The notes beneath the pieces were generated by a model. The model ran no database searches. It worked only from the letters and a program-made list of their open reading frames with translations, and had not been told where the DNA came from. Below, one piece after another: positions 1 through 64,000 of a DNA stretch of 64,000 bases (its first letter is position 1; the number at the start of each line of letters is the position of its first letter). The position numbers were made by a program, and so were the translations under genes. The DNA is from Lichenibacterium dinghuense (GTDB lineage Bacteria > Pseudomonadota > Alphaproteobacteria > Rhizobiales > Beijerinckiaceae). The stretch is taken from assembly GCF_021730615.1 (NCBI RefSeq), contig NZ_JAJLMN010000001.1, positions 4,227,501 to 4,291,500 of the forward strand, given 5' to 3'.

Positions 1-639
1 CAGGATCACGCAGGCGTCGTGGTTCTTGGCGTAGCGGATCAGCGCCTGCGCGGCGCCTCGCACCTGGCTCACCGTGCCGGGCGCGGCGTCCACCGTCTCG
101 GTCCACATGGTCTGGATCGAATCGATCACCACGAGGTCGAAGCGCTCCGACCCGAGCGTGCCGGCGATGTCCTCGACGTTGGTGGCGGCGGCGAGCCGCA
201 CGGGGGCGGCCGACAGGCCGAGGCGGTCGGCGCGCATCCGCACCTGGGCGGTGGCCTCCTCGCCCGAGATGTAGGCCACGCGCCCGCCCGCCTGCGCGAG
301 CTTGGCGCAGGCCTGGATCAGCAGCGTCGACTTGCCGATGCCGGGCTCGCCGCCGAGCAGGATGACGGAGCCCGGCACGAGCCCGCCGCCCGTCACGCGG
401 TCGAGTTCCGCGATGCCGACCGGCGTGCGGGGCGGCTCCTGCCCGGTGGCGGCGAGGCTCTGGAAGGCGATCTGCCGGCCCTTGGGCGCCGGCTTGCGCG
501 CCGTGCCGGCGCCGATGCCGGTGGCGGTCTGCTCCTCCTGGATCGCGTTCCAGGCCCCGCAGCTGTCGCACTTGCCCTGCCAGCGGTTGGTGACGGCGCC
601 GCAGTTCTGGCAGACGAAGGTGCTTCGGGATTTGCTCAT
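1..639 (-). CDS. radA: DNA repair protein RadA (N-terminal part, runs off window)
   Basis: RecA-like ATPase that promotes branch migration of recombination intermediates and acts in double-strand-break repair. The visible 213 residues hold a four-cysteine zinc finger (C10, C13, C24, C27; pattern CQNCG then CDSCG) and a Walker A motif GGEPGIGKST at residues 96-105. The KNRFG motif and the Lon-like C-terminal domain of the family (about 450 residues in total) lie beyond the left edge. The ATG at 639 is the only start that keeps the zinc finger in its usual place. It is the third gene of a minus-strand set dnaB-alr-radA. About 180 bases separate it from alr, and that gap holds a palindromic repeat, so the two may not be tightly co-transcribed. 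Confidence 0.95.
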   Translation of the reverse strand, partial: MSKSRSTFVCQNCGAVTNRWQGKCDSCGAWNAIQEEQTATGIGAGTARKPAPKGRQIAFQSLAATGQEPPRTPVGIAELDRVTGGGLVPGSVILLGGEPGIGKSTLLIQACAKLAQAGGRVAYISGEEATAQVRMRADRLGLSAAPVRLAAATNVEDIAGTLGSERFDLVVIDSIQTMWTETVDAAPGTVSQVRGAAQALIRYAKNHDACVIL

Positions 640-684
640 GCGTCAGTCTCGAAGCGCTCCGGATGTCGGCACTCAACCCGCCCC

Positions 685-794
685 ATCCTGAGCAGGGGCC
701 GAAGGCTCCGTGTCGAAGGACGCAGGCGCCCTCCGCGCGGGTTCGGCGAGGTACCGGGTCCTTCGACACGGGCGCTCCGCGCCCGGCTCAGGAT
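685..794. repeat. Intergenic long inverted repeat (REP-like palindromic unit)
   Basis: Two imperfect 36-base arms, 685-720 and 759-794, face each other across a 38-base spacer. Both arms carry the words ATCCTGAGC and TGTCGAAGGA in mirrored orientation. The element fills most of the radA-alr gap and can fold into one long stem. Mosaic units with a CATCCTGAGC / GTCGAAGGA core are commonly scattered between genes in rhizobial and methylobacterial genomes (recalled, not checked). This is the only copy I noticed here. It could attenuate or process the alr-radA transcript. Confidence 0.65.
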
Positions 795-820
795 GAGGGA
801 GGTCGGGGGCAGGCCGCCAA

Positions 821-1993
821 CTACGTTCCCGTTCCGTTTCCGATATAGTGCCGCCGGTGGCGCCGCCCAAGGTTGACCAGGATCTCGTAGCCGATGGTCC
901 CGCAGCGCGCCGCCAGCGCGTCGACGTCGGCGTGCGGCCCGAGCCATTCCACCGTGTCGCCCGCCTTCAGCGCGCCCGCGGGCAGGTGGGTGACGTCGGC
1001 GATCGACAGGTCCATGGAGATGCGGCCGACGAGCCGGCAGGGCACGCCGCCGGCGAAGACCTCGGCGCCCCGCCCGTCGATGCCGCTGCCGCCGATCGGC
1101 ACGCCGTCGGCGTAGCCGAGCGCGATCGTGGCGAGGCGCGAGGGCCGCTCGGCGGTCCAGCGCGCGTTGTAGCCCGCCGAGGCCCCGGCCGGCACCTGAC
1201 GCACCTGCAGCACGCGGGCGTCGAGCCTCGCCACGGGACGCATCGGGTTCGGCCGGCCGGGCTGGGGGTTGCCGCCGTAGAGCGCGTAGCCGGGCCGCAC
1301 GAGGTCGTAGGCCGGCCGCCCCGGCAGGAAGACGCCGGACGAGTTGGCGAGCGAGGCCGGCAGCGCCTTCAGGGCCCGCTCGCGCGCGTGGTCGAAGGCG
1401 GCGATCTGGCGGGCGTTCACCGGGTCGGCGGGGTCCTCGGCCGACACGAGGTGGCTCATCACGAGGCTGATCCCGGCCCCCTGGAGTTCGGCCTGCGACA
1501 GGAAGCGCGCGTCCTCGACCGGGAAGCCGAGCCGGTTCATGCCGGTGTCGACGTGCAGCGCGGCGTCGGGCAGGCGCTCGCCCGCCGCGGCCGCGCGCGC
1601 CTCGGTCCAGGCGCGCAGCTCCTCGGCCGAGCCGATCACCGCGTCGAGCCCGTGGGCGCGGTAGAGGTCGAAATCCGCCGCCTCGGGGTGGAAGCCGTTC
1701 AGCACGAAGATGCGGGCGCCGAGCCCCGCGGCGTCGAGCGCCGCGCGGGCGCGCCGGCCTTCGGAGGCGTGGGCGACGAAGAAGGTGAGGCAGCCGGCCC
1801 GCGCCAGCGCCGGCACGGCGGCCTCGATCCCGATCCCGTAGGCGTCCGCCTTCACGGCCGCGCCGCACTCGGCCGGCGCCGCGCGGGCCGCGAGCGTGCG
1901 CCAGTTGGCGCCGAGCGCGTCGAGGTCGATCGTCAGGACCGCCTGCGCGTCCCGATCGTCGTCGCGGCGGTCGGAGGAGGCCGAGCCGCTCAC
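821..1993 (-). CDS. alr: Alanine racemase
   Basis: PLP enzyme converting L-alanine to D-alanine for peptidoglycan. It has 390 residues, close to the family norm of about 370. The cofactor lysine lies in AAVKADAYGIG (K48), at the end of the first strand of the TIM barrel, and the C-terminal domain contains GYADGVP and GRISMD. The chosen start is GTG at 1993, which shares four bases (GTGA) with the dnaB stop codon. An upstream start is excluded because the frame there runs inside dnaB. The dnaB-alr pair is a familiar alphaproteobacterial arrangement and suggests translational coupling. Confidence 0.95.
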   Translation of the reverse strand: MSGSASSDRRDDDRDAQAVLTIDLDALGANWRTLAARAAPAECGAAVKADAYGIGIEAAVPALARAGCLTFFVAHASEGRRARAALDAAGLGARIFVLNGFHPEAADFDLYRAHGLDAVIGSAEELRAWTEARAAAAGERLPDAALHVDTGMNRLGFPVEDARFLSQAELQGAGISLVMSHLVSAEDPADPVNARQIAAFDHARERALKALPASLANSSGVFLPGRPAYDLVRPGYALYGGNPQPGRPNPMRPVARLDARVLQVRQVPAGASAGYNARWTAERPSRLATIALGYADGVPIGGSGIDGRGAEVFAGGVPCRLVGRISMDLSIADVTHLPAGALKAGDTVEWLGPHADVDALAARCGTIGYEILVNLGRRHRRHYIGNGTGT

Positions 1994-3489
1994 ATCTGCT
2001 CCGGCAGGTGGTCGGCCCGGATGAGGTCGGAGAAGCGCGTCACCTCGGCGTCGAACTGCAGCTCCACCGTGCCGGTCGGCCCGTGGCGCTGCTTGCCGAT
2101 GATGCACTCCGCCTTGCCGTGCGCGCGCTCCATCTCGGCGAGCCAGGCCGTGAACTCCTCCGTGCCCTCGCGCGGCTGCTTGCCCTTGAGGTAGTATTCC
2201 TCGCGGTAGACGAACATCACCACGTCGGCGTCCTGCTCGATCGAGCCCGATTCGCGGAGGTCGGAGAGCTGGGGCCGCTTGTCCTCGCGGTTCTCGACCT
2301 GTCGGCTGAGCTGCGACAGGGCGATCACCGGCACGGCCAGCTCCTTGGCCAGCGCTTTCAGGCCCGTGGTGATCTCGGTCAGCTCCTGCACGCGGTTGGC
2401 CTGCCCGCCGGACTTCGAGCCCGACAGGAGCTGGAGGTAGTCGATCACCAGCAGGTCGAGCCCGCGCTGGCGCTTCAGCCGCCGCGCCCGCGCCGTGAGC
2501 TGCGCGATGGAGATGCCGCCCGTCTGGTCGATGTAGAAGGGGCAGTGCTGCATCTGCCGCGCCGCCTCCGTCACCTGGTGGAAGTCCTCGTCGGTCACGT
2601 CGCCGCGGCGGATTTTGTAGGAGGCGACGCCGGACTGCTCGGCGATGATGCGGGTGGCGAGCTGCTCGGCCGACATTTCGAGGGAGAAGAAGCCCACGAT
2701 GCCGCCGTTCACCGTCTCGATCGTGCCGTCCGGGCGCGTCTCGGAGCGGTAGGCCTTGGCGATGTTGAAGGCGATGTTGGTGGCCAGCGACGTCTTGCCC
2801 ATGGCGGGGCGGCCGGCCAGCACGATGAGGTCGGACTTCTGCAGGCCGCCGAGCGACTTGTCGAGGTCGACCATGCCGGTCGAGATGCCGCTGAGCTTGC
2901 CGTCGCGCTCGTAGGCCTTTGCCGCGACGTCGATGGCGGTCGTCAGCGCCATGGAGAAGGTCTGGAACCCGCCCTCGGCGCGGCCCGACTCGGCCACGGC
3001 GTAGAGCTGGCGCTCGGCCGCCTCGATCTGCTCGCGCGGGGAATGGTCCACCGGCGCGTCGAAGGCGACGTTGACGATCTCCTCGCCGATGGAGATCAGG
3101 TTCCGCCGCACCGACAGGTCGTAGATCATGCGGCCGTAGTCGGCGGCGTTGATGATCGTGGTCGCCTCGGCGGCGAGGCGCGCGAGGTAGTGCGGCACCG
3201 TGATGCCGCCGAGGTCGTGGTCGCCGAGGAAGGTCTTCAGCGTGATCGGGGTGGCGATCTTGCCGGCCTTCACCAGCGACGACGTCACCTCGAAGATGCG
3301 GCGGTGGATCTCCTCCGCGAAGTGTTCCGGCCGCAGGAAGTCCGACACGCGGTCGTAGGCGTCGTTGTTGACCAGGATGGCGCCGAGCAGCGCCTGCTCG
3401 GCCTCGACGTTGTGGGGCGGCACGCGGAACTCGGCCGGCTCCGGCGCCGGCACGGCGGCCCACCGCGCGATCGTCTCGACATTGCTCAT
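1990..3489 (-). CDS. dnaB: Replicative DNA helicase DnaB
   Basis: Hexameric 5'-3' helicase that unwinds the replication fork and recruits primase. It has 499 residues, as expected. The N-terminal domain begins at PPHNVEAEQALLGAIL. The C-terminal RecA-fold has Walker A GRPAMGKTS, Walker B LLVIDYLQLL, and the arginine-finger region near LSDLRESGSIEQDADVVMF. There is no intein. It starts at an ATG at 3489 and is read divergently from rpsB, so its promoter must lie in 3490-3663. The usual rpsF-rpsR-rplI neighbours are not upstream in this genome. Confidence 0.97.
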   Translation of the reverse strand: MSNVETIARWAAVPAPEPAEFRVPPHNVEAEQALLGAILVNNDAYDRVSDFLRPEHFAEEIHRRIFEVTSSLVKAGKIATPITLKTFLGDHDLGGITVPHYLARLAAEATTIINAADYGRMIYDLSVRRNLISIGEEIVNVAFDAPVDHSPREQIEAAERQLYAVAESGRAEGGFQTFSMALTTAIDVAAKAYERDGKLSGISTGMVDLDKSLGGLQKSDLIVLAGRPAMGKTSLATNIAFNIAKAYRSETRPDGTIETVNGGIVGFFSLEMSAEQLATRIIAEQSGVASYKIRRGDVTDEDFHQVTEAARQMQHCPFYIDQTGGISIAQLTARARRLKRQRGLDLLVIDYLQLLSGSKSGGQANRVQELTEITTGLKALAKELAVPVIALSQLSRQVENREDKRPQLSDLRESGSIEQDADVVMFVYREEYYLKGKQPREGTEEFTAWLAEMERAHGKAECIIGKQRHGPTGTVELQFDAEVTRFSDLIRADHLPEQM

Positions 3490-3663
3490 GGGCCGCCCCT
3501 TTCCCGGATGGGGCCGCGCGCCGCGCGCGCGCCCCGACCCGCCCTCGTTACAGTTAAGGCCGTGGAGCGGTGGTTAACAGCGCCCCGTCCCGGCCGTCGA
3601 AGGAGCCCTTAACCCTTTCGGCGCTCCGCCGCGCGCCTTGTCACGCGCCTGTCGCAAGCCCAC

Positions 3664-3692
3664 TTGCCCCACGGGCATGCGGCGCCTATAAG
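3664..3692 (+). promoter_or_regulatory. Predicted sigma-70-type promoter of rpsB
   Basis: TTGCCC at 3664-3669 and TATAAG at 3687-3692 are separated by 17 bases, in the 343-base divergent gap between dnaB and rpsB. Transcription would start near 3699, leaving a leader of about 130 bases before the rpsB ATG. S2 leaders are often autoregulated in bacteria, but I could not identify a specific fold. The rest of the gap (3490-3663) must also serve dnaB, and I saw nothing else definite in it. Confidence 0.5.
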
Positions 3693-3832
3693 CCGCCCCA
3701 CCCCACACGCGGACTGTAGCGGACCTGTTCCAAGGCCCGCACCGGTGACCGACGAGGCCAGCGCGATCCATCGGATCGCCGAAGCCGCGCCGGTCGATCG
3801 TCCGCGGAGGTCCAACCGGAGAAGAGACTACC

Positions 3833-4858
3833 ATGGCACTGCCCGACTATTCCATGCGCTCGCTGCTCGAAGCCGGCGCGCATTTCGGCCACCAGTCGCA
3901 CCGCTGGAACCCGAAGATGGCCCCCTACATCTTCGGCGCCCGCAACAACATCCACATCATCGACCTCGCCCAGACGGTGCCGCTGCTGCACCGCGCCCTG
4001 CAGGCCGTGTCCGACACGGTGGCGGGTGGCGGCCGCGTGCTGTTCGTCGGCACCAAGCGCCAGGCGGCGGACCCGATCGCCGACGCCGCGACCCGCTCGG
4101 CCCAGTACTTCATCAACTCCCGCTGGCTCGGCGGCATGCTGACCAACTGGAAGACCATCTCGGCCTCGATCCAGCGCCTGCGCAAGGTCGACGAGACGCT
4201 CGACGGCGGGGCCGTGGGCCTCACCAAGAAGGAGCGGCTGATGATGAGCCGCGAGCGCGAGAAGCTCGAGAAGGCGCTCGGCGGCATCAAGGACATGGGC
4301 GGCGTTCCCGACCTCATCTTCGTGATCGACACCAACAAGGAGCAGTTGGCCATCAAGGAGGCGAAGCGCCTCGGCATCCCGGTGGCGGCCATCGTCGACA
4401 CGAACTGCGATCCGGACGGCATCACCTATCCGATCCCGGGCAACGACGACGCGTCCCGCGCCATCCTGCTCTACTGCGACCTCGTGGCCCGCGCCGCCAT
4501 CGACGGCATCTCGCGCTCGCAGGGCTCGCTGGGCATCGACCTCGGCGAGATCGAGCAGCCGGTGGCCGAGGAGGCGCTCGACGCCGCCCCGACCGCTCCG
4601 GTCGAGGCCGAGGTGCCGAGCGAGCCCTTCGAGCTCCTGTCCGCCCCGCGCGGCGCGCCGGACGACATGTCCAAGCTCAACGGCGGCTCGCCCCAGCTCG
4701 CCCAGAAGCTCAACGACGCCGGCATCTTCCACTTCTGGCAGCTCGCCGCCATGACGCCCGAGGACGCCGCCACGATCGACCGCGACCTCAAGCTCAACGG
4801 CCGCCTCGACCGCGAAGGCTGGATCATCCAGGCCCGCGAGCTCGTCGCCGGCGCCTGA
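3833..4858 (+). CDS. rpsB: 30S ribosomal protein S2, C-terminally extended
   Basis: Small-subunit protein needed to dock S1. Residues 1 to about 235 form the ordinary S2 fold (start [15 protein letters not shown]; motif [23 protein letters not shown]). The protein then continues to 341 residues. After an acidic, proline-rich linker, residues from about 280 form a helical module ([20 protein letters not shown] ... [10 protein letters not shown]) resembling the helix-hairpin tail that alphaproteobacteria also append to L21 and some NuoE proteins. Such extensions are known in this class. tsf follows after 184 bases, the classical rpsB-tsf pair. Confidence 0.97.
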
Positions 4859-5042
4859 GCGGGCCTTCCGACACACACTCCTCCTCCGGCCGCGCCCTCC
4901 GAGGCGCCGCCGGCGGCGACTGGCACCAGCGAACGACCGTTTCCTGCCACGGGCCGCCGTAACCGGCGCGCCCTGTCATGAAGCGGTCGTTTCCGTGGGG
5001 GCCCTGTCTCGCCGAACCCCTCGAACTCCATAAGGTGAACCC

Positions 5043-5966
5043 ATGGCCACTATTTCGGCCGCGATGGTGAAGGATCTTCGCGAGAAGACCGGCGCCGGCA
5101 TGATGGACTGCAAGAACGCCCTCAACGAGACGCAGGGCGACGTCGAGGCCGCCGTGGACTGGCTGCGCAAGAAGGGCATCACCAAGGCGGCCAAGAAGGC
5201 CGGCCGCGTGGCCGCCGAAGGCCTCGTCGCCGTGCTGGTCGAGGGCGCGAAGGGCGTCGTCGTCGAGGTCAACTCCGAGACCGACTTCGTGGCCCGCAAC
5301 GCCGACTTCCAGGCGCTGGCGCGCGACGTCGCCGCCGTCGCCCTCAAGAACGGCGGCGACGTCGAGGCGATCCTGGCCGCCCCGGCCCCCAAGGGCGGCA
5401 CCGTGCAGGACGCCATCTCCAACGCCGTCGCGACCATCGGCGAGAACATGACGCTGCGCCGCGTCGCGCACCTCGCCGTCGGCCAGGGCGTGATCGGCCA
5501 GTACGTGCACGGCTCGGCCGGCGACGGCCTCGGCAAGATCGGCGTGATCGTGGCGCTGGAGTCGGCCGGCAAGGCTGACGAGCTGCAGACGCTCGGCCGC
5601 CAGATCGCCATGCACGTCGCGGCCACGAGCCCGCTCGGCCTCGACGGCGCCTCGATCGACCCCGCGGTGGTCGAGCGCGAGAAGGCCGTGCTGGCCGAGA
5701 AGAACGCCGGCAAGCCCGCCCACATCCTCGAGAAGATCGTCGACAGCGGCCTGAAGTCCTACTTCAAGGAGGTCAGCCTGCTCGACCAGAGCTACATCCA
5801 CGACGGCTCGAAGACCGTCGCCCAGGCCGTGAAGGAGGCCGAGAAGGCCGTCGGCGCCCCCGTGACGCTGAAGGGCTTCGCCCGCTTCGCGCTCGGCGAG
5901 GGCATCGACAAGCCCGACGAGCCGGACTTCGCCGCCGAAGTGGCGTCGATGTCGGGCAACGGCTGA
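5043..5966 (+). CDS. tsf: Translation elongation factor Ts
   Basis: Guanine-nucleotide exchange factor that recharges EF-Tu. It has 307 residues, the normal length. The N-terminal UBA-like domain carries [16 protein letters not shown], and the exchange-domain signature [12 protein letters not shown] follows. It starts at ATG 5043 after a weak ribosome-binding site (AAGGTG). The 184-base gap after rpsB has no clear terminator, so co-transcription is likely. A strong intrinsic terminator follows at 6010. Confidence 0.97.
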
Positions 5967-6009
5967 ACGGTCTCGTAACCGGCTCCGTGCCAACGATCTG
6001 ACGGACGGG

Positions 6010-6034
6010 AAGGGCGGCCTCGGTGCCGCCCTTT
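6010..6034 (+). terminator. Intrinsic terminator after tsf
   Basis: A perfect 9-base stem, AAGGGCGGC (6010-6018) with GCCGCCCTT (6025-6033), has a 6-base loop and runs into TTTCC. It lies 43 bases after the tsf stop and should end most rpsB-tsf transcripts, so pyrH needs its own promoter in 6035-6187. Confidence 0.65.
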
Positions 6035-6187
6035 CCATGTGCGGGGGGCCTCCGGCGCCACCGCAAAATCGACACGAAACCGGCGCGGTGGTCGGGTCCG
6101 CCCAGGGGGCGGCCCGGTCGAGGGTTTGGGCGGCAGCGGCGCCGCCGGCCCGGGCGTGCGGTCGATCCAGCTCGGAAGGATGAGGCG

Positions 6188-6916
6188 ATGAACGCGGGCC
6201 ACGGTGCGGGGATGTTCAGGCGCGTCGTCGTCAAGCTGTCGGGCGAGGCGCTGACGGGCGGAGACACCCACGGGCTCAACGCGCAGACGGTGCAGCGCAT
6301 CGCGGCCGACCTCGTCGCGGCCTCCGACAGCGGCACCGAGATCGCCGTCGTGGTGGGGGGCGGCAACTTCTTCCGCGGCATCCAGGGCGCCACCAAGGGC
6401 ATCGAGCGCGCGCGCGCCGACTCCATCGGCATGCTGGCCACCGTGATGAACGCGCTCGCCATCGAGGCCGCCGTGGAAGCCGAGGGCTACCCGGCCCGCG
6501 CCCTGTCGGCCGTGCCCATGCCCTCCGTGTGCCAGCCCTATTCGCGCCAGGCGGCGCTGCACCACCTCGCCAAGGGGCGCATCTGCGTGCTGGCCGGCGG
6601 CACCGGCAACCCGTTCTTCACCACCGACACCGGCGCCGTGCTGCGCGCCGCGGAGCTGTCCTGCGACGCCGTGATGAAGGCGACCCAGGTCGACGGCGTC
6701 TACTCGGCCGACCCGAAGCGCGACCCTTCGGCGACGCGCTTCGCCGAGCTGACCCACGACGAGGCCATCGCCCGGAACCTCGCCGTGATGGACACGGCCG
6801 CCTTCGCGCTGGCGCGCGAGAACCGCATCCCCATCATCGTCTTCTCCATCGCGGCCGAGGGCGCGATCCGCTCCGCGCTCGAAGGCAGCGGCACCTTCAC
6901 GCTCGTCACGCCCTGA
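6188..6916 (+). CDS. pyrH: UMP kinase
   Basis: Phosphorylates UMP to UDP in pyrimidine nucleotide synthesis. This is the bacterial hexameric type, unrelated to eukaryotic UMP/CMP kinases. It has 242 residues. Amino-acid-kinase motifs are visible: VVKLSGEAL near the start, VVVGGGNFFRG, and ATQVDGVYSADPK. The ATG at 6188 is preceded by AAGGATGAGG at 6176-6185. frr follows after 167 bases, giving the common tsf-pyrH-frr order. Confidence 0.96.
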   Translation: MNAGHGAGMFRRVVVKLSGEALTGGDTHGLNAQTVQRIAADLVAASDSGTEIAVVVGGGNFFRGIQGATKGIERARADSIGMLATVMNALAIEAAVEAEGYPARALSAVPMPSVCQPYSRQAALHHLAKGRICVLAGGTGNPFFTTDTGAVLRAAELSCDAVMKATQVDGVYSADPKRDPSATRFAELTHDEAIARNLAVMDTAAFALARENRIPIIVFSIAAEGAIRSALEGSGTFTLVTP

Positions 6917-7083
6917 CGCTCCCCGCGGCGCCGGAGCGTCGCACTGCCGCGGCCGCAATCTCCGCGGTCGCGTCGCGATTGAACGTGCGCGGGAATCGCC
7001 GCGCGTGTTAAGGGGTGTCGCTTCGCCGCCTCGCGGCTCGGCCCGACGGGTGAGGGGCGGACCTCCAGAACGGACTTGTCATC

Positions 7084-7644
7084 GTGAGCGCAGATTTCGA
7101 CGTCGCCGACCTGAAACGCCGCATGCAGAGCGCGATCCAGTCGCTCAAGCACGAGCTCGCCGGCCTGCGCACCGGGCGCGCCAGCGCGGCCCTGGTCGAG
7201 CCCGTGATGGTCCACGCCTACGGCCAGACCATGCCGCTGAACCAGGTGGCCAGCATCACGGTGCCGGAGCCGCGCGCCCTCGCCGTGCAGGTGTGGGACA
7301 AGGGCATGGTCAGCGCGGTCGAGAAGGCCATCCGCGACGCCAACCTCGGCCTCAGCCCCACCGTCGAGGGCCAGCTCCTGCGCATCCGCATCCCGGAGCT
7401 CAACGAGCAGCGCCGCAAGGAGATGGTGAAATACGCCCACAAATACGGCGAGGAGGGCAAGGTCGCGGTGCGCCACGTCCGCCGCGACGGCATCGACCGC
7501 CTGAAGAAGCTGCTCAAGGACAAGGCCATCTCGGAGGACGACGAGAAGCGCCTGTCCGCCGAGGTCCAGAAGGTGACCGACGCCCACGTCAACGAGGTGG
7601 ATGCCACCGTCGAGGCCAAGGAAAAAGAGATCATGCAGGTCTAG
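7084..7644 (+). CDS. frr: Ribosome recycling factor
   Basis: Splits post-termination ribosomes together with EF-G. It has 186 residues, the family length, and is almost entirely helical. Signatures are LRTGRAS and [17 protein letters not shown]. It starts with GTG at 7084, since no in-frame ATG fits the conserved N-terminus. uppS lies immediately downstream (20 or 53 bases depending on the uppS start), so the two are very likely co-transcribed. Confidence 0.96.
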
Positions 7645-7696
7645 GCCTGCCATTTTGACCGTGATGGACGCCGGCCGGATGCTGCGGACAGCCGAG

Positions 7697-8515
7697 ATGC
7701 AGACCACAGAGGGGGAGGACGGCCGCGGCGGGGCCGGCGCCGGCGGGGCCGCGGAGACGCGCCGCGGGCCGGCCGGGGATCCGGCCCAGGTCCCGGCCCA
7801 CGTCGGCATCATCATGGACGGCAACGGCCGCTGGGCCGCGGCCCGCGGCATGCCGCGCCTCGAAGGGCACCGGCGCGGCGTCGAGGCGCTGCGCGCCGCC
7901 GTGAAGTCCGCCTCCGACCTCGGCGTGCGCTTCCTCACGGTCTACAGCTTCTCGTCCGAGAACTGGACGCGGCCGATCGAGGAGGTGTCCGACCTGATGG
8001 GGCTGCTCAAGCGTTTCATCCGCAAGGACCTCGCCGACCTCCACCGCAACGGCGTGCGCGTCCGCATCATCGGCGAGCGCGCGCGCCTGCAGCCTGACAT
8101 CCGCGCCCTGCTCGACGAGGCCGAGTGCCTGACGGCGTCGAACGGCGGCCTCGTGCTCGTGGTGGCCTTCAACTACGGCAGCCGGCAGGAGATCGCGGGC
8201 GCCATGCGCCGCATCGCCGAGGGCGTGGCCGCGGGCGCCATCGACCCCGCCACCATCGGGCCCGACACCGTGTCGGCCCACCTCGACACCGCCGGCATCC
8301 CCGACCCCGACCTCATCATCCGCACCTCCGGCGAGCAGCGCCTGTCCAACTTCCTCATGTGGCAGGCCGCCTACGCGGAATTCGTGTTCCTACCGTGCCA
8401 CTGGCCCGACTTCGACCGCCGCGCCATGGAGACCGCGCTCGAAGCCTATACGGCGCGCGACCGGCGCTTCGGCGGCATCCGCCCGGCCGAACGCAAGATC
8501 AAGACCGCGCTGTGA
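7697..8515 (+). CDS. uppS: Undecaprenyl diphosphate synthase
   Basis: cis-Prenyltransferase making the C55 carrier lipid for peptidoglycan and surface polysaccharides. The catalytic aspartate is in [13 protein letters not shown] (D41 from the chosen start). FSSENWTRP and [12 protein letters not shown] are typical. The start is uncertain: ATGs at 7664, 7679 and 7697 are all in frame, and the first 35 residues are a Gly/Ala-rich, non-conserved tail. I chose 7697, which gives 272 residues against about 250 in the family. The gene overlaps cdsA by GTGA. Confidence 0.94.
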
Positions 8516-9360
8516 CCGAGGCGGGCCCCGGTCACGGCCGCGCGGTGCCGGCGCGGGCCGGCGGGCGGGCGGAACTCGTCCCCCGCATCGCCTCGGCGCT
8601 CGTCATGGCTGCGGCGGCGCTCGGCCTCGCCTGGGCCGGCGGCCCGGCCTTCGACGCCTTCTGGTTCCTCGCCGCGCTCGCGGTGCTGTGGGAATGGCAC
8701 GGCCTCGTCGGCACGCCCCGCCGCGCGCCGCTGACGCTGCTCGGGGGCGCCGCGATGCTGGTCGCCACCGCGCTGGCGGCCCGCGGCGATCCCGGCCGCG
8801 CCCTCGCGGCCCTGCTGCTCGGTGCCGCCGTCACGCTGCTGCTGAGCCGCCGCCGGCTGGCCGCGGCCGGCCCGCTCTACGCCGGGGTGCTGGCCCTGGC
8901 GGTGCCGCTGCTGCGCCATTCCGCGGTCGACGGCGCCGCGATCGTGTTCTGGCTCTTCGCCGTGGTGTGGGGCACCGACACGCTGGCGTTCTTCGGCGGC
9001 CGCTCCATCGGCGGCCCCAAGCTCGCGCCGCGGCTGTCGCCGTCCAAGACCTGGTCGGGCTTCGCGGTGGGGGTCGGGTCCGGCGCGCTCCTCGGCCTCC
9101 TCGTCGCGCCGCGGCCCACCGCCGTGCTGCCCGTGCTCCTCGCCGGCCTCGTCGGCGGCGCCCTGGCCCAGGCGGGCGACCTCTTCGAATCGTCCCTCAA
9201 ACGGCGCTGCGGCGCCAAGGACGCGGGATCGCTGATCCCGGGGCACGGCGGCGTGATGGACCGCCTCGACGGGTTCATCGCAGCCTCCGTCCTGGCGGCC
9301 GCCGTCGGCCTCTGGCGTTTCGGGCCCGACGGGGTCGGGGCGGGACTGCTCCAATGGTGA
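8512..9360 (+). CDS. cdsA: Phosphatidate cytidylyltransferase
   Basis: Integral membrane enzyme making CDP-diacylglycerol from phosphatidate and CTP, the branch point of phospholipid synthesis. It has 282 residues with multiple hydrophobic segments. The family signature spans [17 protein letters not shown] and, near the C-terminus, [11 protein letters not shown]. It starts with GTG at 8512, sharing GTGA with the uppS stop. The first 20 residues are hydrophilic, as expected for a cytoplasmic tail. Confidence 0.95.
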
Positions 9361-9368
9361 GGACTTCC

Positions 9369-10589
9369 ATGACAACGGACCGCGACGCATCCCCCACCTC
9401 GCCATCCGGCCCGGTGCCGGCCGGCGCCGTCCCGAAGACGCTGGTGATCCTCGGCGCGACCGGCTCCATCGGCCGCTCCACGGCCCGCATCCTCGAGCTG
9501 CACCCCGAGGCCTTCCGGGTCGCGGCGGTGGCGGGCGGGCGCGACGCCGAGGCGCTGGCCAGGACCGCGGTGGCGGTCGGCGCCCGCTTCGCCGCCCTGG
9601 CCGACCCGGCCGGCCACGCGGCGCTGAAGAGCGCCCTCGCGGGCACCGGCATCGAATGCGCGGCCGGCCCCGAGGCTGTCGAGGAGGCCGCTCGCCGCCC
9701 CTGCGACCTCGTGATCGGCGCCATCGCCGGCACGGTCGGCATCCGGCCGACCCTGGCCGCGATCGAAGCGGGCCGCACCATCGCGCTCGCCAACAAGGAG
9801 ACGCTGGTCTGCGCCGGCGCGGCCGTGATGGCGGCCGTGGCGCGCCACGGCGCCAAGCTCCTGCCGCTCGACAGCGAGCACAACGCCATCTTCCAGGCCC
9901 TCGGCGACGCCGACTGGTCCACGATCGAGCGCATGACGCTCACCGCCTCGGGCGGGCCCTTCCGCACCTGGACCGCGGAGCAGATCGCCTCGGCGACGCT
10001 GGACCAGGCGCTGGCCCATCCGAACTGGGCCATGGGACCCAAGGTGACGATCGATTCGGCCGGCCTCATCAACAAGGGCCTCGAGCTGATCGAGGCGCAC
10101 CACCTGTTCGGCGTGCCGGCGTCCAAGCTCGACGTGGTGGTGCATCCGCAGTCGGTGGTGCACGGGCTCGTGTCCTTCGACGACGGCTCCGTGACGGCCG
10201 GCATGGCGCTGCCCGACATGCGCGTGCCGATCGCCCACTGCCTGACCTATCCGCACCGCATCGAGAGCGGCGCGAAGAAGCTCGACCTCGCGGCCGTGGG
10301 CACGCTGACCTTCGAGAAGCCCGACCTCGTCCGCTTCCCCGGACTGCGCGTCGCCATGGCGGCGCTGGAGGCCGGCGGCGGCCTGCCCACGGTGTTCAAC
10401 GCCGCCAACGAGGTGGCGGTCGAGGCCTTCGTGGCGCGCCGCATCGGCTTCGCCGACATCGCCCGCACGGTCGAGCGGGTCTGCGAGGCCGCGATGGGCG
10501 ACGGGCTCGCCGCGACCCCGTCCTCCGCCGACGAGGCGCTGGGCGTTGACCATGTCGCGAGAGAAAGGGCCGCGGCGCTCTTACATTGA
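9369..10589 (+). CDS. dxr: 1-deoxy-D-xylulose 5-phosphate reductoisomerase
   Basis: Second enzyme of the MEP isoprenoid pathway: NADPH-dependent conversion of DXP to MEP. It has 406 residues. The NADPH loop is LVILGATGSIGRST. Active-site regions are LPLDSEHNAIFQ, HPNWAMGPKVTIDSA and VVHPQSVVHGLVSF. ATG 9369 has GGTGAGG seven bases upstream; an alternative ATG at 9354 would overlap cdsA. It sits with uppS and cdsA, so isoprenoid supply, carrier-lipid synthesis and phospholipid synthesis are in one transcription unit. Confidence 0.96.
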   Translation: MTTDRDASPTSPSGPVPAGAVPKTLVILGATGSIGRSTARILELHPEAFRVAAVAGGRDAEALARTAVAVGARFAALADPAGHAALKSALAGTGIECAAGPEAVEEAARRPCDLVIGAIAGTVGIRPTLAAIEAGRTIALANKETLVCAGAAVMAAVARHGAKLLPLDSEHNAIFQALGDADWSTIERMTLTASGGPFRTWTAEQIASATLDQALAHPNWAMGPKVTIDSAGLINKGLELIEAHHLFGVPASKLDVVVHPQSVVHGLVSFDDGSVTAGMALPDMRVPIAHCLTYPHRIESGAKKLDLAAVGTLTFEKPDLVRFPGLRVAMAALEAGGGLPTVFNAANEVAVEAFVARRIGFADIARTVERVCEAAMGDGLAATPSSADEALGVDHVARERAAALLH

Positions 10590-10682
10590 GCATGTCGAGG
10601 TGAGACAGTAACTCCCTGGTAACCATCCCGGCCGGCCGCCTCCCCTCGGGGCGGCGGCGCGGCGGCGTGCAGGGAGTCGTCG

Positions 10683-11804
10683 ATGTCGTTTATCGGTCAG
10701 TTCGGCTACACGGTGATCGGCTTCGTCGTGGACATCACCGTGGTGGTGTTCTTTCACGAGCTCGGCCACTTCCTGGTCGGCCGCTGGTGCGGCGTGAAGG
10801 TCGACGCCTTCTCGATCGGTTTCGGGACCGAGCTCGCCGCCTGGACCGACCGCAAGGGCACGCGCTGGCGCATCGGCGCCCTGCCGCTCGGCGGCTACGT
10901 CAAGTTCCACGGCGACCTCAACGCGGCCAGCATGGGCAGCGACGACGCCGTGCGGCTCATGTCGCCGGCCGAGCGCGCCACGACCTTCCCGGCGCAGCCC
11001 GTGGCCAAACGGGCCGCGATCGTCGCGGCGGGGCCGGTCGCCAACTTCGTCCTGGCGCTCGTGATCGCCACAGGGATGATCTACGCCCAGGGCGCGCCCT
11101 CCACGGACGCGCGGATCGGCTCGATCGTGCCGGGCAAGCCGGCCGCCGCGGCGGGCTTCGAGGTGGGCGACGTCGTGACCGCGATCGACGGGCGCCCGGT
11201 CGCGAGCTTCGACGCCATGCGCGAGATCGTGTCCCACGCGCCGGGCGTGCCGCTCCGCTTCTCCGTGGAGCGCGACGGGCGCGACATCCAGCTCGTGGCG
11301 GCGCCGGCCGCCGCCCCGACGGCCGAGCCCGGCAAGGCCGCCGCGGCGCCGACCGGCCTGCTCGGCGTCGGCGTCGCCATGACGTCGGTCAGCCTCAGCC
11401 ACGCCGTGAAGGGCGCCGGCGCCGAGTGCTGGAAGCTCGTCTCCATGACAGGGCACTACGTCACCGGCGTGGTCCGCGGTCGCGAGAAGGCGGACCAGCT
11501 TTCGGGCCCGATCGGCATCGCCGTGGTGGCCGGCCAGGCGGCCCAGATGGGCGTGATGTCGTCGCTCTACCTGATCGTGGTCCTGTCCGTGTCGATCGGC
11601 CTGATGAACCTCCTGCCGATCCCGCTGCTCGACGGTGGCCACCTGCTGTACTACGCGTTCGAGGCGGTCCGCGGCCGGCCGCTCAGCCTGCGGGTGCAGG
11701 AGGCCGGCTTCAAGGTCGGGCTCGCCTTCGTGATGCTGCTGATGGCCTTCGCGTTCAAGAACGACATCGTGAACCTCGGGTCCCAGATGCTCCACCTCGG
11801 CTGA
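10683..11804 (+). CDS. rseP: Site-2 protease RseP (MmpA type)
   Basis: Intramembrane zinc metalloprotease that cleaves transmembrane anti-sigma factors and other membrane substrates; the Caulobacter orthologue is MmpA. It has 373 residues. Zinc motif HELGH is at residues 25-29 in the first membrane helix, and the third ligand is in NLLPIPLLDGGH near the C-terminus. A single PDZ domain (IGSIVPGKPAAAAGFEVGDV) lies between, as is usual in alphaproteobacteria (E. coli has two). The gene lies between dxr and bamA, the standard position. Confidence 0.94.
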   Translation: MSFIGQFGYTVIGFVVDITVVVFFHELGHFLVGRWCGVKVDAFSIGFGTELAAWTDRKGTRWRIGALPLGGYVKFHGDLNAASMGSDDAVRLMSPAERATTFPAQPVAKRAAIVAAGPVANFVLALVIATGMIYAQGAPSTDARIGSIVPGKPAAAAGFEVGDVVTAIDGRPVASFDAMREIVSHAPGVPLRFSVERDGRDIQLVAAPAAAPTAEPGKAAAAPTGLLGVGVAMTSVSLSHAVKGAGAECWKLVSMTGHYVTGVVRGREKADQLSGPIGIAVVAGQAAQMGVMSSLYLIVVLSVSIGLMNLLPIPLLDGGHLLYYAFEAVRGRPLSLRVQEAGFKVGLAFVMLLMAFAFKNDIVNLGSQMLHLG

Positions 11805-12112
11805 TCGGGTTCGGCCTCCGAACGGCTCCGTTTCTGCCGCAATAGTTCACGGGCGTCCGCGGTGCGGGCGCCCGTCGCACGAGGGGGGGCTGCCCCGACC
11901 CGTGTTCCCCGAGACACGTCTTTTGATAAACGGGCCAAAGGTTTCCGCCCCGCGGTTCTCCGTCGGCCGTAAACCTTGTAGAAGCGATATTCCCGGACAA
12001 GGGGACGCTGGAGCCTGTTCGCAGACTCGGGTACTGACCAAAAAATCGCCCTTCCGGGGTGAGTCGGACGGGACGGCGTCGCCGCCCACGGCTGTGCAGG
12101 GATCGATCGCCG
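11805..12112. other. Intergenic leader between rseP and bamA
   Basis: This 308-base stretch has no gene. It contains a 7-base hairpin (11849-11855 with 11869-11875) without a T tract. Its base composition is less GC-rich than its flanks around 11925-12050, as expected for a promoter region. No convincing -35/-10 pair could be fixed. bamA probably has its own promoter here. Confidence 0.5.
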
Positions 12113-14584
12113 ATGCGTTTTCTTCGAGGCTTTCTGACCAGGTTGGCCTTCGCCCTCTGCTTGACGGCCTGCGTTTCGAGCACCAACGCCTTCGCCCAGA
12201 CCGCCGTTCCCGCTTCGTCCATCGCCGTCGAGGGCAACCATCGCGTCGACGCCGACACGATCCGCACCTATTTCAAGGGCACCGACGAGGGCAAGGTTAG
12301 CGAGGCCGTCCGCGCGCTCTACGCCACGGGGCTGTTCTCGGACGTGCGGGTCAGCCGCGACGGCGGGCGCCTGATCGTCCACGTGGCCGAGAACGGCGTG
12401 ATCAACCGCGTCGCCTTCGAGGGCAACAAGAAGGTCAAGTCCGAGCAGCTCGAGACCGAGGTCTCGTCCAAGACCCGCGGCCCCTATTCGGCGGCGCTCG
12501 TGGCCGCTGACGTGCAGCGCATCCAGGAGATCTACCACCGCTCCGGCAACGGCAACGCCCGCGTGACGAGCCGCACGGTCGAACTGCCCAACGGGCGTCT
12601 CGACGTCGTGTTCACCATTGACGAGGGCTCCAAGACCGGCGTCAAGGCCATCGAGTTCGTCGGCAACCAGGCCTACTCGTCCCGCAAGCTGCGCGGGATC
12701 ATGACGACGACCGAGATGAACCTCATCTCGTTCCTCAAGACGACCGACGTCTACGACCCCGAGAAGATCTCCTCCGACGAGGACCTGATCCGCCGCTTCT
12801 ACCTGAAAAACGGCTACGCCGACTTCCGCGTGGTCGGCACGGACGTGAAGTTCGACTCGGAGGAGGGCGGCTACATCGTCACCATCACGGTGCAGGAGGG
12901 TGCGCAGTACACGGTGAGCTCGGTCCGGGTCGACTCGCAGATCCCGGGCGTGTCCAACGATTCGCTGCTGCCCTTCCTCAAGCTCGGCGCCGGCGACACC
13001 TACGACGGTGACGCGGTCCAGAAGTCCGTCGAGGCCCTGACCCGCGAGGTCGCACGCCGCGGCTTCGCCTTCGCCGAGGTCAAGCCGCGCGGCGACCGCG
13101 ACACCGCCAACCACACCGTCTCGATCGCCTTCAACATCGACGAAGGGCCGCGCGTCTACATCGAGCGCATCAACGTGCGCGGCAACACCCGCACGCGCGA
13201 CTACGTGATCCGCCGCGAGTTCGACATCGGCGAAGGCGACCCCTACAACAAGGTGCTGATCGACAAGGCCGAGCGCCGCCTGAACAGCCTCGGCTTCTTC
13301 AAGACCGTGAAGATCACCAACCAGCCCGGCTCCTCGCCCGACCGCGTCATCATCGACGTGAACGTCGAGGACCAGCCCACCGGCTCGTTCGGCGTGTCGG
13401 GCGGCTACTCGACCTCGGACGGCTTCATCGCCGAGCTGTCGGTGTCGGAGTCGAACTTCCTCGGCCGCGGCCAGTTCGTGAAGGTCGCCATCCAGGAGGG
13501 CCAGAACGCCCGCGGCATCGATTTCTCCTTCACCGAGCCCTACATCCTCGACACCCGCATCGCGGCCGGCTTCGACCTGTTCGCGAAGCAGAACGACAAC
13601 ACGGCCTACACGGACTACCGCACCTTCGTGACCGGCGGCACGCTGCGCCTCGGCGTGCCGGTGACGGACGAGTTCTCGATCTCGCCCCATTACTCGCTCT
13701 ACAACACCCGCATCACGATCCCGGACACGTCGTCCTACCCGTACAACGACTGCACCTTCCCGGTGAACGGCGTGACGCCCGGCGTGGGCGTGCTCGGCGG
13801 CACCCCGCCCACCCTGTTCAGCAACTGCGAAACCAACGGCGAGGCCTCGCTGGCCATCAAGCAGGCGCAGGGCTCGACGCTGACCTCGCTGGCCGGCTTC
13901 ACGCTGGACTACACGACGCTCGACAACCGCAAGAACCCGACCCAGGGCCTCTTCATCGAGATGCGCAACGACGTGGCCGGCCTCGGCGGCGACTCGGAGT
14001 TCGTTCGCACCTCGGGCGACCTGCGCTACTACCACGGCATCATCGACGACGTGGTCGGCATCCTCCACCTGCAGGGCGGCGAGGTGAAGGGCTTCGGCAG
14101 CGAGAGCCAGCTCCGCATCGCCGACGAATTCCAGCTCGGACCGACGCTGGTGCGCGGCTTCGCGCCCTCCGGCATCGGCCCGCGCGACATCTCCAACCTC
14201 GCGGCCTACAAGTACAACCCGCTGGGCGGCTCCACCTACTTCGGCGCCTCCGCCGAGGTGCAGTTCGCGCTGCCCTACCTGCCGCGGGACCTCGGCCTGC
14301 GCGGCGCCGTCTTCGCCGACGCCGGCACGCTGTTCGGCTACGAGGGCAAGACCAACTTCACGCCGGGCGGCGGCGCCTGCATCCAGGGCGGCGTGGCTCC
14401 GAACTACACGCAGGGCACCTGCGTGACGGTGCGCGACTCCTCCGCGATCCGCTCCTCGGTCGGCGCCTCGATCCTGTGGGCCTCGCCCCTCGGCCCGCTG
14501 CGCTTCGACTACGCCTACGCGACCACGAAGGATAAGTACGACGTCACCCAGGCGTTCCGCTTCTCGGGCGGCACCTCCTTCTGA
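12113..14584 (+). CDS. bamA: Outer membrane protein assembly factor BamA
   Basis: Core of the BAM complex that inserts beta-barrel proteins in the outer membrane. It has 823 residues. A Sec signal peptide ends near NAFA (residue 28). Five POTRA domains occupy roughly residues 30-430 (first one AVEGNHRVDADTIRTYF), and a 16-stranded barrel follows with the family motifs FLGRG and VRGF. ATG 12113 places the signal peptide at the N-terminus; upstream in-frame codons would add a basic tail. The C-terminal residue is Phe, as in most outer-membrane barrels. lpxD follows after 165 bases. Confidence 0.96.
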   Translation: MRFLRGFLTRLAFALCLTACVSSTNAFAQTAVPASSIAVEGNHRVDADTIRTYFKGTDEGKVSEAVRALYATGLFSDVRVSRDGGRLIVHVAENGVINRVAFEGNKKVKSEQLETEVSSKTRGPYSAALVAADVQRIQEIYHRSGNGNARVTSRTVELPNGRLDVVFTIDEGSKTGVKAIEFVGNQAYSSRKLRGIMTTTEMNLISFLKTTDVYDPEKISSDEDLIRRFYLKNGYADFRVVGTDVKFDSEEGGYIVTITVQEGAQYTVSSVRVDSQIPGVSNDSLLPFLKLGAGDTYDGDAVQKSVEALTREVARRGFAFAEVKPRGDRDTANHTVSIAFNIDEGPRVYIERINVRGNTRTRDYVIRREFDIGEGDPYNKVLIDKAERRLNSLGFFKTVKITNQPGSSPDRVIIDVNVEDQPTGSFGVSGGYSTSDGFIAELSVSESNFLGRGQFVKVAIQEGQNARGIDFSFTEPYILDTRIAAGFDLFAKQNDNTAYTDYRTFVTGGTLRLGVPVTDEFSISPHYSLYNTRITIPDTSSYPYNDCTFPVNGVTPGVGVLGGTPPTLFSNCETNGEASLAIKQAQGSTLTSLAGFTLDYTTLDNRKNPTQGLFIEMRNDVAGLGGDSEFVRTSGDLRYYHGIIDDVVGILHLQGGEVKGFGSESQLRIADEFQLGPTLVRGFAPSGIGPRDISNLAAYKYNPLGGSTYFGASAEVQFALPYLPRDLGLRGAVFADAGTLFGYEGKTNFTPGGGACIQGGVAPNYTQGTCVTVRDSSAIRSSVGASILWASPLGPLRFDYAYATTKDKYDVTQAFRFSGGTSF

Positions 14585-14749
14585 TCCGGCCCACCGGATC
14601 GGCCGTCGACGACGCGACTGCGGGCTCCGGCCCGCAGTTCGCGTTTGTGGGCACCTCGCCGTGAGCCCGGCCTCAGGGTTGCGCGGCCCGGGGCAGGGTG
14701 GCAAGGCAGGCCGGAGGCGCCCCGGTGCGCCGCGCGCCCGCAGGATGCC

Positions 14750-15799
14750 ATGAGCTCACCCGTGTTCTTCCGTCCCGCCGTGGCGCCCACCTTGGCGGAC
14801 GTGGTCCGCTGGACCGGAGCGGCCGCGCCGGACGGGGCCGACCTGTCGGCCGCCGTGAGCGGCGTGGCGCCGCTCGACGGCGCGGGCCCCGGCCAGCTGA
14901 CCTTCCTCGACAACCCGCGCTACGCGCCGCTGCTGGCCCGCACGCGCGCGACCGCCTGCCTCGTGCCGGCGCGCCACGCCGCGGAGGTGCCGGAGGGCAC
15001 AGTGGCGCTGGTCGCGAAGGAGCCCTACCGCGCCGTCGCGGTCGTGGCCGGTCGCATCTACCCGGAGGCGCTGCGGCCGGGCTCGCTCTTCGGCACCGTC
15101 GGCGTGTCGCCGTCCTCGACCGTTCATCCCGAGGCGCGGCTCGAGGCGGGCGTCACGGTCGACCCCGGCGCGGTGATCGGCCCCCGCGCCGAGATCGGCT
15201 CGGGAACGGTCATCGGCCCGCACGCGGTGATCGGTCCGGACGTCCGCATCGGCCGCAACTGCTCGGTGGGGTCCAACGCCACGGTGGTCCACGCGCTGAT
15301 CGGCGACCGCGTGATCCTCCATGCGGGCGTCCGCATCGGGCAGGACGGGTTCGGCTTCGCCATGGGGCCGGGCGGCCACCTCAAGGTGCCGCAGATCGGC
15401 CGCGTGGTCCTGCAGGACGACGTCGAGGTCGGCGCCAACACCGCCATCGACCGCGGCTCCAACCGCGACACGGTGGTGGGCGAGGGCACCAAGATCGACA
15501 ACCTCGTGCAGATCGGCCACAACGTGTCGATCGGGCGCCACTGCGTGATCGTCTCGCAGACCGGCATCTCGGGCTCGACCACGCTCGGCGACTACGTGGT
15601 CACGGCCGGGCAGGCCGGCCTCGCCGGCCATCTCACGGTCGGCGCGGGGGCCCAGGTCGGCGCGAAGTCCGGCGTGATGAACGACATCCCCGCGGGCCAG
15701 CGCTGGTTCGGCATCCCGGCCCAGGCGGCCCGCGACGAGTTCCGCCTCCAGGCGACGCTGCGGCGCCTCGCCAAGCGCGCCGGCCCGGCCGCCGATTGA
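14750..15799 (+). CDS. lpxD: UDP-3-O-acylglucosamine N-acyltransferase
   Basis: Third step of lipid A synthesis: N-acylation of UDP-3-O-acylglucosamine from acyl-ACP. It has 349 residues. The N-terminal uridine-binding domain includes LTFLDNPRY. From about residue 120 the protein is a left-handed beta-helix of hexapeptide repeats. The catalytic histidine is H257 in [11 protein letters not shown] 14750 follows AGGA. The order bamA-lpxD-fabZ-lpxA-lpxB is conserved across alphaproteobacteria. Confidence 0.96.
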
Positions 15800-15890
15800 C
15801 CGCGGCGGCTTGGCGCGGCCCCGCTTGTGTGCGACATCGCCACCGCATGGTCGCGCGGGCGGCGCGGACGGACGGGACCGGGGATCACGG

Positions 15891-16352
15891 ATGGATGAAG
15901 CGGCGCGGACGGGGCTCGACTCCGTCGACATCCTGAAACTGCTGGAATACCTGCCCCACCGCTACCCGTTCCTGCTGGTCGACCGCATCGTCGCCATGGA
16001 CGGCGACGAGTCCTGCGTCGGCATCAAGAACGTCACGGTCAACGAGCCGCAGTTCCAGGGCCACTTCCCCGGCCGGCCGGTGATGCCCGGCGTGCTGCTG
16101 ATCGAGGGCATGGCCCAGACGGCGGGCGCGCTCTGCGTCCACGCGCAGAAGCTCGACAAGCCGCGCCTCGTGTATTTCATGACGATCGACAAGGCCAAGT
16201 TCCGGAAGCCCGTCGTGCCGGGCGACCGCGTCGAGTTCCACCTCCGCAAGCTGAACCGCCGCCGCAACATGTGGTGGTACAGGGGCGAGGCCAAGGTCGA
16301 CGGCACCCTGGTCTGCGAGGCCGAGCTCAGCGCCATGCTGGTGATGGATTGA
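15891..16352 (+). CDS. fabZ: 3-hydroxyacyl-[acyl-carrier-protein] dehydratase FabZ
   Basis: Dehydrates 3-hydroxyacyl-ACP in fatty acid elongation, competing with LpxA/LpxD for the same substrate pool. It has 153 residues in a hot-dog fold. The catalytic pair is H58 and E72 in [20 protein letters not shown]. The N-terminus carries the usual [19 protein letters not shown] 15891 was chosen to give family length. lpxA starts 24 bases downstream. Confidence 0.96.
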
Positions 16353-16376
16353 ACGGGCCCCGTCCGGGAGACGCCG

Positions 16377-17213
16377 ATGTCTGACTTCGACCCGCGCGAC
16401 CACGACGCCGGCCCCCACATCCACCCCTCGGCCGTGGTCGCGCATGCGGCGCAACTCGGGCGCGGCGTCCACGTCGGGCCCTTCTGCACCGTCGGGCCGG
16501 ACGTCGTGCTGGGCGAGAACGTCCGCCTCGTGTCCCACGTCGCGGTGGCGGGCCACACCACCATCGGCGAAGGCACGCGGGTGTTCCCCTTCGCGTCGCT
16601 CGGCCACGAGCCGCAGGACCTCAAGTTCCGCGGCGAGGTCTCGGAGCTGCGCATCGGCCGGGACTGCGTGATCCGGGAAGGCGTGACCATGAACCCCGGC
16701 ACCGCCGCGGGGGGCCTGCTCACCAGCGTCGGCGACCGCAGCGTGTTCCTGGCGCAGAGCCACGTCGCGCACGACTGCCGCGTCGGGGACGAGGTCATCT
16801 TCTCCAACAACGTCATGCTGGCCGGCCACTGCACGGTGGGCGACAACGCCATCCTCGGCGGCGGCGCCGCGGTCCACCAGTTCGTGCGCCTCGGCAAGCA
16901 CAGCTTCGTCGGCGGGCTCGCCGGCGTCGAGCACGACGTGATCCCCTACGGCATCGCGCTCGGCAACCGCGCCCACTTGGCCGGGCTCAACGTCGTCGGC
17001 CTGAAGCGGCGCGGCTTCCCGCGCGAGGCCATCCACGAGCTGCGCCGCGCCTACAAGTTGCTGTTCTCGGGCGCTGGCACGCTGCGCGAGCGCACCGAGG
17101 CCGTGGCGGCGGAGTTCGGCGGACACGCCCAGGCCGACGAGGTGCTGGCCTTCCTGCGCGACGGCGGCGAGCGCGCCATCTGCGTGCCCCGCGACGGCCG
17201 CGACCTGCCGTGA
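16377..17213 (+). CDS. lpxA: UDP-N-acetylglucosamine O-acyltransferase
   Basis: First committed acyl transfer of lipid A synthesis. It has 278 residues. The left-handed beta-helix runs from IHPSAVVAHAAQLG onward, and the catalytic histidine is H132 in SHVAHDCRVG. The C-terminal helical domain (REAIHELRRAYKLLF) is complete. lpxI, which usually separates lpxA from lpxB in this class, is not present; lpxB starts only 10 bases after this stop. Confidence 0.96.
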   Translation: MSDFDPRDHDAGPHIHPSAVVAHAAQLGRGVHVGPFCTVGPDVVLGENVRLVSHVAVAGHTTIGEGTRVFPFASLGHEPQDLKFRGEVSELRIGRDCVIREGVTMNPGTAAGGLLTSVGDRSVFLAQSHVAHDCRVGDEVIFSNNVMLAGHCTVGDNAILGGGAAVHQFVRLGKHSFVGGLAGVEHDVIPYGIALGNRAHLAGLNVVGLKRRGFPREAIHELRRAYKLLFSGAGTLRERTEAVAAEFGGHAQADEVLAFLRDGGERAICVPRDGRDLP

Positions 17214-17223
17214 GCCCGCGCGC

Positions 17224-18393
17224 TTGAGCGCGGGCGGCGCCGCCGGTCCCGCGCTGCGCGTCTTCATCGTGGCGGGCGAGCATTCCGGCGACCACCTCGG
17301 CGCCGGGCTGATCCGCGCGCTGCGCGCCCGCGCCCCCGCGCTCGACCTCCTGGGCGTCGGCGGCGACGAGATGGCGGCTGAGGGGCTCGCGCCGCTGTTC
17401 CCGCTGTCCGACATCGCCGTGATGGGCTTCGTGCCCGTCGTGGCGCGGCTGCCGCACCTCCTGCGCCGCATCCGCGAGACCGCCGACGCCGCCGTGGCGG
17501 CGCGCCCCGACGTCCTCGTGATCGTCGACAGCCCGGACTTCACCCATCGCGTGGCGCGGCGGGTGCGCGCGCTCGCGCCCGCGATCCCGATCGTCGACTA
17601 CGTCAGCCCCACGGTCTGGGCCTGGCGCCCCGGCCGGGCGCCGGCCATGCGGGCCTACGTCGACCACCTCCTGGCGCTGCTGCCCTTCGAGCCGGAGGCG
17701 CATCGGCGCCTCGGCGGGCCCCCCTGCACCTACGTCGGCCACCCGCTGATCGAGCGGCTCGACGCGCTCCGCCCGGACCCGGCCGAGGCCGAGGCCCGCG
17801 CGCGCCCGACCCTGCTGGTGCTGCCCGGCTCGCGGCGCTCCGAGGTCCGGCGCCTCACGGCCGTCTTCGGCGAGGCCGTGGGGCTCATCGCGCGGCGGGT
17901 GCCCGACCTCGACGTGGTGCTGCCGGCCGTGGCGGACCGCGCCGACGAGATCCGGGCCCGCGTCGCATCCTGGCCCGTGGTCCCCCGCGTGGTGCTGGGC
18001 GAGGCCGCCAAGCTCGCCGCCTTCCGCACCGCCCGCGCGGCCCTGGCCTGCTCCGGCACCGTCACGCTGGAGCTGGCGCTGTCGGGCGTGCCGATGGCCG
18101 TGGCCTACCGCGTGTCGCCCTTCGAGACCTGGCTGCGATTCGTCGTGAAGGTGCCGTCGATCGTTCTGCCGAACCTGATCCTCGGCGACAACGCGATCCC
18201 GGAGTTCCTGCAGGACGCCTGCACGGCCGAGGCCCTGGCCGGGGCCGTGGCGCCGCTGCTCGGCGACACGCCCGCGCGCGCCGCGCAGGCCGAGGCCTTC
18301 GCGCGCCTCGACCGCGCCATGCGGATCGCCCCCGGCGCGACGCCGAGCGGCGTCGCGGCCGACATCGTGCTGGCCGCGTCCCGACGCGCTTAA
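17224..18393 (+). CDS. lpxB: Lipid-A-disaccharide synthase
   Basis: Membrane-associated GT-B glycosyltransferase joining UDP-diacylglucosamine and lipid X. It has 389 residues. Family motifs are VAGEHSGDHLGA at the N-terminus, DYVSPTVWAWRPGRA, and LPGSRRSEVRRL. The only fitting start is a TTG at 17224, ten bases after lpxA, so translation is probably coupled. This is the last gene of the lipid A run; the next gene belongs to surface-polysaccharide assembly. Confidence 0.95.
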   Translation: MSAGGAAGPALRVFIVAGEHSGDHLGAGLIRALRARAPALDLLGVGGDEMAAEGLAPLFPLSDIAVMGFVPVVARLPHLLRRIRETADAAVAARPDVLVIVDSPDFTHRVARRVRALAPAIPIVDYVSPTVWAWRPGRAPAMRAYVDHLLALLPFEPEAHRRLGGPPCTYVGHPLIERLDALRPDPAEAEARARPTLLVLPGSRRSEVRRLTAVFGEAVGLIARRVPDLDVVLPAVADRADEIRARVASWPVVPRVVLGEAAKLAAFRTARAALACSGTVTLELALSGVPMAVAYRVSPFETWLRFVVKVPSIVLPNLILGDNAIPEFLQDACTAEALAGAVAPLLGDTPARAAQAEAFARLDRAMRIAPGATPSGVAADIVLAASRRA

Positions 18394-18525
18394 CGCGCGC
18401 ACCGCCCGTTTAATCCCCTGTGAACCCTGGTGGTGTTTGGTACCTGCCACGGGTTCATGATCGCCGCGGCCGAAGTCTTCGCCGCTGCCGTCGCTTGGGA
18501 CCCTGCGCGTGATCGAGGGTCGGCG

Positions 18526-20667
18526 ATGTCGATGCGGGGCGAGGTGGACGGAGGGCGGATGATGCGGGCTCCGGCCGTGCGCGAACTCGACGTGGGGGCG
18601 CTCGGCCGCACGATCTCCGCGCGGCGCTGGTGGGTCATCGGCCCGGCCCTGGCGTGCTTCGTCGCGGCCCTGCTGTTCGTGTCGCTGGTGTCGCCGCGCT
18701 ACACGGCGGAGTCGAAGGTTCTGGTCGAGAACGGCGAGAACTACTTCACCCGTCCCGACCGCTCCGACCAGCTCGCCACCACGCTGCCGGACGACGAGGC
18801 CGTGCAGAGCCAGATCCAGCTCATCCAGTCGCGCGACATCGCCCGCCAGGCGATCCGCCGGCTCGACCTCAAGGGCAACGCCGAGTTCGACCCGCTGGCC
18901 AAGGGCATCGGGGTGTTCTCGCGCGCCGCGATCCTGCTCGGCCTGGAGCGCGACCCGACCGCGACCTCGCCCGAGGACCGCATCCTCGCCAACTACTACG
19001 ACAGGCTCACCGTCTACTCGGTGCCGAAGTCCCGCGTCATCGCCATCGAGTTCACCGCGACCGACCCCGACCTCGCGGCGCGCGCCGCCAACACGATCGC
19101 CGAGCTGTTCATCGAGGCGCAGTCCGCCGCCAAGCGGGACAGCGCGAGCTCGGCCGCGGCCTCGCTGGCCTCGCTGGTAACGGACCTGCGCAGCCGCGTG
19201 GCCGACGCGGAGGCCAAGGCCGATGCCTACCGCACGCAGTCCGGCCTGTTGCAGGGCTCCAACAACGCGGTGATCTCGACCCAGCAGCTCGGCGACCTCA
19301 ACGCCCAGCTGGCCCAGGCCCGCACCGCCCAGGCCGACGCCCAGGCCAAAGCCAAGGTCATCAAGGCGATGATCGCCCAGAACCGCGTCGGCGAGATCCC
19401 GGACGTCGCCAACAACGAGTTCATCCGCCGCCTGTCGGAGCAGCGCGCGACCCTCAAGGCCGAGATCGCGCTGCAGAGCCGCACCCTGCTGCCCGGCCAC
19501 CCGCACATGCAGGAGCTGAACGCCCAGATGGCGGACGTCGACGCGCAGCTCCGCGCCGCCGGCGAGAAGATGGCCCGCACGCTGGAGAACGACGGCCACA
19601 TCGCGGCCGGCCGCGTCGACAACCTGCTGGCCGCCCTCGACGCGCAGAAGAAGACCGTCGGCACGGCCGGCGTCGACCAGGTGCGCCTGAACCAGCTCGA
19701 CTCGCAGGCCCGGCTGCTCAAGGACCAGCTCGAGTTCAACACCTCGAAGTACCAGGAGGCCCTGGCCCGCGAGAACGCCGCCTCGACCCCGGCCGACGCC
19801 CGCGTGATCTCGCGCGCCGCGGCGCCGCAGCTCCCGTCCTTCCCCAAGAAGCTGCCGATCATCGCCATCGCCACCATCGCGGGGCTGGTTCTGTCGCTCG
19901 GCGTGCTGGTGGCGCGCGAGCTCCTGTCGGGCCGCGCCTTCGCCGACGAGGCCGAGCAGCCGGCCGCCGGGACGGTCGCTGTGCTCGATCCGGCGGCGCC
20001 GCGCGCCGGGACGGACGCGGCCGGCGAGGCTGCCCGCGAGGCTGAGGGCGAGGCCAGCCTGGCGGCGACCCTCGACGGGTTGCGGAGCCTGCGCGCGCAG
20101 AACCACGCGGCCCGCGCCCTGGTCGTGCCGCCTTCGGCGCGGGCCGAGGCGCCGGCGGCCGTGATCGCGCTGGCGCGGCGGCTCTGCGCCGACGGCCGCA
20201 CCATCCTGGTCGACTGCAACGGCCGCCGCCCCGCGGTGGAGCCGCGGCACCTGTCGCTCGACAGCTACGGCTCGTCCGACGCGCCGCCGCTCGGGCTCGG
20301 CGAACTCCTGACCGGGGATGCGAGCTTCGCCGAGGTGATCCACCGCGACAGCCAGTCCCGCCTGCACGTGATCCCCGCCGGCTCGCTCGGCACGGGCGCC
20401 GCGGACCTCGACGCGATCAAGCTGGTGCTCGACGCCCTGGGCGAAACCTACGACTACGTGGTGCTGCACGCGCCGGCGCCGACCGACCCGGTGACGCTGC
20501 GCCTCGCGCCCGACTGCGACGCGGTCGTCATGGTGCACGGCGGCGATGCGGCGGCCGACCTCGCCTCGGGCCGCGCCGCGCTCGCCCGCGCCGGCGGTCC
20601 CGCGGCGGTCCACGCCGTCCCGGCCGCGGCGCTGGACATGCCGCTCGCGACCCGCCGGGCGGCCTGA
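18526..20667 (+). CDS. Wzz/GumC-type polysaccharide co-polymerase with degenerate BY-kinase domain
   Basis: Inner-membrane chain-length/co-polymerase protein for exported polysaccharide. It has 713 residues. First membrane helix is at about residues 38-65, then a long periplasmic coiled-coil (roughly 80-440; GNVR-type end with LPSFPKKLPI), and a second helix at about 443-465. A cytoplasmic domain with the shape of a bacterial tyrosine autokinase follows. There the Walker A loop is replaced by VVPPSARAEAPAAV (no GK[ST]), the A' motif reads ILVDCNGRRP instead of IDAD-RRP, and there is no C-terminal tyrosine cluster. I infer it is a scaffold and not an active kinase. ATG 18526 has GAGGG upstream. 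Confidence 0.85.
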   Translation: MSMRGEVDGGRMMRAPAVRELDVGALGRTISARRWWVIGPALACFVAALLFVSLVSPRYTAESKVLVENGENYFTRPDRSDQLATTLPDDEAVQSQIQLIQSRDIARQAIRRLDLKGNAEFDPLAKGIGVFSRAAILLGLERDPTATSPEDRILANYYDRLTVYSVPKSRVIAIEFTATDPDLAARAANTIAELFIEAQSAAKRDSASSAAASLASLVTDLRSRVADAEAKADAYRTQSGLLQGSNNAVISTQQLGDLNAQLAQARTAQADAQAKAKVIKAMIAQNRVGEIPDVANNEFIRRLSEQRATLKAEIALQSRTLLPGHPHMQELNAQMADVDAQLRAAGEKMARTLENDGHIAAGRVDNLLAALDAQKKTVGTAGVDQVRLNQLDSQARLLKDQLEFNTSKYQEALARENAASTPADARVISRAAAPQLPSFPKKLPIIAIATIAGLVLSLGVLVARELLSGRAFADEAEQPAAGTVAVLDPAAPRAGTDAAGEAAREAEGEASLAATLDGLRSLRAQNHAARALVVPPSARAEAPAAVIALARRLCADGRTILVDCNGRRPAVEPRHLSLDSYGSSDAPPLGLGELLTGDASFAEVIHRDSQSRLHVIPAGSLGTGAADLDAIKLVLDALGETYDYVVLHAPAPTDPVTLRLAPDCDAVVMVHGGDAAADLASGRAALARAGGPAAVHAVPAAALDMPLATRRAA

Positions 20668-20697
20668 CGCGCCGCCCGCGCCTCCACAGGCCTGGGT

Positions 20698-21945
20698 TCA
20701 GGCCGCGCGGAGGCGGCGGAGGCGCTGCGCCAGGGGCCAGGCCCAGCGCGACTGCTTCACGGAGCGCTTGAGCTGGAGCCGGCCCGCCTCGGCATGGGCG
20801 TAGAGGCGGCCGAGCGGCGTCACCCCGACGAGGCTGTCGAACAGGGGCTGCACCTCGGGGCAGTAGCTTTCCTTGTAGCGCGCTTCGCCGATGCCGAGGT
20901 CGAAGGTGTCGAAGCCCTCGACGCAATGCAGCGCCAGCACCTCGGACAGGAGCAACTCGCCGGGGCTGGTGCGGGCCACCTCGGGGTCCGCGTCGAACGA
21001 GGTGAGCATGCCGCAGAACCGGCCCCTCGCGCGCGTCCCCGCCATCGTGGCCACGATCCGGCCGCCGCAGCGCAGCCCGAAGACCGTGACCGGGCCTCCG
21101 GCGCCCGCCGCGCGGTCGAGGAAGCGGCGGAGGCCGGGCAGGTCGCCCGTGCCGATGCCGGATGCCGCGTTGCGGGCTTCCCGCTGGGCCGCGAAGGCGT
21201 CGAGCAGCTCGGCGGTGACGCCGGGATCGCTCGACACCACGAGCGACACGGGGCCGAGCGCGCGCAGCCGGTTGAGCTTCTGGCGCAGCTTCTTGCGCGT
21301 GTCGCGCGACAGCAGGCCGCGCAGCACGGCTTCCGGGTCCCGGGCGATCGCGGTCTTGTAGGCGAAGCTCGGGCTCGGCTGGTGCGGCAGCGCCGCCATC
21401 GGGTTGGCCTGGCCCTGCCATTCGTGCGGCTGGTTGCGGAAGGCGTAGAGGTCGATCCCCGCCTGCCTCGCCGCGGCGGCCAGCAGCGCGCGGATCGCCT
21501 CGCCGGTCCAGTCCGGGCCGGGCCTGAACAGGCCCATGTTGAAGTTGCTGTCCTTGGCGCCGAGGAAGGTCGCGACGGCGAGCCCGGCCCGGCGAGACAG
21601 GCCCAGCGGCAGCAGCGCCGAGGGGCGTCCCTCGGCGTCGCGCGCGACGACGATCCGCGGCGCGTGGCCGGACTCGGCGCCGACCGTCTCGATCCAGGGC
21701 AGCATCCAGTCGGGCGACTGGTAGGGCGAGGCGGGGGCCGCGAGGGCGAGGAGGCGCCAGGCGTCGAGGGCGGCGCGCGGCTCCGAATGCACCTCGACGG
21801 CCGCGAAGGCGCGGGCGCGCCCGCCCGAGCGGTGCGCCGGAAGATCGAGGCCGACGCCGCTCGGCGGAAGCGTCGCGGTCTGTATCACGGGGGTGGGCAC
21901 GTCCAGCGTCGCTCCGTTCCCGTCCTCCGGGAAGTCAGACTTCAC
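20698..21945 (-). CDS. CelD/BcsL-like GNAT acyltransferase
   Basis: Probable N- or O-acyltransferase for a surface polysaccharide or a carrier-linked sugar. The central part (DTRKKLRQKLNRLRALGP ... VFGLRCGGRIVATMAGT ... FDLGIGEARYKESYCPE) matches the CelD/FemAB-related GNAT family found in EPS and cellulose loci. It has 415 residues from the chosen GTG at 21945; a second GTG at 21900 is possible, and the true start is unclear. It is divergent from the polysaccharide deacetylase, with only 66 bases between starts, and convergent with the Wzz-type gene, so the three form one small cluster. Confidence 0.8.
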   Translation of the reverse strand: MKSDFPEDGNGATLDVPTPVIQTATLPPSGVGLDLPAHRSGGRARAFAAVEVHSEPRAALDAWRLLALAAPASPYQSPDWMLPWIETVGAESGHAPRIVVARDAEGRPSALLPLGLSRRAGLAVATFLGAKDSNFNMGLFRPGPDWTGEAIRALLAAAARQAGIDLYAFRNQPHEWQGQANPMAALPHQPSPSFAYKTAIARDPEAVLRGLLSRDTRKKLRQKLNRLRALGPVSLVVSSDPGVTAELLDAFAAQREARNAASGIGTGDLPGLRRFLDRAAGAGGPVTVFGLRCGGRIVATMAGTRARGRFCGMLTSFDADPEVARTSPGELLLSEVLALHCVEGFDTFDLGIGEARYKESYCPEVQPLFDSLVGVTPLGRLYAHAEAGRLQLKRSVKQSRWAWPLAQRLRRLRAA

Positions 21946-22011
21946 CCTAGCAAGGAAGCCGCAATCGCTCGATGTCAAAACGCCCGTGGGGTAAACGGGG
22001 TGGACGGGACC

Positions 22012-23064
22012 ATGCGCGACAGGATCATCGGGGCCGGCTTCGCGGCGCTCGGCGCCACGGGGCTGCATCGCCTAGCCGCGCCGCGCCTGCGCGGGCTCGG
22101 CGCCCTGCTGATGCTCCATCACGTGCGCCCGCGCGTGGCCCGCGACTTCGCCCCGAACGCCATGCTGGAGATCACGCCGGACTTCCTCGACGCCGCGCTG
22201 ACGCGGCTCCGCGCGCTCGGCTACCGCATCCTGTCGCTGGACGACGCGCTCGCCGAAGTCCGCGCCGGCGGGGCAGCGGGGGCGCCGCCCTTCGCGGTGC
22301 TGACCTTCGACGACGGCTACCGCGACAACCTCGTCCATGCCCTGCCGGTGCTGGAGAAGCACCGCGCGCCCTTCACGATCTACGTCACGACGGGCTACGC
22401 CGAGCGCACCGCGCGGCTCTGGTGGGTCGAGCTCGAAGAGGCGATTCGGCGCGCGTCGCGGGTCGAGGTGCGGGTCGGCGACGATACCCTGTCTCTGCCC
22501 GCCGCCACCGCGGCCGAGAAGCGGGCCGCCTTCAAGGCCGTCTACTGGCCGCTGCGGGCGGGCGGCGAGGATCGCCTGCTCGCCGCCGTGGGCGAACTCG
22601 CGGCGGGGCAGGGCGTCGACCGCCGCGCGCTCGTCGAGGAGCTCTGCATGGACTGGCGCGAGATCGAAGACCTCGCCCGCCACCCGCTCGCGACGGTCGG
22701 CGCCCACACGCTGACCCATCCCCGGCTCGCCAAGCTCGACGCGGCTGAGATGCGGACCGAGCTCGGCGCCGCGCGATCGATCCTGGAGGACAGGCTCGGG
22801 CGCTCCGTCGTCCACCTCGCCTATCCGGTCGGCGACCCCGCCTCGGCCGGGCGCCGCGAGTTCGACGCCGCCGCCACCTTCGGCTACGCCAGCGCCGTGA
22901 CGACGCGCCCCGGCCTGGTCCACGCCGAGCACGCGGCCCACCTCACGGCGCTGCCGCGCGTGTCGGTCAACGGGCTCTGGCAGGACCTGCGGCACCTCGA
23001 GGTGCTCCTGTCCGGCGCCGCCTTCGCGCTGTGGAACCGGGGGCGCAAGCTCAACGTGGCGTGA
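22012..23064 (+). CDS. Polysaccharide deacetylase (NodB/CE4 family)
   Basis: Likely removes N-acetyl groups from an exopolysaccharide or chitooligomer. It has 350 residues. The NodB domain has the metal-binding Asp pair in LTFDDGYRDN (D100/D101) and the histidine motif HTLTHP; LAYPVGDP is the usual third motif. No clear signal peptide is seen, although the first 35 residues are mildly hydrophobic. ATG 22012 was preferred over GTG 22000. Its 3' end overlaps the convergent DUF2842 gene by 14 bases. Confidence 0.88.
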   Translation: MRDRIIGAGFAALGATGLHRLAAPRLRGLGALLMLHHVRPRVARDFAPNAMLEITPDFLDAALTRLRALGYRILSLDDALAEVRAGGAAGAPPFAVLTFDDGYRDNLVHALPVLEKHRAPFTIYVTTGYAERTARLWWVELEEAIRRASRVEVRVGDDTLSLPAATAAEKRAAFKAVYWPLRAGGEDRLLAAVGELAAGQGVDRRALVEELCMDWREIEDLARHPLATVGAHTLTHPRLAKLDAAEMRTELGAARSILEDRLGRSVVHLAYPVGDPASAGRREFDAAATFGYASAVTTRPGLVHAEHAAHLTALPRVSVNGLWQDLRHLEVLLSGAAFALWNRGRKLNVA

Positions 23065-23293
23065 CGGAGGGGCGGAAGTCCGGCTCCGGGTCCGGCCGCT
23101 CCATCCAGGAGATCAGCGGCAGCAGGGGCAGGATCCAGGCGAGGCCCAGCACGGCGTAGACCACGGCCTGGACGGGCCCGGAGGCGGTGCGGATGGCGTT
23201 GGCCTCGGCCGCCACCATGGCGCAGACGGCGTAGACCATCACGAAGAGCAGCATGAGGCCGGCGCCGATGAACTTGCGGGTGCGTCGACCCAT
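23051..23293 (-). CDS. DUF2842 small membrane protein
   Basis: An 80-residue protein with two membrane helices (about residues 8-30 and 43-62) and a basic start MGRRTRKF. Length, the sequence SWMERPDPEP after helix 2, and the position next to cytochrome oxidase assembly genes fit the alphaproteobacterial DUF2842 family, whose function is not known. It is divergent from ctaA, with 166 bases between starts. Its stop lies inside the end of the polysaccharide deacetylase. Confidence 0.8.
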   Translation of the reverse strand: MGRRTRKFIGAGLMLLFVMVYAVCAMVAAEANAIRTASGPVQAVVYAVLGLAWILPLLPLISWMERPDPEPDFRPSVTPR

Positions 23294-23459
23294 GGCGTCC
23301 TCCGTCTCGACCGGCACCTCGTGTCTCCGGCACCTTGTGTCCCGGAGCGGGACGCGTATCACTGCGCCGCGGGCGGGCCGATGCGACAGGGTGCGCGTGG
23401 CCCGCGCCGGCCCGGATGCCCACATCCGGCGCGAGGTTCCCCCAGGTGTAAGCCGTCCC

Positions 23460-24605
23460 ATGTCGATCCCACAAGCCCGCACCGCGCCGGCCGCGATCCC
23501 GCTCCGTCCCGCCCCCGAGGCTCCGGCCGCCGGGCGCGCCCGCTCGCTCGCCCCGGTGCGGGCCTGGCTGTGGGTCGTGGCGGGCTGCATCTTCGCGATG
23601 GTGGTCGTGGGCGGCGCGACGCGGCTGACGCAGTCCGGCCTGTCCATCACCGAATGGAAGCCCGTGATGGGCGTGCTGCCGCCCTTGAGCGATGCCGCCT
23701 GGGCGGCCGAGTTCGAGCGCTACAAGCAGATCCCGCAATACGCGCTGCTCAACGCCGACATGACGCTCTCCGGCTTCAAGTCGATCTTCTACTGGGAATG
23801 GGCGCACCGCCTGCTCGGCCGCGTCGTCGGCTCGCTGGTGCTGCTGCCGCTGGCCTTCTTCTGGCTCACCGGGCGGCTCACGCCGGCGCTGAAGCCGCGC
23901 CTCGTCGGCCTGTTCCTGCTCGGCGGCCTGCAGGGCGTCATCGGCTGGTTCATGGTCAAGTCGGGGCTCAGCGCCCGCACGGAGGTGTCGCAGTATTTCC
24001 TGGCGCTGCACCTCGTCACGGCCTCGCTGGCCTTCGTATGGGCGATCTGGCTGGCGGAAGGGCTGCGCCGCGCGGCGCCTGCTCGGCGGACGCCGGCGCT
24101 CGACCGCTTCCGGACGACCTCGACCGCGCTGGTGTGGCTCGTGATGCTGCAGATCGGCCTCGGCGCCTTCGTGGCGGGGCTGCACGCCGGCCTCAGCTAC
24201 AACACCTGGCCGCTGATGGACGGCCACGCCGTCCCGCCGCTGGCCGACCTCGCGCGACAGTCGCCCCTCTGGTCCAACCTGTTCGAGAACGTCACCACGG
24301 TGCAGTTCGACCACCGCACGGCCGCCTACGTGGTGCTGCTGGTGGCGCTGTTCCACGCCGCCGACGCCTGGAGCAAGGCGCCCGGCACCGGCGCGTCCCG
24401 CCGCGCCGGGCTGCTCCTGCTCGCCGTGCTGACCCAGGCCGCCATCGGGATCACGACGCTGCTGCTGGTGGTGCCGCTCTGGGCGGCGCTGCTCCACCAG
24501 GCCTTCGCCATGGTGGTGCTCGGCACGGCCGTGCTGCACCGCCGGCGCCTCAGCGCGCCGGCGCTGCGCGTGGTTCAGGCGGTGCCGAGCCCCGCCAGGG
24601 CCTGA
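23460..24605 (+). CDS. ctaA: Haem A synthase (COX15/CtaA)
   Basis: Oxidises haem O to haem A for aa3-type cytochrome oxidase. It has 381 residues and eight predicted membrane helices. Conserved histidines fall in WEWAHRLLGR, ALHLVTAS, QFDHRTAAY and LLHQAFA, the four haem-ligand positions of the proteobacterial type. The N-terminal 35 residues are a Pro/Ala-rich cytoplasmic tail. The ATG at 23460 is the first after the divergent DUF2842 gene. Its last 31 bases overlap the convergent sulfhydrylase gene. Confidence 0.95.
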   Translation: MSIPQARTAPAAIPLRPAPEAPAAGRARSLAPVRAWLWVVAGCIFAMVVVGGATRLTQSGLSITEWKPVMGVLPPLSDAAWAAEFERYKQIPQYALLNADMTLSGFKSIFYWEWAHRLLGRVVGSLVLLPLAFFWLTGRLTPALKPRLVGLFLLGGLQGVIGWFMVKSGLSARTEVSQYFLALHLVTASLAFVWAIWLAEGLRRAAPARRTPALDRFRTTSTALVWLVMLQIGLGAFVAGLHAGLSYNTWPLMDGHAVPPLADLARQSPLWSNLFENVTTVQFDHRTAAYVVLLVALFHAADAWSKAPGTGASRRAGLLLLAVLTQAAIGITTLLLVVPLWAALLHQAFAMVVLGTAVLHRRRLSAPALRVVQAVPSPARA

Positions 24606-25882
24606 TCGAGGTCGGCGATGAGGTCCGCCGCGTCCTCGATGCCGACCGACAGGCGGACGATGTCGGGCCCCGCGCCCGCCGTGACGCGCTGGTCGTCCGT
24701 GATCTGGCGGTGCGTCGTCGACGCCGGATGGATCACGAGCGACCGCGTGTCGCCGACGTTGGCGAGGTGCGAGAACAGCTTCAGCCGGGACACCAGCGCG
24801 ACGCCGGCGTCGTAGCCGCCGCGCAGCGCGAAGGTGAAGACCGCACCGGACCCCCGCGGCAGGTAGCGCTCCGCCAGGGCATGGTGGGGATCGTCCGGCA
24901 GGCCAGGGTAGCTGACGCGCGCGACGGCCGGGTGGCGCGACAGGAAGGTCGCGACCTCCAGCGCGTTGTCGCAATGGCGGCGCATGCGCAGCGGCAGCGT
25001 CTCGATGCCGGTCAGGATCATGAAGGCGTTGAAGGGCGACAGCGAGGGCCCGAGGTCGCGCAGGCCCAGCACGCGGGCCGCGATCGCGAAGGCGAAGTTG
25101 CCGAAGGTTTCGCCGAGCACCATCCCGTCGTATTCCGGCCGGGGCTGAGACAGGGACGGGAAGCGCCCGTCCGCCATCCAATCGAAGCTGCCGCCGTCGA
25201 CGACGAGGCCGCCGATCGAGTTGCCGTGGCCGCACAGGAACTTCGTGGCCGAATGCACCACGATGTCGGCGCCGTGCTCGATCGGCCGGAACAGGTAGGG
25301 GGAGGCGAGGGTGTTGTCGACGATCAGCGGCACCCTGGCCCGCTTCGCGACTCCCGCGATGGCCTCGACGTCGGTGACGACGCCGCCGGGGTTGGCCAGC
25401 GCCTCAATGAAGACCGCCCGGGTCCGCTCCGTCACCAGCGCCTCGAAGGCGGCGGGGTCGGCCGGGTCGGCCCAGCGCACGTGCCAGCCGAAGCGCTTGA
25501 AGGCGTGGTTGAACTGGTTGATCGAGCCGCCGTAGAGCCGGATCGAGGCGATGAACTCGTCGCCGGGCTGCATCAGCGTGTGGAAGACGATCTGCTGCGC
25601 CGCGTGGCCCGACGCCACCGCCAGCGCGGCCGTGCCGCCCTCCAGCGCGGCGACGCGCTCCTCCAGCACCGCGCAGGTCGGGTTGGTGATGCGCGAATAG
25701 ATGTTGCCGAAGGCCTTGAGCCCGAACAGCGCCGCCGCGTGGTCGGCGTCGTCGAACACGAAGGACGAGGTCTGGTAGATCGGCGTCGCGCGGGCGCCGG
25801 TGGTCGGGTCGGGCTGCGCGCCGGCGTGGACCGCGAGGGTCGCGAAGCCGGGAACGTGCCGGTCGGTCGCGTCGTGGGTCAT
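24575..25882 (-). CDS. O-acetylhomoserine (thiol)-lyase type PLP enzyme
   Basis: Cys/Met-metabolism PLP enzyme, most like O-acetylhomoserine sulfhydrylase (MetY): homocysteine from O-acetylhomoserine and sulfide. It has 435 residues, the length of MetY rather than of cystathionine gamma-synthase (about 390). Motifs: [21 protein letters not shown], and the cofactor lysine in [13 protein letters not shown]. The start is ATG 25882. The upstream CoA-binding gene reads in the same direction 74 bases away, a pairing common in Rhizobiales. Substrate choice between MetY and related enzymes cannot be fixed by eye. Confidence 0.9.
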
Positions 25883-25956
25883 GGTGTCCTCCTCCCGGAT
25901 CGGCGGCACTTGAGCACGGGAGCCCGGCGCGGAAAAGCGCGGCCCGGCCCCGTCGA

Positions 25957-26403
25957 TCAGCGCGCCATCGCCGCCGCCGGTCCGAGGCGCCCGGCCTCGA
26001 TCACGGGGCACCGGTCCATCACAACCGCGAGTCCGGCCGCCTCGGCCCGCGCCGCGGCCGCGTCGTCGCGCACGCCGAGCTGCATCCAGATCACGCGGGG
26101 CAGAGGATCGAGCGCCAGAGCCTCGTCGGTCACCGCGCCGGCCGCGTCCGAGCGGCGGAACACGTCGACGAGGTCGATGGGGCCCGGCACGTCGGTCAGC
26201 CGGCCCACGACGGGCTGGCCGAGGATGGTGCCGCCCGCGAGGCCGGGGTTGACCGGGACCACGCGGACCCCGCGCCGGAGCCACCACGCCATCACCCCGT
26301 GCGACGGGCGCGACGGGTCGGCCGAGGCCCCGACCAGGGCGACGCTCCGCGCGTCCCTCAGGATGGCGGCGATCGCCGCGTCGGACTGTCCGCCGTGTTC
26401 CAT
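25957..26403 (-). CDS. CoA-binding domain protein (YccU-like)
   Basis: A 148-residue Rossmann-fold protein of the CoA_binding_2 family. The nucleotide loop is VALVGASADPSRPSHGV, followed by VPVNPGLAG and, near the end, MDRCPVIE. It corresponds to the first domain of succinyl-CoA synthetase alpha but lacks the phosphohistidine and catalytic parts, so it probably binds CoA or an acyl-CoA as a regulator or carrier. The precise role is unknown. It lies just upstream of the sulfhydrylase, probably in the same transcript. Confidence 0.88.
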   Translation of the reverse strand: MEHGGQSDAAIAAILRDARSVALVGASADPSRPSHGVMAWWLRRGVRVVPVNPGLAGGTILGQPVVGRLTDVPGPIDLVDVFRRSDAAGAVTDEALALDPLPRVIWMQLGVRDDAAAARAEAAGLAVVMDRCPVIEAGRLGPAAAMAR

Positions 26404-26486
26404 GGTGTCCTCTCGATCGTTGTGCGGTATGTCGATACCGCCGGCATCAAGCGCCTGTTTTTCTGCCCGTTTCGGCCTTTCGCACG

Positions 26487-26515
26487 TTGACGGCGCGCGC
26501 TGGCCTCCGTAGAAG
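26487..26515 (+). promoter_or_regulatory. Predicted promoter of rplM-rpsI
   Basis: TTGACG at 26487-26492 and TAGAAG at 26510-26515 are separated by exactly 17 bases, about 60 bases before the rplM ATG. This is the best housekeeping promoter match in the window, and the position suits a strongly expressed ribosomal operon. Confidence 0.65.
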
Positions 26516-26575
26516 CGCGCCAGCGGCGGCCTCCCTCGGGACGGTCGCCTCGCCCGTTACGGAACCCTGAACCTC

Positions 26576-27046
26576 ATGTTTGGCAAGACTCATTCGACCA
26601 AGACGGCCGAGATCGAGAAGCAGTGGGTCGTGATCGACGCCACCGGCCTCGTCGTCGGCCGTCTCGCGTCCATCATCGCGCTGCGCCTGCGCGGCAAGCA
26701 CAAGCCCACCTTCACGCCCCACATGGACGACGGCGACAACATCGTCGTGGTCAACGCCGACAAGGTGGTGTTCACCGGCAAGAAGCGCGAGCAGAAGGTG
26801 TACTACCACCACACCGGCTACCCGGGTGGCATCAAGGAGCGCACCGCCAAGTTCATCCTGGAAGGCCGCTTCCCCGAGCGCGTGGTCGAGAAGGCCGTCG
26901 AGCGCATGCTCCCCCGCGGTCCGCTGGGCCGCAAGCAGCTCGGCAACCTCCGCGTCTACAAGGGCGCCGAGCACCCGCACGAGGCCCAGTCGCCCGTGAC
27001 GCTCGACGTCGCCGCCATGAACACCAAGAACAGCCGGAGCCACTGA
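26576..27046 (+). CDS. rplM: 50S ribosomal protein L13
   Basis: Large-subunit assembly protein. It has 156 residues, with the alphaproteobacterial N-terminal extension of about 13 residues before [17 protein letters not shown]. Other signatures are [12 protein letters not shown] and [23 protein letters not shown] 26576 gives the family N-terminus. It overlaps rpsI by one base (TGATG), so the two are translationally coupled as in nearly all bacteria. Confidence 0.97.
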
Positions 27047-27525
27047 TGGCCGAGACCCTCACGTCCCTGCAGGACCTCGCCAACATCAACGCTTCGGCCC
27101 AGCCCGACGCGCCCGTCCACGTCCAGAAGCTCGACGCCCAGGGCCGCGCCTACGCGACCGGCAAGCGCAAGGACGCCGTGGCCCGCGTGTGGATCAAGCC
27201 CGGCTCGGGCAAGATCTCCATCAACGGCCGCGCCTTCGACGTGTACTTCGCCCGCCCGGTGCTGCGCATGATCGTGCAGCAGCCGCTCGGCATCGTCGGC
27301 CGCACCAACCAGTACGACCTCACCATCACGGTGGCGGGCGGCGGCCTGTCCGGCCAGGCCGGCGCGGTGCGCCACGGCCTGTCTAAGGCCCTCACCTACT
27401 TCGAGCCGGAGCTGCGCGCGCCCCTGAAGCGCGAAGGCTTCCTAACCCGCGACAGCCGCGTGGTCGAGCGCAAGAAGTACGGCCACAAGAAGGCCCGCCG
27501 GTCCTTCCAGTTCTCCAAGCGCTGA
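27046..27525 (+). CDS. rpsI: 30S ribosomal protein S9
   Basis: Small-subunit protein whose basic C-terminal tail reaches the P-site tRNA. It has 159 residues. The S9 body starts at [15 protein letters not shown] after about 35 extra N-terminal residues typical of alphaproteobacteria. The tail ends [12 protein letters not shown], the conserved ending. It is followed by an elaborate folded intergenic element at 27549-27667. Confidence 0.97.
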
Positions 27526-27548
27526 TCCCCCGGCCTTCGGACGACACG

Positions 27549-27667
27549 AAAGGCGGCCTCGAGCGCTTTCGCCTCCGGCGAACCCGCTCCGATGTCAGGA
27601 TGGAAGCCAGATCGGGTCGAAATCGCGTCAGCGGTTTCGGCCCGTTCTGGCTTTGGGGCCGCCTTTT
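27549..27667 (+). ncRNA. Folded intergenic element: three-way junction ending in a T tract
   Basis: Direct reading shows nested perfect stems. The closing helix is AAAGGCGGCC (27549-27558) with GGCCGCCTTT (27657-27666). Arm 1 pairs GAGCG (27561-27565) with CGCTC (27585-27589), then TTCGCC-TCC-GGCGAA (27568-27582). Arm 2 pairs GCCAGA (27606-27611) with TCTGGC (27646-27651), then CGGG (27613-27616) with CCCG (27641-27644), then CGAAA (27618-27622) with TTTCG (27635-27639). The last strand ends TTTT. It lies between the rpsI stop and argC. It could be a large terminator for rplM-rpsI, a palindromic repeat unit or a structured RNA. I do not recognise the family. Confidence 0.55.
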
Positions 27668-27724
27668 CCTTTGACTCGGGCGTGCGCCGCACCATCATCG
27701 CGGCGCGACACGGGAGAGCGCGGC

Positions 27725-28633
27725 ATGGCGACGGTCTTCATCGACGGCGAGGCGGGCACCACGGGCCTCAGCATCCGCGAGCGCCTCGGCGCGCACGCGG
27801 GCGTGGAGCTGCGCTCGATCGACCCGGACCGGCGCAAGGACGCGGGCGCCAAGGCGGAGCTGATGGCGCAGGTCGACGTCGTGGTGTTGTGCCTGCCCGA
27901 CGCCGCGTCGCGCGAAACGGTGCGGATCGCCGACGAGCTCGGCGACGACGCCCCCAAGGTGCTCGACGCCTCGACGGCCTACCGCGTGGCGCCGGACTGG
28001 ACCTACGGCTTTCCGGAGCTCGACGCGGGCCAGGCCGGCCGCATCCGCACGGCGCGGCGGGTGAGCAACCCCGGCTGCTACGCGACCGGCGCCATCGCGC
28101 TGCTGCACCCGCTGGTGAGCGCGGGCCTGATCCCCGACGACACCCCGCTGACCATCAACGCCGTGAGCGGCTACAGCGGCGGCGGCAAGGGCATGATCGC
28201 CGATTACGAGGAGGGCCGCGCCCCGAAGTTCCAGCTCTACGGGCTGGAGATGGAGCACAAGCACCTGCCCGAGATCCAGCGATTCTCCGGCCTGTCGATG
28301 CGGCCGATCTTCGTCCCCTCGGTCGGCAACTTCCGCCAAGGCATGGCGGTCAGCGTGCCGCTCCATCTCGACGCCCTGCCGGGCAAGCCCAAGCTCGCCG
28401 AGCTGGAAGCCGCGCTGGCGGCACATTACGAGGGCGGCGAGCACGTCCGCGTGGTGCCGCACGACGGCCGGGTCGATCCGCTCGCCCACACCGACACCAA
28501 CGTCATGCAGATCCGCGTCGCGGGCAGCGAGCCGCGGCGGCAGGCCGTGCTGGTGGCGACGCTGGACAACCTCGGCAAGGGCGCGTCCGGCGCGGCGGTG
28601 CAGAACCTGGAGCTGATGCTCGGGCTGGCGTGA
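27725..28633 (+). CDS. argC: N-acetyl-gamma-glutamyl-phosphate reductase (type 2)
   Basis: NADPH-dependent third step of arginine synthesis. Its 302 residues identify the shorter type 2 ArgC (the type 1 enzyme is about 345). The nucleotide loop is FIDGEAGTTGLSIRERL, and the catalytic cysteine is C118 in VSNPGCYATGA. The substrate region HKHLPEIQRF and the C-terminal GKGASGAAVQN are present. ATG 27725 follows GAGAGCGG. rpsI-argC neighbourhood is common in Rhizobiales. Confidence 0.95.
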   Translation: MATVFIDGEAGTTGLSIRERLGAHAGVELRSIDPDRRKDAGAKAELMAQVDVVVLCLPDAASRETVRIADELGDDAPKVLDASTAYRVAPDWTYGFPELDAGQAGRIRTARRVSNPGCYATGAIALLHPLVSAGLIPDDTPLTINAVSGYSGGGKGMIADYEEGRAPKFQLYGLEMEHKHLPEIQRFSGLSMRPIFVPSVGNFRQGMAVSVPLHLDALPGKPKLAELEAALAAHYEGGEHVRVVPHDGRVDPLAHTDTNVMQIRVAGSEPRRQAVLVATLDNLGKGASGAAVQNLELMLGLA

Positions 28634-28787
28634 GTGCCTGACCGGTGACCTGCGCCTGAACAACGCGGTGCTGCCTCCGATGTGTGAAAAGCCCGGCTTC
28701 GAAGCGCTCTCGGTCCCGTCACGCCGCTCGACTCTTCGTTTCGGGGGTTGAGCATTCAGACCCATGCCTGGGCTGATGGAGGATGCC

Positions 28788-29054
28788 ATGTCGAACGTGA
28801 TCGACGAGGATCTGCAGCAGCGGGTCGATGCCGTCGCGGATGCACGCGGCGTTCCGGTCGCGACGGTCCTGCGAGAAGCACTGACGACCTTCCTCGACCG
28901 CGAGGAGGCCCGCGCAGCCCTGGCGCGCGACGCACGCGCGGCGCTCGCCGCTTACGAGGCGGAAGGCCTGCATATCACGGGCGAGGAGATGTCGGACTGG
29001 CTGCGCACCTGGGGCACTGACGCCGAAGGAGAGGCGCCGGAGTGCCACGGCTGA
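28788..29054 (+). CDS. ParD-type ribbon-helix-helix antitoxin
   Basis: An 88-residue CopG/RHH protein. The N-terminal DNA-binding half is DEDLQQRVDAVADARGVPVA. The C-terminal toxin-binding half has the usual AAYEAEGLHITGEEMSDWL and an acidic end. GGAGG at 28778-28782 gives a strong start at ATG 28788. Such proteins repress their own operon and neutralise a ParE/RelE toxin. The toxin frame begins at 29042, 13 bases inside this gene, in the classical overlapping layout, but it is inactivated (next entry). The antitoxin is therefore an orphan here, and may still protect against a related toxin elsewhere or act only as a regulator. Confidence 0.88.
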   Translation: MSNVIDEDLQQRVDAVADARGVPVATVLREALTTFLDREEARAALARDARAALAAYEAEGLHITGEEMSDWLRTWGTDAEGEAPECHG

Positions 29055-29335
29055 TCGTGACGGAGGCCGCTCGGCGCGATCTTCGGCGTTGTCGTGATTT
29101 TCTGCGGCCTTGAGGTCCTCATGTCGCGACGCGAGCCGCCGCGGCCATCGGCGCCAAACTCCGCATGCTGTAAACCAGACCGCACATGGGCCGCCCCTTC
29201 GATGCTGCTCCGGACCTCCGGGAGGTCCGGATCTCGTTCGGCAAGGACGGGTACTTGGCGCTTTATCGTCACGATCCTGAAGCGGACGTCGTGCTGGTCC
29301 TCGCCGTCCGTCATGGAAGGGAAGCAGGCTACTGA
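29042..29335 (+). pseudogene. ParE/RelE-family toxin remnant, two in-frame nonsense codons
   Basis: Reading frame 2 from the GTG at 29042 gives 97 codons in ParE order with no frameshift: MPRLIVTEAARRDLRRCRDF, stop TGA at 29111-29113, then ATRAAAAIGAKLRML, stop TAA at 29171-29173, then TRPHMGRPFDAAPDLREVRI, then the core GYLALYRHDPE and VLAVRHGREAGY before the natural TGA at 29333-29335. The TAA sits where this family normally has a glutamate codon (LETRP), so a single GAA-to-TAA change explains it. Conservation is otherwise high, so inactivation looks recent. No functional toxin can be made without readthrough of both stops. Confidence 0.85.
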
Positions 29336-29348
29336 AGGCGACGGCGAC

Positions 29349-30197
29349 TCACGCCTTCCGCCAGGCCACCACGGTCTGCCGCTGCTCGCCGAGGCCCGCG
29401 ATGCCGAGGCTCATCACGTCGCCGGCCTTGAGGAAGGTCGCGGGCTTCATGCCGAGGCCGACGCCGGGCGGCGTCCCCGTGGTGATGACGTCGCCCGCCT
29501 CCAGCACCATGAAGTGCGAGATGTAGCTGACGAGCTGCACGACGTTGAAGATCATGGTCGAGGTCGAGCCGGTCTGCATCCGCCTGCCGTTGACGTCGAG
29601 CCACATGTCGAGGGCCTGCACGTCGCCGACCTCGTCCGGCGTCACCAGCCAAGGGCCGAGCGGCCCGAAGGTGGCGCAGCCCTTGCCCTTCATCCACTGG
29701 CCGCCACGCTCGATCTGGAAGGAGCGCTCCGACACGTCGTTGCAGATGCAGAACCCCGCGACGTGGCTCATGGCCTCGCGCTCCCCGATGTAGGAGGTGC
29801 GCGAGCCGATCACGATGGCGAGCTCCACCTCCCAGTCGCTGCGCTCGGAGGACTTCGGCAGCATCACGTCGTCGTTGGGCCCGACGATGCAGTTCGGCGC
29901 CTTGTTGAACAGGATCGGCTCGGGCGGGATCGCGGCGCCGGTCTCGGCGGCGTGGTCGGCGTAGTTCAGGCCGACCGCGATGAAGTTGCACGGCCGCGCC
30001 ACGCAGGGCCCGATGCGGGGCGAACCCTCGACGAGGGGCAGCGTGCCGGGGTCGGCGGCCCTGATCCGGGCCAGAGAGGCGGGGCCGAGGTGCTCGCCCG
30101 CGAGGTCGAGCACGAGGTGGCCGATGTCGCGCAGCCTGCCCTCGTGCAGCAGCCCCGGCTTCTCCCGTCCGGCTTCGCCGTAGCGCACCAGTCTCAT
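29349..30197 (-). CDS. Fumarylacetoacetate hydrolase family protein
   Basis: Metal-dependent hydrolase or decarboxylase/isomerase of 2-oxo acids from aromatic or sugar-acid breakdown. It has 282 residues. The N-terminal small domain ends near residue 70; the FAH core starts AVGLNYADHAAETG. Metal ligands are in DWEVELAIVIG, and the signature TGTPPGVGLGMKP is complete. It belongs to the two-domain group containing ureidoglycolate lyase-like and 2,4-diketo-3-deoxy-L-fuconate hydrolase-like enzymes. The exact substrate cannot be assigned. It stands alone, ending 13 bases from the dead toxin gene. Confidence 0.88.
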   Translation of the reverse strand: MRLVRYGEAGREKPGLLHEGRLRDIGHLVLDLAGEHLGPASLARIRAADPGTLPLVEGSPRIGPCVARPCNFIAVGLNYADHAAETGAAIPPEPILFNKAPNCIVGPNDDVMLPKSSERSDWEVELAIVIGSRTSYIGEREAMSHVAGFCICNDVSERSFQIERGGQWMKGKGCATFGPLGPWLVTPDEVGDVQALDMWLDVNGRRMQTGSTSTMIFNVVQLVSYISHFMVLEAGDVITTGTPPGVGLGMKPATFLKAGDVMSLGIAGLGEQRQTVVAWRKA

Positions 30198-30282
30198 GCT
30201 CGCCTCCGAGGCTTCCGGCGGGTCACGCCCGACTGTGCCGGACTATGCGGTCCGGCCCCAAACGCCACAAGCGCGGCGTCGG

Positions 30283-30678
30283 TCACGAGAACCGGTAGAC
30301 GACGTCGGGGAAGCGGTCGACGGGAAAGACGTAGAAGAAGCGCAGCACCGCGTCGCCGTCGTTGCGGATGCCGTGCTCGGCGTCGCTCGGGATGAACACC
30401 GCCGCGCCCGCGGCGACGCGGGTTTCGACGCCCGACACAGTTACGACGCCGCTGCCCTCGACCACGAAATAGATCTCGGGCTCGGCGTGGCGGTGTGACG
30501 CGAGCCGCCCGCCCTGCGGCTTGAGCTCGGCCAAACCCGCGCTCATGGCCTGGGTGGGGGTCATCTCGCCGGAGAAGAGCGTGACCCAGGACACGTCGCC
30601 GCGCGCCGGGTCGCCGAAGGTTTCGCGCGGCCGGGCCTCCGCGCGGGCGACGATGGCGTCGACGCCGTCGCGGCTCAA
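30283..30678 (-). CDS. Cupin-domain protein coupled to phaC
   Basis: A small single-domain cupin of 131 residues. Metal-site motif 1 reads ASHRHAEPEIYFVVEG and motif 2 ends VFIPSDAEHGIRN, giving the usual three histidines and one glutamate. The start appears to be TTG at 30678, overlapping the phaC stop as TTGA, so expression should be coupled to PHA synthase. Function is unknown; it could be a sensor or small dioxygenase-like protein. I do not recall a cupin as a standard partner of phaC. Confidence 0.75.
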   Translation of the reverse strand: MSRDGVDAIVARAEARPRETFGDPARGDVSWVTLFSGEMTPTQAMSAGLAELKPQGGRLASHRHAEPEIYFVVEGSGVVTVSGVETRVAAGAAVFIPSDAEHGIRNDGDAVLRFFYVFPVDRFPDVVYRFS

Positions 30679-32621
30679 CTCTTCACCCGAACGTATTCGC
30701 CGGGCGCGTCGCAGAGCGGCTGGAGCACGCCGCCGCCGGGCTCGCGCGCCGGCACCTTTTCGGGCGCCTGGTCGGCGATCCATTTCATCCAGTCCGGCCA
30801 CCAGCTCCCGGCCGTCTCCTCGGCAGCGGCGAGCCACTCGTCGAAGCTGTCGCCGACCGCCGGGCCGGCCCAGAACTGGTACTTCGGCTTGTAGGGCGGG
30901 TTGACCACGCCCGCGATGTGGCCCGAGCCCGCCAGCACGTAGCGCATCGGCCCGCCGAAGAACTTCGCGCCCACGAAGACCGACTTCGCCGGGGCGATGT
31001 GGTCCTCCTTCGTGGCGAGGTTGTAGACCGGGACGGTGACGCGGCCGAGGTCCAGCGTCTCGCCGCCCAGCACCATCTCGCCCTTGGTGAGCTTGTTCCC
31101 GAGGTAGCAGTTGCGCAGGTAGAAGGCGTGGTTGGCGGCCGGCATGCGCGTGGAGTCGGAGTTCCACGTCAGCAGGTCGAAGGCCATCGGCGCCTTGCCC
31201 TTCAGGTAGTTGTTGACCACGTAGGACCAGATGAGGTCGTTCGGCCGCAGCATGTTGAAGGCGTTGGCCATCTTCGAGCCCTGCAGGTAGCCCTGCTCCT
31301 TCATCTGCGCTTCGACGGCGGCGATCTGCTCCTCGTTGGCGAAGACCTTGAGGTCGCCGGCGTTGCGGAAGTCGGTCTGCGCCGTGAAGAAGGTGGCGGA
31401 GGAGATCCGCCGGTCGCCCTTCAGCGCCATGTAGGCCAGGGTGACGGCCAGGAGCGTGCCGCCCACGCAATAGCCGATGGCCGTGACGTCGCGGTTCCCG
31501 GTCGACCGCTCGATGGCGTCGAGGGCCGCGAAGATGCCCTCGCGCATGTAGCTCTCGAAGTCCTTGTCGGCGTGGCGCTCGTCTGGGTTGACCCACGAGA
31601 TCACGAACACCGTGAGCCCCTGGTCGACCGCCCATTTGACGAAGCTCTTCGCCGGATTGAGGTCGAGCACGTAGAACTTGTTGATCCACGGCGGCACGAT
31701 CAGCAGCGGCCGGAGGTACACCTCCTCGGTCGAGGGGCTGTACTGGATCAGCTCCATCAGCTCGTTGCGGAACACGACCTTGCCGGGCGTCATCGCCATG
31801 TTGACGCCGAGCTGGTGGGCGGTGTTGTCGCTCTGGCGGATCTTGAGGTCGCCCTTGCCGGCCGCGATGTCCTCGGCGAGCATCCGCATGCCGCGCACGA
31901 GATTCTCGCCGCCCTCCTCGAACGTGTGCTTCAGCAGCTCGGGGTTCGTGGCGAGGAAGTTCGAGGGCGACAGCGCGCCCGTGAGCTGGCGCAGGTAGAA
32001 GCGCGCCTTGTCGCGGGTCTCCTCGTCGAGGTCGGCCTCCTCGACGAGCCCCTCGGCCCAGCCGCTGGTGATCGTGTAGGCCTGCCGGAGGAAGTCGAAG
32101 CCCGGCAGCTCGCGCCATTCGGGCGCGGCGAAGCGCTTGTCGGCCGTCCGGGCCGGCTCGGCCTCGGGGGCGGGCGCGCCGGCCATGCGGCGCATCGTGC
32201 CGGCCCACAGGTCGACCATCTGGCTCGACAGCGTCGCCTGCGCGATCATCATCTTGGCGGGATCGGTGAACCACTGGGCCGCGACCTGACCCAGCGTCTG
32301 CACCATGTCCTTGGCTTCCTCGCCGCCCTTCGGCTGCACCTCCATGCGGGCGCGGGGCTCGATATAGGCGGCCGCCACCTTGTGGCTCTCCTCGACGAGC
32401 AGGCTCATGTTGCGCGACAGCTTGTCGAATTCCGCGAGGCCGGGCAGGGAGGCGGCGTCCTCGTTGGCGGCCTGCGGGGCGGGTGCGCCCCCGCCCGCCG
32501 GGGCCGTGGCGGCCGCTCCGGCGCCCCTGGCCCTCGCGTCGTCGAGCAGCGCCGACGCGCGGCCTGCGAGGGGCTTTCCATCGGCGTGCGGCTGCTGACG
32601 CGGCGGACGCTGGTCCTTCAT
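30675..32621 (-). CDS. phaC: Class I poly(3-hydroxyalkanoate) synthase
   Basis: Polymerises 3-hydroxyacyl-CoA into storage polyester granules. It has 648 residues; class I synthases are about 590, and the extra length is a poorly conserved Ala-rich N-terminus. The lipase-like box GYCVGGT carries the nucleophilic cysteine. The partner Asp and His are in TWNSDSTRMP and SGHIAGVVNPP. WINKFYVLDLNPAKSFVKW is the family block. The ATG at 32621 has GGAGGGAGAG just upstream. It is followed by a coupled cupin gene. No phaA/phaB or phasin gene lies nearby. Confidence 0.95.
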   Translation of the reverse strand: MKDQRPPRQQPHADGKPLAGRASALLDDARARGAGAAATAPAGGGAPAPQAANEDAASLPGLAEFDKLSRNMSLLVEESHKVAAAYIEPRARMEVQPKGGEEAKDMVQTLGQVAAQWFTDPAKMMIAQATLSSQMVDLWAGTMRRMAGAPAPEAEPARTADKRFAAPEWRELPGFDFLRQAYTITSGWAEGLVEEADLDEETRDKARFYLRQLTGALSPSNFLATNPELLKHTFEEGGENLVRGMRMLAEDIAAGKGDLKIRQSDNTAHQLGVNMAMTPGKVVFRNELMELIQYSPSTEEVYLRPLLIVPPWINKFYVLDLNPAKSFVKWAVDQGLTVFVISWVNPDERHADKDFESYMREGIFAALDAIERSTGNRDVTAIGYCVGGTLLAVTLAYMALKGDRRISSATFFTAQTDFRNAGDLKVFANEEQIAAVEAQMKEQGYLQGSKMANAFNMLRPNDLIWSYVVNNYLKGKAPMAFDLLTWNSDSTRMPAANHAFYLRNCYLGNKLTKGEMVLGGETLDLGRVTVPVYNLATKEDHIAPAKSVFVGAKFFGGPMRYVLAGSGHIAGVVNPPYKPKYQFWAGPAVGDSFDEWLAAAEETAGSWWPDWMKWIADQAPEKVPAREPGGGVLQPLCDAPGEYVRVKS

Positions 32622-32827
32622 GGCGCTCTCCCTCCTGTTCGGGACGCGCCCGGGAGCGGTCCCCTCCTTCTCGCGACGTCGGCCGGGCGGTTCTGTCGCC
32701 GTCCCTGCGCGTCGGCGGCGGCCGTCCGACGCGCTTGCCGTCCCGTTCGGGACATAATATCCCGCTACTCCTCTCGGAAGAAGGCCCATCGGGTGTCGGG
32801 TCCAGCGCCGATGCGCGGGAGACAGGG

Positions 32828-33241
32828 ATGCGTGGCAGAAAGCCCGTTTTCGGCGCGCGCCTCGACCGGCGCGTGGTGGTGGTGGCGGCCCTGCTCGTCG
32901 GCGGCGCCGTGCCGGCCCATGCCGCCGACAACCTGTGGGACACGGTCCTCGAGAAGATGAACGTCAAGGCCGCGCCGGCCGCGCCGGGGCCGGACTTCAT
33001 CGAGCGGACGCGGCCCGATCCCTCCGGGCTGGGCTACCTGCCGACCGCGTCGCCCCACAAGGTGTCGCCGCTCGCGGTCAAGACCCCCGACCAGATCCAG
33101 GCCGAGAAGGACGCGCTCGACCTCGCCAAGCAGCGCCAGCTCGATCCCGCCGCCGGCAAGCCCGTCCCGATCGTCAAGGCGGCGGCCGACCCGGCCGCGA
33201 AGAAGCGGCGGGCGGCGAAACCCGCCGCCGTTGCCGATTGA
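32828..33241 (+). CDS. Secreted hypothetical protein
   Basis: A 137-residue protein with a clear Sec signal peptide (basic RRVVVVAALLVGG core, cleavage near HAA, residue 33). The mature part is short, rich in Ala, Pro and Lys, and ends in a basic KKRRAAK stretch. The segment FIERTRPDPSGLGYLP is its most distinctive part. ATG 32828 follows AGACAGGG. I recall proteins of this kind next to the aminotransferase gene in other Rhizobiales, but their function is unknown. Confidence 0.72.
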   Translation: MRGRKPVFGARLDRRVVVVAALLVGGAVPAHAADNLWDTVLEKMNVKAAPAAPGPDFIERTRPDPSGLGYLPTASPHKVSPLAVKTPDQIQAEKDALDLAKQRQLDPAAGKPVPIVKAAADPAAKKRRAAKPAAVAD

Positions 33242-33317
33242 TTCACCAAATCCCCGCATTTTCCCGTATGGATCGCGGCTCGCCCGCCGCAACCTCCGAC
33301 CCAGGGTCGCCCTTCCG

Positions 33318-34531
<1,214 letters not shown>

Positions 34532-34535
<4 letters not shown>

Positions 34536-35272
34536 CCGCGGCCCACCACAGCGCGGCGCTCGCCCGCCTGCTCGGGCGGGCCTCGGCCGTCACGGTCTTC
34601 ACCGGCGCCGGCATCTCCACCGAATGCGGGGTGCCGGACTACCGCTCCCCCGGCAGCCCCTGGCGGGTGCACGCGCCGATCGGCTTCGCCGCCTTCCTGG
34701 CCGACCCGGCGATGCGCGCCGAGGCCTGGCGGCGCAAATGGGCCATGGACGACCTCTACGCCGGCGCGCGGCCGGGGCGGGGCCACCGCGCGGTGGCGCG
34801 CTGGGCAGCGTCGGGGCTTGTGCGCGCCGTCGTGACCCAGAACATCGACGGGCTGCACGGCGCCGCGGCCGGCCCCGGCGATGAGATCGTCGAACTCCAC
34901 GGCAACGGCTCCTACGCGCGCTGCCTCGGCTGCGGCACCCGGCACGAGCTCGCCCCCATCCGGGCCCGCTTCGAGCGCGACGGCTCGCTGCCGCACTGTT
35001 CCTGCGGCGGCATCGTCAAGTCGGCCAGCGTGGCCTTCGGGCAGTCGCTCGACCCCGCGGACCTCGGGCGCGCCGTGGATGCCTCGCTCGGCTGCGACCT
35101 GTTCCTCGTGCTCGGCTCCACGCTGCTGGTGCGCCCGGCGGCGCGGTTCCCCGAGCTCGCGCGGCGCAACGGCGCCCGGCTCGCGATCGTGAACCGCGAG
35201 GCGACCCCGCTCGACGGCGAGGCGGACCTCGTCCTCCGCGCCGACATCGGCGACGTGCTCGACCCGCTCTGA
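34532..35272 (+). CDS. Sir2 family NAD-dependent deacylase
   Basis: Removes acyl groups from lysine using NAD. It has 246 residues. Motifs: GAGIS (25-29), TQNIDGLHG (102-110), catalytic H123 in ELHGNG, and a zinc site C131/C134 with C156/C158. The second pair is C-x-C, a variant seen in this FGQ-type subgroup. The only fitting start is TTG 34532, overlapping the aminotransferase stop. Coupling to an aminotransferase may reflect acetylation control of metabolism, but that is inference. Confidence 0.9.
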
Positions 35273-35483
35273 GGGGCCCCACGGGCCGCGTGCGGCCTCC
35301 GACGCCGATGCGCGTCGCCGTCGACACACTTTTAACAATCTTCAGGGTCGGCCTTCGATTTCGACTTTGACGTGATTCCGCCGGTGCTAAGGTCCGGAGG
35401 TGGCGGATCGGGGCCGATTCGACCGCGCGTCGGCGGCGCCCTCGGCGCGCCTCGCGCGGGGCTGCGGCCCTTGGGTCGGGGTG

Positions 35484-36068
35484 ATGGCGTTGAGCAGCAA
35501 ACACCAGTCCGTGGATCCGCAGGCCGGCCTCGACGCGGCGGGCGACGCGGCCCTCGACCTCGTCGAACTGGCCGGCGAGATCAAATGGTTCGACGTTTCG
35601 AAGGGCTACGGCTTCATCGTGCCCGACAACGGCCTGCCCGACGTCCTCGTCCACGTCACCACCCTGCGGCGGGACGGCTTCGGCACCGCGCGCGAGGGCG
35701 CGCGGGTGGTGTGCGAGGTGCTGCGCCGGTCCAAGGGGCTGCAGGTGTTCCGCGTGCTGTCGCTGGACCTGTCGACGGCGGTCCACCCCTCGCAGGCGCC
35801 CGCGCCCCGCACCCACGTCCAGGTCACGCCGACGGGGGGCTTCGAGATCGCCGTCGTGAAGTGGTTCAACCGCGTGCGCGGCTTCGGCTTCGTGTCCCGC
35901 GGCGAGGGCACGGAGGACATCTTCGTCCACATCGAGACCATGCGCCGCTACGGCATGACCGAGCTGAAGCCGGGCGAGAGCGTCATGGTGCGCTTCGGGG
36001 ACGGGCCGAAGGGCCTGATGGCCGCCGAGGTGCGGCCCCTTGAATCGGGCTCGCCCTCGTCGCATTGA
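35484..36068 (+). CDS. Double cold-shock domain protein
   Basis: Nucleic-acid-binding protein with two CSDs in tandem. The first begins GEIKWFDVSKGYGFIVPD (about residue 34), the second VVKWFNRVRGFGFVSRGEG (about residue 128); both keep the RNP-like aromatic motifs. It has 194 residues. ATG 35484 was chosen; the GTG at 35400 would have its GGAGG too close. Double CSD genes followed by a DUF192 gene are a conserved Rhizobiales pair. It probably acts as an RNA chaperone or transcription antiterminator. Confidence 0.88.
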   Translation: MALSSKHQSVDPQAGLDAAGDAALDLVELAGEIKWFDVSKGYGFIVPDNGLPDVLVHVTTLRRDGFGTAREGARVVCEVLRRSKGLQVFRVLSLDLSTAVHPSQAPAPRTHVQVTPTGGFEIAVVKWFNRVRGFGFVSRGEGTEDIFVHIETMRRYGMTELKPGESVMVRFGDGPKGLMAAEVRPLESGSPSSH

Positions 36069-36105
36069 TCTCGCCGCGGGCCGGGCCCGCGGCCGGACCT
36101 CTCCC

Positions 36106-36573
36106 ATGCGACGCGACCACACAATCAAGACCGCATCCGCCGCCCTCGCGCTCCTCGCCCTCACGGGGCTGGCCCGGGCGGCCCCGCCGGCGCCGGCCAC
36201 TGACGACCTCTCGATCGCCACCGCGAGCGGCGACCACCACTTCACCGTGGAGGTGATGCGCACGCGCGATCAACTCGAGCGCGGCCTGATGTACCGCCGC
36301 CAGATGGCGCCCGACCGCGGGATGCTGTTCGACTTCGGCTCGTCCCAGCCCGTGTCCATGTGGATGAAGAACACCTACCTCCCGCTCGACATGGTGTTCA
36401 TCGCGGCCGACGGACGGGTGGTGTCGGTGAAGCGGAACGCCGAACCGATGTCCGAGGCCATCATCCCGTCCGGCGGCGACGTGCTCGGCGTCCTGGAGGT
36501 GAACGCCGGCACGGCGGCGCGCATCGGCATCAAGCCCGGCGACCGCGTGGCGGACCCGATGTTCAAGCCTTGA
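36106..36573 (+). CDS. DUF192 periplasmic protein
   Basis: A 155-residue exported protein. A Sec signal peptide ends near LARA (residue 25). The DUF192 domain follows, with VEVMRTRDQLERGLMYRR, GMLFDFG and MWMKNTYLPLDMVF. The fold is small and barrel-like, and no enzymatic role is established. ATG 36106 puts the basic MRRDH start ahead of the hydrophobic core. It lies 38 bases after the double cold-shock gene. Confidence 0.88.
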   Translation: MRRDHTIKTASAALALLALTGLARAAPPAPATDDLSIATASGDHHFTVEVMRTRDQLERGLMYRRQMAPDRGMLFDFGSSQPVSMWMKNTYLPLDMVFIAADGRVVSVKRNAEPMSEAIIPSGGDVLGVLEVNAGTAARIGIKPGDRVADPMFKP

Positions 36574-36629
36574 GCTTGTCGGCATGGTGCCCCCATGCTA
36601 CGCCATCGCGGTCGGACCACGTCCTTGTT

Positions 36630-36706
36630 CGGGGTGTAGCGCAGTCTGGTAGCGCATCTGCTTTGGGAGCAGAGGGTCGCAGGTTCGAATCCTGCCGCCC
36701 CGACCA
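36630..36706 (+). tRNA. tRNA-Pro (anticodon TGG)
   Basis: A 77-base cloverleaf with encoded CCA. The acceptor CGGGGTG pairs with CGCCCCG, discriminator A. The anticodon loop CTTTGGGAG gives TGG, and the T loop is TTCGAAT. It stands alone between DUF192 and the NDUFS4-like gene. Confidence 0.97.
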
Positions 36707-36760
36707 TCGATCGTCCCGCCAGGGCCGTCCCCGGTCCGCCGTCGCCCGAGGTGAACCGTT

Positions 36761-37072
36761 TTGACCATCGCCCGCATCTACCGACCTGTCCGCTCGGCCC
36801 ACTCGTCCGGGCACCGGCGGGCCAAGGCCTGGCTCCTCGAATACGAGCGCACGGAACCGGTCGAGATCGAGCCCATGATGGGCTGGACGGGCTCGTCCGA
36901 GACGGAGATGCAGGTCAAGCTGACGTTCGAGACGCGCGAGGAGGCGATCGCCTTCGCCGAGAAGCGCGGCATCGCCTACGAGGTCGAGGACCATCCGCCG
37001 GAGCAGGTCCGCCGCGGCCTGTCCTATTCGGACAATTTTAAGTCGTCCCGCGTCGGCCAGTGGACCCACTGA
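36761..37072 (+). CDS. ETC complex I subunit (NDUFS4-like)
   Basis: A 103-residue protein matching the accessory complex I subunit NDUFS4, known in alphaproteobacteria and mitochondria. Motifs: ARIYRPVRSAHSSG, WLLEYE, MGWTGSSET, and the C-terminal YSDNFKSSRVGQWTH. It starts with TTG at 36761 with GAGG upstream; no ATG fits. It lies between two tRNA genes, far from any nuo operon, as is usual. Confidence 0.92.
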   Translation: MTIARIYRPVRSAHSSGHRRAKAWLLEYERTEPVEIEPMMGWTGSSETEMQVKLTFETREEAIAFAEKRGIAYEVEDHPPEQVRRGLSYSDNFKSSRVGQWTH

Positions 37073-37117
37073 GCGGGCGGATCGACGAGGATCGCCGCCC
37101 CCGTCGGGGCGGCGCGA

Positions 37118-37194
37118 GGCTCCGTAGCTCAGTTGGATAGAGCAGCCGCCTTCTAAGCGGCAGGTCGAAGGTTCGAGCCCTTCCGGAGTCGCCA
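37118..37194 (+). tRNA. tRNA-Arg (anticodon TCT)
   Basis: A 77-base cloverleaf with encoded CCA. The acceptor GGCTCCG pairs with CGGAGTC (one G-T pair), discriminator G. The anticodon loop CTTCTAAG gives TCT, reading AGA/AGG. It lies about 1.6 kb from a gutted arginyl-tRNA synthetase gene. Confidence 0.97.
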
Positions 37195-37467
37195 GCATCG
37201 ACAGTGTCTCGAGCGAGATCGCCCCTCGTCGTTCCGACAAGGCGACTGCTCATTTCATCGCCTGTGAGACTGAAGCGGTTCCTCGAATGGATGCCCGCTG
37301 CTCCGCAGTGCGGAACCGATGCGACCTCCGCGCGGTGAGGTGCTCCACCCACTCGCCTCAGGACTGCCGTCCATGGGCGATGACGACTTGTTCAGGGGCT
37401 GATCCGGCGTGAGATTCGACCGTCGCGCGCCCCCGCGACGTCGCCTGTCGGATCTGCCCGGAGACGG

Positions 37468-37486
37468 GGGAGGGTGAAACCCTCCC
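37468..37486. other. Perfect hairpin downstream of the XRE regulator gene; rest of 37195-37499 featureless
   Basis: GGGAGGGT (37468-37475) pairs perfectly with ACCCTCCC (37479-37486) across a 3-base loop, 14 bases beyond the minus-strand regulator stop. There is no T run, so it is at best a pausing or RNA 3'-end stabilising element. The rest of the 305-base gap 37195-37499 shows no convincing gene. Confidence 0.45.
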
Positions 37487-37499
37487 GTCGACCCTGGGA

Positions 37500-37970
37500 T
37501 CACTGGACCAGCGCGGGAGCCTCTTCGGGCGCGGCCGCGGGGGCGGCGGGCTGCTCGGCCTCGACCGGCGCCTTCGACGCGACGATCGCTTCCATGAGGT
37601 TGTACAGCTTCAGCTTGATGCGCTCGTCGTCGATGGAGTGCAGGATGCGGATGATCTTGACGTCGTAGGTCGCGCTGGCCCGCGACCTCTTGCGGCGGTC
37701 GACGATGTCGGCGAGCTCGATCGTGCCGGAGGTCTCGCCCTCGGGGGTGATGTCCTCGAAGAAGAAGGAGATGTCCTTCTCCAGGATGCGGGCGATGTTC
37801 ATGAGCTGGCTCGCGCTGATGCGATCCTTGCCGAGCTCATACTTCTGGACCTGCTGGAACGAGATCCCGAGCTGTTCGCCGAGGGCACCCTGCGAGATGC
37901 GTTTCTCGATCCGCGCAAAGCGGACGCGCGCCCCGAGATGGCGATCTACTGCATGATTTTTCCGCGCCAT
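37500..37970 (-). CDS. XRE-family transcriptional regulator (PraR-like)
   Basis: A 156-residue DNA-binding protein. The helix-turn-helix spans residues 13-67 (VRFARIEKRISQGALGEQLG, then FQQVQKYELGKDRISASQL). A short helical region DISFFFEDITPEG follows, and the tail is Ala/Pro/Glu-rich. The arrangement, including FFFED just after the HTH, resembles rhizobial PraR/PhrR regulators of quorum sensing and biofilm genes. ATG 37970. The upstream region 37971-38265 is unusually AT-rich, consistent with autoregulation. Confidence 0.85.
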   Translation of the reverse strand: MARKNHAVDRHLGARVRFARIEKRISQGALGEQLGISFQQVQKYELGKDRISASQLMNIARILEKDISFFFEDITPEGETSGTIELADIVDRRKRSRASATYDVKIIRILHSIDDERIKLKLYNLMEAIVASKAPVEAEQPAAPAAAPEEAPALVQ

Positions 37971-38265
37971 CGTGTCCTCTTGCAATGCGCTGTGATCCCC
38001 TCTCCTAGCATGGAGACCGGGAGTGAACCAAGGGGTTGCGATACAGATGGGCAAGAAATCGTTTTCTTCAACCGCCTTCAGCCGTTCATTGACCGGGAAA
38101 CAGGCTCCTCCACGGTTTTGAGGATCCCAGAGCACGTCGACATTCAGAAAAGACAGGCCGCTTCGGCGACAATATTGCGGCAAAAGTTATCAAAAGAGCC
38201 GTGGGTCGTCGAACGCCCCCGCGGCATGCACCGTTCCTGGTCATGGCCGGCCGCGGGGTGAACCC
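37971..38265. other. AT-richer intergenic region upstream of the XRE regulator
   Basis: This 295-base gap lies between the regulator start and the 3' end of erpA. It is clearly less GC-rich than its flanks (for example GACAATATTGCGGCAAAAG near 38168-38186). It probably holds the regulator promoter. No gene or firm promoter hexamers were found. Confidence 0.5.
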
Positions 38266-38610
38266 TCAAAGCGCGAAGCTCGTTCCGCATCCGCAGGACG
38301 CGGTCGCGTTCGGATTGTGGATCTTGAACGATTGTCCGATGAGGTCGTCGACGAAATCGATCTCCGAGCCCTTCATATATTCGATGGAGACAGGGTCGAT
38401 CAGCACGGTCGCGCCGTCGCGCTCCAGGACGAGATCGTCGCCGCCGGCCGACCCGACGATCGTGAAGGAGTACTGGAAGCCGGAGCAGCCGCCGCCGTCC
38501 ACGGCGACACGCAACGCCGATCCCGGCGCCTCGCTCGACAACACGCGCTTCACGCGCGCCGCCGCCGAGGCCGAGAGGGTGACGGGCGACGGGGTCTCGA
38601 TCAGGCTCAT
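38266..38610 (-). CDS. erpA: Iron-sulfur cluster insertion protein ErpA (HesB/IscA type)
   Basis: A-type carrier that delivers Fe-S clusters to apoproteins. It has 114 residues. The three ligand cysteines are C42 (DGGGCSGFQYSF) and C106/C108 (SCGCGTSF) in the normal C-x(63)-C-x-C layout. ATG 38610. In Rhizobiales erpA is usually divergent from dgt and argS; here it is divergent from the argS-derived gene with 142 bases between starts, and dgt is missing. Confidence 0.93.
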   Translation of the reverse strand: MSLIETPSPVTLSASAAARVKRVLSSEAPGSALRVAVDGGGCSGFQYSFTIVGSAGGDDLVLERDGATVLIDPVSIEYMKGSEIDFVDDLIGQSFKIHNPNATASCGCGTSFAL

Positions 38611-38752
38611 GACGGCATCCTTCGGCGAGCTTGCGGGCGTTGCGCCCTCGCTCGGCACTGTCCGGAACGGACTCGAATCCAAGCTAGTGAAGGGCCGGAG
38701 GTCCTGCAATGGTGGCCCCGGGCCGCGCGGCGGTGCGGCGAACGGGGACAGA

Positions 38753-39802
38753 ATGGACATCTTCGCCCTCGTGCGGCGGCGCACGCTCGACGTCCTCGCG
38801 GACCTGGTCGACTGCGGTGAGCTTCCGCGAAATTTCGACCTCGGGCGTGTCGCGGTCGCTGTGCCGCGTGCGGGGACACCGGGCGACGTCGTCGTCGACG
38901 CGGGCTCCGTCCACGTGCCGCCGCGCGGGGTGGTCGACGGGCTCGGCGCTGCGCCCGACGTGGCTGCGGTCGCCGCGGTCGGCGGCGGGCGATTCGCGGT
39001 CACGCTCGGCCCGGCCGCGGTCCTGGGCGCCGTGTCTGCGGTGCTGGACGGCCGGTGTCCGCTCCCGATGGCTCCCGGCGGGGCGATGTCGCCGGGCGGT
39101 CGCCCGCAGCCGGCGAGCGGCGCGGCCTCGCTGGCGGAGCTCCGGGCCGAGGTCCTGGCCGACGTGCTGGCCGGGCTGGCCACGGCGGTCGACCTCGCGC
39201 CGCCGATCGCCGTCCCGCCGCGCTCGGTGCCCGTGGTCCTGAGGGGGGCGGTCGCCGGCGCGGGGTCGACGCGGCCCGACGACGTCCTGGCGCTGATCGG
39301 GGCGGACGCCTTCCGGTTCGCGGTCGCGTCCTGCCGGCCGCATGCGGCCCTGCACCTCGACCTCGACGTGCTCGGCGACCGGTGCCGCGCGGACCCGAGC
39401 TTCTGGGTCCCCTACGCCCACACGCGCGCGCGCTCGATGCTCCGGGAGGCGGCTGCGGCCCCGGTCGGCCTCGGCCCGGGCGTGCTCGCCGCCGCCGACC
39501 TCGCGGACCTGACCGATGGCGGCGAACTGGCCCTGGCGCGCCTCGTCGCACGCCACGCGCGCCTGGTCGCCGATGCGGCCGCGGCCGCCGCGCCGCAGAG
39601 GATCGCCGCCCACCTCCGGCAGGTCGCGGACGCGGTCCATCATCAATGGAACCGAAGCAAAGATCAGCCACAATTACGCTTTGTTAATGAAGAACGGAGA
39701 GATTTGACCAAAGCTCGGCTCGGTCTGGTGACCGCGTCCGCCCTCGTGTTGCGATCCGGTCTCGGCCTCCTCGGTCTTTCGGCTCCCGACGAGATGCGCT
39801 GA
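38753..39802 (+). CDS. Arginyl-tRNA synthetase-derived protein lacking the catalytic core
   Basis: An open frame of 349 residues, against about 585 for ArgRS. Residues 1-100 follow the ArgRS N-terminal domain in order: MDIFALVRRRTLDVL, VAVPRAGTPGDVVVDAG, APDVAAVAAVGGGRFAVTLG, AVLDG. Residues 172-349 follow the ArgRS C-terminal half: PDDVLALIGADAFRFAV, DPSFWVPYAHTRARSMLREA, DGGELALARLVARHARLV, then WNRSKDQPQLRFVNEERRDL and LGLLGLSAPDEMR to the end. Between them, residues 101-165 are a Pro/Gly/Ala-rich linker where some 240 residues with HIGH, the Rossmann fold and KMSKS should be. It cannot activate arginine. The position after erpA and before the SPOR/nagZ pair is that of argS. It is either a decaying gene or a repurposed tRNA-binding protein. 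Confidence 0.85.
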   Translation: MDIFALVRRRTLDVLADLVDCGELPRNFDLGRVAVAVPRAGTPGDVVVDAGSVHVPPRGVVDGLGAAPDVAAVAAVGGGRFAVTLGPAAVLGAVSAVLDGRCPLPMAPGGAMSPGGRPQPASGAASLAELRAEVLADVLAGLATAVDLAPPIAVPPRSVPVVLRGAVAGAGSTRPDDVLALIGADAFRFAVASCRPHAALHLDLDVLGDRCRADPSFWVPYAHTRARSMLREAAAAPVGLGPGVLAAADLADLTDGGELALARLVARHARLVADAAAAAAPQRIAAHLRQVADAVHHQWNRSKDQPQLRFVNEERRDLTKARLGLVTASALVLRSGLGLLGLSAPDEMR

Positions 39803-39912
39803 TCGGTGAGCCTGCCGCTCGACCGGCGGTATTCCGCCGCATTCGAGGCGGGAAAGGGCGGCACCAGTCCAGTCTGCCAGGCTGCCGGGGCTCTGTTCTG
39901 CGAGGTTGTTCG

Positions 39913-41442
39913 ATGAGTGAAGCCGCGAGATCGCGCCGGGACGATGCCCGCTACGAGCCTCAGGTGGATGTCCCCGCGCGCGGTGCGACCCCCGCTGCGG
40001 ACCCGCTGGCGGAACTCGCCCGCCTGGTCGGCCAGGACGATCCGTTCCGCGGCATGTTCCGGCCCGGTGCCGCTCAGGCCCGCGCCCCGGCTCCCGAGCC
40101 CGCGGGCGGCCGCGACGAGCGCGGATCCCGCTACCCCCGCGACGCTTCCCACCAGCCCGTCACCGCGCCGCAGCCCGGCATCGCCGACCCCGAGGATCCG
40201 CACGGTTCCGAGGCCCACGGCTGGCACGACGACTACGGCGAGGCCGGAGACGGCGAGCACGGGCACCAGCAGCACTACGCGGAGGACGCGGCCTACGCGG
40301 AGGCTCACGGCCACCACGACGCGGGCTACGACGAGCACTATTACGAGGCCGAGCAGGCCGAATATTACGACGAGGCCGGCTTGGCCGACGGGCAGCTCGC
40401 GGTCGACGCCGCGGCCGCGGCGACGCTGCCGGACATGTGGGCCCGTCAGGGCGACGAGCGCGGCGCGGCCGCCGAGGTCGACCACGCCGCGGCGCCGACC
40501 GGGTTCGATCCGGACCGGCGCTCGTCGGCCCGCCGTCCCCTGGCCGTGCTGGCCGCCGTCCTGGTGCTGACGGGTGGCGGGCTCGCGGCGAGCTTCCTCG
40601 TCAAGGGGCCGTCGACGCCCGGCGCCGCGGTGGCGGGCTCGGGCCGCACCGCGCCCACCATCATGGCCGCCACCGGCCCGACCAAGCTCAAGGTCGACGA
40701 CCCGGGCGCGACCGCGCCGGAGGATCAGGACGCCGCGCTCCTGAACAAGGGCACCGTGTCGACCGGCCCGGTCAAGATCGTGTCGAGCCAGGAGCAGCCG
40801 GCCGACCTCGGACAACTGCCGAAGACGTCCGACCTCGCCGACGGCGCCCGGCCGCTGCCGCCGCCGTCCCCGAGCCCCTTCCCGGAGCCCAAGAAGGTGA
40901 AGACCTTCGTGGTCCACCCGGACGGCACCATGCTGTCCGCCGACGGCATCCCGTCGCCGGCGGGCGCCGTGCCCGACGCGACGCCGCGGGCGGCCAACCG
41001 CGGCGCCACCACGCCCAACGCCGCCACGACGCCGAAGACCGCCGCCGCGCCCGACGCGATCGCGGCCCTCGCGACGCCGGCCGACGCCGACGCCGTCGGC
41101 GCGACGCCGTCCAAGCCGGCGCGCCAGCCGCCCTCGCCGGGCGTCAGGGTGGCCTCGGCCAAGCCCAACGACACCGCCGAGGCGCCCGCCGCCGCGGGCG
41201 GCAGCTTCGGCGTGCAACTCGCCTCCTCGCCGGTCGAGGCGGACGCCAACGCGGCCTTCGCCAAGCTGAAGAAGAAGTACCCGGCCCAGCTCGGCTCCCT
41301 CACGGCCTCGGTCCACAAGGCCGAGACCGGCGACAAGCCCGTGTACCGCGTGCGGGTCGGCAGCATGAGCCAGGAGGAGGCCAAGGCGCTCTGCACGCAG
41401 CTCCAGGGTGCCGGCGGATCCTGCTTCGTGGTGCACAACTGA
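39913..41442 (+). CDS. SPOR domain-containing membrane protein
   Basis: A septal/peptidoglycan-binding protein of 509 residues. The cytoplasmic part includes a striking segment, residues 97-157, with ten His and eight Tyr among acidic residues. One membrane helix follows at about 207-230, then a long Pro/Ala/Thr-rich periplasmic linker, and a SPOR domain at about 430-509 (GGSFGVQLASSPVEADANAA ... VYRVRVGSMSQEEAKALCTQ). SPOR domains bind denuded glycan at division sites. nagZ follows with a CTGA overlap, so glycan binding and muropeptide recycling are coupled. Both genes keep their usual place beside argS. Confidence 0.92.
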   Translation: MSEAARSRRDDARYEPQVDVPARGATPAADPLAELARLVGQDDPFRGMFRPGAAQARAPAPEPAGGRDERGSRYPRDASHQPVTAPQPGIADPEDPHGSEAHGWHDDYGEAGDGEHGHQQHYAEDAAYAEAHGHHDAGYDEHYYEAEQAEYYDEAGLADGQLAVDAAAAATLPDMWARQGDERGAAAEVDHAAAPTGFDPDRRSSARRPLAVLAAVLVLTGGGLAASFLVKGPSTPGAAVAGSGRTAPTIMAATGPTKLKVDDPGATAPEDQDAALLNKGTVSTGPVKIVSSQEQPADLGQLPKTSDLADGARPLPPPSPSPFPEPKKVKTFVVHPDGTMLSADGIPSPAGAVPDATPRAANRGATTPNAATTPKTAAAPDAIAALATPADADAVGATPSKPARQPPSPGVRVASAKPNDTAEAPAAAGGSFGVQLASSPVEADANAAFAKLKKKYPAQLGSLTASVHKAETGDKPVYRVRVGSMSQEEAKALCTQLQGAGGSCFVVHN

Positions 41443-42455
41443 GCCCGCGCGCCTTCGTCCTCGGCTGCGCCGGCACGGCGCTCGACGCCGACGAGCGGGA
41501 GTTCGTCGCCGTGACCGAGCCCTGGGGCCTGATCCTGTTCCGGCGAAACGTCGAGTCGCCGGAGCAGCTCCGCGCCCTGGCCGCGAGCTTCCGGTCGCTC
41601 GTCGGCCGCGACGACGCGCCCGTGCTGGTCGACCAGGAGGGCGGCCGCGTGCAGCGCCTCGGGCCGCCGCACTGGGCGCGCCATCCCGCGGCGGCGCGCT
41701 ACGCCGAGCTCCACGACCGCGATCCGGAGCGCGCGCTCGCCCTCGCGCGGCTCGGCGGCGAGCTGACGGCGCGCGACCTCCGGGCGAGCGGCATCACGGT
41801 GGACTGCGCCCCGGTGCTCGACCTGCCGGTGGAGGGCGCGAGCTCCGTCATCGGCGACCGCGCCTTCGGCCGCGATCCCGTCACGGTCGCGGCCCTGGCC
41901 GGCGGCTGGGCCGAGGGATTGATGGCAGGCGGCGCCCTGCCGGTGGTCAAGCACGTGCCCGGCCACGGCCGCGCCGCGGTCGACAGCCACCTCGAACTGC
42001 CGGTGGTCGACGCCGACCGGGCCGCGCTGGAGCGCGACTTCGCGCCCTTCCGCGCCCTCAACCACCTGCCGATGGCCATGACGGCCCACATCGTGTTCCG
42101 CGCCCTGGACCCCGAGCGGCCTGTCACGACCTCGAAGCGCGCGATCGACGCCGTGATCCGCGGCGAGATCGGCTTCGACGGGCTGCTGCTGTCGGACGAC
42201 CTGTCCATGGAGGCGCTGAAGGGGAGCCTGGGCGAGCGCGCCGCCGCGGCCTCTGCCGCCGGCTGCGACATGCTGCTCCACTGCAACGGCAGGATGGCCG
42301 AGGCGCGGGCCGTCGCCGAGGCCGCGCCGGTCCTCGACGGGCGCGCGGCGGAGCGCGCCGCCGCGGCCCTGTCGCGCCTGTCCGCGCCCACGCCGCGCGA
42401 CCTCGGGGCCGATCGCGCGGCCTTCGCGGCGGCGATGCTGCCCGCCGAAGCCTGA
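41439..42455 (+). CDS. nagZ: Beta-N-acetylhexosaminidase NagZ
   Basis: Family GH3 enzyme that removes GlcNAc from anhydromuropeptides during wall recycling. It has 338 residues. Motifs: VLVDQEGGRVQRL, VIGDRAFGRDP, KHVPGHGRAAVDSHLELPVV (catalytic His loop), and the nucleophile in LLSDDLSMEAL. No ATG, GTG or TTG lies in frame near the conserved N-terminus FVLGCAGTALDADE. The best start is CTG at 41439, overlapping the SPOR stop as CTGA. It ends 5 bases from the convergent EamA gene. scpA/scpB, which usually follow, are absent. Confidence 0.93.
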   Translation: MSPRAFVLGCAGTALDADEREFVAVTEPWGLILFRRNVESPEQLRALAASFRSLVGRDDAPVLVDQEGGRVQRLGPPHWARHPAAARYAELHDRDPERALALARLGGELTARDLRASGITVDCAPVLDLPVEGASSVIGDRAFGRDPVTVAALAGGWAEGLMAGGALPVVKHVPGHGRAAVDSHLELPVVDADRAALERDFAPFRALNHLPMAMTAHIVFRALDPERPVTTSKRAIDAVIRGEIGFDGLLLSDDLSMEALKGSLGERAAAASAAGCDMLLHCNGRMAEARAVAEAAPVLDGRAAERAAAALSRLSAPTPRDLGADRAAFAAAMLPAEA

Positions 42456-42460
42456 CGACC

Positions 42461-43336
42461 TCAGGCTCCGGCGCGCCCGGCCGCCACGGCCGTGCCGACC
42501 GAGGCCAGGACCACGCAGCCGATGCCGAGCCACTGGCCCGGGCTCAGCGCCTCGCCGAGCATGACGAGGCCGGCCAGCGCCGCGACGGCCGGCTCGACGC
42601 TGAGCAGCACGCCGAAGGTGTGGCGCGGCAGGCGACGCAGCGCGTACATCTCCAGCGAGAAGGGCAGGGCGCTCGACAGCAGCGCCACGCCGAGCGCGGG
42701 CGGCAGCAGCGCCGGGTCGAGCATGGCCGCGCCGGCGCGGGCGACGCCGAAGGGCAGCACCGCCAGGGCCGCGACGGCGGTGCCGACCGCCACGGCGTCT
42801 GGGCCGCGCAGGCGTCCGGCCCGCTGGCCGAACACGATGTAGAGCGCCCAGGCCAGGGCGGCCCCGGCCGCGTAGGCGATCCCCAGCGGGTCGAGCGCGC
42901 CGGCGTGCGACCCGAGCGGCAGGATCAGCCCGAGACCCAGCGCCGCGAGGACGATCCACAGCGCGTCCACCGCCCGGCGGGACGACAGCGTGGCCACGGT
43001 CAGCGGCCCGACGAACTCGATCGCGACAGCGATGCCGAACGGCACCGTGCGCAGCGCCATGTAGAACAGGAGGTTCAGGGCCCCGAGCGCGAGGCCGTAG
43101 AGCGCCAGCGCGCCGCACTGCCGCGCCGTGAGCCGCCGCCGCCACGGGCGCCACGCCGCGAACAGCAGCAGCGCCGAGAAGCCGACGCGGAGGGCCGTTG
43201 TGCCTTCCGCGCCGACGAGCGGGAAGAGCGCCTTGGCGAAGGACGTGCCGATGCACATCGACACGATGCCGCCCACCACCGCGCAGGCGGGCCGGAGCGC
43301 CGAAGCGGCGCCCGACGTCGAGGCGGTCGCCGTCAC
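42461..43336 (-). CDS. EamA/RhtA-type drug/metabolite exporter
   Basis: An inner-membrane exporter of 291 residues with ten predicted helices in two EamA repeats (SMCIGTSFAKALFPLVG and, in repeat 2, GIAYAAGAALAWALYIVFGQ). The C-terminal SVEPAVAALAGLVMLGE is typical. RhtA relatives export threonine or homoserine; substrate here is unknown. The GTG start at 43336 shares GTGA with the SMP-30 stop, so the pair is coupled and the exported compound may relate to the lactonase product. Confidence 0.88.
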   Translation of the reverse strand: MTATASTSGAASALRPACAVVGGIVSMCIGTSFAKALFPLVGAEGTTALRVGFSALLLFAAWRPWRRRLTARQCGALALYGLALGALNLLFYMALRTVPFGIAVAIEFVGPLTVATLSSRRAVDALWIVLAALGLGLILPLGSHAGALDPLGIAYAAGAALAWALYIVFGQRAGRLRGPDAVAVGTAVAALAVLPFGVARAGAAMLDPALLPPALGVALLSSALPFSLEMYALRRLPRHTFGVLLSVEPAVAALAGLVMLGEALSPGQWLGIGCVVLASVGTAVAAGRAGA

Positions 43337-44256
43337 GCGGTCGGCCAGGTGGCGCCCTGCGCGTTGACGAAGATCGCGTAGAGCGAGGTCGTGCCGCAGA
43401 TGTAGAGGCGGTTGCGCTTGCGGCCGCCGAAGCACAGGTTCGCCACGACCTCGGGCACCCGCACCCGGCCGAGCAGCGTGCCGTCGGGCGCATAGCAGCG
43501 CACGCCGTCGTGGGCCGATGTCCAGACGTTGCCGGCGCGGTCGCAGCGGAAGCCGTCGAACAGCCCCTCGTCGAGGCTGGCGAAGACGCGCCCCTCGTCG
43601 AGCGAGACCCCGTCGGCGCCGACCCGGAACACGCGGATGTGCCGCGGCCCGTCCTCGCTGTGGGTGGCGCCGGTGTCGGCGATGTAGAGCAGGCGCTCGT
43701 CGGGCGAGAAGCACAGGCCGTTCGGCTTGTGGAAGTCGCGGGCCACGGCGTGGACGCGCCCGTCCGAGGGGTCGATCCGGTAGACATGGCTGCCGTCCGT
43801 CTCGGACGGGGAGGCCGTGCCCTCGTATTCGCTGTCGATGCCGTAGGTCGGGTCGGTGAACCAGACGGAGTCGTCCGATTTCACGACGACGTCGTTGGGC
43901 GAGTTCAGCCGCTTGCCGTCCCAGTGCGAGGCCAGCACCTTGGTCGAGCCGTCGTGCTCGATCCGCGACACGCAGCGGCCCTCGTGCTCGCAGGACACGA
44001 GGCGGCCCTGCCGGTCGACCGTGTGGCCGTTGTGGTGGCGCGCGGGCTGGATGAAGGTCGAGATCGAGCCGTCCGTCTCGTCGAGCCGCATCACGCGGTC
44101 GTTGGGGATGTCGGACCAGACGAGGTAGCGCCCCGCGGGGAAGTAGGCCGGGCCCTCGGTCCACCGGCCGCCGCTCCACAGCTTCTCGAGGTGGACGTTG
44201 CCGAACACCAGGCTCCTGAAGCGCGCGTCGTGGATCTCGATGCTGTCGGTGAACAT
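43333..44256 (-). CDS. SMP-30/gluconolactonase family protein
   Basis: A six-bladed beta-propeller of 307 residues, probably a sugar-lactone hydrolase. Metal-site residues are in TEGPAYFPAGRYLVWSD (Glu), RLNSPNDVVVKSD (Asn) and LYIADTGA (Asp). No signal peptide is seen, so it is cytoplasmic. ATG 44256 has GGGAGGGAG upstream. Coupled to the EamA exporter downstream. Confidence 0.9.
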   Translation of the reverse strand: MFTDSIEIHDARFRSLVFGNVHLEKLWSGGRWTEGPAYFPAGRYLVWSDIPNDRVMRLDETDGSISTFIQPARHHNGHTVDRQGRLVSCEHEGRCVSRIEHDGSTKVLASHWDGKRLNSPNDVVVKSDDSVWFTDPTYGIDSEYEGTASPSETDGSHVYRIDPSDGRVHAVARDFHKPNGLCFSPDERLLYIADTGATHSEDGPRHIRVFRVGADGVSLDEGRVFASLDEGLFDGFRCDRAGNVWTSAHDGVRCYAPDGTLLGRVRVPEVVANLCFGGRKRNRLYICGTTSLYAIFVNAQGATWPTA

Positions 44257-44461
44257 GGCTCCCTCCCGGTGATCCCGCGCCCGTCCCGGCGGGGCGGTTT
44301 GGCGCGAATAAGGCTCCGCTCCCGGCATCGCGCAAGCGAAATGTCCGACCAACGGACCTGTCCCGGAACGGCACACCGCCGCCGCGCGGGGCGTTGAGGC
44401 TCCCTTCACGCTTCGATGCCCAAGGTGGTTACCGAAGCATGACCACCGGAGCCGAAGAGCG

Positions 44462-45589
44462 ATGAACGACGCCGCTTCCGAACCCGAGGCGACCCGCCAC
44501 GGCGCGGCGCCCCGCATCTCGCTCGGCAAGGGGCGCGCCCTCGTGCCGGTGCCCTCGCCGGCCGCGAGGACGGACTTCATCGGCGGGCTCGGGCGCTCGC
44601 ACGGCGTCGTGGCGGCGGGCGTCGCCGTCGTGATGGGGATCGGCTTCGTGGCCGGCACGGCCGCCTTCGCGTCCAAGCCGCAGACCGCGGCCGTGGCGCA
44701 GGCCGCGCCGCCCGCCGACACCGCGATGGACGTCCTGAACCGCGTGCAGGGCGAGGTGCGCGCCCTCCACGCCAGCCTCGACAGCCTGCGCGCGTCCGCC
44801 GACGACAGCCGGCAGGCCGACACGATCCGCGGCCTCAAGAAGAGCGTCGACGTCCTGAAGCAGGACCTCGAGGGCGTGAAGTCGGCCTCGGCCAGCGCCG
44901 TGGGCCAGCTCGGCGCCAAGATCGATAAGCTCGACCGCGACCCCGGCCCCAAGCTGAACGAGATCGCGTCGCGGCTCGACAAGCTGGACCGGGACCCCTC
45001 GCCGAAGCTCGCCGAGATCGCGGCCCGCCTCGACAAGCTCGACCGCGAGCCGGACGCCAAGGCGGCCGACGCGAAGATCGCCCAGGCGACGTCGCAGCTC
45101 GCCGCCCGCATCGACCGCGTCGAGCGGCAGGTCGCCTCGGCCGACGCGACGGGCTCGATCCCGCACGAGGCCGCCGCGACCGCGCAGGCGAAGCCGCCGC
45201 TGCCGCCCCCGCGCGTCGCGGCCCAGCCCGCGGCGCCGTCGCCGACCGGGCCCGTCCCCGCCGCCGTCGCGGCCGCGGTCCGGCCCGAACCCGCCAAGGC
45301 CGATCCGCCGAAGGCGCAGCCGCCCAAGCCCGAGCCAGTCGCCAGGAATGAGGTCGCGCCGCCGCACCCGCAGGACGCGCCGGCCCGGCCCGCCACGGTC
45401 GACGGCTGGCTGCTGCGCGACGTCTACGGCGGCGTGGCGCTGGTGGAGGGCCGGGCCGGGGGCCTGCGCGAGGTGGCGCCCGGCGAATACGTGCCCGGCG
45501 TCGGCGAGATCCGCTCCATCGAACGCCGCGGCCGCGGCTGGGTCGTGGTGACGAGCCGCGGGCTGATCCAGGCCGACAACCGCTGGTGA
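44462..45589 (+). CDS. Membrane-anchored coiled-coil protein with degenerate LDKLDRDP repeats
   Basis: A 375-residue protein of unknown function. Residues 1-45 are cytoplasmic, one membrane helix follows at about 47-70, then a periplasmic coiled-coil (85-215). Within it, residues 153-210 repeat a unit of about 19 residues around KLDRDPxPKLxEIAxRLD two to three times. A Pro/Ala-rich linker leads to a compact C-terminal domain (VDGWLLRDVYGGVALVEGRA ... GEIRSIERRGRGWVVVTSRG). The layout resembles methylobacterial envelope proteins whose role is unknown. It is divergent from the SMP-30 gene. Confidence 0.8.
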   Translation: MNDAASEPEATRHGAAPRISLGKGRALVPVPSPAARTDFIGGLGRSHGVVAAGVAVVMGIGFVAGTAAFASKPQTAAVAQAAPPADTAMDVLNRVQGEVRALHASLDSLRASADDSRQADTIRGLKKSVDVLKQDLEGVKSASASAVGQLGAKIDKLDRDPGPKLNEIASRLDKLDRDPSPKLAEIAARLDKLDREPDAKAADAKIAQATSQLAARIDRVERQVASADATGSIPHEAAATAQAKPPLPPPRVAAQPAAPSPTGPVPAAVAAAVRPEPAKADPPKAQPPKPEPVARNEVAPPHPQDAPARPATVDGWLLRDVYGGVALVEGRAGGLREVAPGEYVPGVGEIRSIERRGRGWVVVTSRGLIQADNRW

Positions 45590-45642
45590 CGCGGGGCCGG
45601 CCCCGCCTCGCCGGCCGCTCGCCGTCCTCCTCCGCACCCGAC

Positions 45643-45683
45643 CGGCCCCCGAGGGAGACCTCGCGGGGGCCGCACGCTTTTCT
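45643..45683 (+). terminator. Intrinsic terminator after the coiled-coil gene
   Basis: CGGCCCCC (45643-45650) pairs with GGGGGCCG (45665-45672) across a 14-base loop, and CTTTTCTT follows within six bases. It lies 54 bases after the upstream stop and just before the small membrane peptide gene. Confidence 0.55.
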
Positions 45684-45703
45684 TCCCCCAACGGAGCCAC
45701 CAC

Positions 45704-45799
45704 ATGGACATGATCATCGGAACCGTCGAGGCCTTCGTCCTGGCCGGCGTCCTCGGCATCGCCAGCTTCGCCACGGCGGGCGTGCTCCACATCGGCTGA
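45704..45799 (+). CDS. Small membrane peptide, 31 residues
   Basis: ATG 45704 to TGA 45799 encodes 31 residues that are almost entirely one hydrophobic helix (VEAFVLAGVLGIASFATAGV) with a short N-terminus MDMIIGT. GGAG at 45692-45695 gives a well-placed ribosome-binding site, and a terminator precedes the gene. It ends 15 bases before the methyltransferase gene and may be translated from the same transcript. No family is recognised. Confidence 0.5.
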   Translation: MDMIIGTVEAFVLAGVLGIASFATAGVLHIG

Positions 45800-45814
45800 A
45801 CCGCGGAGGCCGGG

Positions 45815-46393
45815 TTGCGGCAGGACACGCTGGGGCGCGGACATTTCGAGGCCCTCTACGCCGCGCGGCCCGACCCGTGGCGCCTCGCCACCAGCGACTA
45901 CGAGCGAGCCAAATATGCCGCGACGCTCGCGGCGCTGCCCCGCCCCCGCTACGCGCGCGGCTTCGAGGTGGGCTGCGCGCTGGGCATCCTCACCGCCGAG
46001 CTCGGCCGGCGGTGCGACGACCTGCTGGCCGTCGAGCCGGTCGAGGCCGCGCTGCGGCAGGCCGCGGCCCGGCTCGCGGACCAGCCTCACGTCCGCCTCG
46101 CGCCCCTGTTCGTGCCCGGCGAGTGGCCCGGCGGGAGCTTCGACCTGATCGTGCTGTCCGAGGTGGTCGACTACCTCGGCGCGGACGACGTGGTGGCCCT
46201 GGCGGGCCGCGTCGTGGGCTCGCTGGAGCCGGGCGGGGACGTCGTCTTGGTCCACTGGGTCGGCAAGAAGCGCGGGGCCCCCTCGGGCGACGAGGCCTCC
46301 GACCGCTTCGTCGCGGCCGCGGGCGGCGCGGCCGCGGTGCTGCGCGCCGAGCGCAACGCCGACTACCGGCTCGACGTGCTCCGCCGGAGGTGA
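45815..46393 (+). CDS. SAM-dependent methyltransferase (NodS-like)
   Basis: A class I methyltransferase of 192 residues. The N-terminus HFEALYAARPDPWRLATSDY is characteristic of the NodS-like/SAM methyltransferase group. SAM motif I is GFEVGCALGILTAELG, and the post-motif region is FDLIVLSEVVDYL. NodS N-methylates a deacetylated chitooligomer terminus; here there are no other nod genes, so the substrate is unknown. The start is TTG 45815 with GGAGG upstream. Confidence 0.82.
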   Translation: MRQDTLGRGHFEALYAARPDPWRLATSDYERAKYAATLAALPRPRYARGFEVGCALGILTAELGRRCDDLLAVEPVEAALRQAAARLADQPHVRLAPLFVPGEWPGGSFDLIVLSEVVDYLGADDVVALAGRVVGSLEPGGDVVLVHWVGKKRGAPSGDEASDRFVAAAGGAAAVLRAERNADYRLDVLRRR

Positions 46394-46559
46394 GAGCACT
46401 CTGAAGTGGTGCTGCGCCGCAGCCCGCCGACCGGGCCCGAAACCGTCTCTCGCCCTGGAACGACGGAGCCGGTCAGCCGCTCGGCTCCGATCGCCGTCCG
46501 CCCGGTTGCCGGAAGCCGCCTCGCCTTCCTATGATGCGGCGGAAGATCGGGAGCGATTC

Positions 46560-47531
46560 ATGGCCAAGACCATCCGCATTCACGCATTCGGCGGTCCCGA
46601 GGTGTTCGAGGTCGAGGACGTCGACCTGCCCGCGCCCGGCCCCGGCGAGGTCCGCATCCGCCAGCGCGCCGTCGGGCTCAACTTCATCGACGTCTACCAG
46701 CGCTCCGGCATATACCCGAACCAGCTGCCGCTGATCCCCGGCAACGAGGCCGCGGGCGACGTCGTGGCGGTCGGCGAGGGCGTGACCGAGTTCGCGCCCG
46801 GCGACCGCGTCGCCTACGGCACGGCGCTCGGCGCCTACGCCGAGGAGCGCAACGTGCCGGCGCGCCTGCTCGTCCACCTGCCGGAGGCGATCTCCTACGA
46901 GGTCGGCGCCGTGATGATGCTGAAGGGGCTCACCGCCCAGTACCTCCTGCGCCAGACCTTTCCCGTCGTGCCGGGCAACACCATCCTGGTGCACGCGGCG
47001 GCGGGCGGCGTCGGCCAGTTCCTGTGCCAGTGGGGCCACGCGCTCGGTGCCACCGTGATCGGCACCGCCGGCTCGCCCGAGAAGTGCGAGCTCGCCAAGT
47101 CGCACGGCGCCGACCACTGCATCGACTACCGCAGGGAGGACTTCGCCGAGCGCGTGAAGGAGATCACGGAGGGCAAGCTCTGCGACGTGGTCTACGACGC
47201 CATCGGCAAGGCCACCTATCCGAAGTCGCTCGACTGCATCCGGCCGCTCGGCATGTTCGTGTCCTACGGCGCGGCCTCGGGCGCGATCGAGAACTTCGAC
47301 ATCGGCCTGCTGGCCCGCAAGGGGTCGCTCTTCGCGACGCGCCCGACGCTGTTCACCTACGCGGCCAAGCGCGAGGCCCTCGTGTCCATGACGGAGGACC
47401 TCACCACCGCCATCGAGAGCGGCGCGGTTCGGCCCGAAGTGTCGGCCCGCTACCCGCTCGCCGAGGTGGCGGCGGCCCACCGGGCGCTCGAAGCGCGCGA
47501 GACCACCGGCTCCACCGTCCTGGTGCCCTGA
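46560..47531 (+). CDS. NADPH:quinone oxidoreductase (zinc-independent MDR family)
   Basis: A medium-chain dehydrogenase/reductase of 323 residues without the zinc ligands of alcohol dehydrogenase. Motifs: IPGNEAAGDVVAVGEGV and the NADPH loop VHAAAGGVGQFLCQWG, then the GTAGSPEKCELAKSHGADH region of quinone oxidoreductase 1 (Qor). Cytoplasmic. ATG 46560 was chosen over an upstream in-frame ATG at 46506. Only three bases separate it from the ABC transporter ATPase gene, so it may be the first gene of that operon. Confidence 0.9.
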   Translation: MAKTIRIHAFGGPEVFEVEDVDLPAPGPGEVRIRQRAVGLNFIDVYQRSGIYPNQLPLIPGNEAAGDVVAVGEGVTEFAPGDRVAYGTALGAYAEERNVPARLLVHLPEAISYEVGAVMMLKGLTAQYLLRQTFPVVPGNTILVHAAAGGVGQFLCQWGHALGATVIGTAGSPEKCELAKSHGADHCIDYRREDFAERVKEITEGKLCDVVYDAIGKATYPKSLDCIRPLGMFVSYGAASGAIENFDIGLLARKGSLFATRPTLFTYAAKREALVSMTEDLTTAIESGAVRPEVSARYPLAEVAAAHRALEARETTGSTVLVP

Positions 47532-47534
47532 AGC

Positions 47535-49127
47535 GTGGCGGCGCCCGACGTCTCGCCCTCCGTCCACACGCCGGCGCCGCTCGTCGCGGTCCGCGGCCTG
47601 TCGAAGAGCTTCGGGCCCGTCCACGCCAACCGGGACGTCGACCTCGACGTCCTCGCCGGCGAGAACCACGCGCTGCTCGGCGAGAACGGCGCCGGCAAGT
47701 CGACGCTGGTCAAGATGCTCTACGGGCTGCTGCAGCCCTCCGCGGGCGAGATCCTGTGGCAGGGTCGCCCGGTGGTGCTGGGCAGCCCCGAGGCCGCGCG
47801 GAGCCTCGGCATCGGCATGGTGTTCCAGCACTTCTCGCTGTTCGAGAACCTGTCGGTGGCGGAGAACATCGCGCTGGTGCTGCCGCCCGAGCGGTCGGCC
47901 GCGCTCGACGCCCGCATCCGCGGCCTCGGCGAGCGCTACGGCCTCAAGCTCGAGCCGTCGCGGCCCGTCTGGTCGCTGTCGGCGGGCGAGCGCCAGCGCA
48001 TCGAGATCGCGCGCGTCCTGCTCCAGGACCCGAAGCTGATGATCCTCGACGAGCCGACCTCGGTGCTGACGCCGCAGGAGGCTGAGTCGCTCTTCGCCAT
48101 CCTGGACCGCCTGAAGGCGGAAGGGCGCGCGCTGCTCTACATCTCGCACCGGCTCGACGACGTCCGCCGCCTGTGCGAGCGCGCCACGATCCTGCGCGCC
48201 GGCCGCGTCGTCGGCACCTGCGACCCCCGCACTGAAACGGCCCGCTCGATGGCGGCGCAGATGGTGGGGGCGCAGATCGCCGAAGTGTCGGCGCGCGGCG
48301 CCGCGGTCGGCCCCGAGCGCTTCGCCGTCCGCGGCCTGTCGCTGCCCTCCCCGAGCCTCCACGCGACCGCGCTGCGCGGCATCGACCTGTCCGTGCGCGG
48401 CGGCGAGGTCCTGGGCGTCGCCGGGGTGGCCGGCAACGGGCAGGACGAGCTCTTCGCCGCGCTGTCGGGCGAGCGGCTGGCCGACAGCGCGGAGGCTGTG
48501 CTCATCGACGGGCGGCCCGCGGGCCGCGACGGCATCACGGAGCGGCGCCGGCGCGGCGCGGCCTTCGTGCCCGAGGAGCGCAACGGCCACGCCGCCGTGC
48601 CGGGCTTCGCGCTCAGCGACAACCTCGTCCTGTCGCGCCACGCCACCGGCGAAGTCAGCCGCGGCGGCTTCCTGCGCGGCGGCGTCGCGCGGCGCATCGC
48701 CGAGAGGGTGATCCGCTCCTTCGACGTGCGGGTGGGCTCGCCCGACCCCGCGGCCCGCACCCTGTCGGGCGGCAACCTGCAGAAGTTCGTGGTGGGCCGC
48801 GAGATCCTGCGCGAACCCGGCGTACTGGTGATCAACCAGCCGACCTGGGGCGTCGACGCGCTGGCGGGCGCCGCCATCCACCAGGCCATCCTCGACCTCG
48901 CCGCCCGCGGCTCGGCCGTGGTGGTGATCAGCCAGGATCTCGACGAGCTGTTCCGCCTGTGCGACCGGCTCTGCGTGATCCACGACGGCGCGCTCTCGCC
49001 CGCCACCCCGACGGCCGCGACGGACCGCGACGACGTGGGGCTGCGCATGGCCGGCACAGCTCCGTCGTCGGCCGGAGGCCCGGCCGCGGGCACAAAGGTT
49101 GCAAGTTCGTCGACCCATGCGCATTGA
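47535..49127 (+). CDS. ABC transporter ATP-binding protein, nucleoside/BMP type
   Basis: A double ATPase subunit of 530 residues. Domain 1 has Walker A GENGAGKST, signature LSAGERQRIEIARVLL and Walker B LMILDEPTSVL. Domain 2 has the atypical GVAGNGQDELF loop and LSGGNLQKFVVGREIL. This layout is that of sugar and nucleoside uptake ATPases (YufO/NupA, RbsA). It starts GTG 47535. Two permease genes follow with overlaps (11 bases, then GTGA), and the BMP-type binding protein lies further on. Together they form a complete importer, probably for nucleosides or purines. Confidence 0.93.
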   Translation: MAAPDVSPSVHTPAPLVAVRGLSKSFGPVHANRDVDLDVLAGENHALLGENGAGKSTLVKMLYGLLQPSAGEILWQGRPVVLGSPEAARSLGIGMVFQHFSLFENLSVAENIALVLPPERSAALDARIRGLGERYGLKLEPSRPVWSLSAGERQRIEIARVLLQDPKLMILDEPTSVLTPQEAESLFAILDRLKAEGRALLYISHRLDDVRRLCERATILRAGRVVGTCDPRTETARSMAAQMVGAQIAEVSARGAAVGPERFAVRGLSLPSPSLHATALRGIDLSVRGGEVLGVAGVAGNGQDELFAALSGERLADSAEAVLIDGRPAGRDGITERRRRGAAFVPEERNGHAAVPGFALSDNLVLSRHATGEVSRGGFLRGGVARRIAERVIRSFDVRVGSPDPAARTLSGGNLQKFVVGREILREPGVLVINQPTWGVDALAGAAIHQAILDLAARGSAVVVISQDLDELFRLCDRLCVIHDGALSPATPTAATDRDDVGLRMAGTAPSSAGGPAAGTKVASSSTHAH

Positions 49128-50205
49128 GCTCCAGCCCCGCCTCGACCCGCCGCGTTGGCTCGGCCTCGCCGCGCCGGTCGCCGCCTTCGCGCTGGCGCTC
49201 CTCGTCGGCGGCGTCCTCGTGGCGGCGCTCGGCCGCTCGCCGCTCGACGCCTTCCGGGTCTATTTCGTCGACCCGCTGACGCAGGACTGGTCGCTGGCCG
49301 CGCTGGCCGTTAAGGCGTCGCCGCTGGTGATGATCGCGGTCGGCCTGTGCTTCTGCTTCCGCGCCAACCTGTGGAACATCGGCGCCGAGGGCCAGTTCGT
49401 GGTCGGCGGCGCCTGCGGGGGCGCCCTGGCGCTCGCGACCCACGGCGTCGACCACATGGGGCCGCTCGGCGGCGCCTGGATCCTGCCCGCCCTGCTGGCG
49501 CTCGGCGCGATCGGCGGCGCCCTCTACGCGCTGATCCCGGCGCTCCTGCGCGTCGCCCTCGGCGTCAACGAGATCCTGTCGAGCCTGATGCTGGTCTACG
49601 TGGCGGGGCTCGGGCTCGACTACCTCGTGCGCGGGCCCTGGCGCGACCCCGCGGGCTTCAACTTCCCCGTCTCGGTCAACTTCGACCCCGAGGCGACGCT
49701 GCCGAACCTCGTCGACGGCCTGTCGCTGCACGCCGGCGTGCTCATCACCCTCGCGGTCGTGGTGCTGGCCGCGCTGGTCTTCTCGCGCACCCTGTTCGGC
49801 TACGAGATCCGCTGCGTCGGCGCGGCGCCCCGGGCCGCGCGCTTCTCGGGCTTCAGCGAGCGCCGGCTGACGCTGCTCGTCTTCGCCCTGTCGGGCGGCC
49901 TCGCGGGGCTCGCCGGCGCGATCGAGGTGGCGGGGCCGATCGGCCAGCTCCAGCCCTCGATCTCGCCGGGCTACGGCTTCACGGCCATCATCGTGGCCTA
50001 TCTCGGGCGGCTCCAGCCGGTCGGCGTGCTGGTCGCCGGCCTCGTGCTGGCGCTCACCTACGTGGGCGGGGAGGGCGCGCAGATCGCGCTGAAGCTGCCG
50101 CTCGACGTCACCAAGGCGTTCCAGGGCGTGCTGCTCGTCTGCGTGCTCGGCGCGGACGTCGCCACGCGCTACCAGGTGCGGATCATCGGGCGGGTGATGG
50201 CGTGA
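49117..50205 (+). CDS. ABC transporter permease 1, nucleoside/BMP type
   Basis: An inner-membrane permease of 362 residues with about ten helices, in the BPD_transp_2 family (YufP-like). Motifs: FRANLWNIGAEGQFVVGG, ALGVNEILSSLMLVYVAGLG and SPGYGFTAIIVAYLGRL. ATG 49117 overlaps the ATPase gene by 11 bases. It pairs with the next permease to form the heterodimeric channel. Confidence 0.92.
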   Translation: MRIELQPRLDPPRWLGLAAPVAAFALALLVGGVLVAALGRSPLDAFRVYFVDPLTQDWSLAALAVKASPLVMIAVGLCFCFRANLWNIGAEGQFVVGGACGGALALATHGVDHMGPLGGAWILPALLALGAIGGALYALIPALLRVALGVNEILSSLMLVYVAGLGLDYLVRGPWRDPAGFNFPVSVNFDPEATLPNLVDGLSLHAGVLITLAVVVLAALVFSRTLFGYEIRCVGAAPRAARFSGFSERRLTLLVFALSGGLAGLAGAIEVAGPIGQLQPSISPGYGFTAIIVAYLGRLQPVGVLVAGLVLALTYVGGEGAQIALKLPLDVTKAFQGVLLVCVLGADVATRYQVRIIGRVMA

Positions 50206-51125
50206 GCCTCGACCTCGTGCAACTCGTCCTGGTCACGGTGGTGACCGCCGCGACGCCGCTGTTCCTCGCGGCCCTCGGCGAACTCGTGGCCGAGCGGTCC
50301 GGCGTCCTGAACCTCGGCGTCGAGGGCATGATGGTGATGGGCGCGGCCTGCGCCTTCGCGGCCGCCTACCTGACTGGCTCGACGCTGGTCGGGGCGCTGG
50401 CCGGCGTCGCCGTCGGCGCCCTGATGGCGCTGCTGTTCGGCCTGCTGACCGTGGTCTTCGCCGTGAGCCAAGTCGCGGCCGGCCTCGCGCTGACGATCTT
50501 CGGGCTCGGCCTGTCGGGCCTCGTCGGCAGCGGCTTCGTCGGGCTGAAGCGCGAGGCGGCGCCCCATCTCTTCATCCCCGGCCTCACCGACCTGCCGCTG
50601 GTCGGGCACCTCGTGTTTGGCGAGGACGCCTTCGTCTACGCGGCGATCCTCCTCGCCTTCGCGGTGTCCCGCGTGCTGCGCCGCACCCGCGCGGGCCTCG
50701 TGCTGCGCGCGGTGGGCGACAACCACGCCTCCGCCCACGCGCTCGGCGTGCCGGTGCTGCGGGTGCGCCTGCTCGCCGTGCTGTTCGGCGGCGCCTGCGC
50801 GGGGCTCGGCGGGGCCTACCTGTCGCTCTCCTACACGCCGTTCTGGGCGCCGGAGATGACGGCGGGCCGCGGCTGGATCGCCCTCGCCCTCGTGGTCTTC
50901 GCGTCCTGGCGGCCGTGGCGGGCGCTCGCCGGCGCGATCCTGTTCGGCGGCGCCACCGTGCTGCAGCTCCAGGCGCAGGCCTCCGGCCTCGGCCTGCCGG
51001 GCCAGCTCATGTCGTCCGTCCCCTACCTCGTGACGCTGCTGGCGCTGGTGGTCCTGTCGCTGCGCCGGGGCAGCGGCTCGGTCGCGCCCGCCATGCTGGG
51101 GACGGCTTTCGTGCCGGATCGTTGA
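50202..51125 (+). CDS. ABC transporter permease 2, nucleoside/BMP type
   Basis: Second channel subunit (YufQ-like), 307 residues. Motifs: LGELVAERSGVLNLGVEGMM and AHALGVPVLRVRLLAVLFGG, with about eight to nine helices. It starts GTG 50202, sharing GTGA with the previous gene. A GFA-family gene starts five bases after its stop, separating it from the substrate-binding gene. Confidence 0.92.
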   Translation: MSLDLVQLVLVTVVTAATPLFLAALGELVAERSGVLNLGVEGMMVMGAACAFAAAYLTGSTLVGALAGVAVGALMALLFGLLTVVFAVSQVAAGLALTIFGLGLSGLVGSGFVGLKREAAPHLFIPGLTDLPLVGHLVFGEDAFVYAAILLAFAVSRVLRRTRAGLVLRAVGDNHASAHALGVPVLRVRLLAVLFGGACAGLGGAYLSLSYTPFWAPEMTAGRGWIALALVVFASWRPWRALAGAILFGGATVLQLQAQASGLGLPGQLMSSVPYLVTLLALVVLSLRRGSGSVAPAMLGTAFVPDR

Positions 51126-51129
51126 TCCG

Positions 51130-51552
51130 GTGCCGGACGCCGCCGGTCCCGCCGGGCGCCTCGCCGGCCGCTGCTTCTGCGGGCGCGTCGGATACGAGGT
51201 CGCGGATGCCTTCCGCTACGCCATGTACTGCCACTGCTCCCTGTGCCGCCGCCGCACCGGCTCGGCCTTCAAGGCCCTGGCCGGGATCGAGGCCGGCGCG
51301 CTGACGCTGAAGGCCGAGGCCGCGGACGTCGCCACGCTCGGGGGCGACGGCTGGCACGACGTGTCGTGCCGCCGCTGCGGCTCGCTGCTCTACGCCGTCG
51401 TGCGCGGCGGCGGCTTCGTCCACGTCGCCATGGGCACGCTCGTCGATGAGCCGGCGATCCGCCCCTCCATGCACGTCTTCGTCGGCTCGAAGGCGCCGTG
51501 GTACGAGATCGCCGACGACCTGCCCCGCTTCGATGGCGCCCCGCCGGCCTGA
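51130..51552 (+). CDS. GFA family protein (glutathione-dependent formaldehyde-activating type)
   Basis: A 140-residue zinc protein. The GFA cysteine pattern is complete: GRCFCGRVGYEV, YCHCSLCRRRTGSAF, and CRRCGSLLY. Family members include a protein that binds glutathione and formaldehyde; most are of unknown function. The start is GTG 51130, four bases after the permease stop, so it is in the transporter transcript. It is an odd insertion between permease and binding-protein genes. Confidence 0.88.
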   Translation: MPDAAGPAGRLAGRCFCGRVGYEVADAFRYAMYCHCSLCRRRTGSAFKALAGIEAGALTLKAEAADVATLGGDGWHDVSCRRCGSLLYAVVRGGGFVHVAMGTLVDEPAIRPSMHVFVGSKAPWYEIADDLPRFDGAPPA

Positions 51553-51590
51553 GGCCGCGGGCGCCTCCGCGGGCTGGGCCGGCACGTGGA

Positions 51591-51602
51591 TTGCATATAA
51601 AA
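51591..51602 (+). promoter_or_regulatory. Possible extended -10 element for the binding-protein gene
   Basis: TTGCATATAAAA at 51591-51602 contains TATAAA in a strongly GC-rich setting, 45 bases before the BMP protein ATG. No clear -35 lies 17 bases upstream. A separate promoter would raise binding-protein levels above the permeases, as is common in importers. Confidence 0.35.
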
Positions 51603-51646
51603 CAGGCAACGGCGCCGCCCCGGCGCCGATCGGGAAGGACCTGACG

Positions 51647-52714
51647 ATGGGTGACTGGATGAAGGGCGCGGCGGTGGTGGCCTTGGCCGCGCTGGCCGGC
51701 ACGGCGGCGCGCGCCGAGGACAAGATGAAGGTCGGCTTCGTCTACGTCGGCCCGGTCGGCGACTTCGGCTATTCCTACCAGCACGACCAGGGCCGGCAGT
51801 TCCTGCAGAAGCAGCTCGGCGACGCGGTGGAGACCACCTTCCTGGAGAACGTGCCCGAGACCGACTCGCAGCGCGCCTTCGAGCAGCTCGCCCGTTCCGG
51901 CTACAAGATGATCTTCGGCACGTCCTTCGGCTTCATGGACCCGATGCTGAAGGTAGCGAAGCAGTTCCCCAAGGTCGATTTCGAGCACGCCACCGGCTAC
52001 AAGCAGGCGCCGAACCTCGCCACCTACTCGGCCCGCTTCTACGAGGGCCGCTACATCATGGGCGAGATCGCCGCCAAGGTGTCGAAGACCCATTCGGTCG
52101 GCTACATCGCCTCCTTCCCGATCCCCGAGGTGATCTCCGGCATCGACGCCTTCATGCTCGGCGCCCAGAAGGTCGACCCGAACTTCAAGATCAAGATCGT
52201 GTGGGTGAACACCTGGTTCGACCCCGGCAAGGAGGCCGACGCCGCGAAGGCCCTGATCGCGCAGGGCGTCGACGTCATCGCCCAGCACACCGACTCGGCG
52301 GCGCCGCTGCAGGAGGCCGAGAAGGCCGGCATCCACGGCTTCGGCCAGTCCTCCGACATGGCGAAGTTCGCCCCCAAGGCGATCCTCACCTCGCTCGAGG
52401 ACAACTGGGGGCCCTACTACGTGCAGGAGATCAAGGCGGTCCAGAACGGCACCTGGAAGTCGCACGACACCTGGGGCGGCCTCGCCGCCGGCATGGTGGT
52501 GATGGGCCCCTACGAGAACATGCCCGCCGACGTGAAGGCGATGGCCGAGAAGACCGAGGCCGACATCAAGTCGGGCGCCGTCAAGGTCTTCGCCGGGCCG
52601 ATCACCAAGCAGGACGGCACGGAGGCCGTGAAGGCCGGCGAGGTGATGCCCGACAAGGAGATCCTCGGCCTGAACTGGTACGTGAAGGGCGTGGACGACA
52701 AGGTCCCGCAATGA
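51647..52714 (+). CDS. BMP family ABC substrate-binding protein
   Basis: A periplasmic binding protein of the Bmp/PnrA family, 355 residues, which bind nucleosides or purines. A short Sec signal peptide ends near ARA (residue 23); there is no lipobox, so it is soluble, unlike the spirochaete lipoproteins. Motifs: KVGFVYVGPVGDFGYSYQHD, FGTSFGFMDPMLKVA, and VDVIAQHTDSAAPLQEAEKA. ATG 51647 follows GGGAAGGAC. It completes the importer encoded from 47535. Confidence 0.93.
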   Translation: MGDWMKGAAVVALAALAGTAARAEDKMKVGFVYVGPVGDFGYSYQHDQGRQFLQKQLGDAVETTFLENVPETDSQRAFEQLARSGYKMIFGTSFGFMDPMLKVAKQFPKVDFEHATGYKQAPNLATYSARFYEGRYIMGEIAAKVSKTHSVGYIASFPIPEVISGIDAFMLGAQKVDPNFKIKIVWVNTWFDPGKEADAAKALIAQGVDVIAQHTDSAAPLQEAEKAGIHGFGQSSDMAKFAPKAILTSLEDNWGPYYVQEIKAVQNGTWKSHDTWGGLAAGMVVMGPYENMPADVKAMAEKTEADIKSGAVKVFAGPITKQDGTEAVKAGEVMPDKEILGLNWYVKGVDDKVPQ

Positions 52715-53223
52715 CGCGGCGCTGATCCGCCCTCGGCGCGGATCGGGCCAGGGCGCGTGACGGCAGTGCGCCGGCGCGCCTCGCATCCCCGAAGGGTCCG
52801 CGCGGCATGCGCAGGCCGCGAGAGCCATCCACGGCCCGACGCGGGGCTCGGCCGATCGCGTCGAGCCCCGCTTCGGACGGACGCGCCCTGACGAGCGACA
52901 TCCGCATCGGCAAGCGAGCGGATGCCGCGTGGATCCCCGGCGTGGGACGGCGGCGGAAACCAGACCGCCTCGACCCGCCCCCATGGACGCCGAAGTCGAT
53001 GAAGCCCGTCGCCGGCATCGGCGAGACTCTCAACAAATGATCGTCCGTCGCACTGCCGCATCTTTCGTCCAGATCCGATGCTTCGAGATTTGCTTCGCCT
53101 CATATTCGGCCAACAGCCGGGGCGGAGCATCGACAGTATATCATTTGATGCTTGAAGTGCAGCACGATTATTTAAGCCATCCGGCGTCATGACTGCACAC
53201 CAGCGGTGTCGTTCGAGGCTGGT
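52715..53223. other. Gene-free 509-base region with three perfect hairpins
   Basis: Between the binding-protein gene and the MHYT-GGDEF-EAL gene there is no convincing ORF. Three perfect stems are visible: GATCCGC/GCGGATC (52724-52730 with 52738-52744), GCGGGGCTCG/CGAGCCCCGC (52841-52850 with 52862-52871) and CATCCGC/GCGGATG (52899-52905 with 52918-52924). The last 180 bases (53040-53220) are markedly AT-richer (for example GTATATCATTTGATG) and probably hold the promoter of the c-di-GMP gene. Confidence 0.5.
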
Positions 53224-55707
53224 ATGCTCAAAGTGCTGGAATGCATGCTGTACGAGCACGATCTCGTGCTCGTGGCCGTCTCGGCGCTGATCTGCGTGCT
53301 GGGTTGCTGTGCCACCACGACCCTCCTGGCGAGGAGCCTCGAGGGGCCTCGACGGCATTTCGCCGGCTGGCTCACCGCAGCCGCCGGGGTCTTCGCGTGC
53401 AGCGTCTGGGCCCTGCACTTCGTCGCCATGCTGGCCTTCCTGCCCGGGCGGGCGATGGTCTATCGCGTCGATCTCACGGCGCTGTCCATGGTGGCGGCTT
53501 TCGCGGGAGCGCTCGTCGCCTTCTCCGTCGCGCTCGCGCCGGATCGGCGGCGGATCCGCGTGCCGGCGGGCGGGGTCGTCCTCGGGCTCGCCATCAGCGG
53601 CATGCACTATCTCGGCGTCGCCGCCCTGTCGTCCTCGGCTTCCCCGGCCTTCGACGCCACGACCGTCGCCGCCTCCGTGCTGGTCGGCGTCGGCGGCTCC
53701 ACCCTGGCCGTCGCCGGCATGGGGGACCTCCGGACGCTGATCCGGCGCGCCGGCGTCGCGATGTCGCTCGCGCTCGCCATCTGCGGCCTGCACTTCACCG
53801 CGATGGCGGCCGTGACGCTGGTGCCCCATCCCGTGGGGGCCGGCAGCGGCTCGATCGTCGGCACGGCGTCCCTCGGGGCGGCCGTGGGCGGGATCGCCTG
53901 CCTGATCCTGGCCTGCAGCCTCGTGGCCGTCGTGATCGAGCGGCACCTGTCCCTCCGCGCCCGCCAGGAGCTCGCCCGCATGCGGCTGATGAGCAACCTG
54001 GCCCAGGAGGTGCTGATCGTCCATCGGGACGGCGTGGTCTGCGAGGTGAACAACGCCGGCGAGCGCCTGTTCCGGGCTCCGGCGCGCCATCTCGCCGGAC
54101 GACGGCTCCTCAGCCTCTTCGCCGAGGAGAGCCACGCGGCCCTGATCCGCCGGGAACGGTGCCCGCCCGCCAAGCGCCGCCCGGAGGAGATCGAGATCCG
54201 GCCGGTCGGCGGCACGCCCGTCGCGGTCGAGATCTCCTGCCAGACCATCGACCATCTCGGCCGGCCCGCGACCGTCGTGGTGCTCCGCGACCTCACCGAT
54301 CGCAAGCGCAACGAGGCGCGGATCCGCCACCTCGCCCGCCACGACGCCCTGACCGACCTGCCGAACCGCTACGACCTGCAGGAGCGGATCGACCTCGCCC
54401 TCGACCACGCGGCGCGGGAGGGGGGGCAGTTCGCGGTGATCTACATCGACCTCGACCGCTTCAAGCCGGTCAACGACCTCTACGGCCACGCCGTCGGGGA
54501 TGCGGTGCTGGTCCAGGTGGCCCGGCGGATCGCCGTCGACGTCGACCTCGGCGACACGCTCGCCCGCATCGGGGGCGACGAGTTCATCGTGGTCCAGGCG
54601 GCCGCAGCTTCGGCGGACAGGAGCGCCGCCCTCGTGGCCCGCATGCTGGACAGCCTGCGGCAGCCGTTCACGGTCGAGGGCAAGCAGATCGAGATCGGCG
54701 CCTCGATCGGCGTCGCGCTCTATCCGCAGGACGGGAGCACGGCCGACGCGCTGCTGCGGGCCGCCGATGCCGCGATGTACCGGGCGAAGGAGGGTGGCGG
54801 AGGCGCGGCCTGCTTCTACAAGGTGACGATGAACGACCGCCTCCAGGCGCGGCTGCGGCTCGGGCAGGAACTGGCCGGCGCCGTCGGTCGCGGCGAGCTC
54901 GTCCTGCACTACCAGCCGATCGTCAACGGCATCACGGGCGAGGTCGAGACCTTCGAGGCGCTGATCCGCTGGAACCACCCGGTCCGCGGCCTGGTGCCGC
55001 CGGTCGACTTCATCCCCCTCGCCGAGGAGACCGGCCTCATCGGCGAGATCGGGCGATGGGTCATCGAGGCGGCGTGCCGGGAGGCGGCGGCGTGGCCTCA
55101 CCCCTGGCGGGTCTCGGTCAACGTGTCGCCGAAGCAGTTCCGCCGCACGGACGTCTGCGAGATCCTGGCCGCCGCGATCCGCGAGAACGGGCTCCTGCCC
55201 GCGCGCGTCGTCGTCGAGGTCACGGAGGGCGTGCTCATCGACGACGCCGCGACCGCGGTGGCGACGCTGCAGCGGCTGCGCGACATGGGCGTGCGCGTGG
55301 CCCTCGACGACTTCGGCACCGGCTATTCGAGCCTGAGCTACCTGCAGCTGTTCAAGTTCGACAAGTTCAAGATCGACAAGTCCTTCGTGCGGCGGCTCGG
55401 CGAGAGCGAGGACGCGCTCACGCTGACCCGCACCATCGTCAACCTCGGCCACAACCTCGGCCTGCTGGTCACGGCCGAGGGCGTCGAGACGCGGTCGCAA
55501 CTGGCGATCCTGCGGTCGCTCGGCTGCGACCAGATCCAGGGCTACCTCGTGGCGAAGCCGGCCCCGATCGGATCGTTCACGCCCATCGACCGGCTGCGGA
55601 CGATGGCCCTGTTCCGCGAGGACGTCGATCCCGCCTCTCCCGCGCAGGGCGCCGGCCTCGATGCGCCCCCCGACCGGGAGCCCGTCCGCCTCGGCGCCCA
55701 CGTCTGA
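53224..55707 (+). CDS. MHYT-PAS-GGDEF-EAL c-di-GMP enzyme
   Basis: A bifunctional membrane signalling protein of 827 residues. The N-terminal MHYT sensor has seven helices with three metal-site repeats (ALHFVAMLAF, GMHYLGVAAL, GLHFTAMAAV), thought to sense O2, CO or NO through copper. A PAS-like domain follows (about 255-370), then GGDEF at 450-454 (RIGGDEFIVV) and EAL at 578-580 (FEALIRWNHP), with DDFGTGYSS and AEGVETRSQL. Both catalytic motifs look intact. The inhibitory I-site RxxD is absent (DLGD instead). ATG 53224 has GAGG upstream; a GTG at 53206 is an alternative. Confidence 0.93.
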   Translation: MLKVLECMLYEHDLVLVAVSALICVLGCCATTTLLARSLEGPRRHFAGWLTAAAGVFACSVWALHFVAMLAFLPGRAMVYRVDLTALSMVAAFAGALVAFSVALAPDRRRIRVPAGGVVLGLAISGMHYLGVAALSSSASPAFDATTVAASVLVGVGGSTLAVAGMGDLRTLIRRAGVAMSLALAICGLHFTAMAAVTLVPHPVGAGSGSIVGTASLGAAVGGIACLILACSLVAVVIERHLSLRARQELARMRLMSNLAQEVLIVHRDGVVCEVNNAGERLFRAPARHLAGRRLLSLFAEESHAALIRRERCPPAKRRPEEIEIRPVGGTPVAVEISCQTIDHLGRPATVVVLRDLTDRKRNEARIRHLARHDALTDLPNRYDLQERIDLALDHAAREGGQFAVIYIDLDRFKPVNDLYGHAVGDAVLVQVARRIAVDVDLGDTLARIGGDEFIVVQAAAASADRSAALVARMLDSLRQPFTVEGKQIEIGASIGVALYPQDGSTADALLRAADAAMYRAKEGGGGAACFYKVTMNDRLQARLRLGQELAGAVGRGELVLHYQPIVNGITGEVETFEALIRWNHPVRGLVPPVDFIPLAEETGLIGEIGRWVIEAACREAAAWPHPWRVSVNVSPKQFRRTDVCEILAAAIRENGLLPARVVVEVTEGVLIDDAATAVATLQRLRDMGVRVALDDFGTGYSSLSYLQLFKFDKFKIDKSFVRRLGESEDALTLTRTIVNLGHNLGLLVTAEGVETRSQLAILRSLGCDQIQGYLVAKPAPIGSFTPIDRLRTMALFREDVDPASPAQGAGLDAPPDREPVRLGAHV

Positions 55708-55798
55708 GGCGCCGGACGATCCTGAGGACCCGGCTCACCGGCTGTCTCCGGCCGGCTCGATCCGTCCGGACGGGCGGTCGACGGGTCGCGATGGTCCG

Positions 55799-56029
55799 AT
55801 GACGCACAATCCTACGCAACTCGGCCTGCTCGACTCCCCCCTGCCGCTCTACCCGAACAGCCGCGGGTTGAAAGCCACCGTCCATCTCCGAGACGATCTC
55901 ATGCGGACGCTGATCGGACTCGATCCGGCCGACCACCCCCTGGCCGCCGAGCAGCGGGTGGGCATGACGATCGATCGCGTGGCCGAGATCGTCGCCCATC
56001 TCGAAGAGGTGCGGGGAGTCCGGAGCTGA
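55799..56029 (+). CDS. Hypothetical small protein, 76 residues
   Basis: A 76-residue hydrophilic protein starting at ATG 55799. N-terminal half is MTHNPTQLGLLDSPLPLYPN, and the second half is predicted helical (LAAEQRVGMTIDRVAEIVAH). No family recognised. It lies 91 bases after the GGDEF-EAL gene and ends 18 bases from the convergent rimO stop. Codon use resembles its neighbours. Confidence 0.5.
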   Translation: MTHNPTQLGLLDSPLPLYPNSRGLKATVHLRDDLMRTLIGLDPADHPLAAEQRVGMTIDRVAEIVAHLEEVRGVRS

Positions 56030-56047
56030 GCCGCCGCGGCCGGCGAG

Positions 56048-57403
56048 TCAGACCACCGCCCCGTGGAGGTCGTAGGCGTCCGCGCCGGTGATCTTCGCCG
56101 TCACGATGTCGCCGACCCGCACGGGGAAGCGGTGCTGGAGGTGCACCTTGCCGTCGATCTCCGGCGCGTCGCCCTTGCTGCGCCCGACCGCGCCGCCAGG
56201 CCCGACCGCGTCCACGATGACCGGCATGCGCCGGCCGACCTTCCTCGCCAGCAGCCGCGCACTGATCCGCTGCTGGTGCGCCATGAAGCGGTCGAGCCGC
56301 TCCTGCTTGACCTCGGGCGGGACCGGCGGCAGGCCCAGAGCCTCCGCGGGCGCGCCCGCGACGGGCTCGTATTTGAACGCGCCGACGCGCTCGAGCTTCG
56401 CCTCGGTGAGCCAGTCGAGCAGGATCTGGAAGTCCTCTTCGGTTTCGCCGGGGAAGCCGACGATGAAGGTCGAGCGCAGGGTCAGGTCCGGCGCGATGGC
56501 GCGCCAGGCCGCGATGCGGTCGAGCGTGCGGTCCTGCTTGCCCGGCCGGCGCATGGCGCGCAGCACGTTCGGCGCCGCGTGCTGGAACGGGATGTCGAGG
56601 TAGGGCAGCACCAGCCCCTCGGCCATCAGCGGCACCACCTCGTCGACGTGGGGATAGGGGTAGATGTAGTGGAGCCGCGTCCAGGCGCCGAGCTGCCCGA
56701 GTTCGCGCGCGAGGTCGAGGAACTTGGCCCGTACCTCGCGGTCGCCGTGCGGCTGCACGGGGTAGCCGAGGTCGAGCCCGTAGGCGGCCGTGTCCTGCGA
56801 CACGACGAGCAGCTCCTTCACGCCGGCGCGCACCAGCTTCTCGGCCTCGCGGAGCACCTCGGAGACGGGCCGCGACACCAGCAGCCCGCGCAGCCGCGGG
56901 ATGATGCAGAACGAGCAGGAGTTGTTGCAACCCTCGGCGATCTTCAGGTAGCTGTAGTGGCGCGGCGTGAGCTTGATGCCCTGTGGGGGCAGCAGGTCGA
57001 GGAAGGGGTCGTGCAGCGGCTCGGCCGCCTCGTGCACGGCCGCCATCACGCTCTCGTAGGCCTGCGGGCCCGACACGGCGAGCACGTTGGGGTAGTGCTG
57101 CCGGATGGCCTCCGGCTCGGCGCCCATGCAACCCGTGACGATGACCTTCCCGTTCTCGGCCATGGCCTCGCCGATGGCGGCCAGCGACTCGGCCTTGGCG
57201 CTGTCGAGGAAGCCGCAGGTGTTGACCACCACGGCGTCGGCGCCGTCGTGCTTCTTGGTGATCTCGTAGCCCTCGGCCCGCAGCCGCGTGATGATGCGCT
57301 CCGAGTCGACGAGCGCCTTGGGGCAGCCCAGCGACACGAAGGAGATGCGCGGCGCGGCGCGGCCGGCGGGGCGCGCCTTCACGGGATCGGGGACGGTCAG
57401 CAT
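56048..57403 (-). CDS. rimO: Ribosomal protein S12 methylthiotransferase RimO
   Basis: Radical SAM enzyme that methylthiolates Asp88 of ribosomal protein S12. It has 451 residues. The N-terminal Fe-S domain starts [16 protein letters not shown] with later cysteines in [14 protein letters not shown] and VTGCMG. The radical SAM cluster motif is [15 protein letters not shown]. The TRAM domain is at the C-terminus. RimO rather than MiaB is indicated by the CPKxLVDSE and CGFLDSAK motifs. ATG 57403. Confidence 0.94.
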
Positions 57404-57467
57404 GGGCGTGCCTTGCCACGGCGGCCCGGCGGCCGCAACCGCGGCGGCGCGGGGCCGCGTTGCGTTT

Positions 57468-58496
57468 TCAGGCCAGCATCCTGGGCGCCACGCGGGCCGG
57501 GCGCCCGAGCCACGGCGGCACCGGCAGGCCCTTCTCGGTCAGGAAGGCGGCGTTGAACAGCTTCGACGCGTAGCGGGCGCCGGAGTCGCACAGGATGGTC
57601 GCGACCGTGTGGCCGGGGCCGAGGTGGCGCGCCAGCCGGATCGCCCCCGCGACGTTGACGCCCGACGAGCCGCCGAGCAGCAGCCCCTCGTTCTCGGCGA
57701 GGTCGAAGGCGACGTCGAGCGCCTCGCGGTCGTCGACCTGGCAGGCGAAGTCGACCGGCGCGCCGACGAGGTTGGCGGTGACGCGGCCCTGGCCGATGCC
57801 CTCGGTGATGGAGGAGCCCGAGGACTTCAGCTCGCCGGCGTCGTACCAGGAGAACAGGGCCGAGCCCATCGGGTCGGCGATGCCGATCGTGACCTTCGGG
57901 TTGCGCGCCTTGAGCGCGAGGCCGACGCCCGCGAGGGTGCCGCCGGTGCCGACCGCGCAGATGAAGCCGTCGACCTTGCCGTCGGTCTGGTCCCAGATCT
58001 CGGGCCCGGTGGTGCGCTCGTGGCCGCCGCGGTTGGCCACGTTGTCGAACTGGTTGGCCCAGACCGCGCCGTTCGGGTCCGTCTCGGCGAGGCGCGCGGC
58101 CAGCCGCTCGGACACGCGCACGTAGTTGCCGGGGTCGCTGTAGGGCTTGGCCGGCACCTCGACGAGCTCGGCGCCGGACATGCGCAGCATGTCCTTCTTC
58201 TCCTGGCTCTGCGTCTCGGGGATCACGATCACGGTGCGGTAGCCGAGCGCGTTCGCCACCAGCGCGAGACCGATGCCGGTGTTGCCGGCCGTGCCCTCGA
58301 CGATGGTGCCGCCCGGCCGCAGCGCGCCGCGCGCCACCGCGTCCTCGACGATGGCGAGCGCGGCGCGGTCCTTCACCGAGCCGCCGGGGTTCATGAACTC
58401 GGCCTTGCCGAGGACCGTGCAGCCCGTGAGGTCGGACGCGCGCTTGAGCTTGATCAGCGGCGTGTGGCCGATGGCATCGAGGACGGACGGCAGCAT
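57468..58496 (-). CDS. cysK: Cysteine synthase A
   Basis: PLP enzyme making cysteine from O-acetylserine and sulfide. It has 342 residues, a little longer than the usual 310-320. The cofactor lysine is K42 in [12 protein letters not shown]; the substrate loop is [13 protein letters not shown], and the PLP phosphate loop is [12 protein letters not shown]. The loop EGTAGNTG rather than EPTSGNTG places it in the longer alphaproteobacterial CysK group. ATG 58496. It is a second sulfur-assimilation enzyme in the window, along with the sulfhydrylase at 24.6 kb. Confidence 0.92.
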
Positions 58497-58622
58497 GGGA
58501 CTTCCGGGGCGGGGTGGGGCGGGCCGGGCGGCCGCGGGTGTCGCACAGATGAGCGAGCCGCGCCGCCGGATCAACCGCCGCGCCGCCGCCGCCCCGCGCC
58601 CGCGCGGCGCGCGCCGTCGGCG

Positions 58623-58835
58623 TCAGCCGCGGTCGACCCCCCTGCAGGGCCCGCGCAGCCAGCGATAGCCCGCGTGGGGCGCGCCGCCGAGATGCCCGGC
58701 TCGGCACGACGGCCCGGCTCGCCGCATCAGAAGCGGCGACTGGTGGATGTGCCCCGCGAGCGCCACGGAGGCGCCCGTCGGGGCGAGGGCCAGGGCCGCA
58801 CAGCCCGCGAGGGCCAGACCACGGATCCGCGTCAT
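58623..58835 (-). CDS. Small secreted protein, 70 residues
   Basis: A 70-residue product with a signal-peptide-like N-terminus (MTRIRGLALAGCAALAL, cleavage near ALAG). The remaining 40 residues are basic, with two cysteines, and no family is recognised. ATG 58835 has GGGAAGGGA upstream. Coding status is uncertain because the mature part has little sequence character. Confidence 0.4.
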   Translation of the reverse strand: MTRIRGLALAGCAALALAPTGASVALAGHIHQSPLLMRRAGPSCRAGHLGGAPHAGYRWLRGPCRGVDRG

Positions 58836-58973
58836 CGAACGATCCCTTCCCGCGCCGCCCGTCCCGGGCTGGCGCCTCCCTGAACCGTTGCATAATGCGG
58901 AAGGGGTGCCGAACGTTCGATCGTCGGGCGTCGCGGACCGGACGCGAAGGCCGCGCACGATCGGCGTGAATGC

Positions 58974-58998
58974 AAAAAGCCCCGCGCAGGCGAGGCTT
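58974..58998 (-). terminator. Intrinsic terminator after tRNA-Asn
   Basis: On the minus strand AAGCCTCGC pairs with GCGGGGCTT (one T-G pair) across a CTGC-type loop and runs into five T. It lies 30 bases beyond the tRNA-Asn 3' end. Confidence 0.75.
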
Positions 58999-59027
58999 GA
59001 AGGCGCTATCGGATTGAGTCTGGAGCT

Positions 59028-59103
59028 TGGCTCCCCGAGCAGGACTCGAACCTGCGACCATTCGATTAACAGTCGAATGCTCTACCAACTGAGCTATCGG
59101 GGA
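59028..59103 (-). tRNA. tRNA-Asn (anticodon GTT)
   Basis: A 76-base cloverleaf with encoded CCA. Read on the minus strand, the acceptor TCCCCGA pairs with TCGGGGA, discriminator G. The anticodon loop CTGTTAA gives GTT. It is followed by an intrinsic terminator. Confidence 0.97.
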
Positions 59104-59291
59104 ACAGCGCCGCGTCGCCGCGGTGTGAGGGGTGTTTAGCCGGGATCGCGCGGCTTTGCCAAGCCCCAATCTGCGGATCGGCGGGGGAAAAGTTTCGGTC
59201 ACGGCCCGGCTTGCCGTGCCGGGCCGGATCCGATAGACGTCCTCCCGTCGCCCTGACCGAGCGACCGCGCGCCGTCAGACGGCCCGTGCGA

Positions 59292-59365
59292 GGCCTCGTG
59301 GCGGAGTGGTCACGCAGAGGACTGCAAATCCTTGCACCCCGGTTCGATTCCGGGCGAGGCCTCCA
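59292..59365 (+). tRNA. tRNA-Cys (anticodon GCA)
   Basis: A 74-base cloverleaf with encoded CCA. The acceptor GGCCTCG pairs with CGAGGCC, discriminator T as expected for tRNA-Cys. The anticodon loop CTGCAAA gives GCA. It is transcribed away from tRNA-Asn. The 59366-59526 gap after it has no feature I can support. Confidence 0.97.
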
Positions 59366-59526
59366 GAGCGGCGATGCCGCAACTCTCCGATCACAGTTGT
59401 CGCCGACGTCGCCTCGCGTGTGGGGCTACGAACCGCGCTGGTGCGGCCGGCATCCCATCGCCCTTCTCCGCGGCCCCGTCTGCCCCCTTGCGCAGCCGCG
59501 GCCTCCGCGGGCGATGAAGCACTGCC

Positions 59527-59778
59527 TCAGCCGTCGATCGCCGACGCCCGGCCGGTCGCGGTGGCGAACTCCCGCCGGGCCGCCTCGGCCCAGCGCGGGC
59601 TGTTGGTCAGGCAGGCGATCCAGGCCGCTTCCCAGGCGGCGTCCCGGGCCGAGGCCGTCTCGGACGGGCGGTCGGGCGACGCCAGCCCGTCGAGGATCGC
59701 CAGCGCGGCGCTGGGCTCGAACGCCGCCGCGCCGCGGTGCGCCGAGGATGGAAAGCCAAGGGCGTCGCCTGTCGGCAC
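59527..59778 (-). CDS. Hypothetical small helical protein, 83 residues
   Basis: An 83-residue product from a GTG at 59778. It is predicted helical and contains a plausible repeat-like stretch (ASARDAAWEAAWIACLTNSP then RWAEAARREFATATG). No family recognised. The frame has a natural third-position GC bias, but the start is not supported by a strong ribosome-binding site. Confidence 0.45.
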   Translation of the reverse strand: MPTGDALGFPSSAHRGAAAFEPSAALAILDGLASPDRPSETASARDAAWEAAWIACLTNSPRWAEAARREFATATGRASAIDG

Positions 59779-59904
59779 GGTCGGGCCTGCTCGTCATGGA
59801 GGATCGGTCGGCACAACCGTCGCGAGACGCCTGCGCCGACCGTCACGCTAGCCCGAAGCGCCGCCGCGCTCAAGAACAAAACAAGAACATGAGCGGCTCG
59901 GCTC

Positions 59905-60879
59905 TCACGGACTCCGGTGCAGCCCGTTCATCAGGGACGCGAAGGCCGCCTTGGGGCCGAACGCCGCCTCCGCACCCGGCGCCGCCGCGGGGGCGTGCTC
60001 GGCGCGGAGCCGGTCGTAGGCGGCGCGGACGAGCTCCGGGCCGTAGGTCCGCTCCAGCCGCCGCACGGCGAAATGGCCCCGCGCCAGCTTCTGGTAGTGG
60101 TCCATGAAGGCGGCGTTGATCCCGGCCCCCGTCACGGCGCCGACGACCGGCACCGCCTGGGCGACGACCTTCTGCGACACGACGAGCCCGAAGCGCGACG
60201 CGATCTGGCCGATCAGCCGCGACAGCACGGGGGCGGCCTCGTCGGCGAGGCCGCGCGTGAGCGCGTGGCGGGCCGCCTCGGTGACCGATTTCGCCAGCAG
60301 CGCCCGCACGGCGAAGTAGCTGCTCTCGCCGAGCATCGCCCCCCCGCCCTCGCCGAGCGCGAAGACTTCGAGGCAGCTCAGCACGGCCGCGGGGTCGTCG
60401 AGGTCCTCGCCCGCCGCGCGCGCGATGTCGGCGACCGAGCGCAGGATCAGCGTCGTCGACAGCGGCAGCTCGACGGGCAGGGACGCGAGGCCGAGGGCGC
60501 CCCCGACCGCGCCCGTCGCCGCCACGGCGGCAAGGTGGAAGCGGTTGCGCGGCGGCCGGCCCTCGCCGTCGAGCGACCGCACGGCCCCGCGCAGCGCGAC
60601 GCGCAGCGCCGTGCCGGCCGCCCTGTTGGCGACTTCCGTCACGCGCGGCGGCAGCAGGTCGCCCGCGAAGCCGAGCTGGCGCCCGACGAGGCCCGACAGG
60701 TTGGCGGCGAAGCTGGTGCCCTCCAGGGCCCGCACGGCCTCGGCCAGGGCCGCCTCGTCCTCGGGCGACAGGGCGCCGGGGCGGCCCGTGCCCGGCACCG
60801 GCGCCCCGGCGGCCTCGTCGAGCGCGGCGGTCGGCGCCGGCGCTGCGCCGGTGGGGGCTGGCTGCGTCTCGTCGGCCAT
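59905..60879 (-). CDS. EcsC family protein
   Basis: A 324-residue protein of the EcsC family. The N-terminal 45 residues are Pro/Ala-rich. The core includes LPVELPLSTTLILRSVADIA, then ALGEGG and the Gly-rich membrane-associating region (VVSQKVVAQAVPVVGAVTGA) followed by AFMDHYQKLARGHFAVRRLE. In Bacillus EcsC is encoded with an ABC transporter; the function in proteobacteria is unknown. ATG 60879. Confidence 0.85.
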   Translation of the reverse strand: MADETQPAPTGAAPAPTAALDEAAGAPVPGTGRPGALSPEDEAALAEAVRALEGTSFAANLSGLVGRQLGFAGDLLPPRVTEVANRAAGTALRVALRGAVRSLDGEGRPPRNRFHLAAVAATGAVGGALGLASLPVELPLSTTLILRSVADIARAAGEDLDDPAAVLSCLEVFALGEGGGAMLGESSYFAVRALLAKSVTEAARHALTRGLADEAAPVLSRLIGQIASRFGLVVSQKVVAQAVPVVGAVTGAGINAAFMDHYQKLARGHFAVRRLERTYGPELVRAAYDRLRAEHAPAAAPGAEAAFGPKAAFASLMNGLHRSP

Positions 60880-61072
60880 GGCTCGCGGGGCTCCTGCGGA
60901 TCGTGCGGGGCGGCGCGGCGCCCGGTGACGGGAGACGCGCGAGGCGGACGCCGAGTTCGCCGGCCGCCCCCTCCGGGCGGCTGGAGCGGGAAGCGCCCAC
61001 GCCGCGGGGAGCTTGCGGCGGGGCGCGTCCTGCCGCAACTTCGGAGCGGCACCGGCGGACGGGGGACACGGC

Positions 61073-61513
61073 ATGGCGAAGCTCACCATCGCGGCGGCGG
61101 CCGTGGCTCTCGCCGCCCTGGCCGGGTCCGCCCGCGCCGCCGAGCCCGTGATGGTCCAGTGCGGACGCGAGTATCAGGCGGCGAAGGCCGCCGGCGCGCT
61201 GAACGGGATGGACTGGGGCGCCTTCCGGGCCGCCTGCGCGGTCCGCCTGAAAGCTGCGCCCGCCGCGGCACCGACGGCCGCCGCCGCCCCGGTCCCGGCG
61301 GCGGTGCCCGCCGCGACCCCTTCCGCGCCGTCGCCGGCCTCCGCCCCGACGGCGGCGTCCTCCGCCGGGATGGCGGCGATGCACGCGCGGCAGAAGCAGT
61401 GCGGGGCCGAGTGGACCGCCAACAAGGCGACGCTGGTCGCCGCGACGCCGGGCCTGACCTGGCCGAAATACTGGAGCCAGTGCAACACGCGAATCAAGTC
61501 GACCGGACGCTGA
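61073..61513 (+). CDS. Secreted protein with duplicated cysteine-pair motif
   Basis: A 146-residue exported protein. The Sec signal peptide ends near ARAA (residue 22). The mature part holds two copies of a short motif: QCGREYQAAKAAGALNGMDW then FRAAC, and QCGAEWTANKATLVAATPGL then YWSQC. They are separated by an Ala/Pro-rich linker of about 50 residues. Each copy has one early and one late cysteine, about 25-28 residues apart, suggesting two small disulfide-closed helical hairpins. Function unknown. Confidence 0.72.
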   Translation: MAKLTIAAAAVALAALAGSARAAEPVMVQCGREYQAAKAAGALNGMDWGAFRAACAVRLKAAPAAAPTAAAAPVPAAVPAATPSAPSPASAPTAASSAGMAAMHARQKQCGAEWTANKATLVAATPGLTWPKYWSQCNTRIKSTGR

Positions 61514-61535
61514 TCCGGCGCCCGTCCCCGGTCCG

Positions 61536-62102
61536 TCACACCAGGTAGGCGTAGCCCGCCACCGCGGCGCCGGCCGCGCCGAGCGCCATGGAGGCGTACC
61601 AGGGCCAGCGCCGGCCGCGCATGATGATCGACAGCGTCGCGACCGCGATGCCCACGTGCAGCAGCGTGACGCCCGCCGTCAGCACGTGGTGGCGCTTCTC
61701 GTGGTGGTCGCCGTCGCGGAGCAGCGCGTCGCTCTCGCGGTCGAGCTCCTCGGCCTTCTCGCGCGTGCCTTCGCCGTCCTTCTCGTAGCCGCGCGCCTTG
61801 GCCTCGAAGGCCTCGGCCTGCCCGGGGTTCGCCGCCTTGGCGATGTCGTACATGTTCTTCTTGATGCTCTGCGCCTGGAAGTAGGACCAGCGATCGGTGG
61901 CGCGGTTCTGCAGCAGCACCGATTCGCTCTTCTTCGAGATGGCGGTGCCGCTCTCGATGGTCTCCAGGCTCCCGACCGAGGCCGCCACCACGGCCAGGAT
62001 CGCGATGGTGGCGGACACCCACAGCAGCAGCGGGTCGCCGCTGTGGGCGGCGTGCTCGGCGTGTTCGCGGTGCTCCATCTGCTCGCTGGTCTGATCGTCC
62101 AC
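61536..62102 (-). CDS. DUF4337 membrane protein
   Basis: A 188-residue protein. The N-terminus is His/Glu-rich (EHREHAEHAAHSGDP), followed by a membrane helix (residues 27-45). A charged coiled-coil follows (KKSESVLLQNRATDRWSYFQ ... KAEELDRESDALL), then two more helices to the C-terminus. The AQSIKKNMYDIA segment fits DUF4337. The start is GTG 62102. The function is unknown. Confidence 0.85.
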   Translation of the reverse strand: MDDQTSEQMEHREHAEHAAHSGDPLLLWVSATIAILAVVAASVGSLETIESGTAISKKSESVLLQNRATDRWSYFQAQSIKKNMYDIAKAANPGQAEAFEAKARGYEKDGEGTREKAEELDRESDALLRDGDHHEKRHHVLTAGVTLLHVGIAVATLSIIMRGRRWPWYASMALGAAGAAVAGYAYLV

Positions 62103-62187
62103 GGCGCTGTCCTCCCGGCTCGGCCGGCTCCCACCTTGAATGGCGGGGCGGCGGGGGGCCAGCCCCGTCGGCCGCCTCGCCCATGCA

Positions 62188-62217
62188 TGGACATCGCGCG
62201 CGCCGCTCCTGTATAAG
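62188..62217 (+). promoter_or_regulatory. Predicted promoter of the pcm-like gene
   Basis: TGGACA (62188-62193) and TATAAG (62212-62217) are 18 bases apart, about 68 bases before the ATG of the methyltransferase gene. The -10 stands out in GC-rich sequence. Confidence 0.5.
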
Positions 62218-62284
62218 CCGGGGGCGGCCCGTCCGCGGCGCGGAGCGGCCGCGCGGGCCGGTGATCTCAGCGAAGGGCGGGTCC

Positions 62285-62995
62285 ATGCAGGGCGAGGTTG
62301 CGGCGACCGAGCAGGTGTTCTCGGCGCAGAGGCGGGCCATGGTGGACGGGCAGATCCGCACCTTCGACGTGACGGACGCCCGCGTGGTCCGCGCCTTCGA
62401 CCTCACGCGGCGCGAGCTGTTCCTGCCCGAGGAGCTGCGCGCCTTCAGCTATTCCGACCTGTCCCTCACCCTGAAGTCGCCCGAGACCGGCAAACCGGTC
62501 CGCACCCTGATGCAGCCGATGCACCTCGCGCGCCTGCTGCAGGGCGTCGACCCCGCGCCGGACGCGCACGTGCTCGTGGTGGCCGGCGGGGCCGGCTACG
62601 CCGCCGCGGTGCTGCTGGAGATGGTGGGCAGCGTCGTGACGCTCGAATCCGACGCGGGGCTGACCGACCTCGCGGCCGATGCCCTGGCGAAGACCTCCGC
62701 CGGCCGCGCGGCCGCGGTGACCGGGCCGCTCCACGAGGGCTGCGCGGCCCGCGGCCCCTACGACGCGATCCTGGTGCTCGGCGGCGTCGAGGCCAACCTC
62801 GACGGGCTGTTCGCCCAGCTGAAGCCGCGCGGCACGCTGGCGGCCGTGGCGGCGGTGGTGACCAACAACGGCCGCCCCACGGGGCGCGTGACGCTCTACA
62901 CCGCGGTCGGCGGCGACGTCAGCGGGCGGGTGATCTTCGACGCCACGGTGCCGGTGCTGAGCGAGTTCAAGGCGAGCGCCGGCTTCGTGTTCTGA
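62285..62995 (+). CDS. Protein-L-isoaspartate O-methyltransferase family protein
   Basis: A PCMT-fold SAM methyltransferase of 236 residues. N-terminal AQRRAMVDGQIRTFDVTD is typical of the alphaproteobacterial group that precedes tolC. SAM motif I reads VLVVAGGAGYAAAVLLEM, less canonical than in true Pcm (GxGxGY), and the active-site region is reduced. It may be a divergent paralogue rather than a classical repair enzyme. ATG 62285 follows GAAGGGCGGG. Confidence 0.85.
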   Translation: MQGEVAATEQVFSAQRRAMVDGQIRTFDVTDARVVRAFDLTRRELFLPEELRAFSYSDLSLTLKSPETGKPVRTLMQPMHLARLLQGVDPAPDAHVLVVAGGAGYAAAVLLEMVGSVVTLESDAGLTDLAADALAKTSAGRAAAVTGPLHEGCAARGPYDAILVLGGVEANLDGLFAQLKPRGTLAAVAAVVTNNGRPTGRVTLYTAVGGDVSGRVIFDATVPVLSEFKASAGFVF

Positions 62996-63396
62996 GCGGG
63001 TGCAGGCGCCGGGGCAGGGGCCGCCGGCGCGCAACCCGCGCGCTGGAGCCTGCCGGGCGGGGCGCGGGTCGATGCGGTCCTCCCGGCCGCCCTGGCGTTC
63101 GCCGGGTCTAGGCCCCGATCGGTCGAGATCCGACCCGCCGCGCCGGAAGATTACGCTCGGTCCGCGCGGGTCGAACGACAAACATTAAGATCGGGCCTCG
63201 GTCCGCCCGCCGCTGTGTCGCATTTTTGCGCCAGACTGTGGAATTGTCCGGCCGCAGCGAACCATCCGGGTCCAACGCGAAACGGGCCGGGGTATGATCG
63301 GGACCCGGGCGCATTCGGACGAGGGTCCGCCGGGCGGTTTGACCGCGGCGCGGTTCCGTCCGGCGTAGCGCAGCGTCACCGGCGTCGAGGTCGAAG
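62996..63396. other. Gene-free region before tolC
   Basis: This 401-base gap contains no convincing ORF. Around 63178-63250 it is AT-richer (CAAACATTAAGATCG, GCATTTTTGCGCC), which suggests the tolC promoter, but no hexamer pair with good spacing was found. A TTGACC at 63338-63343 lacks a matching -10. Confidence 0.5.
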
Positions 63397-64000
63397 ATGA
63401 GTGGATCCAGCGTCAAAGGCAGCGCCACCCCGGCCCGCGGCTCGGGGCGGCGCGCCGTCCGGTCCGCGCTGGCGCTGATGGGCGCCGCCGCGGCCCTGGC
63501 GGGACCGGCCCGCGCCGAGAACCTGCCGGACGCGCTGTCGAAGGCCTATTTCAACAACCCCAACCTCAACGCCCAGCGCTCCACCACGCGCGCCGCCGAC
63601 GAGAACATCCCGATCGCCAACTCCGGCTACATGCCGCACGTGGCCGTGTCGGGCGACCTCGGCGCCCAGTACCAGGACTATCGGAGCCCCCTCGGCGTCG
63701 CCAGCGGCATCTCGGGGACGTCGGGCATCTCGGGGACCTCCGGGGCTTCCGGAGCCACGGGCTCGACCAGCACGGGCGTGACGGGCTCGACGGGCGCCAG
63801 CGGCGCGCTCGGGACCACGGGCACCACCGGCCTCGCGAGCCGCGCCCTCGCGAGCTCGGCGAGCCGGACGACCGCGTCCGGCTCCACGGGCAACAGCGTC
63901 ACGCAGACCGACCTGTCCGGCACCGTCATCCCCCGCGGCGCGGGCATCACGGTCACGCAGACGCTCTTCGACGGGCTGCGCACGACCAACAACATCCGCT
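63397..64000 (+). CDS. tolC: TolC-family outer membrane efflux protein (N-terminal part, runs off window)
   Basis: The outer-membrane channel of type I secretion and RND efflux. The visible 201 residues hold a long signal peptide (cleavage near ARA, residue 40), the OEP start LPDALSKAYFNNPNLNAQRS and AADENIPIANSGYMPHV, and at the end IPRGAGITVTQTLFDGLRTT. Between residues 104 and 145 is an insertion of Gly-X-X triplets rich in Ser and Thr (GISGTSGISGTSGASGATG and so on), resembling a short collagen-like repeat, at the position of the first extracellular loop. ATG 63397 follows AGG and the usual pcm-like gene. Confidence 0.88.
   Translation, partial: MSGSSVKGSATPARGSGRRAVRSALALMGAAAALAGPARAENLPDALSKAYFNNPNLNAQRSTTRAADENIPIANSGYMPHVAVSGDLGAQYQDYRSPLGVASGISGTSGISGTSGASGATGSTSTGVTGSTGASGALGTTGTTGLASRALASSASRTTASGSTGNSVTQTDLSGTVIPRGAGITVTQTLFDGLRTTNNIR

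Follow-up and report, generated by a model that had tools for sequence, protein, structure and literature searches.

Proteins that carry the anticodon-binding part of arginyl-tRNA synthetase (ArgRS) without its catalytic core are already known as a kind, from DALRD3 and from the NrtL family. The study of DALRD3 (PMC7237682) describes a vertebrate protein with a DALR domain of the ArgRS type and no recognisable catalytic motif, which binds arginine tRNAs and acts as the partner of METTL2 in m3C formation; whether it originated from an ArgRS gene or by domain fusion is left undecided in that paper. For bacteria, NCBIfam holds the model NF045898, 'ArgS-related anticodon-binding protein NrtL'. Searches of the open-licence PMC literature listed no paper that visibly describes such a protein from bacteria, be it as a core-less ArgRS or under the name NrtL; one listed paper, on snake gut microbes (PMC13322667), contains the phrase 'DALR anticodon-binding domain-containing'. 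A first-pass annotation of the DNA studied here had stated that it knew of no described family of core-less ArgRS, and in view of NrtL and of DALRD3 that statement was mistaken. What the present locus offers is an unusually clear record of how such a protein originates. The native ArgRS of close relatives shares with it the N-terminal domain, the DALR domain, an embedded DNA element and, in three congeners, the locus, and differs from it in that the catalytic core is complete, HIGH and KMSKS included.

The window is a stretch of 64,000 nucleotides from the genome of Lichenibacterium dinghuense (G000), which was compared with five congeners (G001 to G005). The ATG frame of interest translates into 349 residues with no internal stop. 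It stays open upstream as far as GTG 38201 (533 aa), which means little in such GC-rich DNA, and homology begins at ATG 38753. In Pfam searches of the protein, DALR_1 (residues 220-348, E 1e-18, 67.6 bits against a cut-off of 22.3) was the only match above cut-off; PF00750 and any other catalytic domain were absent, and PF03485 was below significance in G000 and significant in G001 and G002. We also built a profile from 39 native full-length relatives, namely 36 of the 38 family loci with a complete frame together with G003 to G005. This profile gave two alignments, one of 17 bits between residues 1-54 and the N-terminus of ArgRS and one of 171 bits between residues 177-349 and its C-terminal half, with no match in between; as with Pfam, the signal of the N-terminal domain was weak in G000 and clear in G001 and G002. 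The first-pass annotation had divided the frame into an ArgRS N-terminal domain and a post-KMSKS/DALR half, and both searches bear this out.

It had also proposed that the core was replaced by a 65-residue Pro/Gly/Ala linker. The loss is real, as HIGH, KMSKS and PF00750 are all gone while the DALR anticodon-binding domain of a catalytic ArgRS is present, but the description as a linker is incomplete: in our reading of the alignments residues 126-145, SLAELRAEVLADVLAGLATA, occupy the place of the former HIGH helix. This remnant starts with SLAE, and the KMSKS positions, which are lost in G000, G001 and G002 alike, read AGSTR in the protein of the window. The remnant is obvious in G002, which has NLDHLRAVVVGDALGRLLAGTGH where G003 has HVGHGRGAVFGDALANLLAFAGH; the profile itself aligns this stretch of G002, in which HIGH is erased. 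An AlphaFold2 model of the protein (6-row alignment) was poor, with a pLDDT of 46; it builds the remnant as a helix, with a pLDDT of just 34-41.

Table 1. Features of the core-less ArgRS locus, in positions of the window.
Feature	Position	Strand	Basis
erpA-like gene of the HesB/IscA type, conserved neighbour on the left	38266..38610	-	name from our reading of the sequence
Core-less ArgRS, 349 aa	38753..39799, stop 39800-39802	+	translation; Pfam DALR_1 without PF00750; orthologues at the same site in G001 and G002
N-terminal (PF03485-like) domain, residues 1-98, weakly conserved in G000	38753..39046	+	alignment, own-family profile
HIGH-helix remnant, residues 126-145, HIGH motif gone	39128..39187	+	our reading of the alignment; model helix 124-145
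Post-KMSKS segment and DALR anticodon-binding domain, residues 175-349	39275..39799	+	Pfam, own-family profile
Element conserved at the DNA level within the coding sequence, with its core TTACGCTTTGTTAA at 39674-39687	39659..39709	+	codon usage, alignments
SPOR-domain-like protein gene, conserved right neighbour, then nagZ-like gene	39913..41442	+	names from our reading of the sequence

The core-less layout is found at one site, between the erpA-like and SPOR-like genes, in three of the six congeneric genomes (G000, 349 aa; G001, 357 aa; G002, 416 aa), hereafter the trio, whereas G003, G004 and G005 carry there a full native argS, which is their sole argS. The first-pass annotation had raised the possibility of an assembly error at a place where sister genomes have a full argS; the same core-less form in two other assemblies, those of two of the five congeners, rules such an artefact out. 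Of 298 family genomes sampled, 290 matched the query and 8 did not, and among the matches listed there was no further core-less frame beyond the trio; four other short frames among them were either cut by contig ends (three) or a frameshifted second copy (one).

A functional ArgRS encoded elsewhere, perhaps acquired by transfer, had been expected from the first reading, and the genome contains one. The complete ArgRS of G000 lies at G000:C1:2934970-2936694 and is the sole PF00750 match of that genome. PF00750 likewise occurs once in each genome of the trio, in a frame of 602-617 aa away from the core-less gene, whereas in G003 to G005 it occurs in the native argS alone and there is no second ArgRS; among the six congeners the second enzyme is thus confined to those with the core-less gene. 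Its best PDB matches are 6ao8 and 4oby, the Neisseria and E. coli enzymes, its closest relatives in the class are 40-50% identical, and it shares only ~27% identity with the native type. It is of a different type than the native enzyme, as expected from transfer. The second ArgRS is 85% identical between G000 and G001 and 76% between G000 and G002, compared with 84% and 75% for nagZ, and the three copies form one clade in the tree (support 100/99). As the second ArgRS has diverged as much as nagZ and forms a single clade, its acquisition, and with it the replacement, would predate the split of the trio, so that a single acquisition is indicated.

Whether the core-less gene is decaying in frame or kept had been posed as alternatives; it looks kept and not freshly broken, but under weak selection. 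No stop occurs in 1122 codons across the three frames and there are no frameshifts, and for each of the three pairs the in-frame reading outscores both shifted frames in the N-domain, the linker and the DALR part, though narrowly in the linker. Pairwise omega by codon likelihood is 0.14 for G000-G001, 0.24 for G000-G002 and 0.41 for G001-G002, and omega of 1 is rejected for each (2dlnL 88, 55 and 23, respectively), with dS of 1.6-3.1 being saturated. These values are not close to the dN/dS near 1 that, together with stops, the first-pass annotation had associated with a plain pseudogene, but they are relaxed compared with those of the intact argS of G003 to G005 (0.055-0.071). The dN of the core-less gene (0.43, 0.60 and 0.64 for G000-G001, G000-G002 and G001-G002) is 4-5 times that of nagZ in the same pairs (0.08, 0.15 and 0.16), which indicates that selection is weak; the SPOR gene has a dN of 0.20 for G000-G001. 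A branch model also rejected omega of 1 in the core-less clade (2dlnL 149) and gave no significant difference in omega between core-less and intact branches, although saturation and implausible branch lengths make its omega values unsafe, and regional pairwise omegas were useless as dS was unbounded.

The most robust of the selection tests is that of codon position. Between G000 and G001, differences at positions 1, 2 and 3 number 36, 34 and 61 in 115 DALR codons and 37, 37 and 53 in 96 N-domain codons. Neutral simulation, with 150 runs under each of 12 settings, never produced so large a third-position excess in either region. The missing stops are less telling: neutral simulations leave all three genes without a stop with P of 0.01-0.19 for the DALR part and 0.11-0.54 for the N-domain, so that for the N-domain alone their absence would be unsurprising under neutrality. 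The pairs with G002 come nearest to equal change at the codon positions, with DALR second- against third-position change of 0.50 against 0.56 and 0.45 against 0.52, close to neutral. Of the residues invariant in the 39 relatives, G000, G001 and G002 keep 25, 25 and 23 of 49 in the DALR part before the tail, and 14, 14 and 13 of 16 in the tail. We read these data as weak but real purifying selection on the core-less protein, with the G002 pairs near neutral in places.

The explanation that we favour, with a probability of roughly 0.58, is that a native ArgRS gene was replaced, lost its core in frame and has been kept as a tRNA-Arg-binding core-less protein. The ancestor of G000, G001 and G002 would have gained the second, E. 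coli-like ArgRS, upon which the native gene would have become dispensable for charging; an in-frame loss would then have removed most of its Rossmann core, from the HIGH helix to the KMSKS loop, and the product would since have been kept under weak purifying selection. If expressed, the protein would most likely fold as an N-domain, a helix/loop joint and a DALR helical bundle, and would most likely bind tRNA-Arg at the anticodon arm but not charge it. Binding of tRNA-Arg is the likely role by analogy with DALRD3, the published precedent, and the protein might act as a tRNA-Arg adaptor, chaperone or sensor, much as DALRD3 serves a methyltransferase in vertebrates. The two have in common a DALR domain of the ArgRS type and the lack of a recognisable catalytic motif; they differ in that DALRD3 is a vertebrate protein with METTL2 as its partner.

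The 3' end of the gene carries a further feature, additional to what the first-pass annotation had observed, since the DNA around codons 303-314 is conserved beyond the protein level. Not one of the 36 bases 39659-39694 differs between G000, G001, G002 and the intact G003, although the encoded proteins share 36-51% identity over their aligned parts. The Leu of LRF is encoded by TTA in 25 of 32 family genes (32 of 44 loci could be anchored, 12 being dropped because the anchoring motif was unmatched), whereas elsewhere in these genes TTA makes up 1% of Leu codons, and across the family loci excess codon sharing extends over most, though not all, of ~16 codons. A 24-mer of the element is unique in the G000 genome within 3 mismatches. 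Among 121 genomes of the order, we counted 29 with an 18-mer of the element at up to 2 mismatches and 7 with a reversed control, and in the seven of those 29 in which argS had been located the 18-mer lay inside argS in five (G006, G013, G026, G036, G037) and outside in two (G027, G046). Within the trio, the last 53 codons change little at third positions (0.17-0.25), in contrast to the N-domain (0.50-0.59) and the remaining DALR codons (0.52-0.58). The stretch between the gene and the SPOR start showed by eye no comparable conservation in 12 loci, and we suggest that the element may serve to regulate the SPOR-nagZ genes that follow. As for its nature, an RNA element was rejected, with Rfam giving no hit in 38000-41000 at E values up to 5 and folding of 39630-39810 no better than that of shuffles (z 0.2), as was a CtrA-like site, since the spacing TTAA-N7-TTAA does not fit.

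These observations lend themselves to another explanation, in which the protein is useless and the gene a slowly decaying relic whose last ~50 codons hold a cis-acting DNA element for SPOR-nagZ, the open frame upstream being tolerated or retained against transcriptional polarity. The quiet third positions of the tail, the bases shared with an intact gene, the lack of conservation before the SPOR start and the high dN are all as it would have them. The element could account for the kept 3' end, yet not for selection upstream of it, where the relic should show equal change at the three codon positions and G000-G001 does not; neither would a relic be expected to share its choice of retained residues with NrtL, as is seen below. 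We consider it unlikely, though by no means far-fetched. A still less probable case is that of an ordinary young pseudogene, formed by chance in-frame loss and open because GC-rich frames seldom hold stops. The GC content of 75%, the plentiful long meaningless frames of the window and the raised substitution rate speak for it, but the form is common to three species that have diverged at nagZ by ~1 to 2.8 synonymous changes per site, and in neutral simulation three stop-free DALR parts had a probability of 0.01-0.19 and the codon-position pattern was never reached.

For comparison with NrtL, a scan of genome contigs gave at least five Streptomyces loci, and the five translations are also core-less ArgRS, with PYEVRAEVLADVLAR in place of the HIGH helix. 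Three of them, submitted to NCBIfam, all matched NF045898 with 440-465 bits, whereas G000, G001 and G002 score 82, 118 and 93 bits, below the cut-off of 340. G000 nevertheless aligns with the NrtL model as one stretch (profile 18-326/327), and among the matches listed from 385 genomes of the class it alone does so end to end, the remainder covering the profile in part and being mostly full-length frames. The core-less protein of G000 and NrtL share the N-domain, a HIGH-helix remnant without HIGH, the DALR domain and a size of ~330-375 aa. All five Streptomyces genomes have exactly one PF00750 match, away from the NrtL locus; this full ArgRS is 36-37% identical to the second ArgRS of the trio, with which it shares a broad type, and matches the native type more weakly. 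In two loci (L047, L048) NrtL stands upstream of a lysA-like gene, and argS-lysA is the native actinobacterial gene order, so that NrtL would sit in the native place; the neighbours in the window are instead erpA-like and SPOR-like. NrtL also looks more tightly conserved, with third-position change of 0.36-0.39 against 0.11-0.16 at the first and second positions in pairs with L044.

The residues retained by the two groups overlap. In the family, 70 post-KMSKS positions show conservation of 95% or more. NrtL retains 28 of these and the trio (at least two of three) 42, among them Y461, A462, H463 and R465, and 25 of the 28 are common to both (hypergeometric P 3e-5). When all three of the trio are required, 20 positions are shared (P 5e-4), 13 before the tail and 7 in the tail that bears the DNA element. 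The most constrained ArgRS sites tend to be shared anyway, and the test is uncorrected for actinobacterial native ArgRS. In a tree of the DALR domain the trio groups together (89/88) and NrtL apart (100/99), the two forming a trifurcation with native ArgRS. The score far below the cut-off and the different locus point to an independent origin by the same route, and by locus, similarity and shared DNA element the trio and NrtL do look independent. Horizontal transfer of a ready-made NrtL gene, which the end-to-end alignment, the 82 bits against 66 for the argS model TIGR00456 and the trifurcation would permit, is very improbable, as the trio occupies the native erpA/SPOR site, its DALR half is 48-51% identical to the native ArgRS of congeners against 36-38% to NrtL, and both the DNA element and the block WNRxKDQPQLRFVNEE are common to the trio and intact relatives and absent from the NrtL sequences compared.

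The kept native gene would then encode a core-less ArgRS like NrtL and DALRD3 that is probably functional and apparently of independent origin. A broader proposal, which we advance tentatively at somewhat under even odds, is that bacteria have turned a core-deleted ArgRS into a tRNA-Arg-binding protein on two or more occasions: an E. coli-like ArgRS would take over charging, the old Rossmann core would be lost, and the same anticodon-reading residues would be kept in a DALRD3-like adaptor or sensor. If the parallel with Streptomyces in core loss and in many of the same DALR residues is true, NrtL becomes testable from a second angle and a route appears by which non-charging tRNA-binding proteins like DALRD3 can arise. 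Within one genus, an essential enzyme seems to be caught between replacement and reuse, being intact in G003 to G005, partly eroded in G002 and core-less in G000 and G001, and the DNA element embedded in the gene offers a lead of its own that would be easy to test.

Several minor observations accompany these results. In L045, L047 and L048 the stretch of NrtL after the HIGH-helix remnant varies in length through His-Asp-rich repeats. A tRNA-Arg(TCT) gene at 37118-37194 (+) and a tRNA-Pro(TGG) gene precede the core-less argS by 1.6-2.1 kb; they are nearby in G001 too, and as they are absent from the compared stretches of G002 to G005 their proximity is probably due to chance. The start codon of G001 at the position matching ATG 38753 (L005 2568) is TTG, a hint of lower expression. 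Elsewhere in the family, L107 (G202:C2:594500-600500) is a frameshifted argS copy whose HIGH part is read in another frame than its KMSKS/DALR part; the genome has a further argS frame, of 604 aa, and the frameshifted copy may represent an early stage of decay.
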